64,000 bases of DNA from positions 13,094 to 77,093 of the forward strand of contig NZ_KB898673.1 in the NCBI RefSeq assembly GCF_000377765.1, given 5' to 3'. Under the pieces are notes generated by a model. The model had not been told where the DNA came from and made no database searches. It saw nothing but the letters and a program-made list of their open reading frames with translations. Shown here one piece after another: positions 1-64,000 of this stretch. The position numbers and the translations under genes are program-made. Positions within the stretch are counted from its first letter, which is position 1, and every line of letters starts with the position of its first letter. Source of the DNA: Gracilibacillus lacisalsi DSM 19029 (lineage in GTDB: Bacteria; Bacillota; Bacilli; Bacillales; Amphibacillaceae).

Positions 1-95
1 GAAGTTGCAAATAAAATCCCGAAGTTGCAAATAAAATCCCGAAGTTGCAAATAAAATCCCGAAGTTGCAAATAAAATCCCGAAGTTGCAAATAAA
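1..95. repeat. 20-bp perfect tandem repeat array
   Basis: Four exact copies of gaagttgcaaataaaatccc start at 1, 21, 41 and 61. A fifth copy is intact only for its first 15 bases (81-95). The array starts at the first base of the window, so more copies may lie to the left. No open reading frame runs through it. The core ttgcaaataa resembles the ttcgcaataa core of the 21-bp array near 5 kb, but the two are not the same sequence. Confidence 0.95.
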
Positions 96-611
96 CCCGC
101 GAAATCTAAACTGTAAAGCATGAAAATTTGTAAGCACAAATTTTCACATAATCTTATCTTCTTATCCAAACAACTTTCTTAGTCTATCTATATTACTAGT
201 GTTTAGTTAGTATATCCATTAATCAAACGAACTGACATTATAGAAAAAATATAGTTGAATCTAAAAAAAGGATATGTTTTTATAAAAAAAGTGAATTCAC
301 ACACTATGTATATAATGGCATACTGTAAATAAGTTCTATTGCAATAGATCGAAAACATGTACGAACAAGAAATAAAGAAACTTATTTATTACCTAAATGT
401 TGTAAGCGATATCATTAATTGTTTGATTTATCGAGGGAGGTGGCGAATATTTAAGTGTTTTAGCTCACCATAATATTCTGTGATTTTCCATTATGTACAT
501 TTTTAAACTCTTTAAAAACTTCATTTTTAGTTTTATATATTCATAGTTTGACCTGAAAAATATGCGTATCAATTTGTTTAGTAGTGAAGAATGAATGAGG
601 GGGAATTAGGT
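96..611. other. AT-rich intergenic region, no gene seen
   Basis: About 500 bases of strongly AT-rich DNA upstream of the ABC transporter operon. I find no convincing coding region and no known riboswitch pattern. The promoter of the downstream operon must lie here or be further upstream, but no -35/-10 pair stands out above the AT background. Confidence 0.6.
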
Positions 612-2225
612 GTGAAGAACAAAATTATTTTATTTATCACAATTTGCTTGATGCTTATATTAGCAGCTTGTAGTAATGACGAAACCAGTAATGAGCCCGA
701 AGAAACCGAAGATGGAAAGGTTGTTTTAACAGGGCTGATTACAAAGCACCCATTAACCAAAGACCTTGAAGACATGGAATGGTTAGCAGAAGTAGAAGAA
801 CGAGCAGGTGTAGAAATCCAATGGGAAGAAGTTACTGCTGACTGGGATCAAAAGAAAGGTGCCATGTTAGCAGGTGGTGATATTCCTGATATTATCGTCG
901 GTCCAAATGCGATCACAGATGCAGACTTTGCACAGTTCCCTGGTTTATTTGCAGACTTAAAACCATTGATAGAAGAACATGGACCAAATATCCAAGCTAT
1001 GTTTGAGGAACAACCAGAAACGGAATTACTTTCAACACAAACGGATGGAGAAATTTATGGCTTATCCAAATATCAACAGTTCTGGCCAGAAACAGCTACC
1101 ATGCAATTTATTAATCAACAATGGCTAGACAATCTAGGGTTAGATACCCCAACGAATTGGGATGAATTGTTTGACGTATTAATGGCTTTTAAAGAAGAGG
1201 ATGCCAATGAAAATGGTGATCCAAATGATGAGATTCCAATGGACTTTGCCCCAGTTGCGGAAACTGGATTTGGTTATTTCCATCCAACTGTATTACTTGG
1301 CAGTATGGGAATGACAGTAACTGGTGGTGGTGGCCAAGGTTACTTCCTGGAAGACGGTGAAGTGAAAAACTTCTTTGTTGATGAGAGATACAAAACATTC
1401 GTTTCCTTTTTAAATAAATTATATGAAAACGGTTTAATAAATGATGAAGCTTTTACACAAGATTATTCACAATATCAGGCTTTAGCACGTGGTGAAGGTG
1501 AAGATGCCAAAATAGGTTATACATTTGGTTGGGAAAAAACAGACAGATTCGGTTTAGGTGTTGCAGATCAATACGAAACGTTTGATCCGATGAAAGTTTC
1601 GGCTGATTATGACGGTGAAGTAAGCTGGTCTTATGACTATAATGAATTGAACTTCGGTGTTAACTTCATTCAAATGTCATCGGCGACAAGCAATAAAGAA
1701 GCAGCCATGAAGTTTATCAATGAACTATACGACCCTGAAGTCAGTCTCCAAGTGCTATTTGGTTCTATCGGCCCTAATATTGAAAAGACTGGAGATAACT
1801 CCTACAAGATTCTCGAACCTCAAGATGAAGAAATGGATCCAGGCACATGGAAATGGACTTCTACTTGGGCAGATAACGGTCCAATGTTCATCTCTGATCA
1901 ATTAGATGTCGAATTACCTGTTGATATGCAGGCAGTAGATGAACAACAAGCACCATTTAATGATGTATTTGAATCATTGGATCGTGAAAATGATGTGTTC
2001 CCGGGAATGATGCTGAAATACTCCGAAGAGGACCATAACCAAATGACGCTTGTTAATACAGACTTTATGAATATTGCAATCTCCAAGTTTGGCGAGTGGA
2101 TCACCTCAGGTGGTATTGAAGATGAGTGGGATAGCTATGTGCAACAAGTAGAACAGATGGGATTACCATCCAACATTGAGATTATCCAAGGTTACTATGA
2201 TGATTACAAGGAACAATTAAATTAG
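612..2225 (+). CDS. ABC transporter extracellular solute-binding lipoprotein (family 1, LplA-like)
   Basis: Sugar or oligosaccharide receptor of a CUT1-type ABC importer, anchored outside the membrane. I chose the GTG at 612 because gaggggg (596-602) sits 9 bases upstream; the ATG at 591 has no such site. The resulting 537-residue protein starts with a charged, hydrophobic signal peptide ending in the lipobox LAAC (Cys20), then an acidic linker and a large periplasmic-binding fold. Length fits the LplA/YtcQ group, which tends to bind oligosaccharides or uronic acid chains. Two permease genes follow in the same direction. No ATPase gene is present, as is usual for systems that borrow an MsmX-type ATPase. 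Nearby alpha-galactosidase genes hint at galactosides as substrate; that is inference. Confidence 0.9.
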   Translation: MKNKIILFITICLMLILAACSNDETSNEPEETEDGKVVLTGLITKHPLTKDLEDMEWLAEVEERAGVEIQWEEVTADWDQKKGAMLAGGDIPDIIVGPNAITDADFAQFPGLFADLKPLIEEHGPNIQAMFEEQPETELLSTQTDGEIYGLSKYQQFWPETATMQFINQQWLDNLGLDTPTNWDELFDVLMAFKEEDANENGDPNDEIPMDFAPVAETGFGYFHPTVLLGSMGMTVTGGGGQGYFLEDGEVKNFFVDERYKTFVSFLNKLYENGLINDEAFTQDYSQYQALARGEGEDAKIGYTFGWEKTDRFGLGVADQYETFDPMKVSADYDGEVSWSYDYNELNFGVNFIQMSSATSNKEAAMKFINELYDPEVSLQVLFGSIGPNIEKTGDNSYKILEPQDEEMDPGTWKWTSTWADNGPMFISDQLDVELPVDMQAVDEQQAPFNDVFESLDRENDVFPGMMLKYSEEDHNQMTLVNTDFMNIAISKFGEWITSGGIEDEWDSYVQQVEQMGLPSNIEIIQGYYDDYKEQLN

Positions 2226-2289
2226 AAAACTAGAAGGAGAGATATTAGCTAAAGGCTGATATCTCTCTATAAAAAAGGAGAGTCATATC

Positions 2290-3240
2290 ATGGCCTTGAC
2301 CCAAGGAACGAATACGGAGACTTTGCCCAAGGCGAAGAAAGCAACCATTCTTAATACGTTAAGAAGAGACTATCAATTGTGGTTAATGATTCTACCTGCA
2401 ATCATCTGTGTAATTATATTTAATTATATTCCGATGTATGGGATTCAATTAGCATTTCGGGAATATGATTTCACGGCTGGTTTGACGGGTGGAGATTGGG
2501 CAGGACTTAAATATTTCGAACAGTTTATCAATAGTCACCTTTTTTGGGATCTGATTCGTAATACCTTACTCATCAGTATCACGACGATTGTTGTTGGTTT
2601 CCCGGCACCAATTGCACTCGCATTATTAGTAAACCAAATCAGATGGAAAAGAGGAAAACGGATCTTACAAACGACCGTTTATTTGCCTCATTTTATTTCC
2701 ATCGTTGTATTAGTAGGGTTATTAAATGTAATGTTATCTCCAAATACTGGAGTTATCGGTTTATTATTAGCAAAACTAGGTGTGGAAGGCAACCTGTTAG
2801 CGTCTGTAAAAGCATTTGTTCCAATCTATGTATTATCAGATGTGTGGCAGCATGTCGGATGGAACAGCATTATTTATCTAGCCGCATTGGCTGCTGTTGA
2901 TCCACAGCTATATGATGCAGCCAAAATTGATGGAGCGAATAAATGGCAAATCATTAGAAATGTAGAGATACCGGCTATCATTCCGACCATCATCATTTTA
3001 TTAATACTAAACATGGGGACAGTTATCAGTACAGGATTTGAAAAAATATTCCTGATGCAAAATTCTCTCAACTTACCAATATCAGAAGTGATTGAAACAT
3101 ATGTTTATAAAACTGGTATCGTATCCAATCAATTTAGCTATGCCGCTGCGATTGGTCTGTTTAATACGATGATTAATTTTATGATGCTAGTTATTGTTAA
3201 TACCATTGCAAAGAAAGTGGCTCGCATTAGTTTGTGGTAA
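2290..3240 (+). CDS. Carbohydrate ABC transporter permease (LplB/YteP-like)
   Basis: First membrane subunit of the CUT1 importer, 316 residues. After a short polar N-terminus come about six hydrophobic membrane segments. The cytoplasmic EAA-type loop that docks the ATPase is visible around residues 205-235 (YDAAKIDGANKWQIIRNV). The N-terminal stretch DYQLWLMILPAIICVIIFNY is typical of the LplB/YtcP group. The ATG follows an aaaaaggag ribosome site. It lies 64 bases after the binding-protein gene and 33 bases before the second permease, so the three genes most likely form one operon. Confidence 0.92.
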   Translation: MALTQGTNTETLPKAKKATILNTLRRDYQLWLMILPAIICVIIFNYIPMYGIQLAFREYDFTAGLTGGDWAGLKYFEQFINSHLFWDLIRNTLLISITTIVVGFPAPIALALLVNQIRWKRGKRILQTTVYLPHFISIVVLVGLLNVMLSPNTGVIGLLLAKLGVEGNLLASVKAFVPIYVLSDVWQHVGWNSIIYLAALAAVDPQLYDAAKIDGANKWQIIRNVEIPAIIPTIIILLILNMGTVISTGFEKIFLMQNSLNLPISEVIETYVYKTGIVSNQFSYAAAIGLFNTMINFMMLVIVNTIAKKVARISLW

Positions 3241-3273
3241 ATTAGCTCAAATCAATTTGAAGGAGGAAGTGCA

Positions 3274-4188
3274 ATGCCTTCTATCACAATGAATAGAATA
3301 AGAAATAAAAAACCAACTGATTTACTATTCGATGCTACTGTAGTGGCGGTATGCATTTTAATATTCTTTATTGTAGCCTATCCGATTTATTTTATCGTGA
3401 TTGCTTCGATTAGTGATCCTACTTATGTTTCAACCGGAAAAGTACTTTTTGTTCCGAAAGGTTTTAGTTTATTTGGATATGAACAGATTTTTTCCGATTC
3501 GAGAGTTTGGATTGGCTATCGCAATACATTGTTCTACGCCCTTTTTGGGACGTTCGTTAATTTATTGTTAACTTTACCGGCAGCATATGTGTTGTCACGC
3601 CATGAGTTTAAAGCTCGAAGATTTTTGATGTTTTTCTTTATCTTCACAATGTTTTTTAATGGTGGGTTAATTCCTACCTATATGTTAATGAGAGATTTAA
3701 GTTTAATTGATACGCCGTGGGTGTTTATCTTTAATCCACTTACGGTGAATGTATTTAATTTAATTATTACAAGAACATTCTTTGAGAACAACATACCGCA
3801 CGAGATGTTTGAAGCTGCAACAATGGATGGCTGCTCACATTTTAAGTTTTTCTCATCGATCGTATTGCCATTGTCCAAAGCTGTAACTGCTGTAATTGGA
3901 CTTTATTATCTAGTGTGGCACTGGAATGATTTCTTTACTGGGTTAATTTATATCCGTAATTACGATTTACAGCCATTGCAGATTGTGTTGCGAGATATTC
4001 TTTTATCCAATCAAGTGTTTGCCGAAGGTGCGGGGAGCGGTGGAACAGGTGGAGGTTATGCACAACGTTATGCCGATCAGGTTAAATATGGTGTTATTAT
4101 CGTATCTTCGCTGCCAGTGCTAATTTTGTATCCGTTTATCCAGAAATACTTTGAAAAAGGTGTACTAATCGGATCAGTGAAAGGATAA
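3274..4188 (+). CDS. Carbohydrate ABC transporter permease (LplC/YtcP-like)
   Basis: Second membrane subunit of the same importer, 304 residues with about six membrane segments. The EAA-type ATPase contact loop is near residues 178-205 (FEAATMDGCSHFKFFSSIVL). The C-terminus ends FEKGVLIGSVKG, the usual ending of this permease class. The start has a strong aaggagga site. The stop codon is followed at once by a strong hairpin terminator, so the transporter operon ends here without an ATPase or a glycosidase gene. Confidence 0.92.
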   Translation: MPSITMNRIRNKKPTDLLFDATVVAVCILIFFIVAYPIYFIVIASISDPTYVSTGKVLFVPKGFSLFGYEQIFSDSRVWIGYRNTLFYALFGTFVNLLLTLPAAYVLSRHEFKARRFLMFFFIFTMFFNGGLIPTYMLMRDLSLIDTPWVFIFNPLTVNVFNLIITRTFFENNIPHEMFEAATMDGCSHFKFFSSIVLPLSKAVTAVIGLYYLVWHWNDFFTGLIYIRNYDLQPLQIVLRDILLSNQVFAEGAGSGGTGGGYAQRYADQVKYGVIIVSSLPVLILYPFIQKYFEKGVLIGSVKG

Positions 4189-4191
4189 GTA

Positions 4192-4229
4192 AAAAGGACA
4201 GAACTGAAATCTCAGTTCTGTCCTTTTAA
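4192..4229. terminator. Bidirectional rho-independent terminator
   Basis: A hairpin with arms aaaaggacagaactga and its complement, followed by T residues. A-tracts on one side and T-tracts on the other let it serve both the ABC transporter operon (+) and the converging DUF624 gene (-). Confidence 0.9.
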
Positions 4230-4831
4230 TTCGGTGTTGCAAAAAAAGAATAAGCCGTCCGCATAATAATATAAGCTAGTAAACTAACTCCTAAAGCAGG
4301 TATAAAACCTGGTACTAAATAATAAAGGTAAAAAGTCGCCGCAATTAACACGAGCATGGCAATCGTATGCAGTGGCTTACCAATAACCAATATAGCAGAA
4401 TATTTAAGATAACCAAGTACGGAAAATTGATAATGCACATAGATTGGGAAAATGAACACAGCAACAAGCGCAATAATAGCTAATAAAATATAGGTCATCA
4501 CCATTAATGTAGAGTTTAATAGTGAACTGTCTAACTGGCCTAAGATTTGAATGTTCAACAGTAAAATAGCTGTGGCGATCGCGAGTATATACCCAAGGAT
4601 ATTAGATTTGATAAACTCCTGTTTGTAATAGTGAATAAATTCGCGAAAAAGCTTAATATCTTCCTTTGATTTGATATCTTGCCTAATTGTTGCAAACAAG
4701 GCTGCGGTAGCTGGGAAAATTCCAACTATAAATAATCCGAGTATTGTAAAGATGAACCAATACAGGTTTAACAGCAGAATCTTAAAAATCCACTCTCCAA
4801 CCGTTATATAAACTGAAATACCTTTATTCAT
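4226..4831 (-). CDS. DUF624 (YesL) family membrane protein
   Basis: A 201-residue integral membrane protein with about five hydrophobic segments and a conserved early stretch (LLNLYWFIFTILGLFIVGIFPA) typical of the DUF624/YesL family. YesL-type genes are commonly found beside CUT1 transporters of the LplA/YesO type for plant polysaccharide fragments; here the gene converges on exactly such a transporter. Its molecular role is not known. It may be an accessory factor of the importer, but the sequence cannot show this. Confidence 0.8.
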   Translation of the reverse strand: MNKGISVYITVGEWIFKILLLNLYWFIFTILGLFIVGIFPATAALFATIRQDIKSKEDIKLFREFIHYYKQEFIKSNILGYILAIATAILLLNIQILGQLDSSLLNSTLMVMTYILLAIIALVAVFIFPIYVHYQFSVLGYLKYSAILVIGKPLHTIAMLVLIAATFYLYYLVPGFIPALGVSLLAYIIMRTAYSFFATPN

Positions 4832-4963
4832 AGCAAGGAACCTCCCGATCTCAATATCTATCTATTAAGCATACACAAAAATATTAGAATGGTAAATTTC
4901 ATAGGAGGAATTTAAAAGAAAAGATATAGATTCTAAAAATAGGATAAATGGGTTCAAAGAGGT

Positions 4964-5121
4964 TTCGCAATAATCAAAGCGAATTTCGCAATAAAGCAGG
5001 TCGAATTCGCAATAATCAGAGTGGATTTCGCAATAAAGCAGGTCCTATTCGCAATAATCAAGCAGGATTTCACAATAAAGTCGCTGCAATTCGCAATAAT
5101 CAAACTAATTTCCCGCAATAA
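4964..5121. repeat. 21-bp tandem array with a ttcgcaataa core (8 units)
   Basis: The 10-mer ttcgcaataa occurs at 4964, 4985, 5006, 5027, 5048, 5069 (one change, ttcacaataa) and 5090, each exactly 21 bases after the last. A final degenerate unit (cccgcaataa) ends at 5121. The 11 bases between cores vary but share short words (agcaggtc, atcaaagcg). All reading frames checked are broken by stops. The array fills most of the gap between two genes that are both transcribed from the minus strand and abuts the terminator of the ABC-F gene. Confidence 0.9.
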
Positions 5122-5150
5122 AAAAGCTACCTCTTAAAAAGAGATAGCCT
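5121..5150 (-). terminator. Rho-independent terminator of the ABC-F gene
   Basis: Read on the minus strand, the stem ggctatctctt / aagaggtagc (one G-T pair) is followed by a run of T residues. It lies 6 bases beyond the stop codon of the ABC-F gene. Confidence 0.85.
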
Positions 5151-5155
5151 ACATA

Positions 5156-6775
5156 TTATACGTACATCGCACTAATTTCCTTTTGTAACTTCTGATCTGC
5201 TACATACTCATCATAGCTAATTTCTTTATCGACAATTCCTTTAGGTGTAATCTCGATTAGGCGATTGGCGATACTGTTAATGAATTGATGGTCATGTGAT
5301 GTGAACAGAATCGAACCTTTAAATTTAATTAAACCATTGTTCAACGCAGTGATTGATTCTAGGTCTAAGTGGTTTGTCGGTTCATCTAATACAAGCACAT
5401 TGGCATTCGATAACATCATTTTTGATAACATACAACGTACTTTTTCTCCACCAGATAATACATTTGCTTTTTTCAGTGCTTCTTCTCCAGAGAATAACAT
5501 ACGACCAAGGAATCCACGTAAGAAAGTTTCGGTTTGATCTTCTGGTGAATATTGACGCAACCATTCTACTAAGGTCATGTCATTGCCATCGAAAAATGCT
5601 GAGTTATCTTTCGGGAAGTAAGACTGGGAAGTGGTAACACCCCAAGTATAGCTTCCTTCGTCAGGTTCCATTTCACCCATTAGGATATCAAATAACACGG
5701 TTTTAGCATTTTCATTTGGTCCAATAAATGCCACTTTGTCATACGGTTTTAATGTAAAACTAACATTATCTAACACCTTCACGCCATCAATTGTTTTTGA
5801 AATACCTTCGACACGTAATAAATCATTACCAATGTCACGACCAGGCTGAAAGGCTACATACGGATAACGACGGGAAGATGGTTTAATATCGTCCAGTGTA
5901 ATGTTATCGAGCATTTTTTTACGAGAAGTTGCTTGCTTTGATTTCGATGCATTGGCACTAAAGCGAGCGATAAAGTTTTGTAATTCTTTAATCTTCTCTT
6001 CTTTTTTCTTGTTTTGATCCTTAGCCATTTGTAAGGCTAGTTGACTGGATTCATACCAGAAATCATAGTTTCCGACGTACATTTCGATTTTGCCATAGTC
6101 GACATCAGCAATATGTGTACATACTTTATTTAAAAAGTGACGATCGTGGGATACAACAATAACGGTATTTTCAAAGTTAATTAAAAATTCTTCCAACCAT
6201 TGAATCGCTTGAATATCCAAGTGGTTTGTCGGCTCATCTAATAATAAAATATCTGGATTACCGAACAATGCTTGTGCTAATAATACTTTTACCTTTTCAG
6301 AACCTATTAAATCAGCCATTTTTTTCGTGTGGAGGTCTTCACTTATACCAAGACCTTTTAACAGAATTGCAGCATCTGATTCTGCTTCCCAACCGTTCAT
6401 CTCGGCAAATTCGCCTTCCAATTCAGCAGCACGCATACCGTCTTCTTCTGTGAATTCTCCTTTTGCATAAATAGCGTCTTTTTCCTGCATCACTTCATAC
6501 AACCGAGTGTGCCCCATGACAACTGTCTTTAACACTTCGTATTCTTCATAAGCGAAGTGATCCTGTTTTAATACAGCAAGGCGTTCATCTTTCCCAAGTG
6601 AAACGTGGCCAGTCTGTGGTTCGATCTCACCTGACAATATTTTAAGAAAAGTAGATTTACCAGCACCATTGGCACCAATCAAACCATAGCAATTTCCAGC
6701 AGTAAACTTAATATTAACGTCTTCAAATAACTTCTTATCACCAAAACGTAAACTTACATTAGTTGCTTGTAGCAT
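5156..6775 (-). CDS. ABC-F family ATPase, YkpA/YbiT type
   Basis: Soluble twin-ATPase protein of the ABC-F family, which acts on ribosomes rather than in membranes; 539 residues, the expected length for YkpA. I start it at the ATG at 6775 because ggagg lies 11 bases upstream; an in-frame ATG at 6793 overlaps that site. Domain 1 has Walker A GANGAGKST and Walker B LLLDEPTNHLD, with IGSEKVKVLLA in place of the classical LSGGQ. A charged linker rich in K and E follows. Domain 2 has LSGGEKVRC and VLVLDEPTNHLD, but its P-loop reads GPNENAKTVL, where Ala replaces the Gly before Lys. Single gene with its own terminator. Confidence 0.93.
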   Translation of the reverse strand: MLQATNVSLRFGDKKLFEDVNIKFTAGNCYGLIGANGAGKSTFLKILSGEIEPQTGHVSLGKDERLAVLKQDHFAYEEYEVLKTVVMGHTRLYEVMQEKDAIYAKGEFTEEDGMRAAELEGEFAEMNGWEAESDAAILLKGLGISEDLHTKKMADLIGSEKVKVLLAQALFGNPDILLLDEPTNHLDIQAIQWLEEFLINFENTVIVVSHDRHFLNKVCTHIADVDYGKIEMYVGNYDFWYESSQLALQMAKDQNKKKEEKIKELQNFIARFSANASKSKQATSRKKMLDNITLDDIKPSSRRYPYVAFQPGRDIGNDLLRVEGISKTIDGVKVLDNVSFTLKPYDKVAFIGPNENAKTVLFDILMGEMEPDEGSYTWGVTTSQSYFPKDNSAFFDGNDMTLVEWLRQYSPEDQTETFLRGFLGRMLFSGEEALKKANVLSGGEKVRCMLSKMMLSNANVLVLDEPTNHLDLESITALNNGLIKFKGSILFTSHDHQFINSIANRLIEITPKGIVDKEISYDEYVADQKLQKEISAMYV

Positions 6776-6848
6776 ACTCCAAAATTCCTCCATTATCTCA
6801 TATCATAAAGCAAGCTTAAGCGATTTGGGATAGGAAGTCAATCAAGGA

Positions 6849-6876
6849 ATGACATTCTGAGGAAATTCGGTATGAT
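6849..6876 (+). promoter_or_regulatory. Candidate sigma-A promoter of the AraC-type regulator
   Basis: Elements atgaca (6849-6854) and tatgat (6871-6876) are 16 bases apart. Transcription would start near 6883, just before the aaggagg ribosome site, giving a very short leader. Confidence 0.45.
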
Positions 6877-6898
6877 AGAAGTAAGGAGGAAAGTTCTC

Positions 6899-7783
6899 AT
6901 GCAGACATATTCTAAACATCAGTCATACGGTTTTCGTTTAAAAGGAGATTATCAAGAACGCGTTGCAGGTCTTCATTCAATCGGAAGGGAGTCACGCACC
7001 GATCATACTTATATTTGGGATGGATTAAAAAGAGGGGAAGAAGGAAGAGTAGTTTTTCAGTATACATTAAGTGGTAAAGGAGCAATTAGAATTGGTAACG
7101 ACATCTATCCATTAACGAAAGGGAATGCTTTTTTTGTGAAAATTCCTAGTGACCATTGTTACTACTTACCTCAAGAATCAACAAACTGGGATTTCATCTA
7201 TATGACCGTTTATGGAAATGAAGCCATTCGTCACTTTCAGTATTTATCAGAAAAACATGGTCATATCCTTCAACTCCCGGACCATTCCAGACCAATTAAA
7301 CACATATTGCGAGTACTGCAGAAAATTGAAGCAACAGGTATTGAGCATGGTTATGAAGCTTCAGGCTATGCCTATAGTTTTTTGATGGAATGCTCGCAAT
7401 ATTTTGAACATGAGCAATTTCAAGAGGATCAGTTGCCTGTTGCGGTCGCTACGGCAGTCTCTTTTATTGAAAAAAATTATAGAGAGGATATCTCATTAGA
7501 TGATATGGTTGCCGTCTCTGGTTTATCCAAATATCATTTCACGAGACTATTTGCTACTTCTATCAATCAAACTCCAGTTCAATATTTAACGAAAGTACGC
7601 ATTCAGCACGCTTTAGACCTTTTACAAAATAATGAGAAGACAATAGAAGAAATTGCCCAAGAAACCGGATTTTCTTCTAGCAATTATTTTAGTAAAGTGT
7701 TTAAGAAATTATTGAATGAGACACCAAGTGAGTATCGTCAAAATAAATACGTGATGCCCGTCGATCGATTATTCATTGATTAA
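6899..7783 (+). CDS. AraC family transcriptional regulator
   Basis: Sugar-responsive DNA-binding regulator, 294 residues from the ATG at 6899, which has aaggagg 8 bases upstream; the in-frame ATG at 6872 overlaps the predicted -10 box. The N-terminal half (about 1-160) looks like a cupin-type effector domain. The C-terminal 100 residues hold two helix-turn-helix units: SLDDMVAVSGLSKYHFTRLF and TIEEIAQETGFSSSNYFSKV, the AraC signature. It sits 110 bases upstream of the GH4 alpha-galactosidase gene in the same direction and probably controls it. Confidence 0.92.
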   Translation: MQTYSKHQSYGFRLKGDYQERVAGLHSIGRESRTDHTYIWDGLKRGEEGRVVFQYTLSGKGAIRIGNDIYPLTKGNAFFVKIPSDHCYYLPQESTNWDFIYMTVYGNEAIRHFQYLSEKHGHILQLPDHSRPIKHILRVLQKIEATGIEHGYEASGYAYSFLMECSQYFEHEQFQEDQLPVAVATAVSFIEKNYREDISLDDMVAVSGLSKYHFTRLFATSINQTPVQYLTKVRIQHALDLLQNNEKTIEEIAQETGFSSSNYFSKVFKKLLNETPSEYRQNKYVMPVDRLFID

Positions 7784-7821
7784 TAACCGCAATATTTTAC
7801 TCTTATTAAAAATATTTACGA

Positions 7822-7850
7822 TTGTAAACGTTTCAAGATCCTCGTAAGAT
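7822..7850 (+). promoter_or_regulatory. Promoter with overlapping cre-like operator, upstream of alpha-galactosidase
   Basis: A -35 box ttgtaa (7822-7827) and a -10 box taagat (7845-7850) are 17 bases apart. The -35 box is part of ttgtaaacgtttcaa (7822-7836), with the palindromic core aaacgttt. This resembles a catabolite-responsive element or another LacI-family operator, though its right end departs from the cre consensus. Overlap with the -35 box is a position that would give repression. Confidence 0.55.
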
Positions 7851-7893
7851 GATAGTAAGTAATAGCAATTTAATGCGAATGAGGAGGAGAAGG

Positions 7894-9192
7894 ATGGCTA
7901 AAATTACATTTCTAGGAGCAGGAAGTACGGTTTTCGCCAAAAATGTACTAGGTGACTGTATGACAGTTGAGGCTTTACAAGGTTTCGAATTTGCCTTGTT
8001 TGATATTGATCACGAGCGTTTGAATGATTCGGAAATGATGTTAAACAATTTAAAGAAAAGCTTAAACGCGAATGTGAAAGTAACAGCTTACCATGATCGC
8101 AAAGAGGCACTGAGGGATGCCAAATATGTGATTAATGCTATACAAGTTGGTGGTTACGACCCGTGTACAATTACTGACTTTGAAGTTCCAAAGAAATACG
8201 GATTACGCCAGACGATTGCAGATACACTAGGGATAGGCGGGATCTTCAGAAATTTAAGAACAATTCCTGTGATGCAGGAGTTCGCCCGTGATATGAAAGA
8301 AGTTTGCCCTGATGCATGGTTTTTAAATTATACCAATCCAATGGCGGTATTAACCAATGTGATGCTAAAAGAAGGGATTAAAACTGTCGGGTTATGCCAC
8401 AGTGTTCAAGTATGTGCTAGCCATTTATTAGATTCTTTAGACATGCCGAAAGATAATATACAGTGGAAAATTGCCGGCATTAATCATATGGCATGGTTAC
8501 TTGAAATAACAAGGAATGGGGAAGATCTCTATCCAGAAATAAAAAAGCGTGCAAAGGAAAAACAACAAGAAAAGCATGACGACATGGTGCGTTTTGAATT
8601 AATGGATAAGTTCGGCTACTATGTGACAGAGTCATCGGAGCATAACGCCGAATACCACCCATACTTTATTAAGAGCAAATATCCGGAATTAATCGAGAAA
8701 TATAATATTCCATTAGATGAATATCCGCGTCGCTGTGTGAATCAGATCGAAGGCTGGAAGAAAATGCGCGATGACCTTGTCAATGATCAAAACTTACAAC
8801 ATGAACGTACACATGAATATGGTTCATACATCATTGAAGCAATGGAAACGAATCAACCATTTAAAATAGGTGGTAATGTCCTGAATACTGGAGGACTAAT
8901 CAGCAACTTGCCGGAAAATGCTGTCGTTGAAGTCCCTTGTTTAGTGGATGCCAGTGGGGTAACACCTACCTATGTTGGTGATTTACCAGAACAATTGGCA
9001 GCACTGAACAGGACCAACATTAATACACAACTATTAACGATCGAAGCGGCACTCACGAAGAAAAAAGAAAACATTTATCAGGCAGCACTGCTCGATCCAC
9101 ATACTGCAGCAGAATTATCCATAGATGATATTATCGCTTTATGTGACGATTTAATCGAAGAACATGGAGATTGGTTGCCAGAATATTATTAA
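7894..9192 (+). CDS. melA: Alpha-galactosidase, glycoside hydrolase family 4 (MelA)
   Basis: Cytoplasmic NAD- and metal-dependent alpha-galactosidase that splits melibiose- and raffinose-type sugars. From the ATG at 7894, preceded by gaggaggag, it has 432 residues, matching Bacillus MelA. The N-terminus holds a Rossmann fold with KITFLGAGST. Family 4 metal-binding residues are visible as Cys168 in GLCHSVQ and His198 in GINHMAWL. The in-frame ATG at 7849 overlaps the promoter and is rejected. It lies behind the AraC regulator and a cre-like operator, and in front of the remains of a second, unrelated alpha-galactosidase. Confidence 0.93.
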   Translation: MAKITFLGAGSTVFAKNVLGDCMTVEALQGFEFALFDIDHERLNDSEMMLNNLKKSLNANVKVTAYHDRKEALRDAKYVINAIQVGGYDPCTITDFEVPKKYGLRQTIADTLGIGGIFRNLRTIPVMQEFARDMKEVCPDAWFLNYTNPMAVLTNVMLKEGIKTVGLCHSVQVCASHLLDSLDMPKDNIQWKIAGINHMAWLLEITRNGEDLYPEIKKRAKEKQQEKHDDMVRFELMDKFGYYVTESSEHNAEYHPYFIKSKYPELIEKYNIPLDEYPRRCVNQIEGWKKMRDDLVNDQNLQHERTHEYGSYIIEAMETNQPFKIGGNVLNTGGLISNLPENAVVEVPCLVDASGVTPTYVGDLPEQLAALNRTNINTQLLTIEAALTKKKENIYQAALLDPHTAAELSIDDIIALCDDLIEEHGDWLPEYY

Positions 9193-9208
9193 GGTAAGGA
9201 GTATTTAT

Positions 9209-9621
9209 ATGGCAATAACTTATAATGAACAAACAAGAGAATGCCATCTACAAACAAATCAATCTAGCTATATTTTTACAGTATTAGAAAATGAACAACT
9301 CGGACATCTCTATTATGGCAAAAAAATGAAACATAAAGCTTCTTTTCAACATTATCTGTAATCGAACATCATGGATTTCAGTATCGGATGATAAGTCGAA
9401 GGCAATAGCTGCTACTATCCAGGCTTCAAACGATTGTTACTGAAAGGATTAGACCCCCAGAGGCAAGCTATGAAATCGAAGGATAGGAAGGGACATATCA
9501 TGGTGATGAATTAATGGAGATTGGTATACCATTAGATCACGAATGATTCCGTGAACATCATGAACACGAAGTATCCGGGGACTTCTATTCTCGCTTATTT
9601 GTACTTCATAAGAAATATTAA
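9209..9621 (+). pseudogene. Remnant of a GH36 alpha-galactosidase gene (large deletion and frameshifts)
   Basis: An intact ribosome site (aaggtaaggag) and ATG open a 50-codon frame, MAITYNEQTRECHLQTNQSS and onward to GQLGHLYYGKKM-like sequence (here EQLGHLYYGKKM), the start typical of GH36 alpha-galactosidases. It stops at 9361. Beyond it, pieces of the family's C-terminus appear in shifted frames: WISVSDDKSKAIAA, then PGFKRLLLKGLDPQ (from about 9419), then TYHGDELMEIGIPL and VSGDFYSRLFVLHKKY ending at 9621, with a stop inside. A full gene would be about 2.2 kb, so most of the catalytic part is gone. A terminator remains downstream. Confidence 0.85.
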
Positions 9622-9658
9622 AAAAGGATCTCTGCTTTGCTAGTAGAGATCCTTTTTT
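9621..9658 (+). terminator. Rho-independent terminator after the alpha-galactosidase region
   Basis: Arms aaggatctct and agagatcctt with a loop of about 11 bases are followed by a T-run. It would end transcription of melA and the GH36 remnant. Confidence 0.88.
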
Positions 9659-9689
9659 ATATTAGATAAGATTTGCGTGAGGAAATTTA

Positions 9690-9727
9690 AATATTCCTTT
9701 ACAGGAATATTCTTTTAGTGGTATATT
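9690..9727 (+). promoter_or_regulatory. Promoter and inverted-repeat operator of the ArsR-type gene
   Basis: A perfect inverted repeat, aatattcc-tttaca-ggaatatt (9690-9711), encloses the -35 box tttaca (9698-9703). The -10 box tatatt (9722-9727) follows after 18 bases. The expected transcription start is at or next to the A of the ATG at 9734. An ArsR-type repressor bound to the repeat would block the -35 box, which suggests autoregulation. Confidence 0.65.
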
Positions 9728-9733
9728 GTAAAT

Positions 9734-10057
9734 ATGGAAAAGATATTGAGTGCAATTGCCGAACCAAATAGACTAAGCATCATTGAACTATTGCGCGATG
9801 GCCCTTGTACAGTAGGGGAAATCGCTGAACATCTTCGTCTTCGCCAGCCTCAAGTTTCCAAACACCTTCGGGTACTGTGTGAAGCAAAGCTCGTAGAAGT
9901 TCATCCAATGGCCAATCGTCGTATTTATAAGTTACACGTCCAAGGATTGAAAGAAATAGACAGTTGGCTTGATTCCTTTAGACATTTGTGGGAAGACAGA
10001 TTGGATCAATTGGACGATTACCTAAAGGAACTGCAACGGAAGGAAAAGGGCGAATAA
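9734..10057 (+). CDS. ArsR family winged-helix regulator
   Basis: A 107-residue repressor. It opens with ILSAIAEPNRLSIIELLRDG, and the recognition helix lies in VGEIAEHLRLRQPQVSKHLR (about residues 28-47). The metal-binding ELCVCDL motif of true arsenic or cadmium sensors is absent, so it is more like the group that sits beside AHSA1/SRPBCC genes and controls them. No ribosome binding site precedes the ATG; the promoter spacing suggests a leaderless mRNA. The AHSA1 gene follows 90 bases later. Confidence 0.9.
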   Translation: MEKILSAIAEPNRLSIIELLRDGPCTVGEIAEHLRLRQPQVSKHLRVLCEAKLVEVHPMANRRIYKLHVQGLKEIDSWLDSFRHLWEDRLDQLDDYLKELQRKEKGE

Positions 10058-10147
10058 AAAGCGTATCTGAGACAATATGCTTTTAATAACTATGAGGGAG
10101 GATCGGTTATCGAGAAGAAAAATGTCTCAAAATAAGGAGGGAAATAA

Positions 10148-10675
10148 ATGTCTGAAAAAAATGCAGCAAATCGTTTGAATTCGTATGTGAATGGGAAGAA
10201 ACTTGTGTTGGAGAGAATGTTTGAGGCACCAAGGGAACTCGTCTTTAAAACATTCTCAGAATCAGAACATTTAGCAAACTGGTGGGGGCCTACCGGCTGG
10301 ACAACAGAGAATAAATCATTCGATTTTAAGCCTGGAGGAGTTTGGCATTTTTGTATGACTTGTGAAGATAAAAACCAAAAAGATTTTTATGGCCAAAAAT
10401 CTTGGGGAAAGGTTACTTACCATGAAATTATTGTACCGGAGAAGATTGTATATACTGATACATTCTCTGATGAAGAGGGTAATGTTAGTTCGAATGCCCC
10501 TAAACAATTAATTACTATCAACTTTGAAGAGCAGTCTGGGAAGACAAAGCTAATTATACAAAGCCAATTTGAATCAGAAGAAGCACTTAAAGTCGTTATA
10601 GAAATGGGCTTAAAGGAAGGAATGGCCTCACAATTTAATGATCTTGATGAATATCTTAAACAGTTATCTAATTAA
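10148..10675 (+). CDS. SRPBCC (AHSA1-type) domain protein
   Basis: A 175-residue soluble protein with the SRPBCC/START-like fold. The signature is FEAPRELVFKTFSESEHLAN followed by WWGPTGW and, later, FDFKPGGVWHFCM. Proteins of this AHSA1-like group bind hydrophobic ligands in a deep cavity; the ligand here is unknown. The pairing with an upstream ArsR regulator is common in Bacillaceae and suggests control by it. The ATG has a strong aaggaggga site. Confidence 0.88.
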   Translation: MSEKNAANRLNSYVNGKKLVLERMFEAPRELVFKTFSESEHLANWWGPTGWTTENKSFDFKPGGVWHFCMTCEDKNQKDFYGQKSWGKVTYHEIIVPEKIVYTDTFSDEEGNVSSNAPKQLITINFEEQSGKTKLIIQSQFESEEALKVVIEMGLKEGMASQFNDLDEYLKQLSN

Positions 10676-10751
10676 TCAGTTCAAATGAAGTTTAAATTAA
10701 AGAAACGACCAAAATTAAACTTTTAAAAAATCCATTATAAATCTGTAAAGA

Positions 10752-10796
10752 GAATCCGTTTTGGTCGAACTTTTCCCAAAATGGATTCTTCCTATT
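10752..10796 (+). terminator. Probable terminator of the AHSA1 gene
   Basis: Arms gaatccgttttgg and ccaaaatggattc (one mismatch) with a loop of about 11 bases are followed by ttcctattt. The T-run is weak. Confidence 0.55.
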
Positions 10797-10840
10797 TGTA
10801 GTAAGGTGTAGGTTTGAAAGGTGTTTTATCAAATTAAACC

Positions 10841-11491
10841 TTATTTCAAACTTACAGCAACAGCTGGTGCTTTCTCATGAGAGAGCATTGGTTCAGCTAC
10901 ATGCTTACGGAAAAATTGGATAAGAGGTCCAGTAAAAAAGGCGAATATAACGGTAGCAACACCGACTATCGCTCCAAATGAAAATCCAATCGCAACACAT
11001 AAAATATCTGTCGTAATCCGCGCAATGGGAAAAGGAATTTTGTTTTTTGATACTTTTTCAACAACAAAAGCTAATGCATCATAGGGTGAAATGCCTAAAT
11101 TCGGCGTAATATATAAAGCAACACCTAGACTTGCAAAAATAACTGCTGCTGCCATCATGACCATTCGAATGGCAAGAATAGACATATCATCGAAGAAGAA
11201 GTTATAACCAAAGACTATAAAATCAGAAATAAAACCGATTCCAACCATATTCACGATAGTTCCGATTCCAATTAAACTTCGATAATAAATAAATACAATA
11301 CCTAGTAGAAAAGGGTTAAATATCAATTGATAAACACCAAATGATATACCAAGAAACCCACTTATTCCTAAGTTTAATGTTGAAAAAGGATCTGTCCCTA
11401 AAGCGCTAATTCGTAGCAGTGCTACAGCAATCCCGATAAACAGGTTTCCGATAAGCACCATATTAAACCTTTTCCATGTCATCGCTTTCAT
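10841..11491 (-). CDS. YczE/YitT-like integral membrane protein
   Basis: A 216-residue membrane protein with about five to six hydrophobic segments. The early motif LRISALGTDPFSTLNLGISG and the later LGISPYDALAF, an internal repeat of it, are typical of the YczE family (COG2364). The function of the family is not settled. Members are often encoded beside regulators or biosynthetic operons. It is transcribed away from the XRE/SEDS operon. The ATG follows a modest aggggat site. Confidence 0.8.
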   Translation of the reverse strand: MKAMTWKRFNMVLIGNLFIGIAVALLRISALGTDPFSTLNLGISGFLGISFGVYQLIFNPFLLGIVFIYYRSLIGIGTIVNMVGIGFISDFIVFGYNFFFDDMSILAIRMVMMAAAVIFASLGVALYITPNLGISPYDALAFVVEKVSKNKIPFPIARITTDILCVAIGFSFGAIVGVATVIFAFFTGPLIQFFRKHVAEPMLSHEKAPAVAVSLK

Positions 11492-11626
11492 GTTGTATCC
11501 CCTTTTATCTCTTTTATTTTAAAAACTATTTTAGTTTAGTAATGCCCCATAGATATTATATCCGAAATGTTCCGATATGGATAGAATAAACTGATGAATG
11601 ATAAAGGAAGTAAAACCCATAAACAT

Positions 11627-11672
11627 AAGGAGTGTTGACATTTTGTCAACGCTCCTTTATCTTAAATATAGA
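11627..11672 (+). promoter_or_regulatory. Promoter with a long inverted-repeat operator (XRE-SEDS operon)
   Basis: The arms aaggagtgttgaca (11627-11640) and tgtcaacgctcctt (11644-11657) pair with one mismatch around a 3-base centre. A -35 box ttgtca (11643-11648) lies in the right arm and a -10 box tataga (11667-11672) follows after 18 bases. No gene ends just before it, and only a weak T-run follows, so an operator is more likely than a terminator. The XRE-type protein encoded next is the obvious candidate to bind it. Confidence 0.6.
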
Positions 11673-11695
11673 TTTGAAAAAGAAGGTGCACACCT

Positions 11696-12304
11696 ATGTC
11701 AACAAATGTTGTTGTGTTAATAAAAGAAGCATTACGTGAAAGTAATAAAAGTATGCGTCAATTGGCAAAAGAAACAGGGATTAACGTTTCCACTATCTCT
11801 AGAATTCTGAACGGGAAGAGAAAAGCAAATTTAGATCATCTAAAAGCAATTTCAACAAGCTTACATATTCCTTTATCAGACTTGGTAAGTTCTGAAGAAA
11901 TTGGTGAGCCAACTCATCCATTATCTTTTAATCATGTACGTGCCATCATCTCGGAAATGAATCTACCTGTAGAAGATTTTTCAGCTGACAACTTGAAAGA
12001 TAATATACAAAAGTATGAGAAAAAAAGTAATACAGAAGAGGGAAGAGCTACCATTTTGGAACAGTTCAAATCTAAAATGGCTGCTCTAGGGGGACAAGGT
12101 CCGTATATACAACAGTTAGAGTCTATGTATCAAACCTTCAAGGAAAAGAAAGCATCTAAAAAAGAGCTTTTATTAATGGGAAGCGCATTGTTTTATTTTA
12201 TTGCATCAATGGATATGATTCCCGATTATTTATTTCCTGTAGGGTATTTAGATGATGCATTAGTAATACAATACGTTATGCAATCTTTATCACTGAAGCA
12301 TTAA
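11696..12304 (+). CDS. XRE-type helix-turn-helix protein with C-terminal DUF1232
   Basis: A 202-residue two-domain protein. Residues about 8-62 form an XRE/Cro-type DNA-binding domain (SMRQLAKETGINVSTISRIL). A charged middle part follows. The last 45 residues match DUF1232 (YkvA): LLMGSALFYFIASMDMIPDY then LFPVGYLDDALV, a short membrane-associated hairpin. A DNA-binding domain joined to a membrane-seeking domain suggests a regulator that senses the membrane; this is inference. Two SEDS genes follow at 16 and 12 bases, so the three are very likely one operon, and the inverted repeat upstream suggests autoregulation. Confidence 0.85.
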   Translation: MSTNVVVLIKEALRESNKSMRQLAKETGINVSTISRILNGKRKANLDHLKAISTSLHIPLSDLVSSEEIGEPTHPLSFNHVRAIISEMNLPVEDFSADNLKDNIQKYEKKSNTEEGRATILEQFKSKMAALGGQGPYIQQLESMYQTFKEKKASKKELLLMGSALFYFIASMDMIPDYLFPVGYLDDALVIQYVMQSLSLKH

Positions 12305-12320
12305 ACAAAGGAAGAGACAA

Positions 12321-13484
12321 ATGACAAAGAAACCTACACTTGATTATCTAATGCTCCTTATTTTAATCGGTCTATTAATGATTAGTTTGTTAGCTGTTTA
12401 CAGTGGAACAGGTCAATACACGGATGGGCAATCCTTTTATTTCGCCAGGAGACAACTTATTTGGTACATCGTCAGTATCGCTATGATGATTGGTATTGCT
12501 TATTTTGACTATGACTTACTTGAAAAGTGGGCCGTTTATTTATATATTTTGGGGATTTTGTTACTTATTTATGTTCGTTATTTTGGTATTGAAAGAAATG
12601 GTTCTCAAAGGTGGATGGATCTGGGATTTATGGATCTACAACCATCGGAATTAATGAAAATGTTTTTAGTGATTTATCTGGCAGCTATGTATAAAAGATA
12701 TGGTAAAGAAAAATTAACCTTTATCAAAAGTATTCCACTTGTTTTAAAAACTGTCGCTGCATTGGCGATTCCGTTTATTTTGATTCTTAAACAACCAGAT
12801 TTAGGTTCTGCCCTTTTAATTGCGGTGGCAGCACTAGGTTTATTATTGATGTCAACTATAAGTAATAAGATGATTGCCTGTGTTGTGTCAATATTGACCT
12901 CCGGCATAATATTAGTAATCTATTTATTTACGTATCATGAAGAATGGATATCAAGATTTTTTGAGCCACATCAATTAGGCCGCATTTACAGCTGGATTAA
13001 CCCGGCTGAATATACGATGAATTTCGGCTATCAATTAAGACAGGCGATGTTAGGGATAGGTGCAGGTCAGTTGACAGGATCAGGTTTTAACCAAGGGTTT
13101 CAAGTCCAAAGTGGGCGTGTGCCTGAAGCGCATACTGACTTTGTGTTCGCTGTGATTGGGGAGGAATTTGGCTTCATAGGAGGAAGTATCTTAATCGTTC
13201 TCTATTTCTTACTAATTTATCGCATCATAGTGATTGCGCTAAAAACAGACGATTTATTCGGTGTTTATATTTGTGTTGGTATTATTACACTTTTATCCTT
13301 CCAAATCTTTCAAAATATCGCGATGACGATAGGATTAATGCCTGTAACAGGAATTGCGCTACCGTTTATTAGTTATGGTGGAAGTGCGTTAATTACCAAT
13401 ATGCTGGCATTAGGCTTAGTTCAAAGTATTTATGTGCGCTCTAAAGATTATATGTTTGCATCAGAGAATGATATGGCTGCATAA
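12321..13484 (+). CDS. SEDS family peptidoglycan glycosyltransferase, RodA-like
   Basis: Polytopic membrane protein of 387 residues with about ten membrane segments. SEDS proteins polymerise lipid II into glycan strands together with a class B penicillin-binding protein. Conserved features are RWMDLGFMDLQPSELMK, KQPDLGSALL, the extracellular loop VPEAHTDFVFAVIGEEFGF with the catalytic Asp, and LPFISYGGSALI. The loop GYQLRQAMLGIGAGQLTG is RodA-like. No penicillin-binding protein gene is nearby, so a partner would have to come from elsewhere. Likely an extra copy rather than the housekeeping RodA, given its regulator and tandem paralogue. Confidence 0.9.
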   Translation: MTKKPTLDYLMLLILIGLLMISLLAVYSGTGQYTDGQSFYFARRQLIWYIVSIAMMIGIAYFDYDLLEKWAVYLYILGILLLIYVRYFGIERNGSQRWMDLGFMDLQPSELMKMFLVIYLAAMYKRYGKEKLTFIKSIPLVLKTVAALAIPFILILKQPDLGSALLIAVAALGLLLMSTISNKMIACVVSILTSGIILVIYLFTYHEEWISRFFEPHQLGRIYSWINPAEYTMNFGYQLRQAMLGIGAGQLTGSGFNQGFQVQSGRVPEAHTDFVFAVIGEEFGFIGGSILIVLYFLLIYRIIVIALKTDDLFGVYICVGIITLLSFQIFQNIAMTIGLMPVTGIALPFISYGGSALITNMLALGLVQSIYVRSKDYMFASENDMAA

Positions 13485-13496
13485 GGGGAGTATGTG

Positions 13497-14594
13497 ATGA
13501 AGCGTATGAGAAATATAGACTTAACATTGTTAATGGTACTTTTGTTGTTTGTTACCTTTGGTGTCGTAATGGTTTATAGTGCAAGCTATCCTTATGCATA
13601 TATCCAGTATGATAGTGCAGCATACTATTTTCACAGACAGTTATTTTGGGCTTTTATTAGCAGTTTGTTTTTAATAGGCGCTATGTTATTACCATATCAG
13701 ATATATGGAAAGTTAAGTCCATTGCTTGTTTTGTTTACGTTGGCCGCCTTAATTCTCGTTTTAATACCTGGAGTTGGAGTGGAACGGAATTTTTCAACTA
13801 GATGGATTTCAATCGGTGGATTTCTATTTCAGCCGGTTGAATTTGCGAAACTAGCTATGCTGATTTATTTTGCTTACTTTTATAGTAGAAAAGAAGCCTA
13901 TATTGGTCATTTTGGTAAAGGAGTCATTCCACCACTTATTATCTTGGCAATTATATTTGGTTTGTTGTTGAAACAACCAGATTTAGGGTCTGCAACATTA
14001 ATATTATTTTCGTGTGGAATCATTTTGTTTTTTACAAAGATTCGATTTCGTCACTTATTTTTATTAGGAAGTGTTGCGGTCTCGATATTTATTTTCTTCG
14101 CAATGATGTCCCCTTATCGACTCGAGCGAATTACATCATTCATTGATCCCTTTGCAGATGCTCAAGGATCAGGTTATCAGTTAGTTAATTCTTATATCTC
14201 GATTCATACAGGAGGTATTACTGGAAATGGATTAGGAGGAAGTGTTCAGAAGCTTGGCTTTTTACCAGAGGCACATACAGACTTTATTATGTCGATTATA
14301 ACGGAAGAATTAGGCCTGTTTGGAGTCGTAGTTGTGTTAAGCTTCTATTTCTTTCTTTTTGTGAAAGGGATTCGTATTGCAATGCATGCAAGCGATGAAT
14401 TTGGTAAGCTGTTAGCCATTGGGATTACCTTTCAAATCATTATCCAAGCGTTTGTTAATTTAGGTGCAATTTTGGGGATGTTGCCCATTACTGGTATTAC
14501 CTTACCTTTTATTAGTTACGGTGGTTCGTCATTAATAGTCACGATGGTTTCGGCAGGAATATTATTAAATATTTCTGCCTATTCTAAACTATAA
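13497..14594 (+). CDS. SEDS family peptidoglycan glycosyltransferase, FtsW/SpoVE-like
   Basis: Second SEDS protein of the operon, 365 residues and about ten membrane segments. I use the ATG at 13497, 6 bases after aaggggag; the GTG at 13494 is too close to that site. It has RWISIGGFLFQPVEFAKLAM, KQPDLGSATL, the FtsW-like GSGYQLVNSYISIHTGGITG, the catalytic-loop motif LPEAHTDFIMSIITEELG and LPFISYGGSSLI. It therefore belongs to the FtsW/SpoVE side of the family while its neighbour is RodA-like. All key residues are kept in both, so both look active. No clear terminator follows; a palindromic repeat begins at once. Confidence 0.9.
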   Translation: MKRMRNIDLTLLMVLLLFVTFGVVMVYSASYPYAYIQYDSAAYYFHRQLFWAFISSLFLIGAMLLPYQIYGKLSPLLVLFTLAALILVLIPGVGVERNFSTRWISIGGFLFQPVEFAKLAMLIYFAYFYSRKEAYIGHFGKGVIPPLIILAIIFGLLLKQPDLGSATLILFSCGIILFFTKIRFRHLFLLGSVAVSIFIFFAMMSPYRLERITSFIDPFADAQGSGYQLVNSYISIHTGGITGNGLGGSVQKLGFLPEAHTDFIMSIITEELGLFGVVVVLSFYFFLFVKGIRIAMHASDEFGKLLAIGITFQIIIQAFVNLGAILGMLPITGITLPFISYGGSSLIVTMVSAGILLNISAYSKL

Positions 14595-14885
14595 GGAAAG
14601 TATAATGCGCGGCATGATAGTGTTTTGTATCATAGGTGGTCATTTTGAAATGATATGTAGACGGAAAGCAACGCTCCGGCTGCCCGCTTCCCTTTCCGTG
14701 GGGTTTTACCTTCAGCTAACTTTTCCAAGCAAAAACCGCTTGAAAAAGTTAGCTGAAGACACGCCCCACGGAAAGCGAAGTGGGCAAGCCGCAGCGGTTA
14801 TTACGCCTATTATTCATGCCAAAATAACTACTTTGGACAGGAACGGGTGGGCTTCCCCGGTTTTCTTATATGATAAGAAAGTATA
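14592..14885. repeat. Long palindromic intergenic repeat, family A (complete copy)
   Basis: After the junction aaggaaagtataa comes an imperfect inverted repeat of about 200 bases. The left arm contains ggctgcccgcttccctttcc and ttcagctaacttttcc; the right arm contains gaaaaagttagctgaag, ccccacggaaagcgaagtgg and gcaagccgcagcgg. The arms fold on each other around aaaaacc near 14733. Its left 130 bases recur almost unchanged at 26718-26860. A 93-codon ORF across it is an artefact of the repeat. Confidence 0.85.
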
Positions 14886-15112
14886 AATTTTGCGCAGATG
14901 TCTAGCTCCGAGCGCCCAGAAACTAGGCGACTTCACGAATTGCCCTACGATAAAGAAGACTTGCCGATTGGTGAAACCAGAGGCTTAGTCGCACTTATGC
15001 CTTTAGGTGAATTCATCATCGGTTCGTAAACTCACCGTGATTCCTTTATCTCAGTTAATTCGTTCCAGTCGCTACGTTTCTAATCGGACGCACTAAGCTT
15101 TTCTTAGTAAGC
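14872..15112. repeat. Intergenic repeat, family B (long copy)
   Basis: After a second junction motif, aagaaagtataaa, comes gcagatgtctagctccgagc and cccagaaactaggcgacttc. Shorter relatives occur at 28541-28612 and, inverted, at 45572-45634. The rest (to about 15112) contains inverted pieces such as cgcacttatg / gcgcact-like words, and no open frame of note. Function unknown. No gene is seen between 14595 and 15187. Confidence 0.75.
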
Positions 15113-15187
15113 ATATGGAAAATTAAATGGTATTGCCCTATCAACTTCTCTCCCAATCGATATATAATAGAGGATGGAGGTGGGGAC

Positions 15188-15835
15188 ATGCCTCAAGCTT
15201 GGTTGCTTGGCCCGTTCGTGATTAAGATTGATCTGGTTCTAATCATTATTGGTTTTGTACTAGGCTTTCTTTTCTTTTACTGGATTAGCCCATATCAAAA
15301 GCAAAAAACGAAGAACTTAATCGATACGGTTTCTAATATTTTCATTACATGCTTGATTTCCATTTGGATTGGAAAAATAGTGCTTCAATTCCAAACGTTT
15401 TTGTCAGACCCAGTTGCTATCTTAGCTTATCCAGCTAATACGAATGCATTTTACCTAGCGGTTATCATAACCATTCTGTTTAGTAAGTGGAGATGGATCA
15501 AGACGATTGAGCAATATTATGACAATCTCTATGTATTTAGCACAGTATTTCTCAGTGCTAGTTTCATTTATTCTTTTTTAGATCATATATTGTACCATGA
15601 GAACTGGTTATATCTGATAGCTTTGATCACACTCTTATTTTTTATCATCTATTCCAGTGATAAAAAATCACCGATCATCATTGCAAATATTACATTGATC
15701 GGATGGGGATTACTGCAAATCGTAATATCAACATCGATTTTTCAATTTAAACCACACTTAATCTTTTATATCTTTTTAGTCATGATTGGCGTTCTCCAAG
15801 GATATACATATTACCGTAACAGGGGGAGTCTGTGA
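15188..15835 (+). CDS. Polytopic membrane protein of unknown function, paired with a TlpA-type thioredoxin
   Basis: A 215-residue protein with about seven membrane segments and few charged residues. The N-terminus LLGPFVIKIDLVLIIIGFVL vaguely recalls the first segment of prolipoprotein diacylglyceryl transferase (Lgt), but the Lgt signature residues are not seen, so I do not call it that. Its stop codon overlaps the ATG of the thioredoxin-like gene by one base (TGATG), which implies translational coupling. It may hold or feed electrons to that thioredoxin in the way of membrane partners such as CcdA, but it lacks any Cys pair and this is speculation. Start has ggaggtggggac upstream. Confidence 0.7.
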   Translation: MPQAWLLGPFVIKIDLVLIIIGFVLGFLFFYWISPYQKQKTKNLIDTVSNIFITCLISIWIGKIVLQFQTFLSDPVAILAYPANTNAFYLAVIITILFSKWRWIKTIEQYYDNLYVFSTVFLSASFIYSFLDHILYHENWLYLIALITLLFFIIYSSDKKSPIIIANITLIGWGLLQIVISTSIFQFKPHLIFYIFLVMIGVLQGYTYYRNRGSL

Positions 15836-16353
15836 TGAAAAAATGGATCATTAGTGCCGTTTTACTAGCAATGGTGGTATGGGCTGTTATCGACATGGTA
15901 ACAGATAACAAGGTAACTGAAGCAGATAATATTGGTTTGGAAGTAGGAAATATTGCGCCGGATTTTGAACTGGAAACATTGGATGGCGAAACGGTGAAAT
16001 TATCTGATTACCGTGGTGAGCCGGTAATGCTTAACTTTTGGGCAACATGGTGTCCTCCATGCCGATCGGAAATGCCAGATATGCAACGGTTTTATCAGGA
16101 TACAGACATGAACATTTTAGCGATTAATTTAACGGATACGGAAGCTAATGTTGAAGATGTTGGTCAGTTTATAGAAGAATATGATCTGACATTTACGATT
16201 CCGTTAGATCAGGGAAATATCGTGGGTGATCGCTATCAAATTCGTCCAATTCCTACCACCTATATGTTAGATTCCAATGGTATCATCCAGTTTAATGTAT
16301 TTGGTCCGCTTAACTACGACCAGATGATGTTGGAATATAATAAATTGAAATGA
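15835..16353 (+). CDS. TlpA/ResA-like membrane-anchored thiol-disulfide oxidoreductase
   Basis: A 172-residue protein with one N-terminal membrane anchor (KKWIISAVLLAMVVWAVIDM) and an extracytoplasmic thioredoxin fold. The active site is WCPPC (Cys73 and Cys76) within LNFWATWCPPCRSEMPDMQ, followed by the cis-proline region RPIPTTYMLD. ResA/TlpA proteins reduce disulfides outside the membrane, often for cytochrome c assembly or spore envelope maturation. The target here is not shown by the neighbours. I use the ATG at 15835, 6 bases after agggggag. It is translationally coupled to the preceding membrane protein. Confidence 0.88.
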   Translation: MKKWIISAVLLAMVVWAVIDMVTDNKVTEADNIGLEVGNIAPDFELETLDGETVKLSDYRGEPVMLNFWATWCPPCRSEMPDMQRFYQDTDMNILAINLTDTEANVEDVGQFIEEYDLTFTIPLDQGNIVGDRYQIRPIPTTYMLDSNGIIQFNVFGPLNYDQMMLEYNKLK

Positions 16354-16357
16354 TGTA

Positions 16358-16538
16358 GCGGACATTTAATCCGCTATTTGTGACGGAATTGCTGTTTTGA
16401 AGGTGTTCGCGGACATCTATTCCGTTATTTCAGATAAATAGTACTTATTTCTGGTTAAAGTCGTCAAATAAGGGATTAAATGTCCGTTCACTGCTAAAAA
16501 AGGGCACTATTTAACCAAATAACGGAACGAATGTCCGC
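16358..16538. repeat. 181-bp palindromic element with 51-bp internal period
   Basis: The element starts with gcggacat (16358), repeats it 51 bases on (16409), and then shows the complement atgtccgt (16480) and atgtccgc (16531), again 51 bases apart. Each forward unit continues with ccgctatttg- or ccgttattt-like sequence and each reverse unit is preceded by its complement (aaataacgga). It fills the gap between the converging tlpA-like and YibE/F genes and could fold into a large hairpin on either strand. A second 181-bp copy lies at 37261-37441. Confidence 0.9.
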
Positions 16539-16556
16539 TCAATAATATTCCCGAGT

Positions 16557-17321
16557 CTAGTTTTTTTGCTTACCCCTAACAAGGTAATAGGCAGTCATCC
16601 CCGAAGCGATTGGGATAACAATCGCCACTCCCATTCCCGCGGTAAAGATGGTAATCATTTCGTCACTAAATACTTTGGAATTAATAATCTCCCCGAATGA
16701 ATAAGATAAATCTTTGAACCACATTAAGAGGCCCATATAGCCACCGAAAAAGGCGAAGAACAATGTGTTGGTACTTGTATTGAGTATATCTCTCCCGATT
16801 CGAATTCCAGCCAGAAATAACTCTTTTCTACTAATCGTTGGATTATGGTAATGAATTTCACGCATCGGTGAAGTAATCGAAATAGCTGTATCAACAATTG
16901 CCCCGATTGTACTCATAATAATTACTGAAGTGGCCACTTTTACAAAGTCAATCCCAATATTTAAGGAAAAAGCCATCATTTCTTCTCGTTCTTCCTCACC
17001 GAAACCTTGGATCATGGATTGATCCGTGATGATAATGATGAAAAGTAACAATATCACTAACGTTACAATCGTAGATAAGAAGGCCATCATTGTTTTACTG
17101 TTGACCTCGTTAATATAGAACAGACTGATAGCACTAATGAAGGCACATGCTAAAAGCGTTAGCCAAATCGGATTGGCATTTGGATCGTTCATCACTAAAA
17201 CCGTGGCGATAACGATGGCAAAATTTAAGAATAAAGCGATGAAAGATTTTATTCCTTTTTTTCCTCCAACAATGGCCATCAACGTAAATAAGATGATCGA
17301 CAATAACACTAATACATTCAT
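16557..17321 (-). CDS. YibE/F family membrane protein (short subunit)
   Basis: A 254-residue membrane protein with about seven segments. It carries the YibE/F core: STIGAIVDTAISITSPMREI and, further on, RIGRDILNTSTNTLFFAFFG. YibE/F proteins are predicted transporters or permeases of unknown substrate; in Bacillus and Lactococcus they occur as gene pairs. Its ATG overlaps the stop of the upstream partner by four bases (ATGA), so both are translated together. Confidence 0.87.
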   Translation of the reverse strand: MNVLVLLSIILFTLMAIVGGKKGIKSFIALFLNFAIVIATVLVMNDPNANPIWLTLLACAFISAISLFYINEVNSKTMMAFLSTIVTLVILLLFIIIITDQSMIQGFGEEEREEMMAFSLNIGIDFVKVATSVIIMSTIGAIVDTAISITSPMREIHYHNPTISRKELFLAGIRIGRDILNTSTNTLFFAFFGGYMGLLMWFKDLSYSFGEIINSKVFSDEMITIFTAGMGVAIVIPIASGMTAYYLVRGKQKN

Positions 17322-18433
17322 GTTCTAGCCCTCTTTCTTCGGATAAAGAAAATCGATGTATAGATAGCAATCGGAATAGTCAGTACAATTCCGATACCAC
17401 CAGCTAAGGCACGTGCCAATTCAATAGATAGATTCATGGATAGTGTGAATCCTATTGGTGATGCATTTTTAAAATATAAAAGTAGCATCGGGATTGATCC
17501 ACTTACATAGGCAAAAAATAATACATTAATCATCGTCCCCATAATATCTTTGCCTATATCGATGCCAGATGCTTTAAGCTTCTTTAGACTTATCTGGTTA
17601 TTTTTCTCATATAGCTCAAAGATAGATGACGACATGGTGATGGCGACATCCATTACCGCCCCTAAGGAGCCAATTAAAAGCCCTGCCATAAAAACAATTT
17701 GTGGATTTCTGCTTAGAAAGGACATTTCCTCATATCGTAATCCTTGTTCTCCTGTCACAGATAGAGCAAAGTAGCCAATCAAAAGTGAACTTAACGTACC
17801 AAGTAAAGTAGCGACAATCGCTGTATATGTTTTTTCATTGAAACCACTGACCAACAGTAACGATATCACGGTAAAAAGGACAATGCTAATACCACAAATG
17901 ATCACCAGACTAAGATCTGAATTTTGCAGATAGATATCGAGTGCCAGCGATAAGATGCCGGCATTTACCGCTAAGCTGATAACCGATAGAGCTCCCTGTT
18001 TCTTGCCGACGGCCAGCAAAATAATGATAAAAATCCAAGCTACCAAGATGAGATACTTATCACGTTTGACATCTTCAATGGTTCCGGAAGAAGTGGATTC
18101 ATCAATGGTGACAAATACTTCATCCCCTGTATCAAATAATTGATCAACCGCCTGTGATCCGGAGTACTCATTCGTTATTTCGATCATTTCCCCTTTGTTG
18201 GAACCGTTTTGTATTTCAGCGGTGATCTCCTGGGTAACCCGATAATCTTGATTTTGGTGCTGATCAACCGTTTCTGCTTTATCTGTTTCTACTGTATTGG
18301 TAATTTTAGCAATGGGTCTGTCATAGAATTCGTGATTGTGATTGACAAAAATAATCGAACTGATAAAGGCTACCGTAATAAGGATGTATATTAAAAGTTG
18401 CTGCTTTGATAAATTTCTTATCCATGCTTTCAA
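17318..18433 (-). CDS. YibE/F family membrane protein (long subunit)
   Basis: A 371-residue protein. After an N-terminal membrane anchor comes an extracytoplasmic domain of about 100 residues rich in charged and polar residues, then about seven membrane segments with the family motif GSLGAVMDVAITMSSSIFEL and DIGKDIMGTMINVLFFAYVS. Start is TTG at 18433, nine bases after ggag on the minus strand; the only nearby ATG is out of frame. First gene of a two-gene operon, transcribed away from the germination operon. Confidence 0.87.
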   Translation of the reverse strand: MKAWIRNLSKQQLLIYILITVAFISSIIFVNHNHEFYDRPIAKITNTVETDKAETVDQHQNQDYRVTQEITAEIQNGSNKGEMIEITNEYSGSQAVDQLFDTGDEVFVTIDESTSSGTIEDVKRDKYLILVAWIFIIILLAVGKKQGALSVISLAVNAGILSLALDIYLQNSDLSLVIICGISIVLFTVISLLLVSGFNEKTYTAIVATLLGTLSSLLIGYFALSVTGEQGLRYEEMSFLSRNPQIVFMAGLLIGSLGAVMDVAITMSSSIFELYEKNNQISLKKLKASGIDIGKDIMGTMINVLFFAYVSGSIPMLLLYFKNASPIGFTLSMNLSIELARALAGGIGIVLTIPIAIYTSIFFIRRKRART

Positions 18434-18626
18434 GCTGGTTCACTCCATTATATAGATTAAAAACACTAATGTCAGATACATGTATAATTCGTTCTCTTGT
18501 ATAGATGCAAAAGGAGTAGAGTATCGATTAAACACCTTTTGATTCTTCCAAGAACTCGTTTCCTACATATAATACCATCCCTTTAAACCTTCTGTCATAC
18601 AGATAGGGTGATTCTTCATTAAGGTC

Positions 18627-18657
18627 TGTATAAATATACCACCAATAGACAATACTG
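18627..18657 (+). promoter_or_regulatory. Candidate sigma-G promoter of the ger operon
   Basis: tgtata (18627-18632) and aatactg (18651-18657) are 18 bases apart and match the forespore sigma-G pattern (TGAATA / CATACTA) at five of six and five of seven positions. Germinant-receptor operons are normally read by sigma-G. Confidence 0.45.
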
Positions 18658-18692
18658 GTTAATAACTGTATGTACGATGGAGGTGGGGATAT

Positions 18693-19778
18693 ATGGAGGG
18701 TATTAGAATTTCATCGATTCAAGCTTTAATGCTGGCAGTAGCTAGTATTACTGTTACAGGCCATTTATTGTTTATTCCCGTTATTATTAATCACGCCGGG
18801 AGAGACAGTTGGATATCTTTACTCTTTGCTATCATTCCTGCCGTTCTGATTGGATTTGTGATAGCTTTACTTGCACAGCGGTATCCTGAACAATCATTAA
18901 TTGAATATTCACAGACTATTCTTGGAAAATGGATTGGAAAGATAGTAGCCATTATATTTCTTTTTTATTTTTTTCATGAGGCAAGTTTATCCTTAAGAGG
19001 TTTTAGCGAATTTTACAATTCTGCGATTACTCCTCGAACACCACTGATGATTTATTTGGTGGCAATGTTAATTCTGGCCACATATGCGATTCGAAATCGG
19101 TTAGAAATATTAGCAAGAACGAATCAAACCTTCCTTATATTAATGATACCAATTGGTATATTGGCATCATTTTTAACGCACAAAGATAAAGACTATCAAA
19201 ATTTACTCCCTATACTTGAGGATGGTTTCAGTCCTGTCGTGATGGGGGCATTTAACATCACCTCACTATATAGTTCATTTATTGTTATGGCTATGGTTTT
19301 TCCGTTTGTTTCTAATAAGAAAAAATTAAAGAGGTTTAGTATTCTGACGATGCTGATTTTGATTGTTATGTTCTTGGGCCCTGTTTCAGGTGTAGTGACA
19401 GTTTTCGGAGAAGAGCGTGCGATGGGGCTATACTTTCCGACCTTTCAAACATTAAGAGATATCGAAATTGGTGCACTGCAAAGGTTGGATATTCTTGGCG
19501 TTTTATTATGGTCATTAGGGTCTTTTTCTAAAATTGCCTTATTTTTCTACGCAATTGTCTTAGGGTTGGCACAATTATTTCATTTAGATGATTACAAAAT
19601 TTTAACGATTCCAACAGCTGCTTTATTAGCTATTTTTTCTTTAATTACAAGTGATGACTTAATTGGGATATATCGATTTCTCATGCATATTTATCCATAC
19701 TTCGCAACGTTAATAGCATTAGTTATTCCTTTACTGTTACTCCTAATCAGTCAATTTAAGCAGTTAAAAAGAGGTTGA
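18693..19778 (+). CDS. Spore germination receptor B subunit (GerAB family)
   Basis: A 361-residue integral membrane protein with about ten segments, of the endospore germination permease family within the APC transporter superfamily. B subunits bind the germinant in the inner spore membrane. Family features include the start RISSIQALMLAVASITVTGH and the QRYPEQSLIEYSQTILGKW stretch. It precedes the A and C subunits, an order (B-A-C) found in several Bacillaceae receptors. The ATG has ggaggtgggg upstream. The germinant cannot be told from sequence. Confidence 0.92.
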   Translation: MEGIRISSIQALMLAVASITVTGHLLFIPVIINHAGRDSWISLLFAIIPAVLIGFVIALLAQRYPEQSLIEYSQTILGKWIGKIVAIIFLFYFFHEASLSLRGFSEFYNSAITPRTPLMIYLVAMLILATYAIRNRLEILARTNQTFLILMIPIGILASFLTHKDKDYQNLLPILEDGFSPVVMGAFNITSLYSSFIVMAMVFPFVSNKKKLKRFSILTMLILIVMFLGPVSGVVTVFGEERAMGLYFPTFQTLRDIEIGALQRLDILGVLLWSLGSFSKIALFFYAIVLGLAQLFHLDDYKILTIPTAALLAIFSLITSDDLIGIYRFLMHIYPYFATLIALVIPLLLLLISQFKQLKRG

Positions 19779-19783
19779 ATGAT

Positions 19784-21319
19784 ATGTTTAGAAGAAAACC
19801 AAAATTAAATAAGAAACAGAACAGGAAAATAGAAGATCTTCGCTTTCAAGGTAACCTCAATGATGATATCAAAATCATCAAAGAATTGTTTGGGGATAGT
19901 TCTGATTTAGTTGTTCGTTTTATTGACAATGAAAAGGAGAGCTCTGTTGCCGTTCTGTATCTAGACAGTTTAATCGAAAGGGAATCGATTGAAGAATATG
20001 TAATCAGTGAACTAAACGAAAACTATAAGCAAGATCAAAATTTAAGAGAACTTCATTTTGCTACGATAAAAAAAGAAGCTACATCGTCTATAAAGGACTC
20101 CCTTACATACTTGTTACAAGGATATTCCCTTGTTTTAAGAGAGAATCAAACAAGTGGAATTGCACTTGACACGGCAGGTGGGGAGAGACGTCAAGTTTCT
20201 GAATCTGAAGTGGAGACAGTTGTCCGCGGGCCAAGAGAGTCCTTCAATGAATCGTTACAAACCAACATCGGTTTAGTCAGAAGACGTCTCCATACGCATA
20301 AATTAAAGGTTCATGAGATGAAGATTGGCGAGTTATCCCAAACCCCAGTTGCTATATTAGGCATTGATGGGGTTGTGAAACCAGAAATGTATGAGGAAGT
20401 TAAAAGCCGTTTGGAGAAAATCGAAATAGATGGCATTCTTGATTCTTTATATTTAGAGGAAATTATTGAAGATCCAAATGGTTATACGCCATTTCCAACC
20501 ATTTTTAATTCAGAAAGACCTGACCGAATTGCAGCTGGTTTGTTAGAAGGTAGAATTGCCATTTTGTTAGAGGGCAGCCCAGGTACCTTATTGGTGCCAG
20601 CTACAATTGGCTTATTTTTGACATCGAATGAAGATTATTATCAACGATATGATTTTGCAAGTTTTCTTAAAATGCTAAGAGGTTTTGCGTTTTTTTTATC
20701 TGTTGTTTTACCAGGTTTTTATGTAGCGTTGCTTACTTATCATCAGGAAATGATACCGACACCACTACTTATTGCCTTAACCGGACAACGAGAAGGGGTA
20801 CCATTTGCAATAGCTATTGAGGTACTTTTCATGGAGATAACGTTTGAAATATTAAGGGAAGCAGGACTCAGGCTCCCTAAAACAATTGGTGCAGCAGTAT
20901 CCATCGTGGGTGGATTAGTGTTAGGACAAGCAGCAGTAGAAGCTGGTCTAGTTGGACAAGCAACCGTAATTGCCGTTTCGTTAACGGCAATATGTTCTTT
21001 TACAACACCTTCCTATAACTTAGCAATATCGGCAAGATTGCTAAGGTTTGCGCTAATAACATTATCTGCCGTTCTCGGAGCTTTTGGCTTAATTTTTGGG
21101 CTAATATTTATGTATATCCACTTGACTACACTGCGCTCCTTTGGTGTTCCATATTTAACTCCTATTGTACCTTTTCATAAAGACAATTGGGGAGATTTAT
21201 TGATAAGAACACCATGGTGGGCGATGAGAGAACGGCCAAATGAGGTTGCAGGTGAAAACAAGGATAGGATGTCTGATTCAAGAGATAATAACCATTTAAA
21301 TAGGAGACAAAAAAAGTGA
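19784..21319 (+). CDS. Spore germination receptor A subunit (GerAA family)
   Basis: A 511-residue protein with a soluble N-terminal half of about 250 residues and a C-terminal membrane half with about five to six segments. The hallmark is GRIAILLEGSPGTLLVPATI followed by TSNEDYYQRYDFASFLKMLR and ALTGQREGVPFAIAIEVLFM. A subunits form the ion channel core of germinant receptors. I use the ATG at 19784, nine bases after aagagg; the TTG at 19775 touches that site. It is immediately downstream of the B gene. Confidence 0.93.
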   Translation: MFRRKPKLNKKQNRKIEDLRFQGNLNDDIKIIKELFGDSSDLVVRFIDNEKESSVAVLYLDSLIERESIEEYVISELNENYKQDQNLRELHFATIKKEATSSIKDSLTYLLQGYSLVLRENQTSGIALDTAGGERRQVSESEVETVVRGPRESFNESLQTNIGLVRRRLHTHKLKVHEMKIGELSQTPVAILGIDGVVKPEMYEEVKSRLEKIEIDGILDSLYLEEIIEDPNGYTPFPTIFNSERPDRIAAGLLEGRIAILLEGSPGTLLVPATIGLFLTSNEDYYQRYDFASFLKMLRGFAFFLSVVLPGFYVALLTYHQEMIPTPLLIALTGQREGVPFAIAIEVLFMEITFEILREAGLRLPKTIGAAVSIVGGLVLGQAAVEAGLVGQATVIAVSLTAICSFTTPSYNLAISARLLRFALITLSAVLGAFGLIFGLIFMYIHLTTLRSFGVPYLTPIVPFHKDNWGDLLIRTPWWAMRERPNEVAGENKDRMSDSRDNNHLNRRQKK

Positions 21320-22470
21320 AAATAATAAGATTAGCTTTGCTATTTGTTTGTATTGTACTTTTAAGTGGTTGCTGGGATAAGAAAGAATTAAATGAAGTTG
21401 CTGTTGTAATTGGAGTTGGTATTGATAAAGTTAGTGAAAATGAGGGGGTTTATGAAATAACAGCACAGGTAATCAAACCGCAAGAAGATGATCAACAAGG
21501 ATCAGAATTACCAACATGGAGTGTGACAGCTCAAGGTGAAACGATCATGGATGCGATTAAAAATTTAAATAGACTTTCCCCACGACGGTTATACTGGTCC
21601 CACCTTCAGATTATCATTTTTAGTGAAGGATTAGCTAGAGAAGGTGTTGCGCCGATTATCACATGGTTTGAACGAGATAGAGATAGTCGTGCTGGTTCCT
21701 ATGTAGTAGTAACCCGAGACAGTGCCCAAGATTTATTAAATCAAAAAATAGAGCTTGGCAGTATTCCGGCAAAAGCAATGAGTGACCTTTTAGATTCAGC
21801 TGAACAGCGACAAATTATTGCCAGGAAAGTTAAACTGCGTGACTTTACTACAGTATTAACAACGCCTGGAATTGATCCATCTCTTGATGTGATACAACCG
21901 AAAAACATACGAGGAGAAGTGGAAGCTTACGAGCTGAATGATGTTGCCGTATTTAAAGACGATCAACTAGTGGGATATATTGGTGGCGCTATTATGTCGG
22001 GTACTGAGCTTTTGAAGGACACATATGATTATTTCATTGTAGAAGGAGTATGCCCTGGGAATGAGGAGGGTTTTTTTTCCTTTCAGTCCACTGACTATGA
22101 AAGTGAAGATGAGCTGACATTAAAAAACGAGGAATTGACCTATAAATTGGATATATTCGTAGAAGGAAACCTTTCTGATCAGACATGTTCAGCAGATCTA
22201 CTAGATCCGGAGAGAATGGAGCAGGTGGAAAAGGAAATAGGTGAAGTGATTACCTCACGGATTGAGAATGAATTTGAACGTGCAAAAGAGATGGGTTCAG
22301 ATATTTATGGGATTGGGCAGAAATTGAGAAGAGTCTATCCGGATGCATGGAAAACAGCTCAAGATCAACCAGATGAAATGCTTGAAAAAGTGACATTTGA
22401 TATTCAAGTGGAAGCAAATATTCGAAGGTCAGGATTAATTATCGAACCAACTCAAACGGAGATAGAGTGA
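21316..22470 (+). CDS. Spore germination receptor C subunit (GerAC family lipoprotein)
   Basis: A 384-residue lipoprotein. GTG start nine bases after aggag, overlapping the end of the A gene by four bases. The signal peptide ends in LLSGC (Cys19) followed by WDKKELNEVAVVIGVGIDKV, the strongly conserved GerAC start. Residues beyond form the three-domain outer part of the receptor. The C subunit is needed for receptor function and is lipidated by Lgt. Confidence 0.94.
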   Translation: MKIIRLALLFVCIVLLSGCWDKKELNEVAVVIGVGIDKVSENEGVYEITAQVIKPQEDDQQGSELPTWSVTAQGETIMDAIKNLNRLSPRRLYWSHLQIIIFSEGLAREGVAPIITWFERDRDSRAGSYVVVTRDSAQDLLNQKIELGSIPAKAMSDLLDSAEQRQIIARKVKLRDFTTVLTTPGIDPSLDVIQPKNIRGEVEAYELNDVAVFKDDQLVGYIGGAIMSGTELLKDTYDYFIVEGVCPGNEEGFFSFQSTDYESEDELTLKNEELTYKLDIFVEGNLSDQTCSADLLDPERMEQVEKEIGEVITSRIENEFERAKEMGSDIYGIGQKLRRVYPDAWKTAQDQPDEMLEKVTFDIQVEANIRRSGLIIEPTQTEIE

Positions 22471-22484
22471 AAGGATGCTGAAAG

Positions 22485-22718
22485 ATGTGGTTTGCTGGAT
22501 TATCACTTCTATTTATAGTGCTTATCATTATAGATGCTAAACAGTTATGGAAAAGAAAAAATAAAAGAGAGTTAATTCTGTATTTCTCTTTTTTAACAAC
22601 AGCTTATTTTTTGTTCATCGTCAACAGACTACACCTTTTCTCGCTAGAATCATTTAGTTCCATTCAAATCATCACGGATTTTGTTCAACTTTTCTTACCA
22701 ATAGACCATAAAATTTAG
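22485..22718 (+). CDS. Small two-segment membrane protein, likely germinant receptor D subunit
   Basis: A 77-residue protein with two membrane segments separated by a basic turn (KQLWKRKNKRELILY). It starts 14 bases after the C gene in the same direction. Many Bacillus receptor operons contain or lie beside such a D gene, whose two-helix product modulates receptor activity. I recognise it by position, size and topology rather than by sequence. Confidence 0.72.
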   Translation: MWFAGLSLLFIVLIIIDAKQLWKRKNKRELILYFSFLTTAYFLFIVNRLHLFSLESFSSIQIITDFVQLFLPIDHKI

Positions 22719-22784
22719 TTTTCCTTTGTGATTTGCTGTAATATTTGGGAGATAACCTCTTAGAGATAAGATCACAATATAGTG

Positions 22785-22816
22785 AAAAGCGCCTTAACAT
22801 TGTTAGGGCGTTTAAT
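22785..22816 (+). terminator. Probable terminator of the ger operon
   Basis: Arms aaagcgccttaaca and tgttagggcgttt pair with one bulge and one mismatch. A short T-run is inside the right arm. Confidence 0.65.
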
Positions 22817-22990
22817 AAGACAAGTATAAAATCAGTGCAATGATGAGCGGTTTTGCTCGAAAAAGTTAGCTGAAGGGCAACCCCTACGGAGGGAAGTGGG
22901 CAACCAGAGCGGTGGTTAAGCTATTCAAGTATTTCATAATGGCTACTAGGGAATTGTAGATCTACTGAGCATATAAAATTGCTTTAAGAG
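22814..22990. repeat. Intergenic repeat, family A (right arm only)
   Basis: After aagacaagtataaaatcagtgcaatg, a variant of the junction motif, the sequence contains gctcgaaaaagttagctgaa followed by ggcaaccc, a degraded gaaagg word and gtgggcaaccagagcggtgg, the right arm of the family A palindrome. No gene is seen between 22719 and 23087. Confidence 0.7.
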
Positions 22991-23087
22991 ATCGCAAACC
23001 TAAATTATTCCTTTGACACCAAGACAACTTGCCGTTATGATAATAGAAGTAAAATCCTAGTAAATTAATGGGGAAAGAGTGATTTGG

Positions 23088-24347
23088 ATGGAAACAACAA
23101 CGAAACTACAAACTATAAATGAAGTAGAAGAATCCGTGCAACCAAAAGATTCAAATTTAAATAAACCACAAATGCCACTTATAATTGGTGGATTAGCGGT
23201 TGGTTTGATATTAATGATTTATTTAATGTTCACCCAAAATAGTGTTCAACCGTTATTATTAGTAATTGGTTTGTTACTTGGTTATACATTGTTCCATGCA
23301 CGCTTTGGTTTTACTTCTGCATTCCGTAGATTTATGTCTGTTGGAAATGGGCAGGCGTTACGGTCACATATGTTAATGTTAGCAGTTGCTGTTACATTAT
23401 TTGCTCCTATTCTAGCATTTGGCTTTTCATTCTTTGGAGGAGAAGTTGCTGGTTATGTGTCACCAGTTGGAGTAAGTCTCGTTGTAGGAGCCTTCATGTT
23501 TGGGATAGGGATGCAATTAGGCGGAGGATGTGCTTCTGGTACCCTCTATGCAGTCGGTGGTGGACGCTCTGTCATGTTTGTCACGCTATTATTCTTTATT
23601 ATTGGCTCAACAATAGGAGCCTATCATCTACCGTTTTGGACAGAAGATTTACCAGCCTTTGAACCTGTGTCTCTAGCAACATCTACAGGACTTGGCTATG
23701 GTGGTGCTTGGATCTTATCGATTGTATTATTTGGATTAATAGCTTGGGTATCCTTAGTTGTAGAGAAAAAGAAACGTGCACCTAAAATGGCTCCCTTACC
23801 TTCTGAAAAAGGATGGCGCAGGATTTTCCGAGGGTCATGGCCATTATTTGCTGCAGCAATTGTTTTGGCCGTTCTTAATGCCTTAACATTAATGACGCGC
23901 GGTGCTCCATGGGGGGTTACCTCTGCTTTTGCTTTATGGGGCTCGAAAGTAGCACAATTCTTCGGAGTCGATGTAGCTAGTTGGGGATATTGGCAAGGCG
24001 CAAACGCGTCAGCATTAGAGGCATCTATTTTTGCTGACTCTACTACTGTGTTAAATTTAGGTGTTATTCTTGGGGCATTCCTCGCATCAGCAGCAGGTGG
24101 GCTCTTCAAATTTTCTAAAATAACTGGAAAAAATGCGCTGGCATCTGTTATAGGCGGTCTACTGATGGGCTATGGTGCCCGCCTTGCATTCGGATGTAAT
24201 ATCGGTGCTTATTTTGGCGGAATTGCCTCCTTTAGCCTTCACGGTTATATTTGGGGGATTCTAGCATTAGCAGGCACTTTTGTGGCACTATATCTCAGAC
24301 CTTTGTTTGGATTGTCCGTACCGAAACCAAAAGATTCATTTTGTTGA
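23088..24347 (+). CDS. YeeE/YedE family sulfur (thiosulfate) transporter
   Basis: A 419-residue membrane protein with about nine to ten segments. It carries two copies of the sulfur-transport signature, GIGMQLGGGCASGTLYAVGG and ARLAFGCNIGAYFGGI; their Cys residues are those that relay thiosulfate through the membrane in TsuA-type proteins. Starts are ambiguous: GTG at 23079 or ATG at 23088, both after ggggaaag; I prefer the ATG. No TusA, rhodanese or sulfur regulator gene is adjacent, so it is a stand-alone transporter unit with its own terminator. Confidence 0.88.
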   Translation: METTTKLQTINEVEESVQPKDSNLNKPQMPLIIGGLAVGLILMIYLMFTQNSVQPLLLVIGLLLGYTLFHARFGFTSAFRRFMSVGNGQALRSHMLMLAVAVTLFAPILAFGFSFFGGEVAGYVSPVGVSLVVGAFMFGIGMQLGGGCASGTLYAVGGGRSVMFVTLLFFIIGSTIGAYHLPFWTEDLPAFEPVSLATSTGLGYGGAWILSIVLFGLIAWVSLVVEKKKRAPKMAPLPSEKGWRRIFRGSWPLFAAAIVLAVLNALTLMTRGAPWGVTSAFALWGSKVAQFFGVDVASWGYWQGANASALEASIFADSTTVLNLGVILGAFLASAAGGLFKFSKITGKNALASVIGGLLMGYGARLAFGCNIGAYFGGIASFSLHGYIWGILALAGTFVALYLRPLFGLSVPKPKDSFC

Positions 24348-24356
24348 TAAGGAAAG

Positions 24357-24396
24357 AAAAAATCACCATGCGGGATATACCCATGGTGATTTTTTA
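24357..24396 (+). terminator. Rho-independent terminator of the YeeE/YedE gene
   Basis: Arms aaaaatcaccatg and catggtgattttt enclose a loop of about 11 bases and end in T6. Confidence 0.9.
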
Positions 24397-24504
24397 ATCT
24401 ATAGTTTTTATAACTATGATTAGATATTTGTACTCATTTAAATGTCAGTAAAGTCGCTAGTATGTTATATTAAAGTGTAATGATTATGGAAAGGATGTTC
24501 CTTC

Positions 24505-26670
24505 ATGAAGAAAACCGTAGTGTTAGCGGAAAAGCCTTCTGTTGCTCGGGATATAGCTCGAGTATTACAGTGTAATAAAAAAGGAAATGGCTTTTTAGAA
24601 GGTCAAAAATATATCGTTACCTGGGCGTTAGGACATTTAGTTACACTAGCAGATCCCGAGGTTTACGATGATAAATATAAAACATGGAAACTGGATGAAT
24701 TGCCGATGTTACCAGAGCGTTTGAAATTAGTAGTAATTAAGAAAACCGGCAAACAGTTTCAATCAGTAAAAAGTCAGCTTGTTCGAAAAGATGTGCAGGA
24801 TATCGTGATTGCTACGGATGCTGGACGAGAAGGGGAATTAGTGGCTCGTTGGATTTTGGAAAAGGTTCGTGTGAACAAACCCTTCAAAAGATTATGGATC
24901 TCTTCTGTAACAGATCAAGCGATTAAGCAAGGTTTTCAAAACTTAAAACCAGCCAAACAATACGATAACCTCTATGCATCAGCAGTTGCTCGCTCAGAAG
25001 CTGACTGGTATGTCGGATTGAATGCAACGAGAGCGCTAACGACGAAATATAATGCGCAACTATCAAGTGGTCGTGTACAAACCCCAACTCTGGCGATGAT
25101 TGCATCAAGAGAAAAGGAAATTAAACAATTCCAGCCGAAAAAGTATTTTCAAATCAAGGCGCGAACAAAGGACGGCATTACTCTAACTTGGCGAAATACT
25201 AAAGGAGAAACACGCCTGTTTGATCAATCAACGGCAAAAGAGCTTCAATCCAGATTGCAAAATAAACCGTTAACCGTCACTCATATCGACAAAAAGAATA
25301 AAAAAAGCTATGCACCTAGCCTTTATGACTTAACCGATTTGCAGCGAGATGCAAACCGTATTTTCGGTTTCTCCGGAAAACAAACATTATCGATCATGCA
25401 GAAGCTATATGAACAGCATAAAGTATTGACTTATCCAAGAACTGATTCTAAATATATTTCTACCGATATTGTCCCGACATTAAAGGAACGAGTGACAAGC
25501 TGTGGAGTAGGTCCGTATGCGAAGACAGCAAACAAAATAAAAAAACAGCCGATTAAAGCTCATAAATCGTTTGTTGATAATAGCAAAGTTTCCGACCACC
25601 ATGCGATTATCCCGACAGAAGAGCCGGTGTATCTATCGAAATTATCTGATCAGGAACAGAAAATATATGATCTCGTAATCAAACGTTTCTTAGCTGTTTT
25701 ATTGCCGCCATTTCAATATGAGAAGATTGAGTTGCAGGCAGAAGTAGCTGGTGAAATATTTACTGCTAGTGGGAAAAATGTGATTGACCAAGGCTTTAAA
25801 GCGGTGTATAACCATGACAATGACGATAATGATGAACAAAAAATCAGTGAAATCCAAGAAAAGCATGTCTGGGAAAAACCAACCTTAACATTGAGCGAAG
25901 GGGAGACAAAACCGCCAGAACGCTTAACAGAGGGGACATTACTACAAGCGATGGAAAATCCAGCGAAGTTTTTAGAACAAAATGAAAAACATGCATCCAA
26001 AACGCTACAAGCTACTGGTGGATTAGGAACTGTTGCAACGAGAGCGGATATTATCGAGAAATTGTTCAATACCTTTTACATCGAGAAAAAAGGAAAATAT
26101 CTTCACCTTACGTCAAAAGGTAAACAACTACTGGAGCTTGTACCAGCTGATTTACGTTCTCCGTTGTTAACAGCAGAGTGGGAGAAGAAGCTGAACCAGA
26201 TCGCAAATGGCCAACTGAAGAAAACAGCCTTTATCAGTGAAATTAAAGGATATACCAAGGAAATCGTACACCAGGTGAAAACGACGGATGCCAAGTATAA
26301 ACACGACAACATGACCGGTACGAAATGTCCTAAATGTGGAAAGCTTATGTTAGAAGTAAATGGAAAGAAAGGTCGCATGCTTGTCTGCCAAGATAGAGAG
26401 TGTGGGGAGCGTAAGCCGATCGCCAAGAAAACAAATGCACGTTGCCCAAATTGCCATAAAAGAATGGAACTACGCGGACAAGGTGAAGGACAAACCTTTT
26501 CTTGTGTATGTGGATATCGTGAAAAGTTATCTTCATTTCAAAAACGAAAAGAAAAACAAGGCAAGAATAAGGCAACGAAACGTGATGTAAACAAATATAT
26601 GAAACAGCAGGACGACGAATTTACCAACACTGCATTGGCAGATGCACTTGCGAAATTAAAGAAGAAATAA
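24505..26670 (+). CDS. topB: DNA topoisomerase III (TopB)
   Basis: Type IA topoisomerase of 721 residues, close to Bacillus TopB. It relaxes and decatenates DNA and works with RecQ-type helicases; a recQ gene is 19 kb away. The Toprim domain has VVLAEKPSVARDIA at the start and the metal-binding DAGREGELVARWI. The catalytic Tyr310 is in LTYPRTDSKYIS. Cys pairs near the end (KCPKCGKLM, CQDRECGE, CPNCHKRM, CVCGY) form two zinc-ribbon-like fingers, followed by a Lys-rich tail. Confidence 0.96.
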   Translation: MKKTVVLAEKPSVARDIARVLQCNKKGNGFLEGQKYIVTWALGHLVTLADPEVYDDKYKTWKLDELPMLPERLKLVVIKKTGKQFQSVKSQLVRKDVQDIVIATDAGREGELVARWILEKVRVNKPFKRLWISSVTDQAIKQGFQNLKPAKQYDNLYASAVARSEADWYVGLNATRALTTKYNAQLSSGRVQTPTLAMIASREKEIKQFQPKKYFQIKARTKDGITLTWRNTKGETRLFDQSTAKELQSRLQNKPLTVTHIDKKNKKSYAPSLYDLTDLQRDANRIFGFSGKQTLSIMQKLYEQHKVLTYPRTDSKYISTDIVPTLKERVTSCGVGPYAKTANKIKKQPIKAHKSFVDNSKVSDHHAIIPTEEPVYLSKLSDQEQKIYDLVIKRFLAVLLPPFQYEKIELQAEVAGEIFTASGKNVIDQGFKAVYNHDNDDNDEQKISEIQEKHVWEKPTLTLSEGETKPPERLTEGTLLQAMENPAKFLEQNEKHASKTLQATGGLGTVATRADIIEKLFNTFYIEKKGKYLHLTSKGKQLLELVPADLRSPLLTAEWEKKLNQIANGQLKKTAFISEIKGYTKEIVHQVKTTDAKYKHDNMTGTKCPKCGKLMLEVNGKKGRMLVCQDRECGERKPIAKKTNARCPNCHKRMELRGQGEGQTFSCVCGYREKLSSFQKRKEKQGKNKATKRDVNKYMKQQDDEFTNTALADALAKLKKK

Positions 26671-26674
26671 AAGA

Positions 26675-26714
26675 AAAAAACAACGTGATGGTTAGCTCCG
26701 TCACGTTGTTTTTT
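26675..26714 (+). terminator. Rho-independent terminator of topB
   Basis: Arms aaaaaacaacgtgatg and cgtcacgttgtttttt enclose an 8-base loop (gttagctc), followed by further T residues. Confidence 0.93.
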
Positions 26715-26717
26715 CTT

Positions 26718-26860
26718 ACTTGTAAAGAAAGTATATAGTACGCGGCATGATAGTGTTTTTGTATTATAGGTGGTCATTTGGAAATGATATGTAGACGGAA
26801 AGCAACGCTCCGGCTGCCCGCTTCCCTTTCCGTGGGGTTTTACCTTCAGCTAACTTTTTC
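26718..26860. repeat. Intergenic repeat, family A (left arm only)
   Basis: Starts with the junction motif aaagaaagtatata just after the topB terminator and runs through gcggcatgatagtg, gtagacggaaagcaacgctc, ccctttccgtggggttttac and ttcagctaac. It is nearly identical to 14592-14725 but lacks the right arm. The rest of the gap, to about 27090, shows only faint relatives (ttagcgtaggccactcac) and no gene. Confidence 0.85.
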
Positions 26861-27095
26861 AGGTTTTATACAATGTAAAATAAAAGACATAATGTCCGTA
26901 TGTTAAAAAAATGTAGATCGTTTTTTAGCGTAGGCCACTCACTTTCACATGGCTACTAGGTCAATCACCCGATCTTCTTACACTTATTGACAAGTCACCC
27001 TTGCACATCGGTAAAAAATATACTATAGTAAAAATACGTTCGTATTGAATTTTTTTCCACCTAAGAAAATCAAAGTAAATAAATGATGAAAATAC

Positions 27096-27160
27096 GCCTC
27101 AAGTCTTACATCAAAATATATCTATAGCCCATTATCCAAACCGATAAGACAAACTATCAT
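27096..27160 (+). promoter_or_regulatory. LiaR-type regulated promoter shared with the lia operon
   Basis: From 27096 to 27178 the sequence matches 32014-32096, upstream of liaI, at 64 of 83 positions without a gap. Both have a -10 box tatcat (27155-27160) and a poor -35 box ttatcc (27132-27137) at 17 bases, preceded by gtctta and atatatc words. A weak -35 box with a conserved block upstream is what a promoter activated by a response regulator looks like. Confidence 0.65.
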
Positions 27161-27185
27161 ATAGAGATGGAAGGAGGGGGCGAAG

Positions 27186-27755
27186 GTGAAAAAAGTTTAT
27201 CTTCTTTTCACAGATACTGGAACGCTTTTATCGCGTATGATTAATCTGTGTACAAAATCAACTTTAAATCATGCATCGATTGCTTTTGATTCTTCTTTAA
27301 CAGAAGTATATAGTTTCGGAAGAAAGCATCCATATAATCCTTGGATTGGCGGGTTTGTTAGAGAAAATTTACGCACTCCATTTTTTAGTCATTCGAAATG
27401 TGCAATTTATCAATTATCGATATCAGATGATACATATTATGTATTAAAGCAACGGATAGAAAAAATGGAAGCTGAAACAGATCAATACCGCTATAATTTG
27501 TTAGGTCTATTTGGGGTCCTCTTAAACTTGGAATGGCAACGCGAACACGCTTATTTCTGTTCGGAATTTGTCGTTACCATCTTGAAAGAGGCGGGGATTT
27601 ACGTTGATGAGAAACCGGCATGTCTGGTGAAACCGCAGGACTTAAAAGAGTGGAAAGCGTTAGAATTAATTTATCACGGTGATTTACCCGTTTATTTAGA
27701 GCATCATGGTGGTTATCAAGTGAAAATACCATTATGGAAAAGAATTTATAGTTAA
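27186..27755 (+). CDS. Permuted NlpC/P60 (YiiX-like) protein, predicted LiaR target
   Basis: A 189-residue protein without signal peptide. It shows the two key elements of circularly permuted papain-like NlpC/P60 proteins: His29 in LNHASIAFD near the N-terminus and Cys125 in YFCSEFVVTILKEAG. Family members are thought to hydrolyse amide or ester bonds in lipids or cell wall; the substrate here is unknown. The GTG start follows ggaggggg. The promoter is a near copy of that of liaI, so I predict induction by envelope stress through LiaR. Stand-alone gene with its own terminator. Confidence 0.75.
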   Translation: MKKVYLLFTDTGTLLSRMINLCTKSTLNHASIAFDSSLTEVYSFGRKHPYNPWIGGFVRENLRTPFFSHSKCAIYQLSISDDTYYVLKQRIEKMEAETDQYRYNLLGLFGVLLNLEWQREHAYFCSEFVVTILKEAGIYVDEKPACLVKPQDLKEWKALELIYHGDLPVYLEHHGGYQVKIPLWKRIYS

Positions 27756-27780
27756 CGCAATTATTTATATATTAATTTTT

Positions 27781-27811
27781 CAAGAGTCTTTAACAAGGCT
27801 CTTGTTTTTTT
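27781..27811 (+). terminator. Rho-independent terminator
   Basis: Arms caagagtctt and aaggctcttg around taac, followed by T7. Confidence 0.88.
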
Positions 27812-27900
27812 GGTGAAAGCTCGCTATTGAATATTCCAGTCACAACATTTGCCCAGTTTTTCATAGAATATCTTGAGTAAATGTTTAGGAGGAAAAGAAT

Positions 27901-28494
27901 ATGTACCCATATTACCAGTACGGCTATCCGCAATATCAAATCTATCCTTATGATTTCCGGCAAAATATTATTAATGGGCAGGCGACTTGGACAGAAGGCG
28001 GAAATATAACCCAATGTAATATTCCTTGGTCTTATAATCAATACATGACAGTAGCGGTCAGCACCAATTCCCCTTATCAATGTGGTCAAACGATTAAAGT
28101 AAGAAACCCGCAGAATGCTAGAGAAGTTATTGTGATGGTCGTGGATACAGTACCGAACGCACCGGAAACAAATTTAAACTTGCATCGCAGAGCATTTGAG
28201 GCATTAGGTGTAAATCCATCTGTAGGAGTGTTGTCCATTCAATTTGAACCCTCTCCAGAATTGGAGCAGGTTAAATGGGGGAAGTATTTGTTAGAAGTTA
28301 CCCAGACCGCTTATCCGAACTATAATGTGACAGATTATAGTTTTGTTGAAAAAACACAACCGTCGCAAAATCAAGTGAGAGAAGTCTACGATTATTCTTT
28401 ACAAAACACGCAAGAACGGATAACTGTCAGAGGAACAGTAGTTTATAACCCGACAACAGAACGCGTTATATCATTTGATATTAGAGAACTATAG
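27901..28494 (+). CDS. Double-psi beta-barrel (RlpA-like) protein with DUF3889-like C-terminus
   Basis: A 197-residue protein opening with a Tyr-rich segment (MYPYYQYGYPQYQIYPYDF) and no signal peptide. Residues about 38-118 look like a double-psi beta-barrel: CNIPWSYNQYMTVAVSTN, CGQTIKVRNPQNAREVIVMV, VDTVPNAPETNLNLHRRAFE and GVLSIQFEP. The last 70 residues, with YLLEVTQTAYPNYNVTDYSF and RGTVVYNPTTERVISFDI, resemble DUF3889. Tyr-rich starts are common in spore coat proteins, so a spore or surface role is possible but not shown. ATG preceded by aggaggaaaag. Confidence 0.65.
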   Translation: MYPYYQYGYPQYQIYPYDFRQNIINGQATWTEGGNITQCNIPWSYNQYMTVAVSTNSPYQCGQTIKVRNPQNAREVIVMVVDTVPNAPETNLNLHRRAFEALGVNPSVGVLSIQFEPSPELEQVKWGKYLLEVTQTAYPNYNVTDYSFVEKTQPSQNQVREVYDYSLQNTQERITVRGTVVYNPTTERVISFDIREL

Positions 28495-28500
28495 AATGAG

Positions 28501-28534
28501 AGCACTCGTTTTCCGAATGGCGGGTGCTTTTTTT
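28501..28534 (+). terminator. Rho-independent terminator
   Basis: Arms agcactcg and cgggtgct (one G-T pair) around a 12-base loop, followed by T7. Confidence 0.85.
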
Positions 28535-28540
28535 AGTTGG

Positions 28541-28612
28541 TAAAGAAAGTATAAACGCAGATGTCTAGCCCCGACCTCCAAAAACTAGGAGATTTCCCGA
28601 GAGCGCCCTACT
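28541..28612. repeat. Intergenic repeat, family B (short copy)
   Basis: Junction motif aaagaaagtataaacgcaga followed by tgtctagccccgacctccaa and aaactaggagatttc. It lies just after a terminator, like the other copies. Confidence 0.75.
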
Positions 28613-28722
28613 ATTTAGACAGAATAACATGTCTAATCATATAAGCATATATCCAATCATTTAGAATATATATGTAATTACCATAGAGGTTTGAGCAGTA
28701 CTAGGGTATCAAACACATTTTT

Positions 28723-28736
28723 GTTAAGCGGTTACA
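28723..28736 (+). promoter_or_regulatory. Candidate cre-like operator upstream of TRAP system 1
   Basis: gttaagcggttaca matches the catabolite-responsive element pattern at 12 of 14 positions, with a perfect right half. It is near-palindromic (tgttaa-gcg-gttaca), as expected for a LacI-family site. It lies 70 bases before the TRAP receptor gene. I see no sharp -35/-10 pair nearby. Confidence 0.35.
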
Positions 28737-28805
28737 TGCAAAAGTGAACACTTTGGTTACTAAACAAATTAATGTGTTACATATTTATTTTAGGGGGTAA
28801 TGCAC

Positions 28806-29882
28806 ATGAACAAAAAATGGTTAATGGTAGTGGCAATTTTCTTCAGTTTAGTGTTAGTGCTGGCCGCATGTGGAGGTTCATCCGAGTCTGGAAATGATGC
28901 TGAAGATAACCAAGCGGACACAGAAACTCCAGTAACAGAAGAAAGCAATGATTCTGAAACTGATAGTGAAGAATCATCTGGAGAGACTATTACTTATCGT
29001 CTAGCAGATAATCAACCTGAAGGTTATCCAACGGTAGTAGGTGTTGAAGAATTCGCTAGATTAGTAGAAGAAAAAACAAATGGGCGATATAAAATTGAAG
29101 TTTATGCAGGTGGGCAATTGGGGGATGAAGTAAGTGCCATCGAACAAGTTCAGTTAGGGTCCATTGATTTTGCCCGTGTAAACGCATCTCCATTAACGCA
29201 ATTTAATGAACAAATAGGTGTATTATCTATGCCTTATCTTTTTGAAAGTGAAGAACAGAAGTGGGAGAAGTTAAATGGAGAAATAGGAAAAGAACTTTTG
29301 GAAACATTTGAAGGCTCTGGTTTAGTTGGATTAGCTTTTTATGATTCCGGGGAAAGAGCATTTTATAATACAGAACAGCCTGTAACATCTCCAGATGATT
29401 TAGCTGGAATGAAAATTCGTGTCCAACAATCTGATTTAGCGATTTCAGTTGTCGAAGCACTTGGAGCTTCCGCTACACCAATGGCATACGAAGAAGTATA
29501 TTCCGGTCTTCAAACAGGAGTTATTGATGGAGCAGAAAATAACTTTCCAAGTTACTATACAGTTAACCACTATGAGGTAGCACCATATTACACATTACCA
29601 GGTTATACGGGGACACCCGAGGTAGTAATTGCCTCTCAACAAGTTTGGGATACCTTAAGTGACGAAGATAAACAAGCATTTAGTGAAGCGGCACTTGAAT
29701 CTGTTGAAGCGCAGCGTCAAGCTTGGGCAGAACTTACAGAAGAATCACGAACTGCGGTGGAAGAAGCTGGGTCTGAGATAACAGAAGTAGAAGATATTTC
29801 AGAATGGAGAGATGCTGTTCAACCTGTATATGATGAATTTGGTGACCAATACGGAGAATGGATCGACAAACTATCAGATTAG
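28806..29882 (+). CDS. TRAP transporter solute-binding lipoprotein (DctP family), system 1
   Basis: Receptor of a tripartite ATP-independent periplasmic transporter, which takes up organic or sugar acids using an ion gradient. I use the ATG at 28806, eight bases after aggggg; the ATG at 28800 is too close. The 358-residue protein has a lipoprotein signal ending in LAAC (Cys22), a Ser/Glu-rich linker, then the DctP fold with DDLAGMKIRVQQSDLAISVV and VYSGLQTGVIDGAENNF, where the conserved Arg that grips the carboxylate is in KIRVQ. The two permease genes follow. Substrate not identifiable. Confidence 0.92.
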   Translation: MNKKWLMVVAIFFSLVLVLAACGGSSESGNDAEDNQADTETPVTEESNDSETDSEESSGETITYRLADNQPEGYPTVVGVEEFARLVEEKTNGRYKIEVYAGGQLGDEVSAIEQVQLGSIDFARVNASPLTQFNEQIGVLSMPYLFESEEQKWEKLNGEIGKELLETFEGSGLVGLAFYDSGERAFYNTEQPVTSPDDLAGMKIRVQQSDLAISVVEALGASATPMAYEEVYSGLQTGVIDGAENNFPSYYTVNHYEVAPYYTLPGYTGTPEVVIASQQVWDTLSDEDKQAFSEAALESVEAQRQAWAELTEESRTAVEEAGSEITEVEDISEWRDAVQPVYDEFGDQYGEWIDKLSD

Positions 29883-29942
29883 TCAAATAGAATAAGAAAG
29901 GGAGAACGTCTCGTCCCTTTCTTTATTCTGGGGGGAAATAGT

Positions 29943-30473
29943 ATGGGTATTTTAAAAAAAATCAAACTACTGATTGATAAGCTATTTTTATTTACGGCAC
30001 TAACTATGCTTTCAGTGATGGTAATTGTTATTGTGATACAAGTTTTCTCTCGACAGTTATTTAGTTATACTCCATCATGGTCAGAAGAGCTTTCCAGGGT
30101 GTTACTGATCTGGATTAGCTTTTTAGGAGTGGCATACGGTGTGAAGGAAAAGCTGCATATTGCGCTCGGGCTTTTTGTTCATATGCTGCCAAAGCCGGTA
30201 CAGCATATATTGGACCTGTTTTCCAAGTTACTACTAATAGGATTTGGAATCATGATGGTTTACTACGGTTATCAATTTACCGTGTTAATGGGTGGCTCGA
30301 CAATGCCAGGCTTAGGATTGAAGTCCAGCTATTTATATGCATGTATTCCGATTGGGGGAGTTTTTCTGATATTGTATGGAGTTGAACTATTATTTCAACG
30401 TGGATTGTACAAGAACTATACTGAAGAGATAAGTGAGGATGAGGATTATGGAAATAACCATACTGCTAGGTAG
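29943..30473 (+). CDS. TRAP transporter small permease (DctQ family), system 1
   Basis: A 176-residue membrane protein with four segments. DctQ-type signature SWSEELSRVLLIWISFLGVA followed by GVKEKLHIALG. It forms the membrane unit with the large permease, whose start lies 26 bases inside this gene's 3' end. It starts after a gggggaaa site, 60 bases downstream of the receptor gene. Confidence 0.9.
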   Translation: MGILKKIKLLIDKLFLFTALTMLSVMVIVIVIQVFSRQLFSYTPSWSEELSRVLLIWISFLGVAYGVKEKLHIALGLFVHMLPKPVQHILDLFSKLLLIGFGIMMVYYGYQFTVLMGGSTMPGLGLKSSYLYACIPIGGVFLILYGVELLFQRGLYKNYTEEISEDEDYGNNHTAR

Positions 30474-31728
30474 CTTTGTCCTATTATTATTACTTCGTGT
30501 ACCAATTGCATTAACCTTAATCATATCCTCTATATTAACAGGTTTATATATGGATATCGATCCAGCGGCTATATTACAACGTATGGTAAGTGGGATGAAT
30601 TCGTTTTCGTTATTAGCTATTCCATTCTTTATTTTAGCTGGTGAAATAATGAATGAGGGTGGCATTTCGAGGAGGCTGATTAACTTTGCCAATGTCATTA
30701 TAGGTAAAATCCGCGGAGGGTTAGCTATGGTGAATGTGCTGGCTAGTACTTTTTTTGGTGGTATTTCTGGATCAGCTCTAGCGGATACATCTTCACTAGG
30801 TTCTGTACTTATTCCCATGATGAAGAAAAACGGATATGATTCGGATTACGCGGTATCGGTAACGATTTCAAGTGCTGCGCAAGGCGTTTTAATTCCTCCC
30901 AGCCATAATATGATTATTTATTCAACAGCTGCCGGCGGTGTTTCGGTAGGAGCCTTGTTTATGGGAGGGTTAGGACCTGGGCTATTGTTAGGATTGGCAT
31001 TTATGATATTGACCTATATGATTGCTGTAAAACGAAATTATCCAGCAGGTGATATTATTAAGAAAAAAGATGTTCCGAAGATTCTTTGGGAAGGCATATT
31101 AGGTTTATTTACAGTGGTTATCATTATGGGTGGAATTCTTAGTGGTTTCTTTACAGCTACAGAATCGGCGGCAATAGGTGCACTTTATGCCTTTATCATC
31201 ACCTTTTTTATCTATAGAGAAATAACATTGAAGCATATGAAAGTAATCCTGCATAAAACATTTAAAACGTTAGCGATGGTTATGTTCCTAATTGCAACAT
31301 CTTCTTCCTTTGGATGGCTGTTAGCGTTATTGCAAGTACCAAAAATGGTATCGGACACATTGATCGGTATTTCACCGAATGATTATATAACCATATTATT
31401 TATTGTCCTCATTCTATTGGCATTAGGGATGGTAATGGATATGGCACCACTTATTTTAATCGCTACACCTATTTTGTTGCCAGTTGCGATGAATGTTGGA
31501 ATTGATCCGGTTCACTTTGGTGTATTACTTATTTTGTGTTTAGCAGTAGGGCTTGTGACACCTCCAGTTGGCTCAGTGTTATTTGTTGGTTCTGCGATAG
31601 GGAGGATCTCGGTTGAAAGAGCATCACTTGGAATGCTTCCATTCTACGCAGCCATGATTGTAATATTATTAGTAGTAGCCTACTTCCCACAAGTATCCCT
31701 ATTCCTGCCAACACTGTTTGGCTATTAG
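30448..31728 (+). CDS. TRAP transporter large permease (DctM family), system 1
   Basis: A 426-residue membrane protein with about 12 segments, the ion-coupled transport subunit. Typical DctM stretches are AIPFFILAGEIMNEGGISRR, FFGGISGSALADTSSLGSVL, VLIPPSHNMIIYS and GLVTPPVGSVLFVG. I use the ATG at 30448, nine bases after gagg; a GTG at 30433 is also in frame. The overlap with dctQ points to coupled translation. A terminator follows. Confidence 0.92.
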   Translation: MEITILLGSFVLLLLLRVPIALTLIISSILTGLYMDIDPAAILQRMVSGMNSFSLLAIPFFILAGEIMNEGGISRRLINFANVIIGKIRGGLAMVNVLASTFFGGISGSALADTSSLGSVLIPMMKKNGYDSDYAVSVTISSAAQGVLIPPSHNMIIYSTAAGGVSVGALFMGGLGPGLLLGLAFMILTYMIAVKRNYPAGDIIKKKDVPKILWEGILGLFTVVIIMGGILSGFFTATESAAIGALYAFIITFFIYREITLKHMKVILHKTFKTLAMVMFLIATSSSFGWLLALLQVPKMVSDTLIGISPNDYITILFIVLILLALGMVMDMAPLILIATPILLPVAMNVGIDPVHFGVLLILCLAVGLVTPPVGSVLFVGSAIGRISVERASLGMLPFYAAMIVILLVVAYFPQVSLFLPTLFGY

Positions 31729-31750
31729 CCGTATGATCTATATAAGAGTA

Positions 31751-31787
31751 AACACACGCATTCCGTTTTCACGAAATGCGTGTGTTC
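31751..31787 (+). terminator. Rho-independent terminator of TRAP operon 1
   Basis: Arms aacacacgcatt and aatgcgtgtgtt around a loop of about 12 bases. The T-run is short (ttcctaattt). Confidence 0.8.
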
Positions 31788-31872
31788 CTAATTTAACGAA
31801 ATAGTCCCCGGCAATGGAAAAAATGTGCAAAAAAGTGGGTATAGATTATCTCCCGGTAAATCCGGGCTGAGT

Positions 31873-31917
31873 GCGGACATTTACCAAATTGAACCAAATG
31901 ACGAATTAAATGTCCGC
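31873..31917. repeat. Short copy of the gcggacat palindromic element
   Basis: One gcggacat (31873) and one atgtccgc (31910) with aaat/attt sequence between them, a single-unit version of the 181-bp elements at 16358 and 37261. The rest of the gap to the lia promoter shows no gene. Confidence 0.75.
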
Positions 31918-32013
31918 TCAAGCAACCTTTCTCCAAAATCGAATCTGAACGACTGACTGAGTTGGGGAGGAACTTGATTTGAACTGTGACACGCATGGTC
32001 CTAGTAAAAATAA

Positions 32014-32078
32014 GCCTCGGGTCTTAGTCTAAAATATATCCGCAGTCCGTTACCCAAATCGATGAGACAAGCTATCAT
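32014..32078 (+). promoter_or_regulatory. lia operon promoter with presumed LiaR site
   Basis: -10 box tatcat (32073-32078) and poor -35 box ttaccc (32050-32055), spacing 17. Upstream lie gtcttagtctaaa and atatatcc. The block 32014-32096 is shared with 27096-27178. In Bacillus subtilis, liaI expression depends on phosphorylated LiaR bound upstream of its promoter; by position this block should hold that site. Confidence 0.7.
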
Positions 32079-32103
32079 TAAGTTATGGAAGGAGGGAACG
32101 CAA

Positions 32104-32412
32104 TTGAAAACATTTCTACTTATCAGTTTAGCGGTGATCGCCTCAATCATTTTATTAGCAAATCTAGGTCCGATGATCATGCTATTGATTAGTGTGGTAC
32201 TTGCTTACTATGGTGTGAAGCAATTCATCTTAGCGAATACTACCGGAAAAAAAGTCGGCTGGGGAATAGTCATCTTAATCGGTGTTTCCATGTCACTGTC
32301 GAACATACCGGCACTAATCGGTGTAGTAGCTTTAGTCGTATTGTATTACAGTTATAAAAAATATCAGGAAGAAAAAGAACGTCAAGATTACTTAGAGTGG
32401 GACAAGCTTTAA
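32104..32412 (+). CDS. liaI: LiaI-like small membrane protein
   Basis: A 102-residue protein, almost entirely hydrophobic, with three to four membrane segments and a charged C-terminal tail (KKYQEEKERQDYLEWDKL). I take the TTG at 32104, eight bases after aaggaggg. The longer frame from an ATG at 32062 would start inside the predicted promoter. In Bacillus, LiaI anchors the phage-shock protein LiaH to the membrane under envelope stress. The gene lies 23 bases before the PspA-like gene, so the pair matches liaIH. Confidence 0.82.
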   Translation: MKTFLLISLAVIASIILLANLGPMIMLLISVVLAYYGVKQFILANTTGKKVGWGIVILIGVSMSLSNIPALIGVVALVVLYYSYKKYQEEKERQDYLEWDKL

Positions 32413-32435
32413 TTCAAATGAAGGAGGAATATAAT

Positions 32436-33065
32436 ATGTCAAACTTATTTACACGTATTAAAGATTCGGTGATGGCAGATTTACACGAGGCTATGGATCG
32501 AAAAGAGGAGAAAAATCCAATCGCACACGTTAACCAGTACATTCGTGAGTGTGAGCAGGAAGTAAAGAAGATCAAACGGTTGGTGGAAAAACAATATGAA
32601 ATAAAACAGGATATTGCAAAAGAATTAAACCATGCCAAAATGATGGTTGAAAAGCGTAAACGCCAAGTCCAATTAGCAGAAGAAATGCAAGAAACGGAAT
32701 TGAAGACGGAGGCACAAACAGAATTAGAGCAATTCGAAGCACGCGTTGCTCATTTAAATGAAATGTCCGATAAATCAGTCAAAGATCTAGAAACCCTTGA
32801 GACAAAATATGTCCAAATGAAACAGAAATTAAAGGATCTATATGTTAAGCGACTGGAATTACGCAGCAGAGAAAATGTTGCTCGTACGAAACAAGGGATG
32901 AACAAAGTGTTGGAAACCGAATTAGTTTCTAAGAGTGCTTCGAAATTTGCAGAGCTTGAGAGCTACATTGAACGCATTGAACAGCGTGTTCAATCAGATT
33001 ATCGCCTGCATACTTTAGATGCACGCTTTCAAGAATTAGAAAAAAAAGCTACAACAAACAACTAA
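32436..33065 (+). CDS. liaH: Phage-shock protein A family protein, LiaH
   Basis: A 209-residue PspA/IM30 protein, nearly all helical and predicted coiled coil. It begins SNLFTRIKDSVMADLHEAMD and has NPIAHVNQYIRECEQEVKKI, typical of the family. These proteins form large rings or rods that protect the membrane when lipid II cycling or the bilayer is damaged. I use the ATG at 32436, which has aaggaggaa upstream; the ORF is open back to 32397, overlapping liaI. A terminator separates it from liaF. Confidence 0.92.
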   Translation: MSNLFTRIKDSVMADLHEAMDRKEEKNPIAHVNQYIRECEQEVKKIKRLVEKQYEIKQDIAKELNHAKMMVEKRKRQVQLAEEMQETELKTEAQTELEQFEARVAHLNEMSDKSVKDLETLETKYVQMKQKLKDLYVKRLELRSRENVARTKQGMNKVLETELVSKSASKFAELESYIERIEQRVQSDYRLHTLDARFQELEKKATTNN

Positions 33066-33143
33066 AAACATGCTATCCTATAAAGAGGAACTACGATCAT
33101 GGTGGAGTAATTCTCCATGGCCGTTAGTGAAGTAATACAAGTA

Positions 33144-33170
33144 GGTGCAGTCTATACTGCACCTTTTACT
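33144..33170 (+). terminator. Internal terminator between liaH and liaF
   Basis: Perfect 8-bp stem ggtgcagt / actgcacc around ctat, followed by ttttactt. It should limit read-through so that LiaI and LiaH are made in excess over LiaFSR, as described for Bacillus subtilis. A second possible hairpin (tggagtaattctcca) lies at 33101-33115. Confidence 0.82.
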
Positions 33171-33206
33171 TCCCGTTAAAAATGTACAAAAAGGAGGTCT
33201 GCACCA

Positions 33207-33926
33207 ATGTCAATCAAACCAAATAATGATCTATTAAAGACTTTATTGATCATTGGCTGTGTATTTTTACTTGTAGAATTCATTTTTATGGATGCTGGCC
33301 TCCTTTTTCTTATTGCATTAGGGGCAGTCGGCATGTACTTCGGAAGGCGTTCCTTTCATACTACAACAGGTAAAACGCTCTTCTGGGGTGGCGCATTTAT
33401 TGTTTTTATTGCTGTTATTAATACATTTGTAATACGCTTTTTTATTTTTGTTATTATACTTTATTTCGCTTGGCATTGGTATCAACAGAAACAAAAAGAA
33501 AAGCAGCCGTTGCCTAATCATATTGATATAACAGAAGAAACACTATATGAAGACCGTGTTATTCAAAATAAATGGTTTGGCAAATACCATACAACTCAAA
33601 ATGGTTTCTCCTGGCAAGACCTTAATATTCAATCAGCAGTTGGTGATGTTGTCGTTGATTTAAATGATACGATGCTGCCTAAGGAAGAGTCAGTAATGGT
33701 AATTCGCCATCTCGCTGGAAAAATTGTTATTATCGTACCGTATGATATAGAAGTTACAATCGATCATGCGGTTGTATTTGGTGATATTGAAGCATTTGAT
33801 CATGAGGAGAAAAACGCCTTTAATCGCCATATTCAACTGCAAACAAAAGGGTACCATGAATCACCTCAAAGGGTAAAAATCTTTACCCAAATGATTGCCG
33901 GAAAGCTCGAGGTGAGAAGAGGATGA
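33207..33926 (+). CDS. liaF: LiaF, inhibitor of the LiaRS two-component system
   Basis: A 239-residue protein with four membrane segments in the first 95 residues and a soluble C-terminal beta-strand domain (LiaF/DUF2154 type; for example NIQSAVGDVVVDLNDTMLPK and FGDIEAFDHEEKNAFNRH). LiaF keeps the LiaS kinase quiet when there is no envelope damage. The gene overlaps liaS by four bases. Start after aaaggaggtct. Confidence 0.92.
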   Translation: MSIKPNNDLLKTLLIIGCVFLLVEFIFMDAGLLFLIALGAVGMYFGRRSFHTTTGKTLFWGGAFIVFIAVINTFVIRFFIFVIILYFAWHWYQQKQKEKQPLPNHIDITEETLYEDRVIQNKWFGKYHTTQNGFSWQDLNIQSAVGDVVVDLNDTMLPKEESVMVIRHLAGKIVIIVPYDIEVTIDHAVVFGDIEAFDHEEKNAFNRHIQLQTKGYHESPQRVKIFTQMIAGKLEVRRG

Positions 33927-34960
33927 AAATGTATACTAGAATGATCGCTACCGGGTCTCTGTTTGCTTTATTCCTTCTCATCATTTTAAGTGTATTCTAC
34001 TATTTAGCATTTCCAATTGAAGATTGGCAATTATTATGGACGACAAAAGTTTTAGAGATTCCATTTGTCGTCATGCTACCGACTATTACAATCCTTTTCG
34101 GCTCAATTATCGGTATTATTGTCGCTGCAATTTGGCAACGTCGGATTCAATTTTTAGAAAATAGTTTAGCAAGATTGCTAAAAAATCAAACCTTTTCTGA
34201 TCCTGTATCGTATGAAGAAATGAATCATGTACTTAGCCGGTTAAAAGAAGTCCAGCAATACATTCAGGATCAAACGAAACGAACCCAGAAACTAATCGAT
34301 GAAAGAGCAAGTGCACAGGAAGAGACGATTAATCAAGTTATTTCCGAGGAGCGTAATCGTTTAGCAAGAGAGTTACATGATTCTGTCAGTCAAGAGCTTT
34401 TCGCCGCATCTATGCTTGTTTCAGCTGTGATCGCTTCAAATCAGGAGCAAAAAGAAACAAAGACCAAACAATTACACCAAATTGAAGCAATGATTCAACA
34501 GGCACAATTAGAAATGCGGGCACTGCTGTTACATTTACGCCCGGTCTTATTAAAAGATAAATCATTAAAAGAAGGAATGGAGCAACTACTAGAAGAGCTT
34601 CATGCCAAAGTCCCAATGGATATTTCCTGGCGTTTGGAAGAAATCAAAGTAAACAAAGGAATTGAAGATCAGCTGTTCCGAATCTTACAAGAAGCGATTT
34701 CCAATGCGTTAAGACATGCGAAAGCTTCGACGATTGACGTATTATTAATCGAACGTGATGATTTTTTAATACTAAGAATAGTTGATGACGGTATTGGATT
34801 TAATGTACAGGAAAAAAAAGAAAGTTCTTATGGCCTCACTAACATGTATGAACGAGCAGCAGAAGTGGGTGCCAGGCTCAACATCGTAAGTCTGGCAGAT
34901 GAGGGGACCAAAATAGAAGTGCGTGTTCCATTAATCAGTGAAGAAGGTGAGAAAGAATGA
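33923..34960 (+). CDS. liaS: LiaS sensor histidine kinase
   Basis: A 345-residue kinase of the NarX/HisKA_3 class with two N-terminal membrane segments joined by a very short outer loop, so it senses within the membrane. A linker follows, then the phospho-acceptor His152 in RNRLARELHDSVSQELFAAS, and a C-terminal ATPase with NALRHAK and DDGIGFN. The ATG at 33923 overlaps liaF; a second ATG at 33929 has better ribosome-site spacing and may be the real start. Its partner LiaR follows with a four-base overlap. Confidence 0.93.
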   Translation: MKMYTRMIATGSLFALFLLIILSVFYYLAFPIEDWQLLWTTKVLEIPFVVMLPTITILFGSIIGIIVAAIWQRRIQFLENSLARLLKNQTFSDPVSYEEMNHVLSRLKEVQQYIQDQTKRTQKLIDERASAQEETINQVISEERNRLARELHDSVSQELFAASMLVSAVIASNQEQKETKTKQLHQIEAMIQQAQLEMRALLLHLRPVLLKDKSLKEGMEQLLEELHAKVPMDISWRLEEIKVNKGIEDQLFRILQEAISNALRHAKASTIDVLLIERDDFLILRIVDDGIGFNVQEKKESSYGLTNMYERAAEVGARLNIVSLADEGTKIEVRVPLISEEGEKE

Positions 34961-35595
34961 TAAGCGTATTATTTGTTGATGACCATGAAATGGTGCGAAT
35001 CGGTGTGAGTGCGTATTTGATGACACAAGATGATATCGATGTGATTGCAGAGGCGGATAATGGTCAAAAAGCAGTAGAATTAGCCCTAGAACATAAACCA
35101 GATGTAATTTTAATGGACTTAGTCATGGATGGGATGGATGGCATCGAAGCAACACGAAGAATTATCGCTAAATGGCCGGAAGCAAAGATATTAATTGTTA
35201 CGAGTTTTATCGACGACGATAAAGTCTATCCTGCTTTAGAAGCTGGTGCGACGAGTTATTTATTAAAGACTTCCAAGGCAGATGTCATTGCTAAAGCTAT
35301 TCGTGATACCTATGCTGGCGAATCAGTTCTTGAAAAAGAAGTGACAGCTAAAATGATGGCGAAATTCAGTAATCAAAAGTCGAAAAGCTTACATGACAGC
35401 TTAACTAAAAGAGAGCTAGAAATCTTATTATTGATCGCCCAAGGCAAGACTAACCAGGAAATTGCGGATGACCTTTTTATTGCGCTCAAAACCACAAAAG
35501 TCCACGTCAGCAATATTTTAAGCAAGCTTGAAGTACAAGATCGTACACAGGCAGCGGTCTATGCCTACCAAAACGGATTAATTGAAAATGAATAG
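34957..35595 (+). CDS. liaR: LiaR response regulator (NarL/FixJ family)
   Basis: A 212-residue regulator. The receiver domain has DDHEMVRIG at the start, phospho-acceptor Asp54 in DVILMDLVMDGMDG and Lys in YLLKTSKAD. The C-terminal LuxR-type helix-turn-helix is LTKRELEILLLIAQGKTNQE and IALKTTKVHVSNIL. It should bind the shared promoter block upstream of liaI and of the NlpC/P60-like gene at 27186. Confidence 0.94.
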   Translation: MISVLFVDDHEMVRIGVSAYLMTQDDIDVIAEADNGQKAVELALEHKPDVILMDLVMDGMDGIEATRRIIAKWPEAKILIVTSFIDDDKVYPALEAGATSYLLKTSKADVIAKAIRDTYAGESVLEKEVTAKMMAKFSNQKSKSLHDSLTKRELEILLLIAQGKTNQEIADDLFIALKTTKVHVSNILSKLEVQDRTQAAVYAYQNGLIENE

Positions 35596-35610
35596 TAGTG
35601 ACCACAAAAA

Positions 35611-35638
35611 AAGGCGGGAACTTTCCCTGCCTCTTTAT
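35611..35638. terminator. Terminator between liaR and ypmS (convergent)
   Basis: Arms aaggcgggaa and ttccctgcctctt pair with one bulged base; A-run on the left and T-rich sequence on the right. It could serve both converging genes. Confidence 0.7.
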
Positions 35639-36237
35639 AAGCCCAAAGTGTCATTTGGTACTTTAATACGGAATGAAATATTATCATTGATTAAATCAAT
35701 TTGCTGTGCCCGTACACGGAAATTACTTTTTAATTCCATCTGAGTTAAAGCAATATAAATATGTTCTTCTTTTGGATTGATTGTGATCCATTCGGGCGTT
35801 GTCACTCGACTACTGACATATTGCAAGATACGATCTTGTGGTAATCGTAATAATCCCAGTGACATTCCGGTTGATTGAAGAATAACGTCACCATTTTCTT
35901 GTACGATCGGTTCAAACGAAATGTTGACGGGTACTTCTGTTGAAAAAGCTTCCACACTCCCCATTAAATGGACTTCTTCATCTAGCCGAAGTGAATATTG
36001 AATATTATCCAGTTTCGGTAATTTCGCGATATAAGCGTTGACAAGCTCATTCAAGTTATCTTTGCTGGAACGGATGGTAAATTCCGCCCCTGCTTCATCC
36101 TCAAGAAAAACTTTTTCTGGTGGTTCCGCACCAGGCGCCGGCCAGAAAATGAAAAGGACAATCCCCACAAAAAGAGCAAGGTTAACTGAAGCTAAAGTAA
36201 TAAATAATTTTTTCCAATTGGTTATTTTGTCTTTCAT
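35635..36237 (-). CDS. ypmS: YpmS family protein (DUF2140)
   Basis: A 200-residue protein with one N-terminal membrane segment (LFITLASVNLALFVGIVLFI) and an outer domain rich in beta strands. The family-typical stretch is KDNLNELVNAYIAKL and the end is ISFRIKVPNDTLGL. Function unknown. It follows the SGNH hydrolase gene ypmR by 12 bases, the same pair and order as in Bacillus subtilis, so the two are probably cotranscribed. Confidence 0.85.
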   Translation of the reverse strand: MKDKITNWKKLFITLASVNLALFVGIVLFIFWPAPGAEPPEKVFLEDEAGAEFTIRSSKDNLNELVNAYIAKLPKLDNIQYSLRLDEEVHLMGSVEAFSTEVPVNISFEPIVQENGDVILQSTGMSLGLLRLPQDRILQYVSSRVTTPEWITINPKEEHIYIALTQMELKSNFRVRAQQIDLINDNISFRIKVPNDTLGL

Positions 36238-36249
36238 TTATGTCATCCT

Positions 36250-37134
36250 TTAGTTTTGGGCTTCTTCTAAATCATTTTCTAAATAAGTAATGACTCGTTC
36301 TGCCATCAATTGGTATCCTTTATGATTCGGATGGAAATTATCATCTGAAAAGACATTCTCTGTTGTCTCGTATTGATAGATATCCTGCATCGGAATATAA
36401 TGAACCTGTTCATATTGATTGGTAACTTGTAAGCTTTCATTATTCCAACGTGTCAAAATCTGATTTAAGGCTTCAATATCACCAAAATATTTCTCGAAAG
36501 GGTTGAAAAAGCCTAACAGATAAATCTCTGCTTCTGGTTGTACTGATATAATGTGATCTAATATTTGTGATAAGCGCTCACCATATGGTCCGCGTCCTTC
36601 GATGAAAGGTTCTTCTGTTAGATTCATAAAATTATCTTTCATAATTTGCATAATATCATTTGCACCAATCGTAATAAGAACCATATCTGCTTTTGCTAAA
36701 GATTCATTTATCTCAGGATTTTCCTCTAATCTTTTTAATAAATGATCGGTACGATTACCTCGTTTGCCAAAGTTATCAAATGTCACATCGATATCTTGTT
36801 CGTCCAATCGTTCATCTAAAATACCAATATAGCCACCATTGCCTGTTTCATCGCCAACCCCTTGAGTTAAGGAATCGCCAATCGCAGTAATATGTGTATC
36901 TTTTTGAAAAAAACTGAGTGCCTCTCTCACTGCGTTGCGTACGTTTTGGCTAAGTGATTCTTCTTCTTCCTCTTCAATTGTTTCTTGTTCTGTCGTCTCT
37001 TCTGCTGTTTCTTCACTTGGTTGTGAAATAGATTCATTTGTTTTATTATTATCCGTTTGGAAAAACAATAGAAAGATAGCGAATCCAGCTACGAAGATAA
37101 ATATAATAAGAAAAATGAACACCTTTTTGCTCAT
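36250..37134 (-). CDS. ypmR: SGNH/GDSL hydrolase (YpmR-like)
   Basis: A 294-residue extracytoplasmic hydrolase: membrane anchor or signal segment in residues 1-25, an acidic Glu/Thr-rich linker, then the SGNH fold. Block I is AIGDSLTQGVGDETG with the nucleophile Ser, block II has the Gly in FGKRGNRTDHLL, block III is TIGANDI, and block V is DNFHPNHKGYQL with the catalytic Asp and His. It probably removes acyl or acetyl groups at the cell surface; substrate unknown. The ATG at 37134 is used; GTG at 37143 is also in frame. Confidence 0.88.
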   Translation of the reverse strand: MSKKVFIFLIIFIFVAGFAIFLLFFQTDNNKTNESISQPSEETAEETTEQETIEEEEEESLSQNVRNAVREALSFFQKDTHITAIGDSLTQGVGDETGNGGYIGILDERLDEQDIDVTFDNFGKRGNRTDHLLKRLEENPEINESLAKADMVLITIGANDIMQIMKDNFMNLTEEPFIEGRGPYGERLSQILDHIISVQPEAEIYLLGFFNPFEKYFGDIEALNQILTRWNNESLQVTNQYEQVHYIPMQDIYQYETTENVFSDDNFHPNHKGYQLMAERVITYLENDLEEAQN

Positions 37135-37260
37135 TACCAACACCTACATTAAAAAGTCTCTTACTTGATTATACCCGTCTTTTAAATTTGTTAACAGAAA
37201 ATCTAAATATAGTACAAACTGCGAAATAAAGTGGACGCCCAAGTGAATTTTGGGATGAGC

Positions 37261-37441
37261 GCGGACATTTGTTCCGCTATTTGTCGCAAAAGTGCCGTTT
37301 TTAGAGTAGTCGCGGACATCTATTCCGTTATTCATCGAAAATAGTGCTAATGCAAGCCGAAATGAACCAAATAAGGTATTCAATGTCCGCTAACATCAAA
37401 AAATAGGTGATTTCTAGTGAAATAACGTACTAAATGTCCGC
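37261..37441. repeat. 181-bp palindromic element with 51-bp internal period (second copy)
   Basis: gcggacat at 37261 and 37312, atgtccgc at 37383 and 37434: the same spacing of 51 bases in each half and the same total of 181 bases as the element at 16358. Forward units run gcggacatttgttccgctat and gcggacatctattccgttat. It lies between ypmR and metY, beyond the start of ypmR. No gene is seen from 37135 to 37733; 37650-37690 may form a terminator for metY. Confidence 0.9.
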
Positions 37442-37653
37442 TTCATCAATGTAAGCACCTAGATCACTAGTTCGCAGTATGTATCTATTTCGAATCAGAT
37501 AATTAGAGCAGAGCTCGGCAATTAATCTTTGGTTATGTGTTACAGGTTATGCAATTCATGGGATGAAAATGCTTGTTTTGTATAATGGTATGTATTGTAT
37601 CACATGAAAGATTTTATGGTAAATAGGAAAATGTGCTGTAAATAGGATAAGAC

Positions 37654-37685
37654 CGCAAGCCATATAAAAGGTCTGCGGTCTTATG
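37654..37685 (-). terminator. Probable terminator of metY
   Basis: Arms gaccgcaag and ctgcggtc around ccatataaaaggt form a hairpin (about 37650-37681) 50 bases past the metY stop, with A/T-rich sequence on both sides. Confidence 0.6.
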
Positions 37686-37733
37686 TATATATATTTATCT
37701 TGGGGAGATAAATAACGATGTTCAGGGAGAAAG

Positions 37734-39416
<1,683 letters not shown>

Positions 39417-39423
39417 TTATAAA

Positions 39424-39461
39424 ATAAAAAACCTCTTCTTAACAAAAGGTAAGAAGAGGTT
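39424..39461 (-). terminator. Riboswitch-controlled terminator of metY
   Basis: On the minus strand, arms aacctcttcttacc and gttaagaagaggtt around a short loop end in T6. It lies between the SAM aptamer and the metY ribosome site and is the expected off-switch. Confidence 0.92.
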
Positions 39462-39480
39462 GAAAATACTAGTTGTCCTC

Positions 39481-39592
39481 CTCTTATCTTTCAGGTTAAA
39501 CCTGTAGGATTTAGCACCTTTTCAATTTGATGTTCAAACTGACGGTTGCCGGGCTTCATAGGGCCTATTCCCTCTGCCACTCTAGATAAGAG
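39481..39592 (-). promoter_or_regulatory. SAM-I (S-box) riboswitch
   Basis: Read on the minus strand, the P1 arms ctcttatc (39592 side) and gataagag (39481 side) enclose the S-box core: gagggaataggccctatgaa, gcccggcaaccg, and aaggtgctaaatcctacagg. These are the conserved elements of the SAM-I riboswitch. When SAM is bound, the terminator at 39424-39461 forms and metY is turned off. Confidence 0.95.
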
Positions 39593-39620
39593 TTACTACT
39601 TATACAATTCAATTGTACTT

Positions 39621-39649
39621 ATTATAAGTTATATATTGGAAACCGTCAA
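39621..39649 (-). promoter_or_regulatory. Sigma-A promoter of the metY riboswitch transcript
   Basis: On the minus strand, ttgacg and tataat are exactly 17 bases apart, placing the transcript start about 20 bases before the aptamer. Confidence 0.85.
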
Positions 39650-39746
39650 TAAAAAATCAGAATATTAATAAAAATTAACGACAGGATCATTTGTCAGCTT
39701 GATGCATAAAATAAAGTGGGAATTTTATTAGAAAGGAGTGAGCAAA

Positions 39747-40202
39747 ATGGCACAAAAAGGTGGAATACCAGAGTGGGGAGAAGACTTCATTAAGAAACTA
39801 GATGCGTTTCTTTACGAAAAACCGACACGTAATGTGATGGGAACAATCGATAGTTTTTTTGAACAAGCAAAAGTACCGAAACAAATTCCTGTAGATGTTG
39901 CCGAAACAGAGCAAGAGTGGATCGTCCGTGTCGATTTGCCAGGTCTTAAAAAAGATCAAATACAACTGCGTATAGTCGGTAATCAAATTACAGTAATGAT
40001 AGATCATCATGAGGAAACCGAACAGTATGATGAATCGTATCATTATTATCATAAGGAAAGAAGACAGCATCGTAACGAGCGCACCATTACATTGCCATAT
40101 GCAGTTGATAAAAGAACAGCCAAAGCAAGCTTCCAAAATGGAGTGTTAGAAATTAGAGGTCCTAAAACGAAAAAAGACAATGATTCGATTACGATCGACT
40201 AA
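39747..40202 (+). CDS. Hsp20/alpha-crystallin family small heat-shock protein
   Basis: A 151-residue chaperone. I take the ATG at 39747, eight bases after aaaggag; a GTG at 39738 overlaps that site. The alpha-crystallin domain spans about residues 48-140: IPVDVAETEQEWIVRVDLPG, LKKDQIQLRIVGNQITV and the family end motif ASFQNGVLEIRGPK. These ATP-independent chaperones hold unfolded proteins. The His/Tyr-rich middle (EQYDESYHYYHKERR) is similar to spore-coat-type Hsp20 proteins, but this is not decisive. No CIRCE or sigma-B promoter was seen. Confidence 0.87.
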   Translation: MAQKGGIPEWGEDFIKKLDAFLYEKPTRNVMGTIDSFFEQAKVPKQIPVDVAETEQEWIVRVDLPGLKKDQIQLRIVGNQITVMIDHHEETEQYDESYHYYHKERRQHRNERTITLPYAVDKRTAKASFQNGVLEIRGPKTKKDNDSITID

Positions 40203-40284
40203 GCTGATAGCGATTGCTATTAGCTTGGTCATAATTGTGCTATATTTATAGTGTGTAAGGTGTCAAGGGAAGGGAGGGCTTCAT

Positions 40285-41727
40285 GTGGAGATTACACAAC
40301 TAGTTGTTAGTTTTATCTTAATTTTTAATATTCTTTTATCTTTAACCATTATCTTTTTAGAGCGCAAAAATGCTACTGCTACATGGGCTTGGATTATGGT
40401 CTTGACGTTCATCCCAATTTTTGGTTTTATCTTATATCTTATTTTTGGTCGAAAATTAAGTAATAAAACGATTTTTACATGGGATACCAAAAGCAAGTTA
40501 GGTGTCAAAACTGCTGTACAGCATCAATTGCGAGACATTGAAAATGGGGATTTCTTTATTAATGATCCTAGGATGTACCAATATAAAGATTTATTTTACT
40601 TGCATTTACGTAATAATGATGCCATCTTTTCACAGGATAACGAAGTTAACATATTTACCGATGGCAATCGAAAGTTTAATTCGTTATTGGAAGATATCGA
40701 AAATGCGACCGATCATATTCATTTACTGTATTACATAGTTAGATCTGATCATCTCGGTTCCCGCTTAGCAGATGCGTTGATAAAAAAAGCAAAAGAAGGA
40801 GTCGAAGTCCGTTTTTTATATGACGATTTAGGTTCCCGGACGTTAAGCAGAAAGCTGATTCGAAAAATGCGGCATGCGGGGGCAGAGGTCGAAGGATTTT
40901 TCCCACCATTGATTCCGAAAGTCAATTTAAAGATCAATCACCGTAACCACCGTAAGCTGGTTATTATAGATGGCAAAGTCGGCTATATAGGTGGTTTTAA
41001 TATTGGTGATGAATATCTGGGAAAAGATAAGCGATTTGGATATTGGCGCGATACGCATTTGCGCATTACCGGTAGTGCGGTGAAGCATTTGCAAACACGT
41101 TTTATTCTGGACTGGAATCAGGCATCCCGTCATGATATTGAATATAATGAACGTTATTATACACCTGTTCCTGCTGGTAATGTCGGCATGCAAATTGTTT
41201 CAAGTGGTCCGGACTCCGAATGGGAACAGATAAAACATGGTTATATAAAAATGATTATGTCAGCAAAGGATTATATTTTTATACAAACGCCTTATTTTAT
41301 TCCCGATGAAAGCCTGTTGGATGCTTTGAAGATTGCCTGCCTGTCAGGTGTGGACGTCCGGATAATGATCCCGAACAAGCCGGACCACCCCTTTGTTTAC
41401 TGGGCAACCTATTCCTATATCGGGGAGATGTTAAAAGCCGGAGCAACCGTTTATATTTATCAAAAAGGTTTCCTGCATGCTAAAATGATAGTAGTCGATA
41501 GCAAAATAGCATCGATTGGAACGGCAAATATTGATGTGCGAAGTTTTCGTCTTAACTTCGAAGTAAATGCTTTTTTATATAATGAAACGATGGCAGAAAT
41601 GCTAGTCGATGAATTTGAAAAAGATATGGAGCACGTAACCAATCTTACCTATTCTCTCTATCAACAACGTTCCTTATGGATTCGTTTCAAAGAGTCTATT
41701 TCAAGATTGATTTCACCGATTTTGTAG
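40285..41727 (+). CDS. cls: Cardiolipin synthase
   Basis: A 480-residue membrane enzyme that joins two phosphatidylglycerols into cardiolipin. Two N-terminal membrane segments are followed by two phospholipase D domains. The HKD motifs are NHRNHRKLVIIDGKVGYIGG (about residues 214-233) and LHAKMIVVDSKIASIGTANI (about 397-416). GTG start eight bases after gggaggg. Cardiolipin rises under salt stress in Bacilli, which suits the suspected halophilic host, though regulation is not visible here. Confidence 0.94.
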   Translation: MEITQLVVSFILIFNILLSLTIIFLERKNATATWAWIMVLTFIPIFGFILYLIFGRKLSNKTIFTWDTKSKLGVKTAVQHQLRDIENGDFFINDPRMYQYKDLFYLHLRNNDAIFSQDNEVNIFTDGNRKFNSLLEDIENATDHIHLLYYIVRSDHLGSRLADALIKKAKEGVEVRFLYDDLGSRTLSRKLIRKMRHAGAEVEGFFPPLIPKVNLKINHRNHRKLVIIDGKVGYIGGFNIGDEYLGKDKRFGYWRDTHLRITGSAVKHLQTRFILDWNQASRHDIEYNERYYTPVPAGNVGMQIVSSGPDSEWEQIKHGYIKMIMSAKDYIFIQTPYFIPDESLLDALKIACLSGVDVRIMIPNKPDHPFVYWATYSYIGEMLKAGATVYIYQKGFLHAKMIVVDSKIASIGTANIDVRSFRLNFEVNAFLYNETMAEMLVDEFEKDMEHVTNLTYSLYQQRSLWIRFKESISRLISPIL

Positions 41728-41789
41728 AAATTCGGACAAAGAAACAGAATCAATTTGCTGTACAAAAAAACATAAACTGCGCAGTAACG

Positions 41790-41990
41790 AGGACAAGGAA
41801 TTGCTCTCTACCATCATTCTTGACTTAGAGAGTGCATGCAAACCGCTCCGGCAGAATACTGCGCTTTCCGTGGGCTCGGCTTCAGCTAACTTGGTGAAGA
41901 AAGGCACTTCACCAAGTGGATCTTCAGCTCTCGCTGTCCCACAGGAGTCTCCGTATTCTGCCTACGCTATTTTTGTTCTCTAATTATAGA
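41790..41990. repeat. Intergenic repeat related to family A (gctttccgtgggc type)
   Basis: Contains gcgctttccgtgggctcggc, ttcagctaacttggtgaaga, acttcaccaagtggatcttc and cgctgtcccacaggagtctc. The middle forms a stem (cttggtgaag / cttcaccaag). A close relative lies at 53545-53660. A 60-codon ORF across it is produced by the repeat. Confidence 0.75.
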
Positions 41991-42124
41991 AAGAAATGAA
42001 CTCATGGAACTAAAATTTTCTGTTTTATTACAGTACTAATTGGGTGTGAATGCCTCTTTAGCATAGTCGTACCCTACGCTACATATGGTGGAGAAATCGA
42101 CTAGCTGATTTCGGATAAGCGTTA

Positions 42125-42290
42125 TGGAGCATATCTTAACGAAGGCCGCCCACTTCCACTCCTGTGGGAAATGTTTGACCTGAAGATCCACTTTTTCGAG
42201 TGGTTTTTGCTCGAAAAAGTTAGCTGAAGGGCAAACCCCACGGAAAGGGAATTGGGCAGCCGGAGTGGTAGTTATCATCACAATATATTT
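42125..42290. repeat. Intergenic repeat, family A (composite copy)
   Basis: gcccacttccactcctgtgg and gaagatccactttttcgagt lead into gctcgaaaaagttagctgaa, ggcaaaccccacggaaaggg and gggcagccggagtggtagtt. The inner arms ttttcgag and ctcgaaaa pair. No gene is seen between 41728 and 42444. Confidence 0.8.
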
Positions 42291-42444
42291 CAAAATTATC
42301 TCTTAGGTGGCCGCACATCTAATTACCACGCTACTTCAGACAGAACTTTCATTACTTCGCAGTATATATCGACTAGGAATCAGGTGAACGTAAAGGAACG
42401 TGGAGGTTTTGCTTAGTTTTTCTTAACTAGAAAGGATAGATACA

Positions 42445-44328
42445 ATGCGCACGATTAAAGTAGAGGATCTAGTCAAAACGTATGGTGAGAAAGTATTGTT
42501 TGACGAGATATCATTTTCGATTACAGACAGCGATCGTATTGGTTTAATTGGGGTTAATGGTACAGGGAAATCCACCTTGCTAAAAGTATTAGCAGGTATT
42601 GATCAGGCAGAATCCGGCATGATCGATCATCCCAACGATTACAGGATAGAATACCTAGATCAAGACCCGCAATTAACGGACGGGGGCACGGTGCTAAATC
42701 AAATATATTATGGTGATGCAGAGATGATGGTCACCTTACGACAATACGAATCAGCTGTATTAGCTTTGGAGAGAGATCCTGAAAATGTAACCATGCAAAA
42801 TCAACTTTTGAAAATGCAGGAAAAAATGGATCAAATCGAAGCATGGGACGCCATGACTGTTGCTAAAACAATCTTAACCAAATTAGGAGTTCCAGCGTTT
42901 GACCAAAAAACCGAAAATCTTTCTGGCGGTCAACGTAAACGTGTAGCAATAGCCAAAGCTTTAATTCAACCAGCAGATTTACTGATACTTGATGAGCCAA
43001 CCAACCATCTTGACAACGATACGATCGAATGGCTCGAAGAATATTTACCAACTTATCAGGGAGCTATTTTGCTTGTTACACACGATCGCTATTTTCTTAA
43101 CCGAATTACTAACCGTATTTTTGAGTTGGATAAGGGTAACTTATATACATATGAAGGCAATTATCAAACCTTTTTAGAACAAAAAGCGATACGAGAAGAA
43201 CAAGAAATACAAGCAGAACAAAAGCATAAAAATATTCTAAAAAAAGAAATTGCCTGGCTCAAAGCAGGTGTGAAGGCCAGAACAACGAAACAAAAAGCAA
43301 GGATTGATCGTGTAGAAGAGATGAAAGAGAAAACCTTCGACACAAAAAAACAGGATCTATCGTTTCAAGTCGGATCCACTCGCCTTGGGAAAAAAGTCAT
43401 GGAAGTTAAAAATCTAGGTAAATCATATGATGGAAAAACCTTGTTTAAAGATTTTAATTTTCTAATTAAGCCTGGTGACAGACTAGGAATAGTTGGTGCT
43501 AATGGTAGTGGGAAAACGACATTACTGAATATTTTAGCTGGTCGTGTCGAGCCGGATACAGGTACAATCGATATTGGGGAAACCGTGAAAATCGGTTATT
43601 ATACCCAGGATCATCCACGACTAGATGATAGTGTCAAAGTAATTGACCTTGTCCGCAATGTTGCAGAGGTTGTCCATACCATAGATGGCAGTGTTATCAC
43701 CGCTGAACAAATGCTGGAACGATTTTTATTTCCAAGATCACAACAATGGACATATGTTAAGAAGTTATCAGGTGGGGAACGCCGCAGATTATATTTATTA
43801 ACCGTATTAATGCGCGAACCAAATGTATTATTTCTCGATGAGCCCACTAATGACCTAGATACCGAAACACTCGCGATACTTGAAGACTATTTAGATCAAT
43901 TTCCGGGTGTCGTAATCACAGTATCTCATGATCGCTACTTTCTGGATAAAACCGTTGAACAGATTATTGCCTTTACTGAAAATGAAACTTTAACCTTTTT
44001 TTATGGCAATTATTCTGAATTCCGCGAACAGCAAAAAGAATCAGAGGATAAGCAAAATAAAACGACATCCAAGCATAAACCGAAACGAAAAAAGAAAAAG
44101 CTATCCTATCATGAACAAAAAGAGTGGGATACAATTGAAGATGAAATAACCGAATTGGAAACAGAACTTGAGCAAATCGCTACAGAAATTGCCGAAGCAG
44201 GTAGTGATATAGGCAAAATTCAACCACTATACAATAAACAAAGTGAAATCGAGCAACAACTAGAAGAAAAAATGGAAAGATGGGAAGAACTATCCCTTTT
44301 AATAGAAGAACTGAAGGAGGAATCATAA
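42445..44328 (+). CDS. yfmR: ABC-F family ATPase YfmR (Uup type)
   Basis: A 627-residue ribosome-associated ABC-F ATPase. Domain 1: Walker A GVNGTGKST, signature LSGGQRKRVAIAKAL, Walker B LLILDEPTNHLD. A linker follows with KKEIAWLKAGVKARTTKQKA, typical of Uup/YfmR. Domain 2: GANGSGKTT, LSGGERRRLYLLTVL, VLFLDEPTNDLD. The last 90 residues are a Lys-rich stretch and a coiled coil (ELETELEQIATEIAEAG), as in Uup. In Bacillus, YfmR helps ribosomes through stalls and overlaps in function with EF-P. The stop overlaps the next ATG by one base. Confidence 0.93.
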   Translation: MRTIKVEDLVKTYGEKVLFDEISFSITDSDRIGLIGVNGTGKSTLLKVLAGIDQAESGMIDHPNDYRIEYLDQDPQLTDGGTVLNQIYYGDAEMMVTLRQYESAVLALERDPENVTMQNQLLKMQEKMDQIEAWDAMTVAKTILTKLGVPAFDQKTENLSGGQRKRVAIAKALIQPADLLILDEPTNHLDNDTIEWLEEYLPTYQGAILLVTHDRYFLNRITNRIFELDKGNLYTYEGNYQTFLEQKAIREEQEIQAEQKHKNILKKEIAWLKAGVKARTTKQKARIDRVEEMKEKTFDTKKQDLSFQVGSTRLGKKVMEVKNLGKSYDGKTLFKDFNFLIKPGDRLGIVGANGSGKTTLLNILAGRVEPDTGTIDIGETVKIGYYTQDHPRLDDSVKVIDLVRNVAEVVHTIDGSVITAEQMLERFLFPRSQQWTYVKKLSGGERRRLYLLTVLMREPNVLFLDEPTNDLDTETLAILEDYLDQFPGVVITVSHDRYFLDKTVEQIIAFTENETLTFFYGNYSEFREQQKESEDKQNKTTSKHKPKRKKKKLSYHEQKEWDTIEDEITELETELEQIATEIAEAGSDIGKIQPLYNKQSEIEQQLEEKMERWEELSLLIEELKEES

Positions 44329-45566
44329 TGGCAGACAAACAACTACAGGAAAAATACGCAGAACTCGCATTAAAAACAGGTGTGAACTTACAAGAAGGAC
44401 AAGCACTAGTCATCAATTCTTCCATCGAAGGAGCAGATTTTACGAGAATTGTTGCCCGTAAGGCATATGAAATGGGTGCTAAAAATGTCCATATTAATTG
44501 GTCAGATGATGAGCTTACCTATTTGAAATTTAACTATGCATCAGAAGAAGTGTTAACAGATATACCGGAATGGCAAGTAGCGAAGCATTTAGATTTTGCT
44601 GAAGATGGTGCGGCGCTATTATCGATCCGCTCGACTAATCCGGATTTATTGAAAGATATCGATTCTGCGAAAGTCGCAAAAGCAAACAAAGCAAGTGGGC
44701 AAGCGATGAAAGAATTTCGTCAATATACGATGAATGATCGGATTCCATGGTCAATCATCTCCATTCCAACAGGTGACTGGGCACAAAAAATCTTTCCAGA
44801 TAAATCGAAAGAAGATGCAATCGAAAGCTTATGGGAAGAGATTTTTAAGATTGTTCGTGTTGATCAGGAAGATCCTGTCGCTGCATGGGATGAACATAAT
44901 CGTACATTAAAACAAGCTCGAGAATACTTAAATAAAAAATCTTATAAAGCGTTAATATTCAAGTCAGAAGGTACAGATATTCGCTTTGAACTACCAGAAG
45001 GTCATATTTGGAAGGGTGGATCTGCGAAATTACCAAATGGTAATAATTTCAACCCGAATATGCCGACAGAAGAAGTCTTTACAATGCCACATAAATACAA
45101 CGTAGATGGTAAAGTAACTGCAACAAAACCACTTGTATATGGTGGTAATATGATTAATGGCTTCAGTTTAACGTTTAAGGATGGGAAAGTAGTCGACTTT
45201 GAAGCAGAACAAGGGCATGATACATTAAAGCATTTATTGGAGACAGATGAAGGAGCAACACGCCTTGGAGAATTAGCATTAGTACCACATGCATCTCCGA
45301 TATCACAATCTGGTTTAATTTTCTATAACACCTTATATGATGAAAATGCTTCTTGCCACATTGCATTAGGAAAAGCATATCCAACAAACCTTGAAGGCGG
45401 ATCTGATATGAATGAAGAAGAGCTGGACAAACATGGTGTCAATGATAGTCTGACACATGTTGATTTCATGATCGGATCTGCTGACTTAGATATCGATGGA
45501 GAAACGGCAGATGGAGAAAAAGAACCGGTATTCCGTCAAGGTGCATGGGCCATTGATTTTGATTAA
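44328..45566 (+). CDS. M29 family aminopeptidase (AmpS/PepS)
   Basis: Metal-dependent aminopeptidase of 412 residues, cytosolic. The ATG at 44328 has gaaggagga upstream and overlaps the yfmR stop codon (TAATG), so the two genes are translationally coupled. Family stretches include EGTDIRFELPEGHIWKGGS, NMPTEEVFTMPHKYNVDGKV with the metal-binding Glu and His, and the C-terminal DVSLTHVDFMIGSADLDIDG-like block (here NDSLTHVDFMIGS). It releases N-terminal residues in peptide turnover. Confidence 0.92.
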   Translation: MADKQLQEKYAELALKTGVNLQEGQALVINSSIEGADFTRIVARKAYEMGAKNVHINWSDDELTYLKFNYASEEVLTDIPEWQVAKHLDFAEDGAALLSIRSTNPDLLKDIDSAKVAKANKASGQAMKEFRQYTMNDRIPWSIISIPTGDWAQKIFPDKSKEDAIESLWEEIFKIVRVDQEDPVAAWDEHNRTLKQAREYLNKKSYKALIFKSEGTDIRFELPEGHIWKGGSAKLPNGNNFNPNMPTEEVFTMPHKYNVDGKVTATKPLVYGGNMINGFSLTFKDGKVVDFEAEQGHDTLKHLLETDEGATRLGELALVPHASPISQSGLIFYNTLYDENASCHIALGKAYPTNLEGGSDMNEEELDKHGVNDSLTHVDFMIGSADLDIDGETADGEKEPVFRQGAWAIDFD

Positions 45567-45571
45567 GGATT

Positions 45572-45634
45572 CGCGAAGCCGCCTAGTTTCTGGGCGTTCG
45601 GAGCTAGACAGACACCCAATTTTTATACTTTCTG
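45572..45634. repeat. Intergenic repeat, family B (inverted copy)
   Basis: gaagccgcctagtttctggg, cgttcggagctagacagaca and, at its far end, tatactttctgtaca, which is the junction motif aagaaagtata-type read on the other strand. Orientation is opposite to the copies at 14872 and 28541. Confidence 0.75.
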
Positions 45635-45644
45635 TACAGGAAAA

Positions 45645-45682
45645 GAAAGAACTCTCGTTTGATTTTCGAGAGTTCTTTTATT
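45645..45682 (+). terminator. Rho-independent terminator after the yfmR-M29 operon
   Basis: Arms aaagaactctcg and cgagagttctttt around tttgatttt, followed by attag. The A-run on the left lets it also work for recQ on the other strand. Confidence 0.85.
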
Positions 45683-45722
45683 AGGAAGTGTCCAGTAAAA
45701 TATGAAAAGTGTACAATAAAAT

Positions 45723-47495
45723 CTAGGCCTTTTCCAAAAAGCACTCTAAAAACACTTCCCCATATTGTTCGAACTTGCGCTCACCAACACCATGTATTTG
45801 TAGCATTTCGTATTTCGATTTTGGCTTGACTACAGACATTTCACGTAAGCTTTTATCAGAGAAAATCACATATGGCGGAACACCTTGCTGATCTGCTAAA
45901 GACTTTCGTAATCTCCGTAATTGTTCAAACATTTCCGTATCGTATGCAACCACTTCTTTGGTCTCCACTTTGGCAGCCTGTACATATACTTTTTCTTCTC
46001 CTGTTAAAACCGATAGAGCTCGCTTGCTTAGACGTAGGATCGGGTAACGCCCGCCTTCAGATACTAAAAAATCCTCTGCAACTAAAAATTGAATAAAGGA
46101 AACAAGCTCTTTCTCTGTCATCTCTTTCATCAGTCCGTACGTGGATAGTCGGTCAAAGCGAAATTGCTTTACTTTTTTATCATTGGATCCTTTTAACACC
46201 TTCGCTACTAAACTGGCTCCGAATCGTTCATCCATCCGCTTGACACAAGATAGTACCATCTGTGCTTCCTTTGTACGGTCAACTTTTTCTAAATCACTGT
46301 CACAGTTAGAGCAATTGCCACATGCTTCTGTTGAAGAAATTGTATCATTAAAATAACGGAGAATATATTGCTGCAGGCATTGATCGGTATGGCAATAGTT
46401 AATCATTGCCTGTAATTTATCATATTCACCTTTCTTTTTCTCCTCATCCATCATTTCAGATTGATCAATTAAATATTTTTGCAACGTAATATCTTGTCCA
46501 GAAAAAAGTATCACACATTGACTTGGTTCACCATCCCGTCCAGCGCGTCCTGCCTCTTGATAATAACTTTCTAGATTCTTCGGTAAGGCATAGTGGAGTA
46601 CATAACGGACATTGGACTTATCAATCCCCATCCCAAATGCATTGGTAGCGACCATTACTCGTGCATTATCATAAATAAAATCATTTTGTGCTTCTTTTCG
46701 AGCTTCCTCTGACATACCTGCATGATACTTTCTAACAGAGAATCCTTTTTCCTGTAACAAAAAATATAGCTGATCGACTTGTTTCCGGGTTATCGCATAA
46801 ATAATACCAGTGTCATCTTGATGCGCCTTTAAATAATCCGTGACATATTCTTGACGATCATGTCCTTTTACAACCTGGAAGGTAAGGTTACTACGTGCAA
46901 AGCCAGTGTTAACAACAGCATGATCCTCGACAGCGAGCAGTTGCTGTAAATCACGAATCACTTCCGCGGTAGCTGTTGCTGTTAAACCAATCAGTACAGG
47001 ACGGTTCCGTAATTGATGAACGGCTTGAACAACGGTCCGATAACTGGGACGGAAATCATGTCCCCATTGTGAAATACAATGAGCTTCATCAAAAGCAATC
47101 AATGACACATTCAACGAATTAATGGCAGCAAAAAAAGCATTAGAATCAAAACGTTCTGGTGCAACATAGACAAAGCTGTATTCACCGTTACGAATCTCAG
47201 CTAATCTGCTGAATTGTTCTTCTGTTGTCAGGGAGCTGTTTATGTAGGTAGCTGCAACACCTAAAGATTGTAAGGCATCCACCTGGTCTTTCATCAAGGA
47301 AATCAGTGGGGAGATCACGACGGTAATCCCCTCTTGTGCAAGACCGGGGATTTGATAACAGATAGATTTCCCTCCACCAGTAGGCATAATAGCTAGCGTA
47401 TTTTCTTGATGGAGGATATGGTTCACAATTTTTTCTTGTCCAGGTCGGAAAGCATCATACCCAAAATATTTTTTTAATAAATCCAACGTACTCAT
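45723..47495 (-). CDS. recQ: ATP-dependent DNA helicase RecQ
   Basis: A 590-residue 3'-5' DNA helicase. Motif I is MPTGGGKSICYQIPG, motif II AFDEAHCISQWGHDFRPSYR, motif III GLTATAT, motif V ATNAFGMGIDKSNVRYVLHY, motif VI YQEAGRAGRDGEPS. The zinc-binding Cys residues are in CLQQYILRYF and CGNCSNCDSD. The winged-helix part and an HRDC domain at the C-terminus (DKSLREMSVVKPKSKYEMLQ) complete the full RecQ layout. RecQ works with a type IA topoisomerase; topB is in this window. Confidence 0.95.
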   Translation of the reverse strand: MSTLDLLKKYFGYDAFRPGQEKIVNHILHQENTLAIMPTGGGKSICYQIPGLAQEGITVVISPLISLMKDQVDALQSLGVAATYINSSLTTEEQFSRLAEIRNGEYSFVYVAPERFDSNAFFAAINSLNVSLIAFDEAHCISQWGHDFRPSYRTVVQAVHQLRNRPVLIGLTATATAEVIRDLQQLLAVEDHAVVNTGFARSNLTFQVVKGHDRQEYVTDYLKAHQDDTGIIYAITRKQVDQLYFLLQEKGFSVRKYHAGMSEEARKEAQNDFIYDNARVMVATNAFGMGIDKSNVRYVLHYALPKNLESYYQEAGRAGRDGEPSQCVILFSGQDITLQKYLIDQSEMMDEEKKKGEYDKLQAMINYCHTDQCLQQYILRYFNDTISSTEACGNCSNCDSDLEKVDRTKEAQMVLSCVKRMDERFGASLVAKVLKGSNDKKVKQFRFDRLSTYGLMKEMTEKELVSFIQFLVAEDFLVSEGGRYPILRLSKRALSVLTGEEKVYVQAAKVETKEVVAYDTEMFEQLRRLRKSLADQQGVPPYVIFSDKSLREMSVVKPKSKYEMLQIHGVGERKFEQYGEVFLECFLEKA

Positions 47496-47758
47496 AAAAT
47501 ATCATCCTTTTAATAAACTCATTGTTAGCATAACATTTTTTAACCACAATACATATAGCAAAACTTGGCTTATCGCTGTTATGTTGGCGGATTTCATTGT
47601 CCTACTTCTATAGAAATAAATCCCTTTATCGTACAAAGAAAAAAGTTTGAAATAAAAATATTTACATCCAACCTATTAACCTTTAAAATAATGCTAGCTT
47701 CTGATGAAATTAATGAAAGTAAATATAGATAAAAGATAGAAGGTAAAGGGGGATAATG

Positions 47759-49603
47759 ATGGACTCATTATTATTAATACTCATGCTTATTGCTGTGCTT
47801 GGTGTAGGTTCGCAGTGGGTAGCCTGGAAATTTCGACTGCCGGCAATCGTCGTGATGTCAATAGCAGGGTTACTAGCTGGGCCGATATTCGGACTAATGA
47901 ATCCAGAGGAAGCTTTCGGTGATTTATATCGCCCATTTATTTCCATAGCTGTGGCGATTATTCTTTTTGAAGGAAGCTTGAATCTGAATTTTAAAGAAGT
48001 AAAAGGGTTAGGCAAGCCAGTCTTTCGTATTGTTACATGGGGAGCGTTTCTTGCCTGGATTTTCGGATCTTTAACTGCCCATTATGTAGCTGGCTTATCC
48101 TGGGCAGTTGCATTTGTCATCGGTGGTATCTTTATTGTAACAGGTCCTACCGTTATTTTACCACTGTTAAGGCAATCAAAATTAAAACCAACACCAGCAA
48201 AAATATTAAAATGGGAAGGGATTGTCGTCGACCCATTTGGTGCCTTATTAGCTGTTTTTGCGTTTGAATTCATTTTATTCTTGTTAGCTGATGGAAGAGA
48301 TGCAACAGCATTATTGTTTTTCTTATTAGCATCCTTATTTGCTGTAGTGCTAGGGGTTGTCTTTGGGAAAATTACTGGATCGATGTTTGAGTCAGGGCAT
48401 ATACCAGAATTTCTAAAATCACCTGCTGTTTTCGCATTAGTTATTGCTTGCTTTATCATAGCGGATGAAGTGAAACATGAAACAGGTTTATTAGCAGTAA
48501 CCGCAATGGGGATGACGTTGGCGAATCTTGGTATATCTTCTATTAGGGATATGCGTCACTTTAAAGAGAATATCTCGATGCTTTTAATATCAACAGTATT
48601 TATTCTTTTAACTTCATCGCTGACAATGGACACATTAATGGATGTTTTCCAGCCAGCAATTATTGGATATGTATTATTAATGCTATTTGTCGTTCGCCCA
48701 CTATCGATTTTCTTATCGACGATTAACTCGGGTTTATCGTTGCAAGAGAAAACATTGGTGGGCTGGATCGCACCACGAGGGATTGTTGCTTTAACCGTAG
48801 CAAGTTATTTTGCAACTATTTTGGCAGATGAAGGTTTTGCAGGTGCGTCACTTGTCACACCTTTAACCTTTGCATTAGTATTTTCCACGGTTGTTGTCCA
48901 TGGCTTTTCAATTGGCTGGCTAGCGAAAAAACTAAATCTTTCATCAGAAGGAAACCCTGGTGTATTAATTGTCGGTTCTAACCGCTTTACTAATGGATTA
49001 GCAAAGACGATGAAAGAACTAGGTATTCCAGCAGTTGTTGTTGATTCATCGTGGGATCGTCTAAACGGTGCCAGAAAAGCAGGTATTCAGCATAACCATT
49101 GTGAGATTTTATCAGAGCAAACAGAATATACGATGGATTTCACACCGTATGATTACTTGTTAACAGCAACTGAATATGATTCCTATAATGCCTTAGTATG
49201 TTCTACATTCTTGCCTGAGTTTGGTCGAAAGAATGTGTTCCGTTTACCAAAACAAAATCATAGCGGAGATCATTTAGTAGATATTGATCATACGATTGGT
49301 GGAAGAGAAGTATTTACACCTACAGAAGGCATCGAAGAATTGAAATACAAATTAAAGAGCGGTTATGTTTTACGAAAGACATCCCTAACAGATCGTTATT
49401 TGTATGAAGATTATTTGAAGGATCGTGACAAGGAAACCGTACTGTTATTTGTGTTAAAACAGTCTAAACAAATCGAGTTCTTTACCGATGATTTAGAGAC
49501 AACAGCAACAGCAGGCGATACGATTGTCAGCTTAACACCACCAAGTAAAGAATTTCATAAAATCAAGGAAAAACTAGAGGAAAAAAGAAATGAAAAAAGC
49601 TAG
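47759..49603 (+). CDS. Cation:proton antiporter, CPA1/NhaP type with C-terminal TrkA-like domains
   Basis: A 614-residue antiporter. About twelve membrane segments fill residues 1-385, with GGIFIVTGPTVILPLLRQSK and GIVVDPFGALLAVFAFEF, where the Asp of VVDPFGA sits in the ion-binding region. The C-terminal part has a Rossmann-like NAD-binding stretch (GVLIVGSNRFTNGLAKTMKE) and a TrkA-C-like end (DTIVSLTPPSKEF), usual for ligand-gated Na+/H+ or K+/H+ antiporters. I use the second ATG (47759), six bases after aaaggggg. Likely supports pH and salt balance. Confidence 0.9.
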   Translation: MDSLLLILMLIAVLGVGSQWVAWKFRLPAIVVMSIAGLLAGPIFGLMNPEEAFGDLYRPFISIAVAIILFEGSLNLNFKEVKGLGKPVFRIVTWGAFLAWIFGSLTAHYVAGLSWAVAFVIGGIFIVTGPTVILPLLRQSKLKPTPAKILKWEGIVVDPFGALLAVFAFEFILFLLADGRDATALLFFLLASLFAVVLGVVFGKITGSMFESGHIPEFLKSPAVFALVIACFIIADEVKHETGLLAVTAMGMTLANLGISSIRDMRHFKENISMLLISTVFILLTSSLTMDTLMDVFQPAIIGYVLLMLFVVRPLSIFLSTINSGLSLQEKTLVGWIAPRGIVALTVASYFATILADEGFAGASLVTPLTFALVFSTVVVHGFSIGWLAKKLNLSSEGNPGVLIVGSNRFTNGLAKTMKELGIPAVVVDSSWDRLNGARKAGIQHNHCEILSEQTEYTMDFTPYDYLLTATEYDSYNALVCSTFLPEFGRKNVFRLPKQNHSGDHLVDIDHTIGGREVFTPTEGIEELKYKLKSGYVLRKTSLTDRYLYEDYLKDRDKETVLLFVLKQSKQIEFFTDDLETTATAGDTIVSLTPPSKEFHKIKEKLEEKRNEKS

Positions 49604-49627
49604 CAACAAACTGTTGCTAGCTTTTTT
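49593..49627. terminator. Bidirectional terminator (antiporter / small coiled-coil genes)
   Basis: Perfect arms aaaaaagctagcaaca and tgttgctagctttttt around aac. It overlaps the last codons of the antiporter gene and of the minus-strand gene that converges on it. Confidence 0.93.
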
Positions 49628-49799
49628 GCTGCTGGAGCTTTTGGCGAAGGGAGGAAATTTTAGCTGCTAAGCGTTCCAATTCTTTTTCATTATATTCTGT
49701 GTTCCCGCCAACATATACTAATTTTTCAAGGTCGGCAGATAGTCTTGTATAATCAGCTTTTAAGTCTTCTATTTCCGCTTCGATTTCTTTTTTATTCAT
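49617..49799 (-). CDS. SE1832-like small coiled-coil protein (downstream copy)
   Basis: A 60-residue helical, coiled-coil protein, beginning NKKEIEAEIEDLKADYTRLS and ending KISSLRQKLQQQKS. It resembles the SE1832 family of small Firmicute proteins with unknown role. I use the ATG at 49799, eight bases after ttggag. It is the second gene of an exact 194-bp tandem duplication; its first 56 residues are identical to those of the upstream copy. The stop codon of the upstream copy lies between this gene's ribosome site and its ATG, so the two are probably translated together. Confidence 0.82.
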   Translation of the reverse strand: MNKKEIEAEIEDLKADYTRLSADLEKLVYVGGNTEYNEKELERLAAKISSLRQKLQQQKS

Positions 49800-50020
49800 C
49801 TTATTCACTCCAAATATGAATTCTTTTGGAGCTTTTGGCGAAGGGAGGAAATTTTAGCTGCTAAGCGTTCCAATTCTTTTTCATTATATTCTGTGTTCCC
49901 GCCAACATATACTAATTTTTCAAGGTCGGCAGATAGTCTTGTATAATCAGCTTTTAAGTCTTCTATTTCCGCTTCGATTTCTTTTTTATTCATCTTATTC
50001 ACTCCAAATATGAATTCTTT
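49633..50020. repeat. 194-bp exact tandem duplication
   Basis: 49633-49826 and 49827-50020 are identical except for the last base. Each unit carries one small gene with its ribosome binding site. Confidence 0.97.
49805..49993 (-). CDS. SE1832-like small coiled-coil protein (upstream copy)
   Basis: A 62-residue protein identical to its neighbour through KISSLRQKLQ, then ending KNSYLE instead of QQKS. The new tail is read from the leader of the downstream copy, which shows that the duplication joined a few codons before the original stop. ATG at 49993 with ttggag eight bases upstream. Both genes share the same upstream 25 bases, so only the outer copy keeps the original promoter. Confidence 0.82.
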   Translation of the reverse strand: MNKKEIEAEIEDLKADYTRLSADLEKLVYVGGNTEYNEKELERLAAKISSLRQKLQKNSYLE

Positions 50021-50316
50021 ACTTCATAGTAAAGCGTAAATCAGTTAACGAGAATAGGCAAGTAACATGCTAAAATAAACAAAAACTACCAAAAAAATGA
50101 AAAGGATGTACCTTTTTTGGAGGATTATGAATTATTTATGAGCATACGACATTATATATCCATGAAAGCCGAACATTTTTTTTATATACGACTATTTGTG
50201 GTTTAATTGATCTCAATCAGGGTATAGTAAATTTGTGAAGAATGCAACATTTTTGTAACATTAAATATAGTATAAATTCGGAAATGCAGTAATCCTTTAT
50301 ACAGAGGAGGAAGGAA
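50021..50316. other. Intergenic region upstream of TRAP system 2
   Basis: AT-rich, no gene seen. A small hairpin aaaagg-atgta-ccttttttgg (about 50100-50119) could be a terminator or attenuator. A tatagt box (50266-50271) is a possible -10 element for the TRAP operon, but its -35 partner (tgcaac) is weak. Confidence 0.4.
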
Positions 50317-50889
50317 TTGTTGAAAATATTTCGTTGGATAGACAAGATTGTTATGAAGTTGGAGGAATTTATCCTTAGCTTCTCGATTATATTAATTTCC
50401 ATCATGATAGTAGGTAATGTTATAGCACGTGAAGTGTTTCAATCGGGAGCTTTCTACTTTGCATATGAAGTAAGTAAATTCGCAATCGTTATTGCCACAT
50501 TCATGGGGATTGCATATGCAGCTAGAAAAGGGCGACATATCAGTATGTCAGCATTTTATGATTTTGCTCCGTTCAAAGTGCGTAAAATTATGATGATTTT
50601 TATTAATTTCGTAACTGCGATTGTGATGTTTGCTATGGCATACTTCTCCTACAGCTATGTGATGTTTGAACATAGTACAGGAGCAATCACGACTTCATTA
50701 GAACTTCCTAGATATTTAATGGCTGTCTTTATTCCAATCGGTTTCGTAACAGCAGGTATTCAATTTTTACGTAATACGTACGTTAACTTTACAGCTAAGG
50801 CAAAAGATAAAGTATATTTAGGTATCGATGCAGTAGATTACAATGATAAAGAGACAAAAGAAGTAAAGTTGGAAGATTTATCTGTATAA
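50317..50889 (+). CDS. TRAP transporter small permease (DctQ family), system 2
   Basis: A 190-residue membrane protein with four segments and the DctQ stretch YEVSKFAIVIATFMGIAYAA followed by RKGRHISMSAFYD. It starts at TTG 50317 (or the adjacent TTG at 50320), just after gaggagg. In this operon the order is small permease, large permease, receptor, the reverse of system 1 with its receptor first. The large permease follows 28 bases later. Confidence 0.9.
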   Translation: MLKIFRWIDKIVMKLEEFILSFSIILISIMIVGNVIAREVFQSGAFYFAYEVSKFAIVIATFMGIAYAARKGRHISMSAFYDFAPFKVRKIMMIFINFVTAIVMFAMAYFSYSYVMFEHSTGAITTSLELPRYLMAVFIPIGFVTAGIQFLRNTYVNFTAKAKDKVYLGIDAVDYNDKETKEVKLEDLSV

Positions 50890-50917
50890 ACGATAAAAGA
50901 GTAGAGAGGAAAAGTTT

Positions 50918-52189
50918 ATGTTAGCCACATTATTAACGATAATGGTTATATTATTGCTGTTAAATTTCCCGATGATGATACCGTTAATCTTAGGACCAGT
51001 TATCATCATGTTAATTTTTAATCCGAATTTAAATATGGATTTATTAATGGGGCAATTGTTAACAGGTATTGAATCACCTGTATTATTATGTGTTCCGTTA
51101 TTCATATTTGCAGCAGACATTATGACATCTGGAAAAACGTCAAACAGATTATTGGACTTTATTGGTGCGTTTGTAGGCCATATTCGTGGGGGATATGCAG
51201 TTACGACAGCAGCAGCATGTACATTGTTTGGTGCAATTTCGGGATCAACACAGGCAACGGTTGTTGCAATAGGTCGACCAATGCGTGAAAGATTATTAAA
51301 GGTCGGTTATAAAGATTCTAGTGCCATGGCACTTATCATTAACTCAAGTGATGCCGCATTGCTTGTACCTCCAAGTATTGGGATGATTATCTACGCTATG
51401 GCGGCAGGATCAGGTGTATCAGTTGGTGATTTATTTATTGCTGGTATTATTCCAGGTCTGATGGTGTTCTTAGCGTTTACAATTTATAGTGTTATTTATG
51501 CAAGAATAAAAGATATCCCGTTAGCTGAAAGAGTATCATGGCCAGACAGATTTAAGTTTTTAAGAAAATCTTTATTACCACTAGGTTTTCCTGTTATTAT
51601 CATCGGTGGTATTTATTTAGGATATTTTACACCGGTTGAAGCATCCGGTATCTCGGTATTATATGCGATTATTTTAGAAGTACTCATTTTCAAAACAATA
51701 CCGTGGAAAAAACTCCCTAGCATCGCCCTTTCAACAGGGTTAGTTACATCGGCCGTATTTATTTTAGTGGCTGGTGGACAATTATTTACGTGGGTACTTG
51801 GGTATGCTAGAATTCCACAACAGATCACTGAAGCTGTGTTGGGAACTGACCCAAGTGCAGTATATGTGTTAATTATTGTCAGTATATTTTTCTTTGTAGG
51901 ATGTATGTTCGTAGATCCTATTGTGGTTATTTTAATATTGACACCTATTTTTGCTCCTGCAGCAGAGCAAGCAGGTGTAGATTTAATACACCTTGGAATT
52001 ATTATTACATTCCAAGCAGCACTAGGTTCAGCAACACCACCATTTGGTGTAGATATTTTTACAGCAAGTGCGGTATTTAAGAAACCATACTTAGAAGTTA
52101 TTAGAAGTACACCGCCATTTATTATCATGTTATTGATAATTGGTGTTCTACTAATTATCTTCCCACAATTATCATTAGTATTAATCTAA
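50918..52189 (+). CDS. TRAP transporter large permease (DctM family), system 2
   Basis: A 423-residue membrane protein with about 12 segments. DctM stretches include VPLFIFAADIMTSGKTSNRL, FGAISGSTQATVVAIGRPM, LLVPPSIGMIIYAMA and LGSATPPFGVDIFTASAVF. It differs clearly in sequence from the DctM of system 1, so the two systems are not a recent duplication and probably carry different acids. Ribosome site agaggaaaag. Confidence 0.92.
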   Translation: MLATLLTIMVILLLLNFPMMIPLILGPVIIMLIFNPNLNMDLLMGQLLTGIESPVLLCVPLFIFAADIMTSGKTSNRLLDFIGAFVGHIRGGYAVTTAAACTLFGAISGSTQATVVAIGRPMRERLLKVGYKDSSAMALIINSSDAALLVPPSIGMIIYAMAAGSGVSVGDLFIAGIIPGLMVFLAFTIYSVIYARIKDIPLAERVSWPDRFKFLRKSLLPLGFPVIIIGGIYLGYFTPVEASGISVLYAIILEVLIFKTIPWKKLPSIALSTGLVTSAVFILVAGGQLFTWVLGYARIPQQITEAVLGTDPSAVYVLIIVSIFFFVGCMFVDPIVVILILTPIFAPAAEQAGVDLIHLGIIITFQAALGSATPPFGVDIFTASAVFKKPYLEVIRSTPPFIIMLLIIGVLLIIFPQLSLVLI

Positions 52190-52254
52190 GTTATTAAAGT
52201 GGTTTATCTATTCAGCCACTTTAAATAAATTGTTACAAAAATTATTAGGGGGTA

Positions 52255-53382
52255 ATGATCATTTTAAACAAAAAGTTTTTCCTTATGATGATCTCCATTT
52301 TAACGCTTAGCTTTTTGCTAGCAGCATGTGGTGGAGGCGACGAAGAAGAAGGAACAGAAGACACAGGTGACGATACAGCTACAGAAGAAACGGACGAAGG
52401 CGGAGAAGAAGCTGCTGGAGATTTTGAAGAAGATAGTTGGCAATTCGTAACAGAAGAACTTCAAGGAGAGGTTCAATACGAATATGCAGCAGAGTTTGCT
52501 AACCGTATTAGTGAAAAAACTGGCGGAGCAATTACTGTAGAACCACTAGAGTATGGTGCACTTGGAAGTGAAGTTGACCAAGCGCAATTATTACAACAAG
52601 GTGGAGTTGAGCTTGCAGTCATGTCACCAGGTTTTACAGGTGGGCAAGTACCAGACGGACAGATTTTCTCACTTCACTATTTCTTCCCATCGGATCAAGA
52701 GCAAGTACAGGAAGTATTAACAAATAGTGAAGCTTTGAACCAGGATTTACGTGCAAAATATGAAGAACACAGTATTTCACCACTTTCATTCTGGACTGAA
52801 GGTGCAATGGCTTGGTCTAGTAATGTTGGTATTGAATCTCCTTCTGATTGGGAAGGGCTCAATATGCGTGTGCAAGAGTCACCATTAATGCGTGAAACAT
52901 ATGATGCATACGGTGCAACAGTACAGTCATTAAGTTGGGGTGAACTGTACCAAGCACTAGACCGTGAAACAGTTGACGCTCAAGAAAATCCGATTTTCTT
53001 TATTGAATCTGCAAGTTTCCATGAAGTACAAGACACTGTCACCATTTCGAACCATAATAATTATGTAGCGATGACTACGGCTAATACGGATTGGTATAAC
53101 GGTCTTGATGACAATGTAAAAGCAGTAGTAGATGAAACTGTAGAAGAAATGCAAGATTGGGTATTTGATGAGCAAAAAGCTCAAAATGAAGCAGGTTTAG
53201 AAGCAATTGAAGCTGATACTGACAACGAAACTAAGATTATCGAACTGACAGAAGATCAGATCGCTGAGTTTAGAGAAGTTGCAGAGCCAGTACATCAATA
53301 CTATCGTGATGAAGTAGAAGGTATTGATCCGGCAATCTTCGATAAACTGCAAGAAGAAATTGCAGAAATAATGGGTGAATAA
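52255..53382 (+). CDS. TRAP transporter solute-binding lipoprotein (DctP family), system 2
   Basis: A 375-residue receptor lipoprotein. The signal peptide ends in LLAAC (Cys25) and is followed by a very acidic linker. The DctP core has NMRVQESPLMRETYDAYGAT with the carboxylate-binding Arg, and GELYQALDRETVDAQENPIF. The ATG at 52255 lies only two bases after aggggg; by comparison with the same leader before the receptor gene of system 1, translation could instead begin at ATT 52261. Either way the lipobox is kept. Last gene of the operon, with a terminator. Confidence 0.9.
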   Translation: MIILNKKFFLMMISILTLSFLLAACGGGDEEEGTEDTGDDTATEETDEGGEEAAGDFEEDSWQFVTEELQGEVQYEYAAEFANRISEKTGGAITVEPLEYGALGSEVDQAQLLQQGGVELAVMSPGFTGGQVPDGQIFSLHYFFPSDQEQVQEVLTNSEALNQDLRAKYEEHSISPLSFWTEGAMAWSSNVGIESPSDWEGLNMRVQESPLMRETYDAYGATVQSLSWGELYQALDRETVDAQENPIFFIESASFHEVQDTVTISNHNNYVAMTTANTDWYNGLDDNVKAVVDETVEEMQDWVFDEQKAQNEAGLEAIEADTDNETKIIELTEDQIAEFREVAEPVHQYYRDEVEGIDPAIFDKLQEEIAEIMGE

Positions 53383-53392
53383 ACATTCATCA

Positions 53393-53423
53393 AAAAGCCT
53401 TAGCGGAATGCTAAGGCTTTTTT
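53393..53423 (+). terminator. Rho-independent terminator of TRAP operon 2
   Basis: Arms aaaagccttagc and gctaaggctttttt around ggaat. Confidence 0.93.
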
Positions 53424-53456
53424 CTGTCTAAACCTTAGTATCACAACTTTTTTTAA

Positions 53457-53870
53457 AAGGTAAGAAAGTATATAATCAGTGCAATGACCGTGTTTAGCGA
53501 AGTAGTTATTTTGATATATTTTATGTGTGTTTGCCAACGCTCCAACTAATTACTTCGCTTTCCGCGGGCACGGCCTCAACTAACTTTGCAAAGAAAATCA
53601 CTTTGTAAAGTGGATTTTCGGCTCGCGCTATTCCCGCAGGAGTCTACGTAATTAGTTTCCAGCTTTGAAGAGGTGTAGCAATTTTTGTCAGAAGTAATAG
53701 GTTGACTTTTATAAAATAGAAAATAGCAAGAATCGTTATCCATAAGTATAAAAGCAGCAATGTTACTTCATGCTAGAGTTGTAGAGCAGACCTTAGCGAA
53801 GGCAGCCCACTTTCACTCCTGTGGAAATTGTTGGAGTGGTGGTTATGCGATTGATATATTTGAAAATGGC
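53457..53870. repeat. Composite intergenic repeat region (family A relatives)
   Basis: Junction motif ggtaagaaagtatataatca begins it, soon after a terminator. Then come cgctttccgcgggcacggcc, tcaactaactttgcaaag, ctttgtaaagtggattttcg and cccgcaggagtctacg (relative of 41790-41990). A second piece, from about 53790, has agcgaaggcagcccactttc, actcctgtgg and ggagtggtggttatgcga. No gene is seen between 53383 and 54056. Confidence 0.75.
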
Positions 53871-54056
53871 TACTAAAACAATCGCAGATCCACTTAACAG
53901 TTAGTGATAAGGACTATACATAAAAAAATATTTTAAATCTGAATTCGCTTTCATTGACTCTGAATGAATTTCACAATATACTTAAATTATCTGCCGTTAA
54001 ATTTTGCTGCATAAGCAAAGTTTAATGTAAATCTAAACTGTAAAGGAGAGGGTTAA

Positions 54057-54575
54057 GTGAAGACAAGTATCAGGAAATGTACACTGGAAGATTTGCATTT
54101 GTTACAGGACATAGGTACAGAAACATATAATGAAACTTACAGTCATCTAAACACACCCGAAAATATTAACGAATATTTAGACCAAGCCTTCAATACAGAA
54201 CAACTTACGAAAGAATTATCCAATCCATCCTCAACATTTTTATTCCAATACGTAGACAACATGCTAACAGGTTACTTAAAAGTAAATGAAGGAGAAGCTC
54301 AAACATACCAAATTGGTGATAATGCACTGGAAATCGAACGCATTTACGTGAAAAATACCTTTCATGAGAAAGGATTAGGTAAATTATTACTACAAACAGC
54401 AATTGACATCGCAAGAGAGCGAGACAAAAGTGAGATCTGGTTAGGCATATGGCGGAAAAACAAAAATGCTATTGATTTTCACGAAAAAATGGGATTTGAA
54501 AAGAGAGGATCCTACTCGATTTATATAGGAGATGAGGAACAAAATAATTATATTATGGTCAAGCAGTTAAAATAA
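54057..54575 (+). CDS. paiA: GNAT acetyltransferase, PaiA-like
   Basis: A 172-residue acetyltransferase close in length and layout to Bacillus PaiA, a polyamine N-acetyltransferase. The N-terminus RKCTLEDLHLLQDIGTETYN and AFNTEQLTKELSNPSSTFLF are PaiA-like. The acetyl-CoA loop is RIYVKNTFHEKGLGKLLLQT and the end has FHEKMGFEKRGSYSIYIGDE. GTG start after aaggagagggt. In Bacillus subtilis paiA lies with paiB; no paiB is present here. Enzyme substrate is inferred from the family only. Confidence 0.85.
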   Translation: MKTSIRKCTLEDLHLLQDIGTETYNETYSHLNTPENINEYLDQAFNTEQLTKELSNPSSTFLFQYVDNMLTGYLKVNEGEAQTYQIGDNALEIERIYVKNTFHEKGLGKLLLQTAIDIARERDKSEIWLGIWRKNKNAIDFHEKMGFEKRGSYSIYIGDEEQNNYIMVKQLK

Positions 54576-54624
54576 TGCAGAGTATCTATCATTATAAGTC
54601 TTATAATCTTCTATAAGGTAACAG

Positions 54625-54655
54625 GCTTTCGCCAACTTAATTGGCGAAATGCCAT
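54625..54655. terminator. Possible terminator between paiA and the AI-2E family gene
   Basis: ggctttcgccaa and ttggcgaaatgcc form a strong stem around cttaa, but no T-run follows on either strand. The two genes converge here. Confidence 0.5.
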
Positions 54656-54686
54656 GGTATCTTATACTATCATCAATTCTTCACGC

Positions 54687-55793
54687 TTAAAACAAATCTG
54701 GATCCTCTTCTGGTTGTTTTTTCTTCCACTCACGATAGAAATGCGCAATGATCGTTTTGACAACTGCATAAGCAGGAATGATAAACAATAATCCTAAAAA
54801 TCCTGCAATTCCTCCTGCTGCTAGAATCAAGGTAATAACCGTTAACGGATGAATGGATAGCGCTCTTCCCATTACATTTGGTGAGATAAGGTTACTTTCA
54901 ATCTGTTGTGCGACTATCATCACGATTGCAGCCCAAAAAGCCATGATCGGTTCTTGAAAGAACCCAACGATAATGGCAGGAATTGCTGATAAAAACGGAC
55001 CTAAGAATGGAATGAAGTTCATTAATAATCCGAACAACGCTAAGGACAAGGAGTAATCGAGACCAATGATCAAATAACCAATATAAAGCATAGCACCGAC
55101 ACAAACACTGACGATAAACTGCCCTTGGATGAAGGATGCCAATGTATGATTAATGTTTGTAGTTAAAGTTTTAAAGCTTTGTGCCTTTTTAGGGCTAAGA
55201 AATTTTGAAACAAAAGGTACAAATTTATATCCATCCTTTAACATGAAGAAAAGGAAGAATGGAATTAAGAAAAAGGCAAAAACAAAGCTGAAAATTTGGC
55301 CGATAACTCCGATAATACTGGACGTAATGGTTTCTGCATATTGGTCTAAGTTATCCATTACATTTTGGATCGCATTTTCAAATTGCGGTGGTATAATGTT
55401 TTGATTTTCCTGCCACATTTTAAACAGTCTCTCTGCGTTTTCTACCATTTTTGGAATGCTATCAACAAAGTTTGAAAATTGTCTTTGTACAATAGGAGCA
55501 ACGAAGTTAATAATAATCGTAATCACTAAGACGATGATGAGAAATACGATAAACGTACCGGCAATACGCGGTACTTTCTTTTTTTCTAACCAATTAACAA
55601 TAGGATTTGTAATATAAAAGATAATCCCAGCTCCTATGATAGGAACCGCAATGGCAGTCAGATAAGCACCAACAGGTTCAAATATAAACTTAGTTAAAGA
55701 GAGGAGATAGATTAGCGTAAAAATAAGTATGCATGTTACGAGAATCCGTATGCTCTTTTTTTCAAACAAAAGTGCCACAACCTTTTCTGTCAT
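54687..55793 (-). CDS. AI-2E family transporter (permease-like membrane protein)
   Basis: A 368-residue membrane protein with about seven to eight segments and a soluble middle region. Family features are FYITNPIVNWLEKKKVPRIA near residue 65, FFLIPFFLFFMLKDGYKF, then GLLMNFIPFLGPFLSAIPAI and SIHPLTVITLILAAGGIAGF near the end. The name of the family is historical; Bacillus members are more likely ion or metabolite exporters, some of them Na+/H+ antiporters. Single gene, start after an aggattaacg-like weak site. Confidence 0.85.
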   Translation of the reverse strand: MTEKVVALLFEKKSIRILVTCILIFTLIYLLSLTKFIFEPVGAYLTAIAVPIIGAGIIFYITNPIVNWLEKKKVPRIAGTFIVFLIIVLVITIIINFVAPIVQRQFSNFVDSIPKMVENAERLFKMWQENQNIIPPQFENAIQNVMDNLDQYAETITSSIIGVIGQIFSFVFAFFLIPFFLFFMLKDGYKFVPFVSKFLSPKKAQSFKTLTTNINHTLASFIQGQFIVSVCVGAMLYIGYLIIGLDYSLSLALFGLLMNFIPFLGPFLSAIPAIIVGFFQEPIMAFWAAIVMIVAQQIESNLISPNVMGRALSIHPLTVITLILAAGGIAGFLGLLFIIPAYAVVKTIIAHFYREWKKKQPEEDPDLF

Positions 55794-55940
55794 TATTCGT
55801 TAATCCTATTCTATCATATAAATGAAAAAAATGGTTTTTGGAACACAAGTCTCTTCCAAATAGTGTGAGATTACAATAGAAACAATAGAAAGTCTATGCT
55901 AGTATAAGAATATATAATGTAGGACTAAGGGGGAAATCAC

Positions 55941-57659
55941 ATGTCATGGCAAGATACATTAAAAAGATGGACAACTCATGTAACGCTAGATGAAGATTTA
56001 CAAGAACAACTAAAACAACTATCCCAAAATGAGAAGGAGTTAGAAGATTCCTTTTACAAGAATTTAACTTTTGGTACAGGTGGAATGCGAGGGATGCTGG
56101 GGCCTGGAACCAATCGAATGAATATTTATACCGTTCGTAAAGCGGTGGAAGGATTAGCAAATTACATAACGAAAAATGTAGATAATGCACATAACAGAGG
56201 AGTTGTGATTGCGTATGATTCCCGCTATATGTCACAAGAATTTGCCGTTGAAGTGGCAAAGGTATTAGGTGCACATGATATTAAAGCGTATGTATTTGAA
56301 TCACTACGCCCAACACCATTACTATCATTTGCGGTGCGCTATTTAAAGACAGCTGCTGGTATTATGATTACCGCGAGTCATAATCCTCCTGAGTATAATG
56401 GTTTTAAAGTGTATAACGAGGATGGCGGACAAGTACCATTACAAGAAGCTGCTGCGATCATAGAAGAGGTAAATAAAGTAGAAGATGAATTAAATGTTAC
56501 CGTCAAAAGCAAAGAAGAAGTCGAAACTGCTGGTCTATTGGAGTGGGTTGGCGAAACGGTAGATAATGCCTATCTTAGCGAGCTCAAAACCATTCAAAAG
56601 CAAGCAGAAGAAAATAATGTGAATATAGTCTTTACACCATTGCACGGGACGGCACATGACCTCGTATTAAAAGGGTTAGCTCAAATAGGTTATGATCAAG
56701 TACATGTCGTAGAAGAACAAGCAAAGCCTGATCCGGAATTCTCGACAGTACAGTCGCCAAATCCTGAAGAGCATCAAGCATTTGAATTGGCAATCAAGCA
56801 AGGGAAAGAAATCGATGCGGATATTCTAATTGGTACAGACCCAGATGCTGACCGTTTAGGTGTTGCTGTAAAGAATAGCAGTGGGTCCTACCAAGTCTTA
56901 ACAGGTAATCAGCTTGGGTCACTATTATTAGATTACACATTATCTCATGTAAGTGAGAAGGAACTTGAACATGGACAAGTAATTAAAACGATTGTAACCT
57001 CAGAGTTAGGAAGAGCAATCGCTTCCTATTATGGTGTTAATACGCTCGACACGTTAACAGGATTTAAATTTATCGGTGAGAAAATCAAGCAATTTGAATC
57101 AGATCAAAGACATTTCCTTTTCGGTTATGAAGAAAGTTATGGCTACTTAATTGGTGATTTCGTTCGTGATAAAGATGCGGTACAAGCAGCAGTAGCAGCA
57201 TGTGAAATGGCGAATTATTGGAAAGCGAAAGGCAAAACATTATTAGAAGCATTAGACACATTGTACGAACGTCACGGTTATTACTTAGAAGGACAGAAGT
57301 CTTTAACCTTAAAAGGTAAAGATGGTGCGGAGCAAATTGCCTCCATTATGGAAGATATTCGTGAAAATCCATTTACACAATTAGGTGGATTACAAGTAAT
57401 GGCTATTGAAGATTATCAAAGCAGCAAGCGTCAGTTACCAGTAGATGCGACCGAGGAAGACATTACTTTACCAAAAGAAAACGTGATGAAATTTTTACTG
57501 GAAAATGATGCATGGGTATGCTTCCGTCCTTCTGGTACAGAACCTAAAATTAAGAGCTATTTCGGTGTTAAAACAGATAACGCAGAGAAGAGCGAATCGC
57601 TATTGCAAACAATCCAAGCAGAAGTAGAGGAAAGAATAAATAAGATTATTAATGTATAA
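55941..57659 (+). CDS. pgcA: Phosphoglucomutase PgcA
   Basis: A 572-residue alpha-D-phosphohexomutase that interconverts glucose 6- and 1-phosphate, feeding UDP-glucose for teichoic acids and glycolipids. The phosphoserine Ser146 is in TASHNPPEYNGFKVYNEDGG; the metal loop is GTDPDADRLGVA; the sugar-binding EESYGYLIG and the phosphate-binding RPSGTEPKIKSYF complete the four domains. Start ATG after aaggggga. Single gene. Confidence 0.95.
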   Translation: MSWQDTLKRWTTHVTLDEDLQEQLKQLSQNEKELEDSFYKNLTFGTGGMRGMLGPGTNRMNIYTVRKAVEGLANYITKNVDNAHNRGVVIAYDSRYMSQEFAVEVAKVLGAHDIKAYVFESLRPTPLLSFAVRYLKTAAGIMITASHNPPEYNGFKVYNEDGGQVPLQEAAAIIEEVNKVEDELNVTVKSKEEVETAGLLEWVGETVDNAYLSELKTIQKQAEENNVNIVFTPLHGTAHDLVLKGLAQIGYDQVHVVEEQAKPDPEFSTVQSPNPEEHQAFELAIKQGKEIDADILIGTDPDADRLGVAVKNSSGSYQVLTGNQLGSLLLDYTLSHVSEKELEHGQVIKTIVTSELGRAIASYYGVNTLDTLTGFKFIGEKIKQFESDQRHFLFGYEESYGYLIGDFVRDKDAVQAAVAACEMANYWKAKGKTLLEALDTLYERHGYYLEGQKSLTLKGKDGAEQIASIMEDIRENPFTQLGGLQVMAIEDYQSSKRQLPVDATEEDITLPKENVMKFLLENDAWVCFRPSGTEPKIKSYFGVKTDNAEKSESLLQTIQAEVEERINKIINV

Positions 57660-57666
57660 TGAATCG

Positions 57667-57718
57667 GAAAAAGAAGAACCTAATGCTATCACTGCGATGG
57701 TATAGATTCTTTTTGATA
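57667..57718 (+). terminator. Possible terminator of pgcA
   Basis: Outer arms aaaaagaag and ttctttttg with an inner stem (ctatcac / gatggtat-like) form an imperfect long hairpin ending in T5. Confidence 0.5.
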
Positions 57719-57726
57719 GGTAGAGA

Positions 57727-57755
57727 TTGACAGAAAGTAAAAAAAGACTTATAGT
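57727..57755 (+). promoter_or_regulatory. Sigma-A promoter of the Mn2+ riboswitch-terC transcript
   Basis: ttgaca (57727-57732) and tatagt (57750-57755) are exactly 17 bases apart. The transcript would start near 57762, a few bases before the riboswitch. Confidence 0.88.
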
Positions 57756-57765
57756 AATAACATAC

Positions 57766-57848
57766 ATAAAGGGGAGTAGCTATTACAATAAATGTCGTCA
57801 TTTCGAGAATTATCTCCGGCATTATTGGCAACTCAGGCGTTGTTGGCG
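57766..57848 (+). promoter_or_regulatory. yybP-ykoY type manganese riboswitch
   Basis: The start aaaggggagtagc (57768-57780) is the hallmark of the yybP-ykoY RNA. It is followed by gtcgtcatttcgaga, tctccggcattattggcaac and gttgttggcgagacc, which give the second conserved leg and the closing helix. These RNAs bind Mn2+ and turn on exporters. The next gene encodes a TerC family protein, the most common partner of this riboswitch in Bacilli. Confidence 0.88.
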
Positions 57849-57885
57849 AGACCTTTACCACCAGTGGTAAAGGTCTCGTTTTTTT
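57847..57885 (+). terminator. Riboswitch terminator 1 upstream of terC
   Basis: Arms cgagacctttaccac and gtggtaaaggtctcg with a tiny centre, followed by T9. The left arm overlaps the last helix of the riboswitch, so Mn2+ binding should prevent it from forming. Confidence 0.92.
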
Positions 57886-57889
57886 GTGT

Positions 57890-57923
57890 GATCTTTACCA
57901 ACTGGTGAAGATCATATTTTTTT
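57890..57923 (+). terminator. Terminator 2 in series upstream of terC
   Basis: Arms gatctttacca and tggtgaagatc (one G-T pair) around ac, followed by atattttttt. It lies only five bases after terminator 1 and just before the ribosome site of terC. Its left arm shares ctttacca with terminator 1. Confidence 0.85.
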
Positions 57924-57940
57924 AAAGGAGATGGAGTAGT

Positions 57941-58717
57941 TTGGAATTATTATTAGAGTACGGATGGGTTTTATTAGTTTTAATTGGTTTAGAAGGGATC
58001 TTAGCAGCAGATAATGCGCTTGTTTTAGCGATTATGGTTAAGCATTTGCCTGAAGAACAACGAAAAAAAGCATTGTTTTATGGTTTGGCTGGTGCTTTTA
58101 TCTTAAGATTCGGTTCCTTATTTATTATTTCGTTCCTTGTTGATGTCTGGCAAGTACAGGCAATTGGAGCTGCTTATTTATTATTTATCTCGATTAAGCA
58201 CTTATACGACACATATCGTAAGAAGAATAAAGGAGAAACGGGTGCAGAAGAACAGGCAGAAGAGGCAGTGGAAAAAGGCGGAACTGGCTTCTGGATGACC
58301 GTCTTAAAAGTTGAGCTTGCCGATTTAGCATTTGCAGTGGACTCGATTTTAGCAGCTGTTGCATTAGCCGTTGCTTTACCAGCAACAGGTTTAGGTACAA
58401 TTGGAAGCCTTGATACAGGGCAATTCCTTGTTGTACTAGCAGGTGGGATGATCGGACTAATCATTATGCGTTTTGCTGCGAATGTATTTGTTAAATTATT
58501 ACAGGACCGTCCTGGATTGGAAGTGGCAGCATTTGTTATTGTCGGATGGGTTGGTATTAAATTAGTAGTAAGTGTATTAGCGCATGAAGATGTTCATTTA
58601 TTATCACATGATTTTGCACATTCCTTACCTTGGAAATTAACGTTCTACCTTGTCCTTGTTGCTATCGCAGTAGCTGGTTGGTTTCTATCTAGTAAAAAAG
58701 GAGAAGCTGAAGCGTAA
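57941..58717 (+). CDS. TerC family membrane protein (YkoY/MeeF-like), probable Mn2+ exporter
   Basis: A 258-residue membrane protein with about seven segments. The TerC signature is EGILAADNALVLAIMVKHLP at the start and VELADLAFAVDSILAAVALA in the middle; the conserved Asp and Glu in these helices form the metal site. TTG start after aaaggag. Control by the upstream Mn2+ riboswitch fits a role in Mn2+ export, possibly feeding secreted metalloenzymes as found for YkoY and YceF in Bacillus. Its charged loop (KKNKGETGAEEQAEEAVEKG) is cytoplasmic. Confidence 0.9.
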   Translation: MELLLEYGWVLLVLIGLEGILAADNALVLAIMVKHLPEEQRKKALFYGLAGAFILRFGSLFIISFLVDVWQVQAIGAAYLLFISIKHLYDTYRKKNKGETGAEEQAEEAVEKGGTGFWMTVLKVELADLAFAVDSILAAVALAVALPATGLGTIGSLDTGQFLVVLAGGMIGLIIMRFAANVFVKLLQDRPGLEVAAFVIVGWVGIKLVVSVLAHEDVHLLSHDFAHSLPWKLTFYLVLVAIAVAGWFLSSKKGEAEA

Positions 58718-58779
58718 ACAAATCATTTTATCACCAAGTCAACCATCGCTATAATGGTGGAAGAGAAAGGATGAATAAA

Positions 58780-59229
58780 ATGGCATTACACCAATTTACG
58801 TTAAAGGCCACGTGGCCTGGTGGCAGAAACGAAGTAGGACATATTGAATCAGGTAATTTAAACACTAAGATTTCCATTCCGCCTGAAATGGATGGTCCAG
58901 GTGTTGGTACGAATCCAGATGAAATGTTATTAGGTGCTGCTGCTACTTGTTATTTAATTACGATGGCCGCAATGATTGAACGAGCGCATTTGCCTCTTGA
59001 ACACATAGAGTTAAGCTCTGTAGGTGATGTGGATGTCACCAATGGAGTATTTACTTATCAACGAATCACTCATCGTCCTGTTGTCGTATTAAATAAAGAG
59101 GCAACGGCCGATCATTTGCAAAAACTAAAAAATATCGTGAAACAAGCAGAGTCATCCTGTATGATCTCTCGAGCAATTAAAGGAAACGTCGAACTAGTGT
59201 TAGAAGAAGACCTTTCAATTGCAAGCTAA
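58780..59229 (+). CDS. OsmC family peroxiredoxin-like protein (SACOL1771 type)
   Basis: A 149-residue OsmC/Ohr fold protein. The two reactive Cys are Cys57 in LGAAATCYLITMAAMIERA and Cys127 in AESSCMISRAIKGNVEL, as in peroxide-reducing OsmC proteins. These use small thiols to remove organic peroxides. I use the ATG at 58780, ten bases after aaagg; the ATG at 58771 is too close to that site. It lies 62 bases after terC with no terminator between, so partial cotranscription is possible. Confidence 0.88.
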   Translation: MALHQFTLKATWPGGRNEVGHIESGNLNTKISIPPEMDGPGVGTNPDEMLLGAAATCYLITMAAMIERAHLPLEHIELSSVGDVDVTNGVFTYQRITHRPVVVLNKEATADHLQKLKNIVKQAESSCMISRAIKGNVELVLEEDLSIAS

Positions 59230-59259
59230 CTTGTACTCCTCGTGAGTGCAAGTTTTTTT
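59228..59259 (+). terminator. Rho-independent terminator of the OsmC gene
   Basis: Arms aacttgtactc and gagtgcaagtt (one G-T pair) around ctcgt, followed by T7. Confidence 0.9.
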
Positions 59260-59265
59260 GTAATA

Positions 59266-59415
59266 TAGGAAAGTGTATAATCCGCGGTATCAACGCATCT
59301 GTAAGCAGAGTAGCCATTTTGAAATAGCTTGTACAGGAAACCATCGCTGCGGCTGTCCATTTCCCTTTCCACGGGATTTTCGCCTAAGCTAACTTCTCGA
59401 GCTTTCTTAACCTGT
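59266..59415. repeat. Intergenic repeat, family A (left arm)
   Basis: Junction variant aggaaagtgtataatccgcg follows the terminator. Then tgtacaggaaaccatcgctg, cggctgtccatttccctttc and cacgggatttt lead to aagctaacttctcgag. It is a diverged copy of 14592-14725. Confidence 0.75.
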
Positions 59416-59449
59416 GTAATAAAAAATGGATGTCAGCGAGTACATTCAT

Positions 59450-59620
59450 TGTAGAGCATTAATTAGCGTAGGCGTCCACTTCGACTCCTGTGGGATCAGC
59501 GTGATCTGAAGATCCACTTTTGTAAAGCGATCTTCTTTACAAAAGTTAGCTGAAGACACGCCCCACGGAAAGCGAAGTGGGCAAGCCGTAGCGGTTGTTA
59601 CGCCCAATATCCATCTCAAA
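59450..59620. repeat. Intergenic repeat, family A (composite, inverted arms)
   Basis: gcgtaggcgtccacttcgac, tcctgtggga and gaagatccacttttgtaaag lead to ctttacaaaagttagctgaa, gacacgccccacggaaagcg and aagtgggcaagccgtagcgg, nearly the right arm at 14750-14810. The outer parts gcgtaggcgtccacttcg and cgaagtgggcaagccgtagc are complementary in part. No gene is seen between 59230 and 59724. Confidence 0.8.
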
Positions 59621-59724
59621 ATAAACGTTGATACAAGCACAAAACATAAGTTTTGACATAATACATAATTAACTGTATGATATTCCAAGTATTTATATCA
59701 GATTAATTAGAAGGAGGAAAAAAG

Positions 59725-61119
59725 ATGAACACAGTCTTCATAATTATCAATATTGCCATTATGCTATTATTCATTGGTATTTTAATAGGTATGCAGCGAA
59801 AATATGTATCGTTCAGTAAACGAGTTTTCGCAGGTTTAGGTCTAGGTATTCTTCTAGGTGCCTTTTTACAGATTGCTTATTCAGCAGATTCTGAAGTCGT
59901 TACGGCTACGACAGATTGGTATAACATTGTAGGTCGCGGCTATGTTCGCCTATTAATGATGATCGTTATACCATTAGTAATGGTTTCTATTATTCAATCT
60001 ATCATTAATTTAGAGAAATCATCAGAATTAGGAAAAATGTCAGCATGGATTATTGGTATTCTTGTTTCTACCGCTATGGTTGCTGCAGTAGTTGGTGTAA
60101 CTAGTTCTTCTATCTTTAATTTAAATGCAGACCAAATAGAAATGGGGCAAGCTGAGCAAGAGCGAGCGGAGTCACTAGAAGAAACACTAGGATCAGTTGA
60201 AGGGATGACAACACCTCAAAAAATTCTAGAATTTATTCCATCTAATATTTTCTTAGATATGACAGGAGAACGTGCAACATCTGTTATTGCTGTTGTTATT
60301 TTCTCGATTCTAGTTGGGGTTGCCGTATTAGGTGTAAGAAGAAAACAACCGGAACAAGCAGAGAAATTTGTAGATATCGTCAACACTTTCTACACTGTAA
60401 TCATGCGTATTGTAACCATCATTTTACGCTTAGCACCATTTGGTATTTTAGGATTAATGGCAAATACGGTAGCACAAACAAATGTAGCAGGTATTATTGA
60501 GCTCGGTAAATTTGTTGGTGCGTCTTATGTTGCGTTGATTATCATGTTTATCATTCACATGATTCTCTTAGCTTTGTTTGGATTGAATCCATTGACTTAC
60601 ACACGAAAAGTATTACCAGTATTAAGCTTTGCCTTCACATCTAGGTCAAGTGCAGGTACTATTCCGTTAACGATTCAGGTACAGAAGGAAAGTCTAGGTG
60701 TCCATAGTGGTACAGCGAATATGGCAGCATCATTTGGGGCAACGATTGGTCAAAATGGTTGTGCGGGTATCTACCCTGCGATGTTAGCGGTAATGATCGC
60801 ACCAACGCAAGGTATTGATCCATTATCACCAGGTTTCTTATTGCCATTGATTTTAATCATTGGTATTAGTTCCTTCGGTGTTGCCGGTGTTGGTGGTGGA
60901 GCAACATTTGCTGCATTAATTGTGTTATCATCGATGAACTTACCAGTAGCATTAGCAGGTTTACTTATCACTGTAGAACCACTGATCGATATGGGGCGTA
61001 CAGCGTTAAACGTTAATGACTCGATTTTATCTGGCACACTAACATCTAAAATAATGAAAAAACTAAACATTAAAAAATATAATGATAAAGAAGCAATCAA
61101 TAAAGACATCGCAGTATAG
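59725..61119 (+). CDS. tcyP: L-cystine symporter TcyP
   Basis: A 464-residue transporter of the dicarboxylate/amino acid:cation symporter fold, with about eight membrane helices and two re-entrant hairpins. It has the Ser-rich hairpin FAFTSRSSAGTIPLTIQVQK and GATIGQNGCAGIYPAMLAVM, both as in Bacillus TcyP (YhcL), plus DMGRTALNVNDSILSGTLTS. TcyP brings in cystine in a proton- or sodium-driven way. No CymR-type or S-box site was seen upstream, where only repeats are found. ATG after aaggaggaaa. Confidence 0.92.
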   Translation: MNTVFIIINIAIMLLFIGILIGMQRKYVSFSKRVFAGLGLGILLGAFLQIAYSADSEVVTATTDWYNIVGRGYVRLLMMIVIPLVMVSIIQSIINLEKSSELGKMSAWIIGILVSTAMVAAVVGVTSSSIFNLNADQIEMGQAEQERAESLEETLGSVEGMTTPQKILEFIPSNIFLDMTGERATSVIAVVIFSILVGVAVLGVRRKQPEQAEKFVDIVNTFYTVIMRIVTIILRLAPFGILGLMANTVAQTNVAGIIELGKFVGASYVALIIMFIIHMILLALFGLNPLTYTRKVLPVLSFAFTSRSSAGTIPLTIQVQKESLGVHSGTANMAASFGATIGQNGCAGIYPAMLAVMIAPTQGIDPLSPGFLLPLILIIGISSFGVAGVGGGATFAALIVLSSMNLPVALAGLLITVEPLIDMGRTALNVNDSILSGTLTSKIMKKLNIKKYNDKEAINKDIAV

Positions 61120-61126
61120 TTATCTT

Positions 61127-61160
61127 AAAACCCCTCTTACAAGCCGTAAGAGGGGTTTTG
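61127..61160. terminator. Bidirectional terminator (tcyP / RND pump)
   Basis: Perfect arms aaaacccctcttac and gtaagaggggtttt around aagcc, between two converging genes. Confidence 0.93.
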
Positions 61161-61194
61161 TCATGTATGATGATCAAGCATATCAACTGCTTTA

Positions 61195-64000
61195 TTATTC
61201 TTTAACGCTTAATCGATCCATTGTTATATAAAAGGCTGGAAGTAATAATAAAGTCAACACTGTCGAGAAAATTACCCCAGACACAATCGATACTGCTAAT
61301 GGTTGAAATAAGACATCACCAATAATGATAATGGGTGTTAACGCAGCAATCGAAGTCAACGCTGTTAAAATGATTGGTCGTAATCTTGCACGAGCTGCTG
61401 CAATAATGGCTTCAATGGTATTACCGACATAACGCTCTTTGTTCTGTTCAATAAATTCTATGATTAATATCGAGTTACGAACTACAATACCAGATAAAGA
61501 AACAATACCAAGTACTGCTAAAAAACTTAGAGGCTGACCACTAATAAATAAACCAACAACTGCTCCTGTCATAGCTAAAAAAACAGTACTTGTAATTAAG
61601 ATAGGCATCAATAATGAATTAAATTGGATGGCCAGTGTTATATAGATTAAAAATAGTACAATCACAAATAACTTAGCGATTTCAACAAAAAATTCTGTCT
61701 CTGCACTTGCTTCCCCATCTTCAGTTAACTCATAATTATCACCTAACTGAGCAAACGCTGTGTTCTGTTTTTCAATTAAGTCTGATGTATCAGCAGCGAA
61801 ATCTCCTTCACCAGAATCATATGCAGCAATAGTAAAAGTTCTTTCCCCATTCTCATGAGTGATTGCTGCGGTTTGCTCTTCAGTTGTAGTAGATACAAAC
61901 TCATCATATGAATAAATTTCCGGCATGCCCTCGTCTGAAGCCACGAATACATGTAATGAGCTAAGATCGATTTCTTGTTCTGCTCCTTCATCCAATACTA
62001 ATTCCATGCTCCACCTACTGGTATCTGTATTTATTTCAGAAAGTGGTATACCAGCATTGACAAGCTGAAGTGTGTTTTTTACTTCACGAATCGCAATCCC
62101 ATTTTCTGCTATGAAGTCACGATCGATCTCATAAGTTTTTACTAATTGACTTGTTCCAGTATTTACTGTTGCAATATCAACAGAATCAAGTTTAATTAAT
62201 TCATCCTTTAAAAAATTAGATTGCTCCTGTAACACCGCTAAATCAGATCCTTTAAGTTTTAACTCCATTGTTGGCGATGGCGGTGGACCGGAAACAATTG
62301 TTTCTAGAAAGATTTCTCCATCAGGGAATTGCTCTCGTAGTTCATCCTGATAGAGATTAATAAATTGATCGGCAGAGGTTTGGTCACGGTCAACACGTAC
62401 AACTATTTGACCGGTATTTGCACCGGCCCTCGTTAGGCTTGAGTTAAAGATGTTAGGTAGCCCTGACCCAGTATACCGAACGGTTTCATCAACATGATCC
62501 ATATTTTCCTGAATAAATTGCTCAATTTCAGCTAGTTTTTGATCTGTTTCCTCTATTGGTGTACCTTCATCCAGTGTAAAGGACAGTGTTACTTCCTGGC
62601 GATCTGCAGCAGGGAAGAATTCAAATGGTACTTTGATAACAAGTAACAGTAACAAAATACATACAACTATCCCACTTACTACGGTAAACAAAGGTTTTTT
62701 CAGTGTTACAGGTAAAATGTTTTTCGTGTAGCGATCTTCTAACCACTGGAAAAGGCCTGTTAGTAACCCGGACTTGCGTTTTTTAAAACGATGCAATTTT
62801 AATTGTCTTGTATATTGAATAGTAGGAATAACCATCAAAGAAAGAAGCGTAGAAGCAATAATCGTTCCGATAAGGGCAATTGGTAAAGCTCTAATAAATT
62901 CTCCATTACTACCGGACAAAAAGGTTAAAGGAAAAAAGCTGAACACGATTAATAACGTGGATGTCACAATCGACACACCAACTTCTTTTACTCCTTTTTT
63001 TGCTCCCTCGAGTGGTGCGTCTCCCAATTGATAACGTCGCATTATATTATCATTTACAACAATTGCATCATCTACTAGAATACCTATCGCTACAATAATA
63101 CCTATAATCGAGATTTGGTTAAGATCTACTCCTGTGTATGGCAAAGGAATTAACCCAATAATAATCGAGATAGGGATAGCGAATGCTACTAATATAGCAG
63201 AAGATAATGGTAACCCGAGAATCATAATAACGATAACAGCTAGTAAGGATATTGCAAAGGAAATGAGTAAATTCGTATAAACTTCATCGATAATTGTGCT
63301 TTGTGAATAAAATTGTTCTACAGAAATATTAGCAGGTAACTCCTCTTTTAAGCTCAATATTCTATCATCGATTTTGGATTGCAGGCTTGAGATGTTCACA
63401 CCATTTTCTGCGAACAGTGTTAGCGAGATGACGTTTTTTTGATTATGTGTGATTAAATCTTCAACCGAATTATTGGTTATCGAAATGGTAGCAAGGTCAG
63501 TAAGATTTTTATCCGCTGTTATCTTAATAGTCTCTAACTGTGACAGTTGGTTTACAGAGTCAATATGTAATAAGATATTTTGATCTTGGTCTCGTTCAGT
63601 TCCTAACGCACTTGGAGTTAATTCATTTTGAATGACTTCAATTACTTGATTTGGTTGAATTTGATTTTCTTGAAGTAATTCTTGGTCTAGTGAAATAACT
63701 AATTTTTGATCTGGTAATCCTTTCACTGAAATGTCAGCTATTCCGTTTATTTCGCTTAAAGTAGACTTCCAATTTTCTATTTGTTCATAAGTAGACAACA
63801 ATTGTTTACGATCATCACTTAATAGATGGTAAGTAGCAACACTGGAGGTTGCTAAATTTGTGGTTACATCGGGTGACATTACTTCATCAGGTAGGCTGTT
63901 TTGAGCATCTTGTACTGTCTGACGTATCGTGGAATTAACGAGATCACTATTAACATTATCTTCTAATTTAACAGATATGTTGGAAAAACCATATGTGGAA
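61195..64000 (-). CDS. RND family efflux transporter (SwrC/AcrB type), 5' end outside the window
   Basis: The frame stays open to the window edge, giving the last 934 codons of a protein that is normally about 1,030-1,050 residues. It has the RND layout: outer loops, then IVVNDNIMRRY with GILVDDAIVV before it in helix 4, where the Asp pair carries protons, and the second half with FFVEIAKLFVIVLFLIYITL and GIVSLSGIVVRNSILIIEFI. Gram-positive RND pumps of this type (SwrC/YerP) export lipopeptides and other amphiphiles. The large outer domains are kept, so it is not of the MmpL type. Confidence 0.92.
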   Translation of the reverse strand, partial: STYGFSNISVKLEDNVNSDLVNSTIRQTVQDAQNSLPDEVMSPDVTTNLATSSVATYHLLSDDRKQLLSTYEQIENWKSTLSEINGIADISVKGLPDQKLVISLDQELLQENQIQPNQVIEVIQNELTPSALGTERDQDQNILLHIDSVNQLSQLETIKITADKNLTDLATISITNNSVEDLITHNQKNVISLTLFAENGVNISSLQSKIDDRILSLKEELPANISVEQFYSQSTIIDEVYTNLLISFAISLLAVIVIMILGLPLSSAILVAFAIPISIIIGLIPLPYTGVDLNQISIIGIIVAIGILVDDAIVVNDNIMRRYQLGDAPLEGAKKGVKEVGVSIVTSTLLIVFSFFPLTFLSGSNGEFIRALPIALIGTIIASTLLSLMVIPTIQYTRQLKLHRFKKRKSGLLTGLFQWLEDRYTKNILPVTLKKPLFTVVSGIVVCILLLLLVIKVPFEFFPAADRQEVTLSFTLDEGTPIEETDQKLAEIEQFIQENMDHVDETVRYTGSGLPNIFNSSLTRAGANTGQIVVRVDRDQTSADQFINLYQDELREQFPDGEIFLETIVSGPPPSPTMELKLKGSDLAVLQEQSNFLKDELIKLDSVDIATVNTGTSQLVKTYEIDRDFIAENGIAIREVKNTLQLVNAGIPLSEINTDTSRWSMELVLDEGAEQEIDLSSLHVFVASDEGMPEIYSYDEFVSTTTEEQTAAITHENGERTFTIAAYDSGEGDFAADTSDLIEKQNTAFAQLGDNYELTEDGEASAETEFFVEIAKLFVIVLFLIYITLAIQFNSLLMPILITSTVFLAMTGAVVGLFISGQPLSFLAVLGIVSLSGIVVRNSILIIEFIEQNKERYVGNTIEAIIAAARARLRPIILTALTSIAALTPIIIIGDVLFQPLAVSIVSGVIFSTVLTLLLLPAFYITMDRLSVKE

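Follow-up and report, generated by a model that had tools for sequence, protein, structure and literature searches.

The window examined here, a stretch of 64,000 nucleotides, raises the question why a gene starting at position 27186, for a protein with a predicted permuted NlpC/P60 fold, is preceded by a promoter block resembling that of the lia operon (Table 1). The original prediction, that the two blocks agree without a gap at 64 of 83 bases, was reproduced by direct alignment of 27096-27178 with 32014-32096. The coordinates were correct but the limits were drawn too narrowly, since the likeness begins a few bases 5' of 27096 (AAATA ahead of GCCTC). The best of 200 base-shuffled intergenic pairs gave 43 matches in comparison to 64 for the real pair. 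When the genome was searched with 27060-27190 at E <= 0.001, the sole match other than the query was C12:45100-45189 (78% over 90 nt, E 4.6e-14). The TATCAT -10 box, the poor -35 box, the 17-base spacing and the ribosome site were all located in both blocks as claimed, and the spacers share 14 of their 17 bases.

Table 1. Features of the YiiX-like gene region and the lia operon, in window coordinates
Feature	Position	Strand	Basis or remark
Older sigma-A-type promoter of YiiX-like gene, TTGCAC-17-TATAGT	27001..27029	+	consensus match only
Copied liaI-type promoter block (LiaR box, -35, -10, ribosome site)	27090..27178	+	R1 39.8 bits, E 1.8e-9 whole genome
LiaR motif TACGCCTCAAGTCTTA, fits T(X)4C(X)4G(X)4A	27093..27108	+	motif as given in PMC7191749
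-35 TTATCC (27132-27137), 17-base spacer, -10 TATCAT (27155-27160)	27132..27160	+	YiiX-like gene block
Ribosome site GGAAGGAGG	27169..27177	+	within copied block, YiiX-like gene
YiiX-like permuted NlpC/P60-fold protein, 189 aa	27186..27755	+	AlphaFold model, pLDDT 86
Terminator-like hairpin 3' of YiiX-like gene	27781..27804	+	pattern match only
liaI promoter block	32008..32096	+	R1 40.5 bits; one of 29 sites in R1 model
LiaR motif TAAGCCTCGGGTCTTA of liaI	32011..32026	+	
Weak -35 TTACCC, 17-base spacer, TATCAT of liaI block	32050-32055, 32073-32078	+	
Ribosome site GGAAGGAGG of liaI block	32087-32095	+	
liaI, lmo0954-family membrane protein	32104..32412	+	NF052277 121.3 bits, cut-off 40
liaH, PspA/IM30 family	32436..33065	+	PF04012 above cut-off
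liaF	33207..33926	+	PF09922, NF040535 above cut-off
liaS, histidine kinase	33923..34960	+	PF07730, PF02518
liaR, response regulator, presumed activator of both blocks	34957..35595	+	PF00072, PF00196

Duplication of the coding regions was rejected, as the products are unrelated in family and fold (a permuted NlpC/P60 protein and an lmo0954-type membrane protein). Shared control, the reading proposed at the outset, is borne out by the block itself, in which the published LiaR motif sits where the footprint was mapped. Assuming that transcription starts 7 bases past TATCAT, the motif at 27093-27108 lies at approximately -74 to -59, in agreement with the primary LiaR footprint on the B. subtilis liaI promoter, -76 to -52, described together with the motif T(X)4C(X)4G(X)4A in PMC7191749. 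The sequence printed there is one base too long for the motif, so the motif itself was applied; with four fixed bases it is weak on its own, and the weight falls on the position and on the promoter model R1 described below.

The second block was said to stand in front of liaIH-liaFSR, and this assignment holds. The start of liaI was placed at TTG 32104, inside a listed ORF opening at 32062, because of the position of the ribosome site. For liaH the top NCBIfam match was NF045984 LiaH, yet below its cut-off (84.9 vs 380). The closest solved chains to the liaR product are named VraR (5hev, E 9.7e-86, residues 1-209). LiaR and LiaFS are encoded in the same genome as the 27186 gene (33207-35595). 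The B. subtilis LiaR regulon has the same motif and footprinted position and the same order of liaI, PspA-family liaH, liaF, liaS and liaR; what differs here is an extra target with its own promoter copy, encoding a permuted NlpC/P60-fold protein. The B. subtilis LiaR targets were reportedly described by Jordan in 2006 and Wolf in 2010. No report linking LiaR to a YiiX-like or NlpC/P60 gene was found in the searched literature, which largely omitted subscription journals.

Only liaI sites, 29 in number, went into the promoter model R1, and its matches at YiiX-like genes are therefore not circular; as the tool itself states, its E-values are approximate. Over the 4.4-Mb genome the strong R1 sites were that of liaI, itself in the model, and that of the 27186 gene (Table 1), the next one listed scoring 17.4 bits. 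A scan of 159 family genomes, run with stricter filters than the own-genome scan, gave at least 150 sites, those listed being 122 ahead of liaIH, 11 ahead of YiiX-like genes, 4 at other lia genes, 7 at RND-transporter loci, 3 at other genes and 3 unassigned. Scattering of the block in front of many unrelated genes, which would have spoken against the prediction, was not seen among the matches listed in either scan. R1 covers more than the footprinted motif, and the shared block could in principle be bound by a regulator other than LiaR; this is highly improbable, however, given that motif and distance equal the B. subtilis LiaR footprint, that liaIH follows so large a share of the sites listed, and that the adjacent response regulator resembles VraR over its whole length. 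As judged from the sequence, the 27186 gene very probably belongs to the LiaR regulon.

The same block had been expected upstream of YiiX-like genes elsewhere, and the outcome was mixed: LiaR-type boxes do occur there, but patchily, and the block itself was found in four Gracilibacillus genomes only, among those compared, the boxes elsewhere being separate. An R1 box lies upstream of 25 of the 157 YiiX-like family genes examined, so that most have none; three of the 25 boxes are 364-476 bases away and six stand behind an ORF or ORF remnant. In G109 and G117 the ORF between the box and the YiiX-like gene was considered as PspA-like and this was rejected, with no Pfam PspA match and DUF6076 at 22.0 bits (cut-off 23.5). 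In 100 YiiX-upstream regions R1 found 19 sites at E <= 1, all on the sense strand, as were all 36 found at this threshold in 80 named YiiX loci (1.09 Mb). In the named loci 14 sites are no more than 250 bases from the gene and the LiaR motif fits every one of them, two of these 14 loci belonging to genomes already in the family set. Neobacillus, Heyndrickxia and Cytobacillus are among the genera with such boxes ahead of some YiiX-like genes, and a perfect palindrome, TAAGACTTAAGTCTTA, occurs at loci L335 and L324. The LiaR box of S. mutans and the CesR box of lactococci are described as an inverted repeat, TCAGHCTnnAGDCTGA, with AGNCT-type half-sites (PMC4447274). This repeat is close to the Neobacillus palindrome. 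The targets differ, and in S. mutans LiaR binding depends on a 25-bp motif that includes an A-rich stretch (PMC4447274). A YiiX-like gene lies upstream of a lia box on the same strand in 32 genomes, only 5 of which have an R1 box at it. In G036 and G032 a simple matrix sees a box before the YiiX-like gene, with scores of 12.8 and 10.7 against a background maximum of 0.8; these boxes were not reported by R1.

The history of the block could be followed within Gracilibacillus. Eight compared genomes have the older promoter, or a close form of it, upstream of the gene and lack the block; it is absent from G011 and G015, although gene trees put both near the four bearers. Promoter-like patterns around the gene are in no excess over shuffled sequence (6 vs a mean of 5.0). 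In a block tree the four YiiX blocks cluster (0.989), which favours one copying event. Their group joins nearest the liaI block of G011 (0.856), not those of its own four genomes, so the source copy and the date are not fixed by the tree. Compared with the liaI blocks of their own four genomes, the YiiX blocks agree at 69-76 of 95 bases; with those of four other Gracilibacillus genomes they agree at 64-71 of 95, a modest gap. Convergence of the two window blocks was thought unlikely in view of the spacer identity and the closer match to the liaI blocks of the same four genomes.

The block might be a neutral leftover of duplication, with the older promoter driving the gene and LiaR having no real effect. 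The older promoter is indeed recognizable in three of the four block-bearing genomes (not in G009), the block has its narrow distribution, and the liaI promoter is just 5 kb away. This explanation is nevertheless improbable: each of the four genomes has preserved the motif, the -35 and -10 boxes and their spacing despite gappy flanks, the ribosome site too derives from the block, and LiaR-type boxes precede YiiX-like genes in other genera.

The prediction had further described the product as a permuted NlpC/P60 protein with His29 and Cys125. The fold is supported by the AlphaFold model and both residues are invariant in 49 sequences, but the Pfam C92 cut-off was not reached, and the likeness to YiiX is one of fold only. 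The model matches YiiX (2if6) with Z 13.2 over 143 residues and a B. cereus protein (3kw0) with Z 12.9 over 151 residues, at 15-18% identity. His precedes Cys in the chain, the two forming a candidate catalytic pair; Tyr42 and Tyr103 are likewise invariant. PF05708 (Peptidase_C92) scored 16.4 bits against a curated cut-off of 27, and the protein was absent among the matches listed when its own genome was searched with this family; of 49 relatives, 33 gave a match to it at E <= 1, the best value being 0.00089. Among the control genomes, B. subtilis encodes a C92-family protein. The window protein shares with the YaeF/YiiX (C92) enzymes the predicted fold, the His near the N-terminus and the Cys near the C-terminus, and differs in its low identity, its score under the Pfam cut-off and its tie to the Lia system.

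By analogy, the product is probably a cytoplasmic, lipid-acting cysteine enzyme, a lipid substrate as such having about an even chance. YiiX was solved with bound fatty acid (PMC3142127), and lipid activity of relatives is described in PMC3142127, PMC12994826 and PMC10318531. Tox-Act1, likened here by its description, has a permuted NlpC/P60 core with His/Cys and phospholipase activity (PMC12994826); unlike the window protein, it is a secreted antibacterial effector. For fusions of PspA_IM30 and NlpC/P60 the authors predict phosphatidylcholine modification (PMC11237479). These likewise bring together a PspA-type part and an NlpC/P60-superfamily enzyme, in one fused protein, whereas separate genes under one presumed regulator are found here. 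It is rather unlikely, though conceivable, that regulation is real and the enzyme targets peptidoglycan or protein: canonical NlpC/P60 enzymes are wall peptidases, and PPPDE/DeSI structures of the permuted fold (3ebq, 2wp7, Z about 5) act on proteins (PMC10318531). Against this, no signal peptide was evident by eye in the window protein, which would probably keep it from reaching the wall, and its nearest folds are the fatty-acid-bound YiiX and the B. cereus enzyme (PMC3142127).

With a lipid-acting enzyme under LiaR as the preferred reading, a liaI promoter copy of approximately 90 bases would have been placed between the older promoter and the start codon in the lineage of the four Gracilibacillus genomes. 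Envelope damage sensed through LiaF/LiaS would lead to phosphorylated LiaR, whose binding to the box would activate the weak -35/-10 pair; basal expression may still come from the older promoter. With YiiX, the B. cereus enzyme, LRAT-type enzymes and Tox-Act1 as models, the enzyme would most likely cleave or transfer an acyl group, its substrate being a membrane lipid or a lipo-amino acid, and may act beside LiaH on the damaged membrane. A broader view is put forward only tentatively: in many Bacillales a permuted NlpC/P60 lipid-acting enzyme may work alongside LiaIH as a permanent effector branch of the Lia response. One subfamily would have kept an old LiaR box, another would lie next to lia, and the four Gracilibacillus genomes would have regained the box by copying a liaI promoter. 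Such an enzyme might remodel or clear damaged lipids at the inner membrane face, at the LiaH assembly.

The role of LiaIH in envelope stress is still debated. With a co-regulated enzyme of a fold whose solved member YiiX binds fatty acid (PMC3142127), the Lia response would acquire a chemical activity that can be tested, and LiaH a possible partner. The copied promoter also shows clearly, as an example from nature, how promoter duplication can add a gene to a regulon, and the LiaR-type switch before YiiX-like genes in some related bacteria points to an overlooked part of the envelope alarm.

Direct alignment of the block preceding the YiiX-like gene with that preceding liaI, the first gene of liaIH-liaFSR, gave 64 identical bases out of 83 without a gap, as claimed in the original prediction, versus 43 matches for the best of 200 pairs of base-shuffled versions of both intergenic regions. 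Comparison of 27060-27190 with all 44 contigs of the genome (4.4 Mb; E <= 0.001) recovered only the region itself and the block preceding liaI. Listing by position also confirmed the predicted weak −35 boxes (TTATCC before the YiiX-like gene, TTACCC before liaI), 17-base spacer and TATCAT in both blocks, which have GGAAGGAGG in common as well. The prediction was right on the shared block. In B. subtilis, LiaR has its primary footprint at −76 to −52 of the liaI promoter, with a motif that reads T(X)4C(X)4G(X)4A (PMC7191749). A match is present in both blocks at about −74 to −59, assuming a start 7 bases past TATCAT; the motif comprises four fixed bases only and, taken alone, is weak evidence.

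Features in the window and elsewhere in the genome (contigs C6 and C9)
Feature	Coordinates	Strand	Remarks
Older promoter	27001-27029		sigma-A-type pattern, 5' of the copied block
LiaR motif, YiiX-like gene block	27093-27108		TACGCCTCAAGTCTTA; fits T(X)4C(X)4G(X)4A
Block before YiiX-like gene	27096-27178
YiiX-like gene	27186-27755	+	189 aa
DUF3889 protein gene	27901-28494		weak double-psi beta-barrel match; between YiiX-like gene and TRAP-type-transporter-like genes (latter by eye)
LiaR motif, liaI block	32011-32026		TAAGCCTCGGGTCTTA; fits T(X)4C(X)4G(X)4A
Block before liaI	32014-32096
O-acetylhomoserine sulfhydrylase-like ORF (by eye)	37734-39404	−	unusually long, 556 residues, C-terminal extension
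LiaR-type box L261	C6:191032-191064		before AcrB-family (RND) transporter gene
Second, divergent YiiX-like gene (L363)	C9:107966-108475		42% identity

A sequence-only model, R1, was built from aligned liaI promoter sites 5' of liaH in relatives (29 of 30 loci; L051 yielded no site and was left out), with the sites of YiiX-like genes excluded. In its own genome R1 scored 40.5 bits at liaI and 39.8 bits at the YiiX-like gene; the third-best match reached 17.4 bits (E 0.02) and eight further ones lay below that. The predicted control of the YiiX-like gene by LiaR is very probably correct, judging from these sequences.

The family scan covered 159 genomes of 46 genera at E <= 0.1, with filters stricter than in the own-genome scan, and a match was found in at least 142 genomes. 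Among the 150 sites listed, 122 were followed by liaIH and 9 by a YiiX-like gene, two of the latter about 800 bases off behind another ORF. The other 19 were classified by reading, with Pfam or alignment checks where possible: 2 more preceded YiiX-like genes, 3 preceded liaFSR without liaIH (1 by alignment to LiaF, 2 by eye) and 1 preceded a liaI that lacks liaH (by eye); RND loci accounted for 7 (6 of them recognised by Pfam), alpha/beta hydrolases for 2 and an AI-2E-type transporter for 1 (Pfam), which left 3 without class. Occurrence before many unrelated genes, which would speak against the prediction, was not seen among the listed sites. At the order level, 216 of 397 genomes had an R1 site (E <= 0.001), whatever gene follows.

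The third-best site of the genome (L261) precedes an RND transporter gene, and weaker LiaR-type boxes were found before AcrB-family genes in six relatives and at an HlyD-type locus in a seventh (L246, L249, L253, L255, L256, L260, L243). At this seventh locus a regulator-like gene is followed by the HlyD-type gene and an RND gene was not seen. The RND transporter is a probable second LiaR target. The hydrolase genes behind LiaR-type boxes (L247, L251) belong to two genera. In ten genomes of genus g15 (G030, G155-G163) a TAA lies inside the reported liaH match, which may mean either that the gene is split or that the alignment is at fault.

The block precedes the YiiX-like gene in four Gracilibacillus genomes (G000, the own genome, G009, G002 and G016). 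It was not found in eight others compared (G013, G012, G001, G015, G011, G010, G005, G014), which have a different ribosome site and in which the older promoter persists as TTGCRC-17-TATAGT or a near variant; this promoter was not recognisable in G009, and the box was absent from G003 too. The four blocks formed one group in a tree of about 110 columns (support 0.989), in favour of copying having happened once. The group attached nearest the liaI block of G011 (0.856), a position that does not pin down which copy served as the source or when. Since gene trees placed G011 and G015 near or among the four genomes, without firm support, later loss there is possible. A quick-method tree of 80 hand-picked, non-random proteins (32 with a box, 44 without, 4 uncounted), with many weak forks, required at least 11 switches of box presence; 12 of 17 genes in one weakly supported group (75) carried a box.

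The AlphaFold2 model of the YiiX-like protein (49 sequences; pLDDT 86.2, pTM 0.83) had 3kw0 as its sole clear Foldseek match (best E 5.1e-4). A second look at Foldseek's list with VIA-align gave Z 13.2 for YiiX 2if6 (143 residues, rmsd 3.0) and Z 12.9 for 3kw0 (151 residues, rmsd 3.1), the next entries (PPPDE/DeSI) being far lower at about 5. His29 and Cys125 are invariant in the 49 sequences. Because the protein missed the Pfam C92 (PF05708) cut-off (16.4 vs 27 bits) and was not among the PF05708 matches listed for its genome, it is described as YiiX-like by fold and not as a C92 member. A lipid substrate is the best guess by analogy, given reports of a YiiX pocket occupied by a fatty acid, with proposed cutting of fatty-acid amides (PMC3142127), of C92 enzymes termed lipid amidases (PMC10318531), of a permuted NlpC/P60 toxin with phospholipase activity (PMC12994826) and of PspA-NlpC/P60 fusions (PMC11237479).

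The search for the block before YiiX-like genes elsewhere revealed LiaR-type boxes in several genera, with a patchy distribution. In the family sample, taken from among the matches listed, 25 of 157 upstream regions had a sense-strand R1 site (E <= 1): 4 window-type genes, 7 with a box within about 120 bases (G035, G102, G089, G087, G098, a further copy in G005, G084), 5 with a weaker one (12-15 bits) no further than about 210 bases off (G065, G034, G121, G138, G123), 6 with an ORF or remnant in between (G109, G117, G105, G120, G118, G110) and 3 with a box 364-476 bases off (G033, G168, G167). In a subset of 100 of these regions all 19 R1 sites were on the sense strand. The second YiiX-like gene of the genome had no R1 site within 1 kb upstream. 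In G109, G117 and G120 (L179, L188, L192) an ORF of ~160-180 residues lies between box and YiiX-like gene, and the two genes may form a LiaR operon; a Pfam scan of the L179 copy gave a sub-threshold DUF6076 match alone.

Around 80 named YiiX loci of a genome collection (1.09 Mb), all 36 R1 sites (E <= 1) were on the sense strand and 14 lay no more than 250 bases from the start of the YiiX gene: in 5 of 6 Neobacillus loci, both Heyndrickxia sporothermodurans loci, one of four Cytobacillus (C. citreus) and one of two Metabacillus loci (M. bambusae), Bacillus sp. EB106-08-02-XG196, Bacillus sp. T33-2, Fredinandcohnia quinoae, and Amphibacillus marinus and G. orientalis, both also in the family set. 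Paenibacillus-titled loci among the 80 had none. The LiaR motif fits all 14 near-gene sites, two with the perfect palindrome TAAGACTTAAGTCTTA, which resembles the CesR/LiaR inverted repeats described for lactococci and S. mutans (PMC4447274).

In at least 32 genomes a YiiX-like gene shares the strand of a lia box and lies upstream of it, at most about 5.6 kb away, and no pair on opposite strands occurred among the sites and genes listed. Five of the 32 (G000, G002, G016, G065, G138) also carry an R1 box before the YiiX-like gene. Since YiiX-like genes recur in several genera as putative LiaR-box targets and as lia neighbours, the link is wider than originally claimed, yet patchy.
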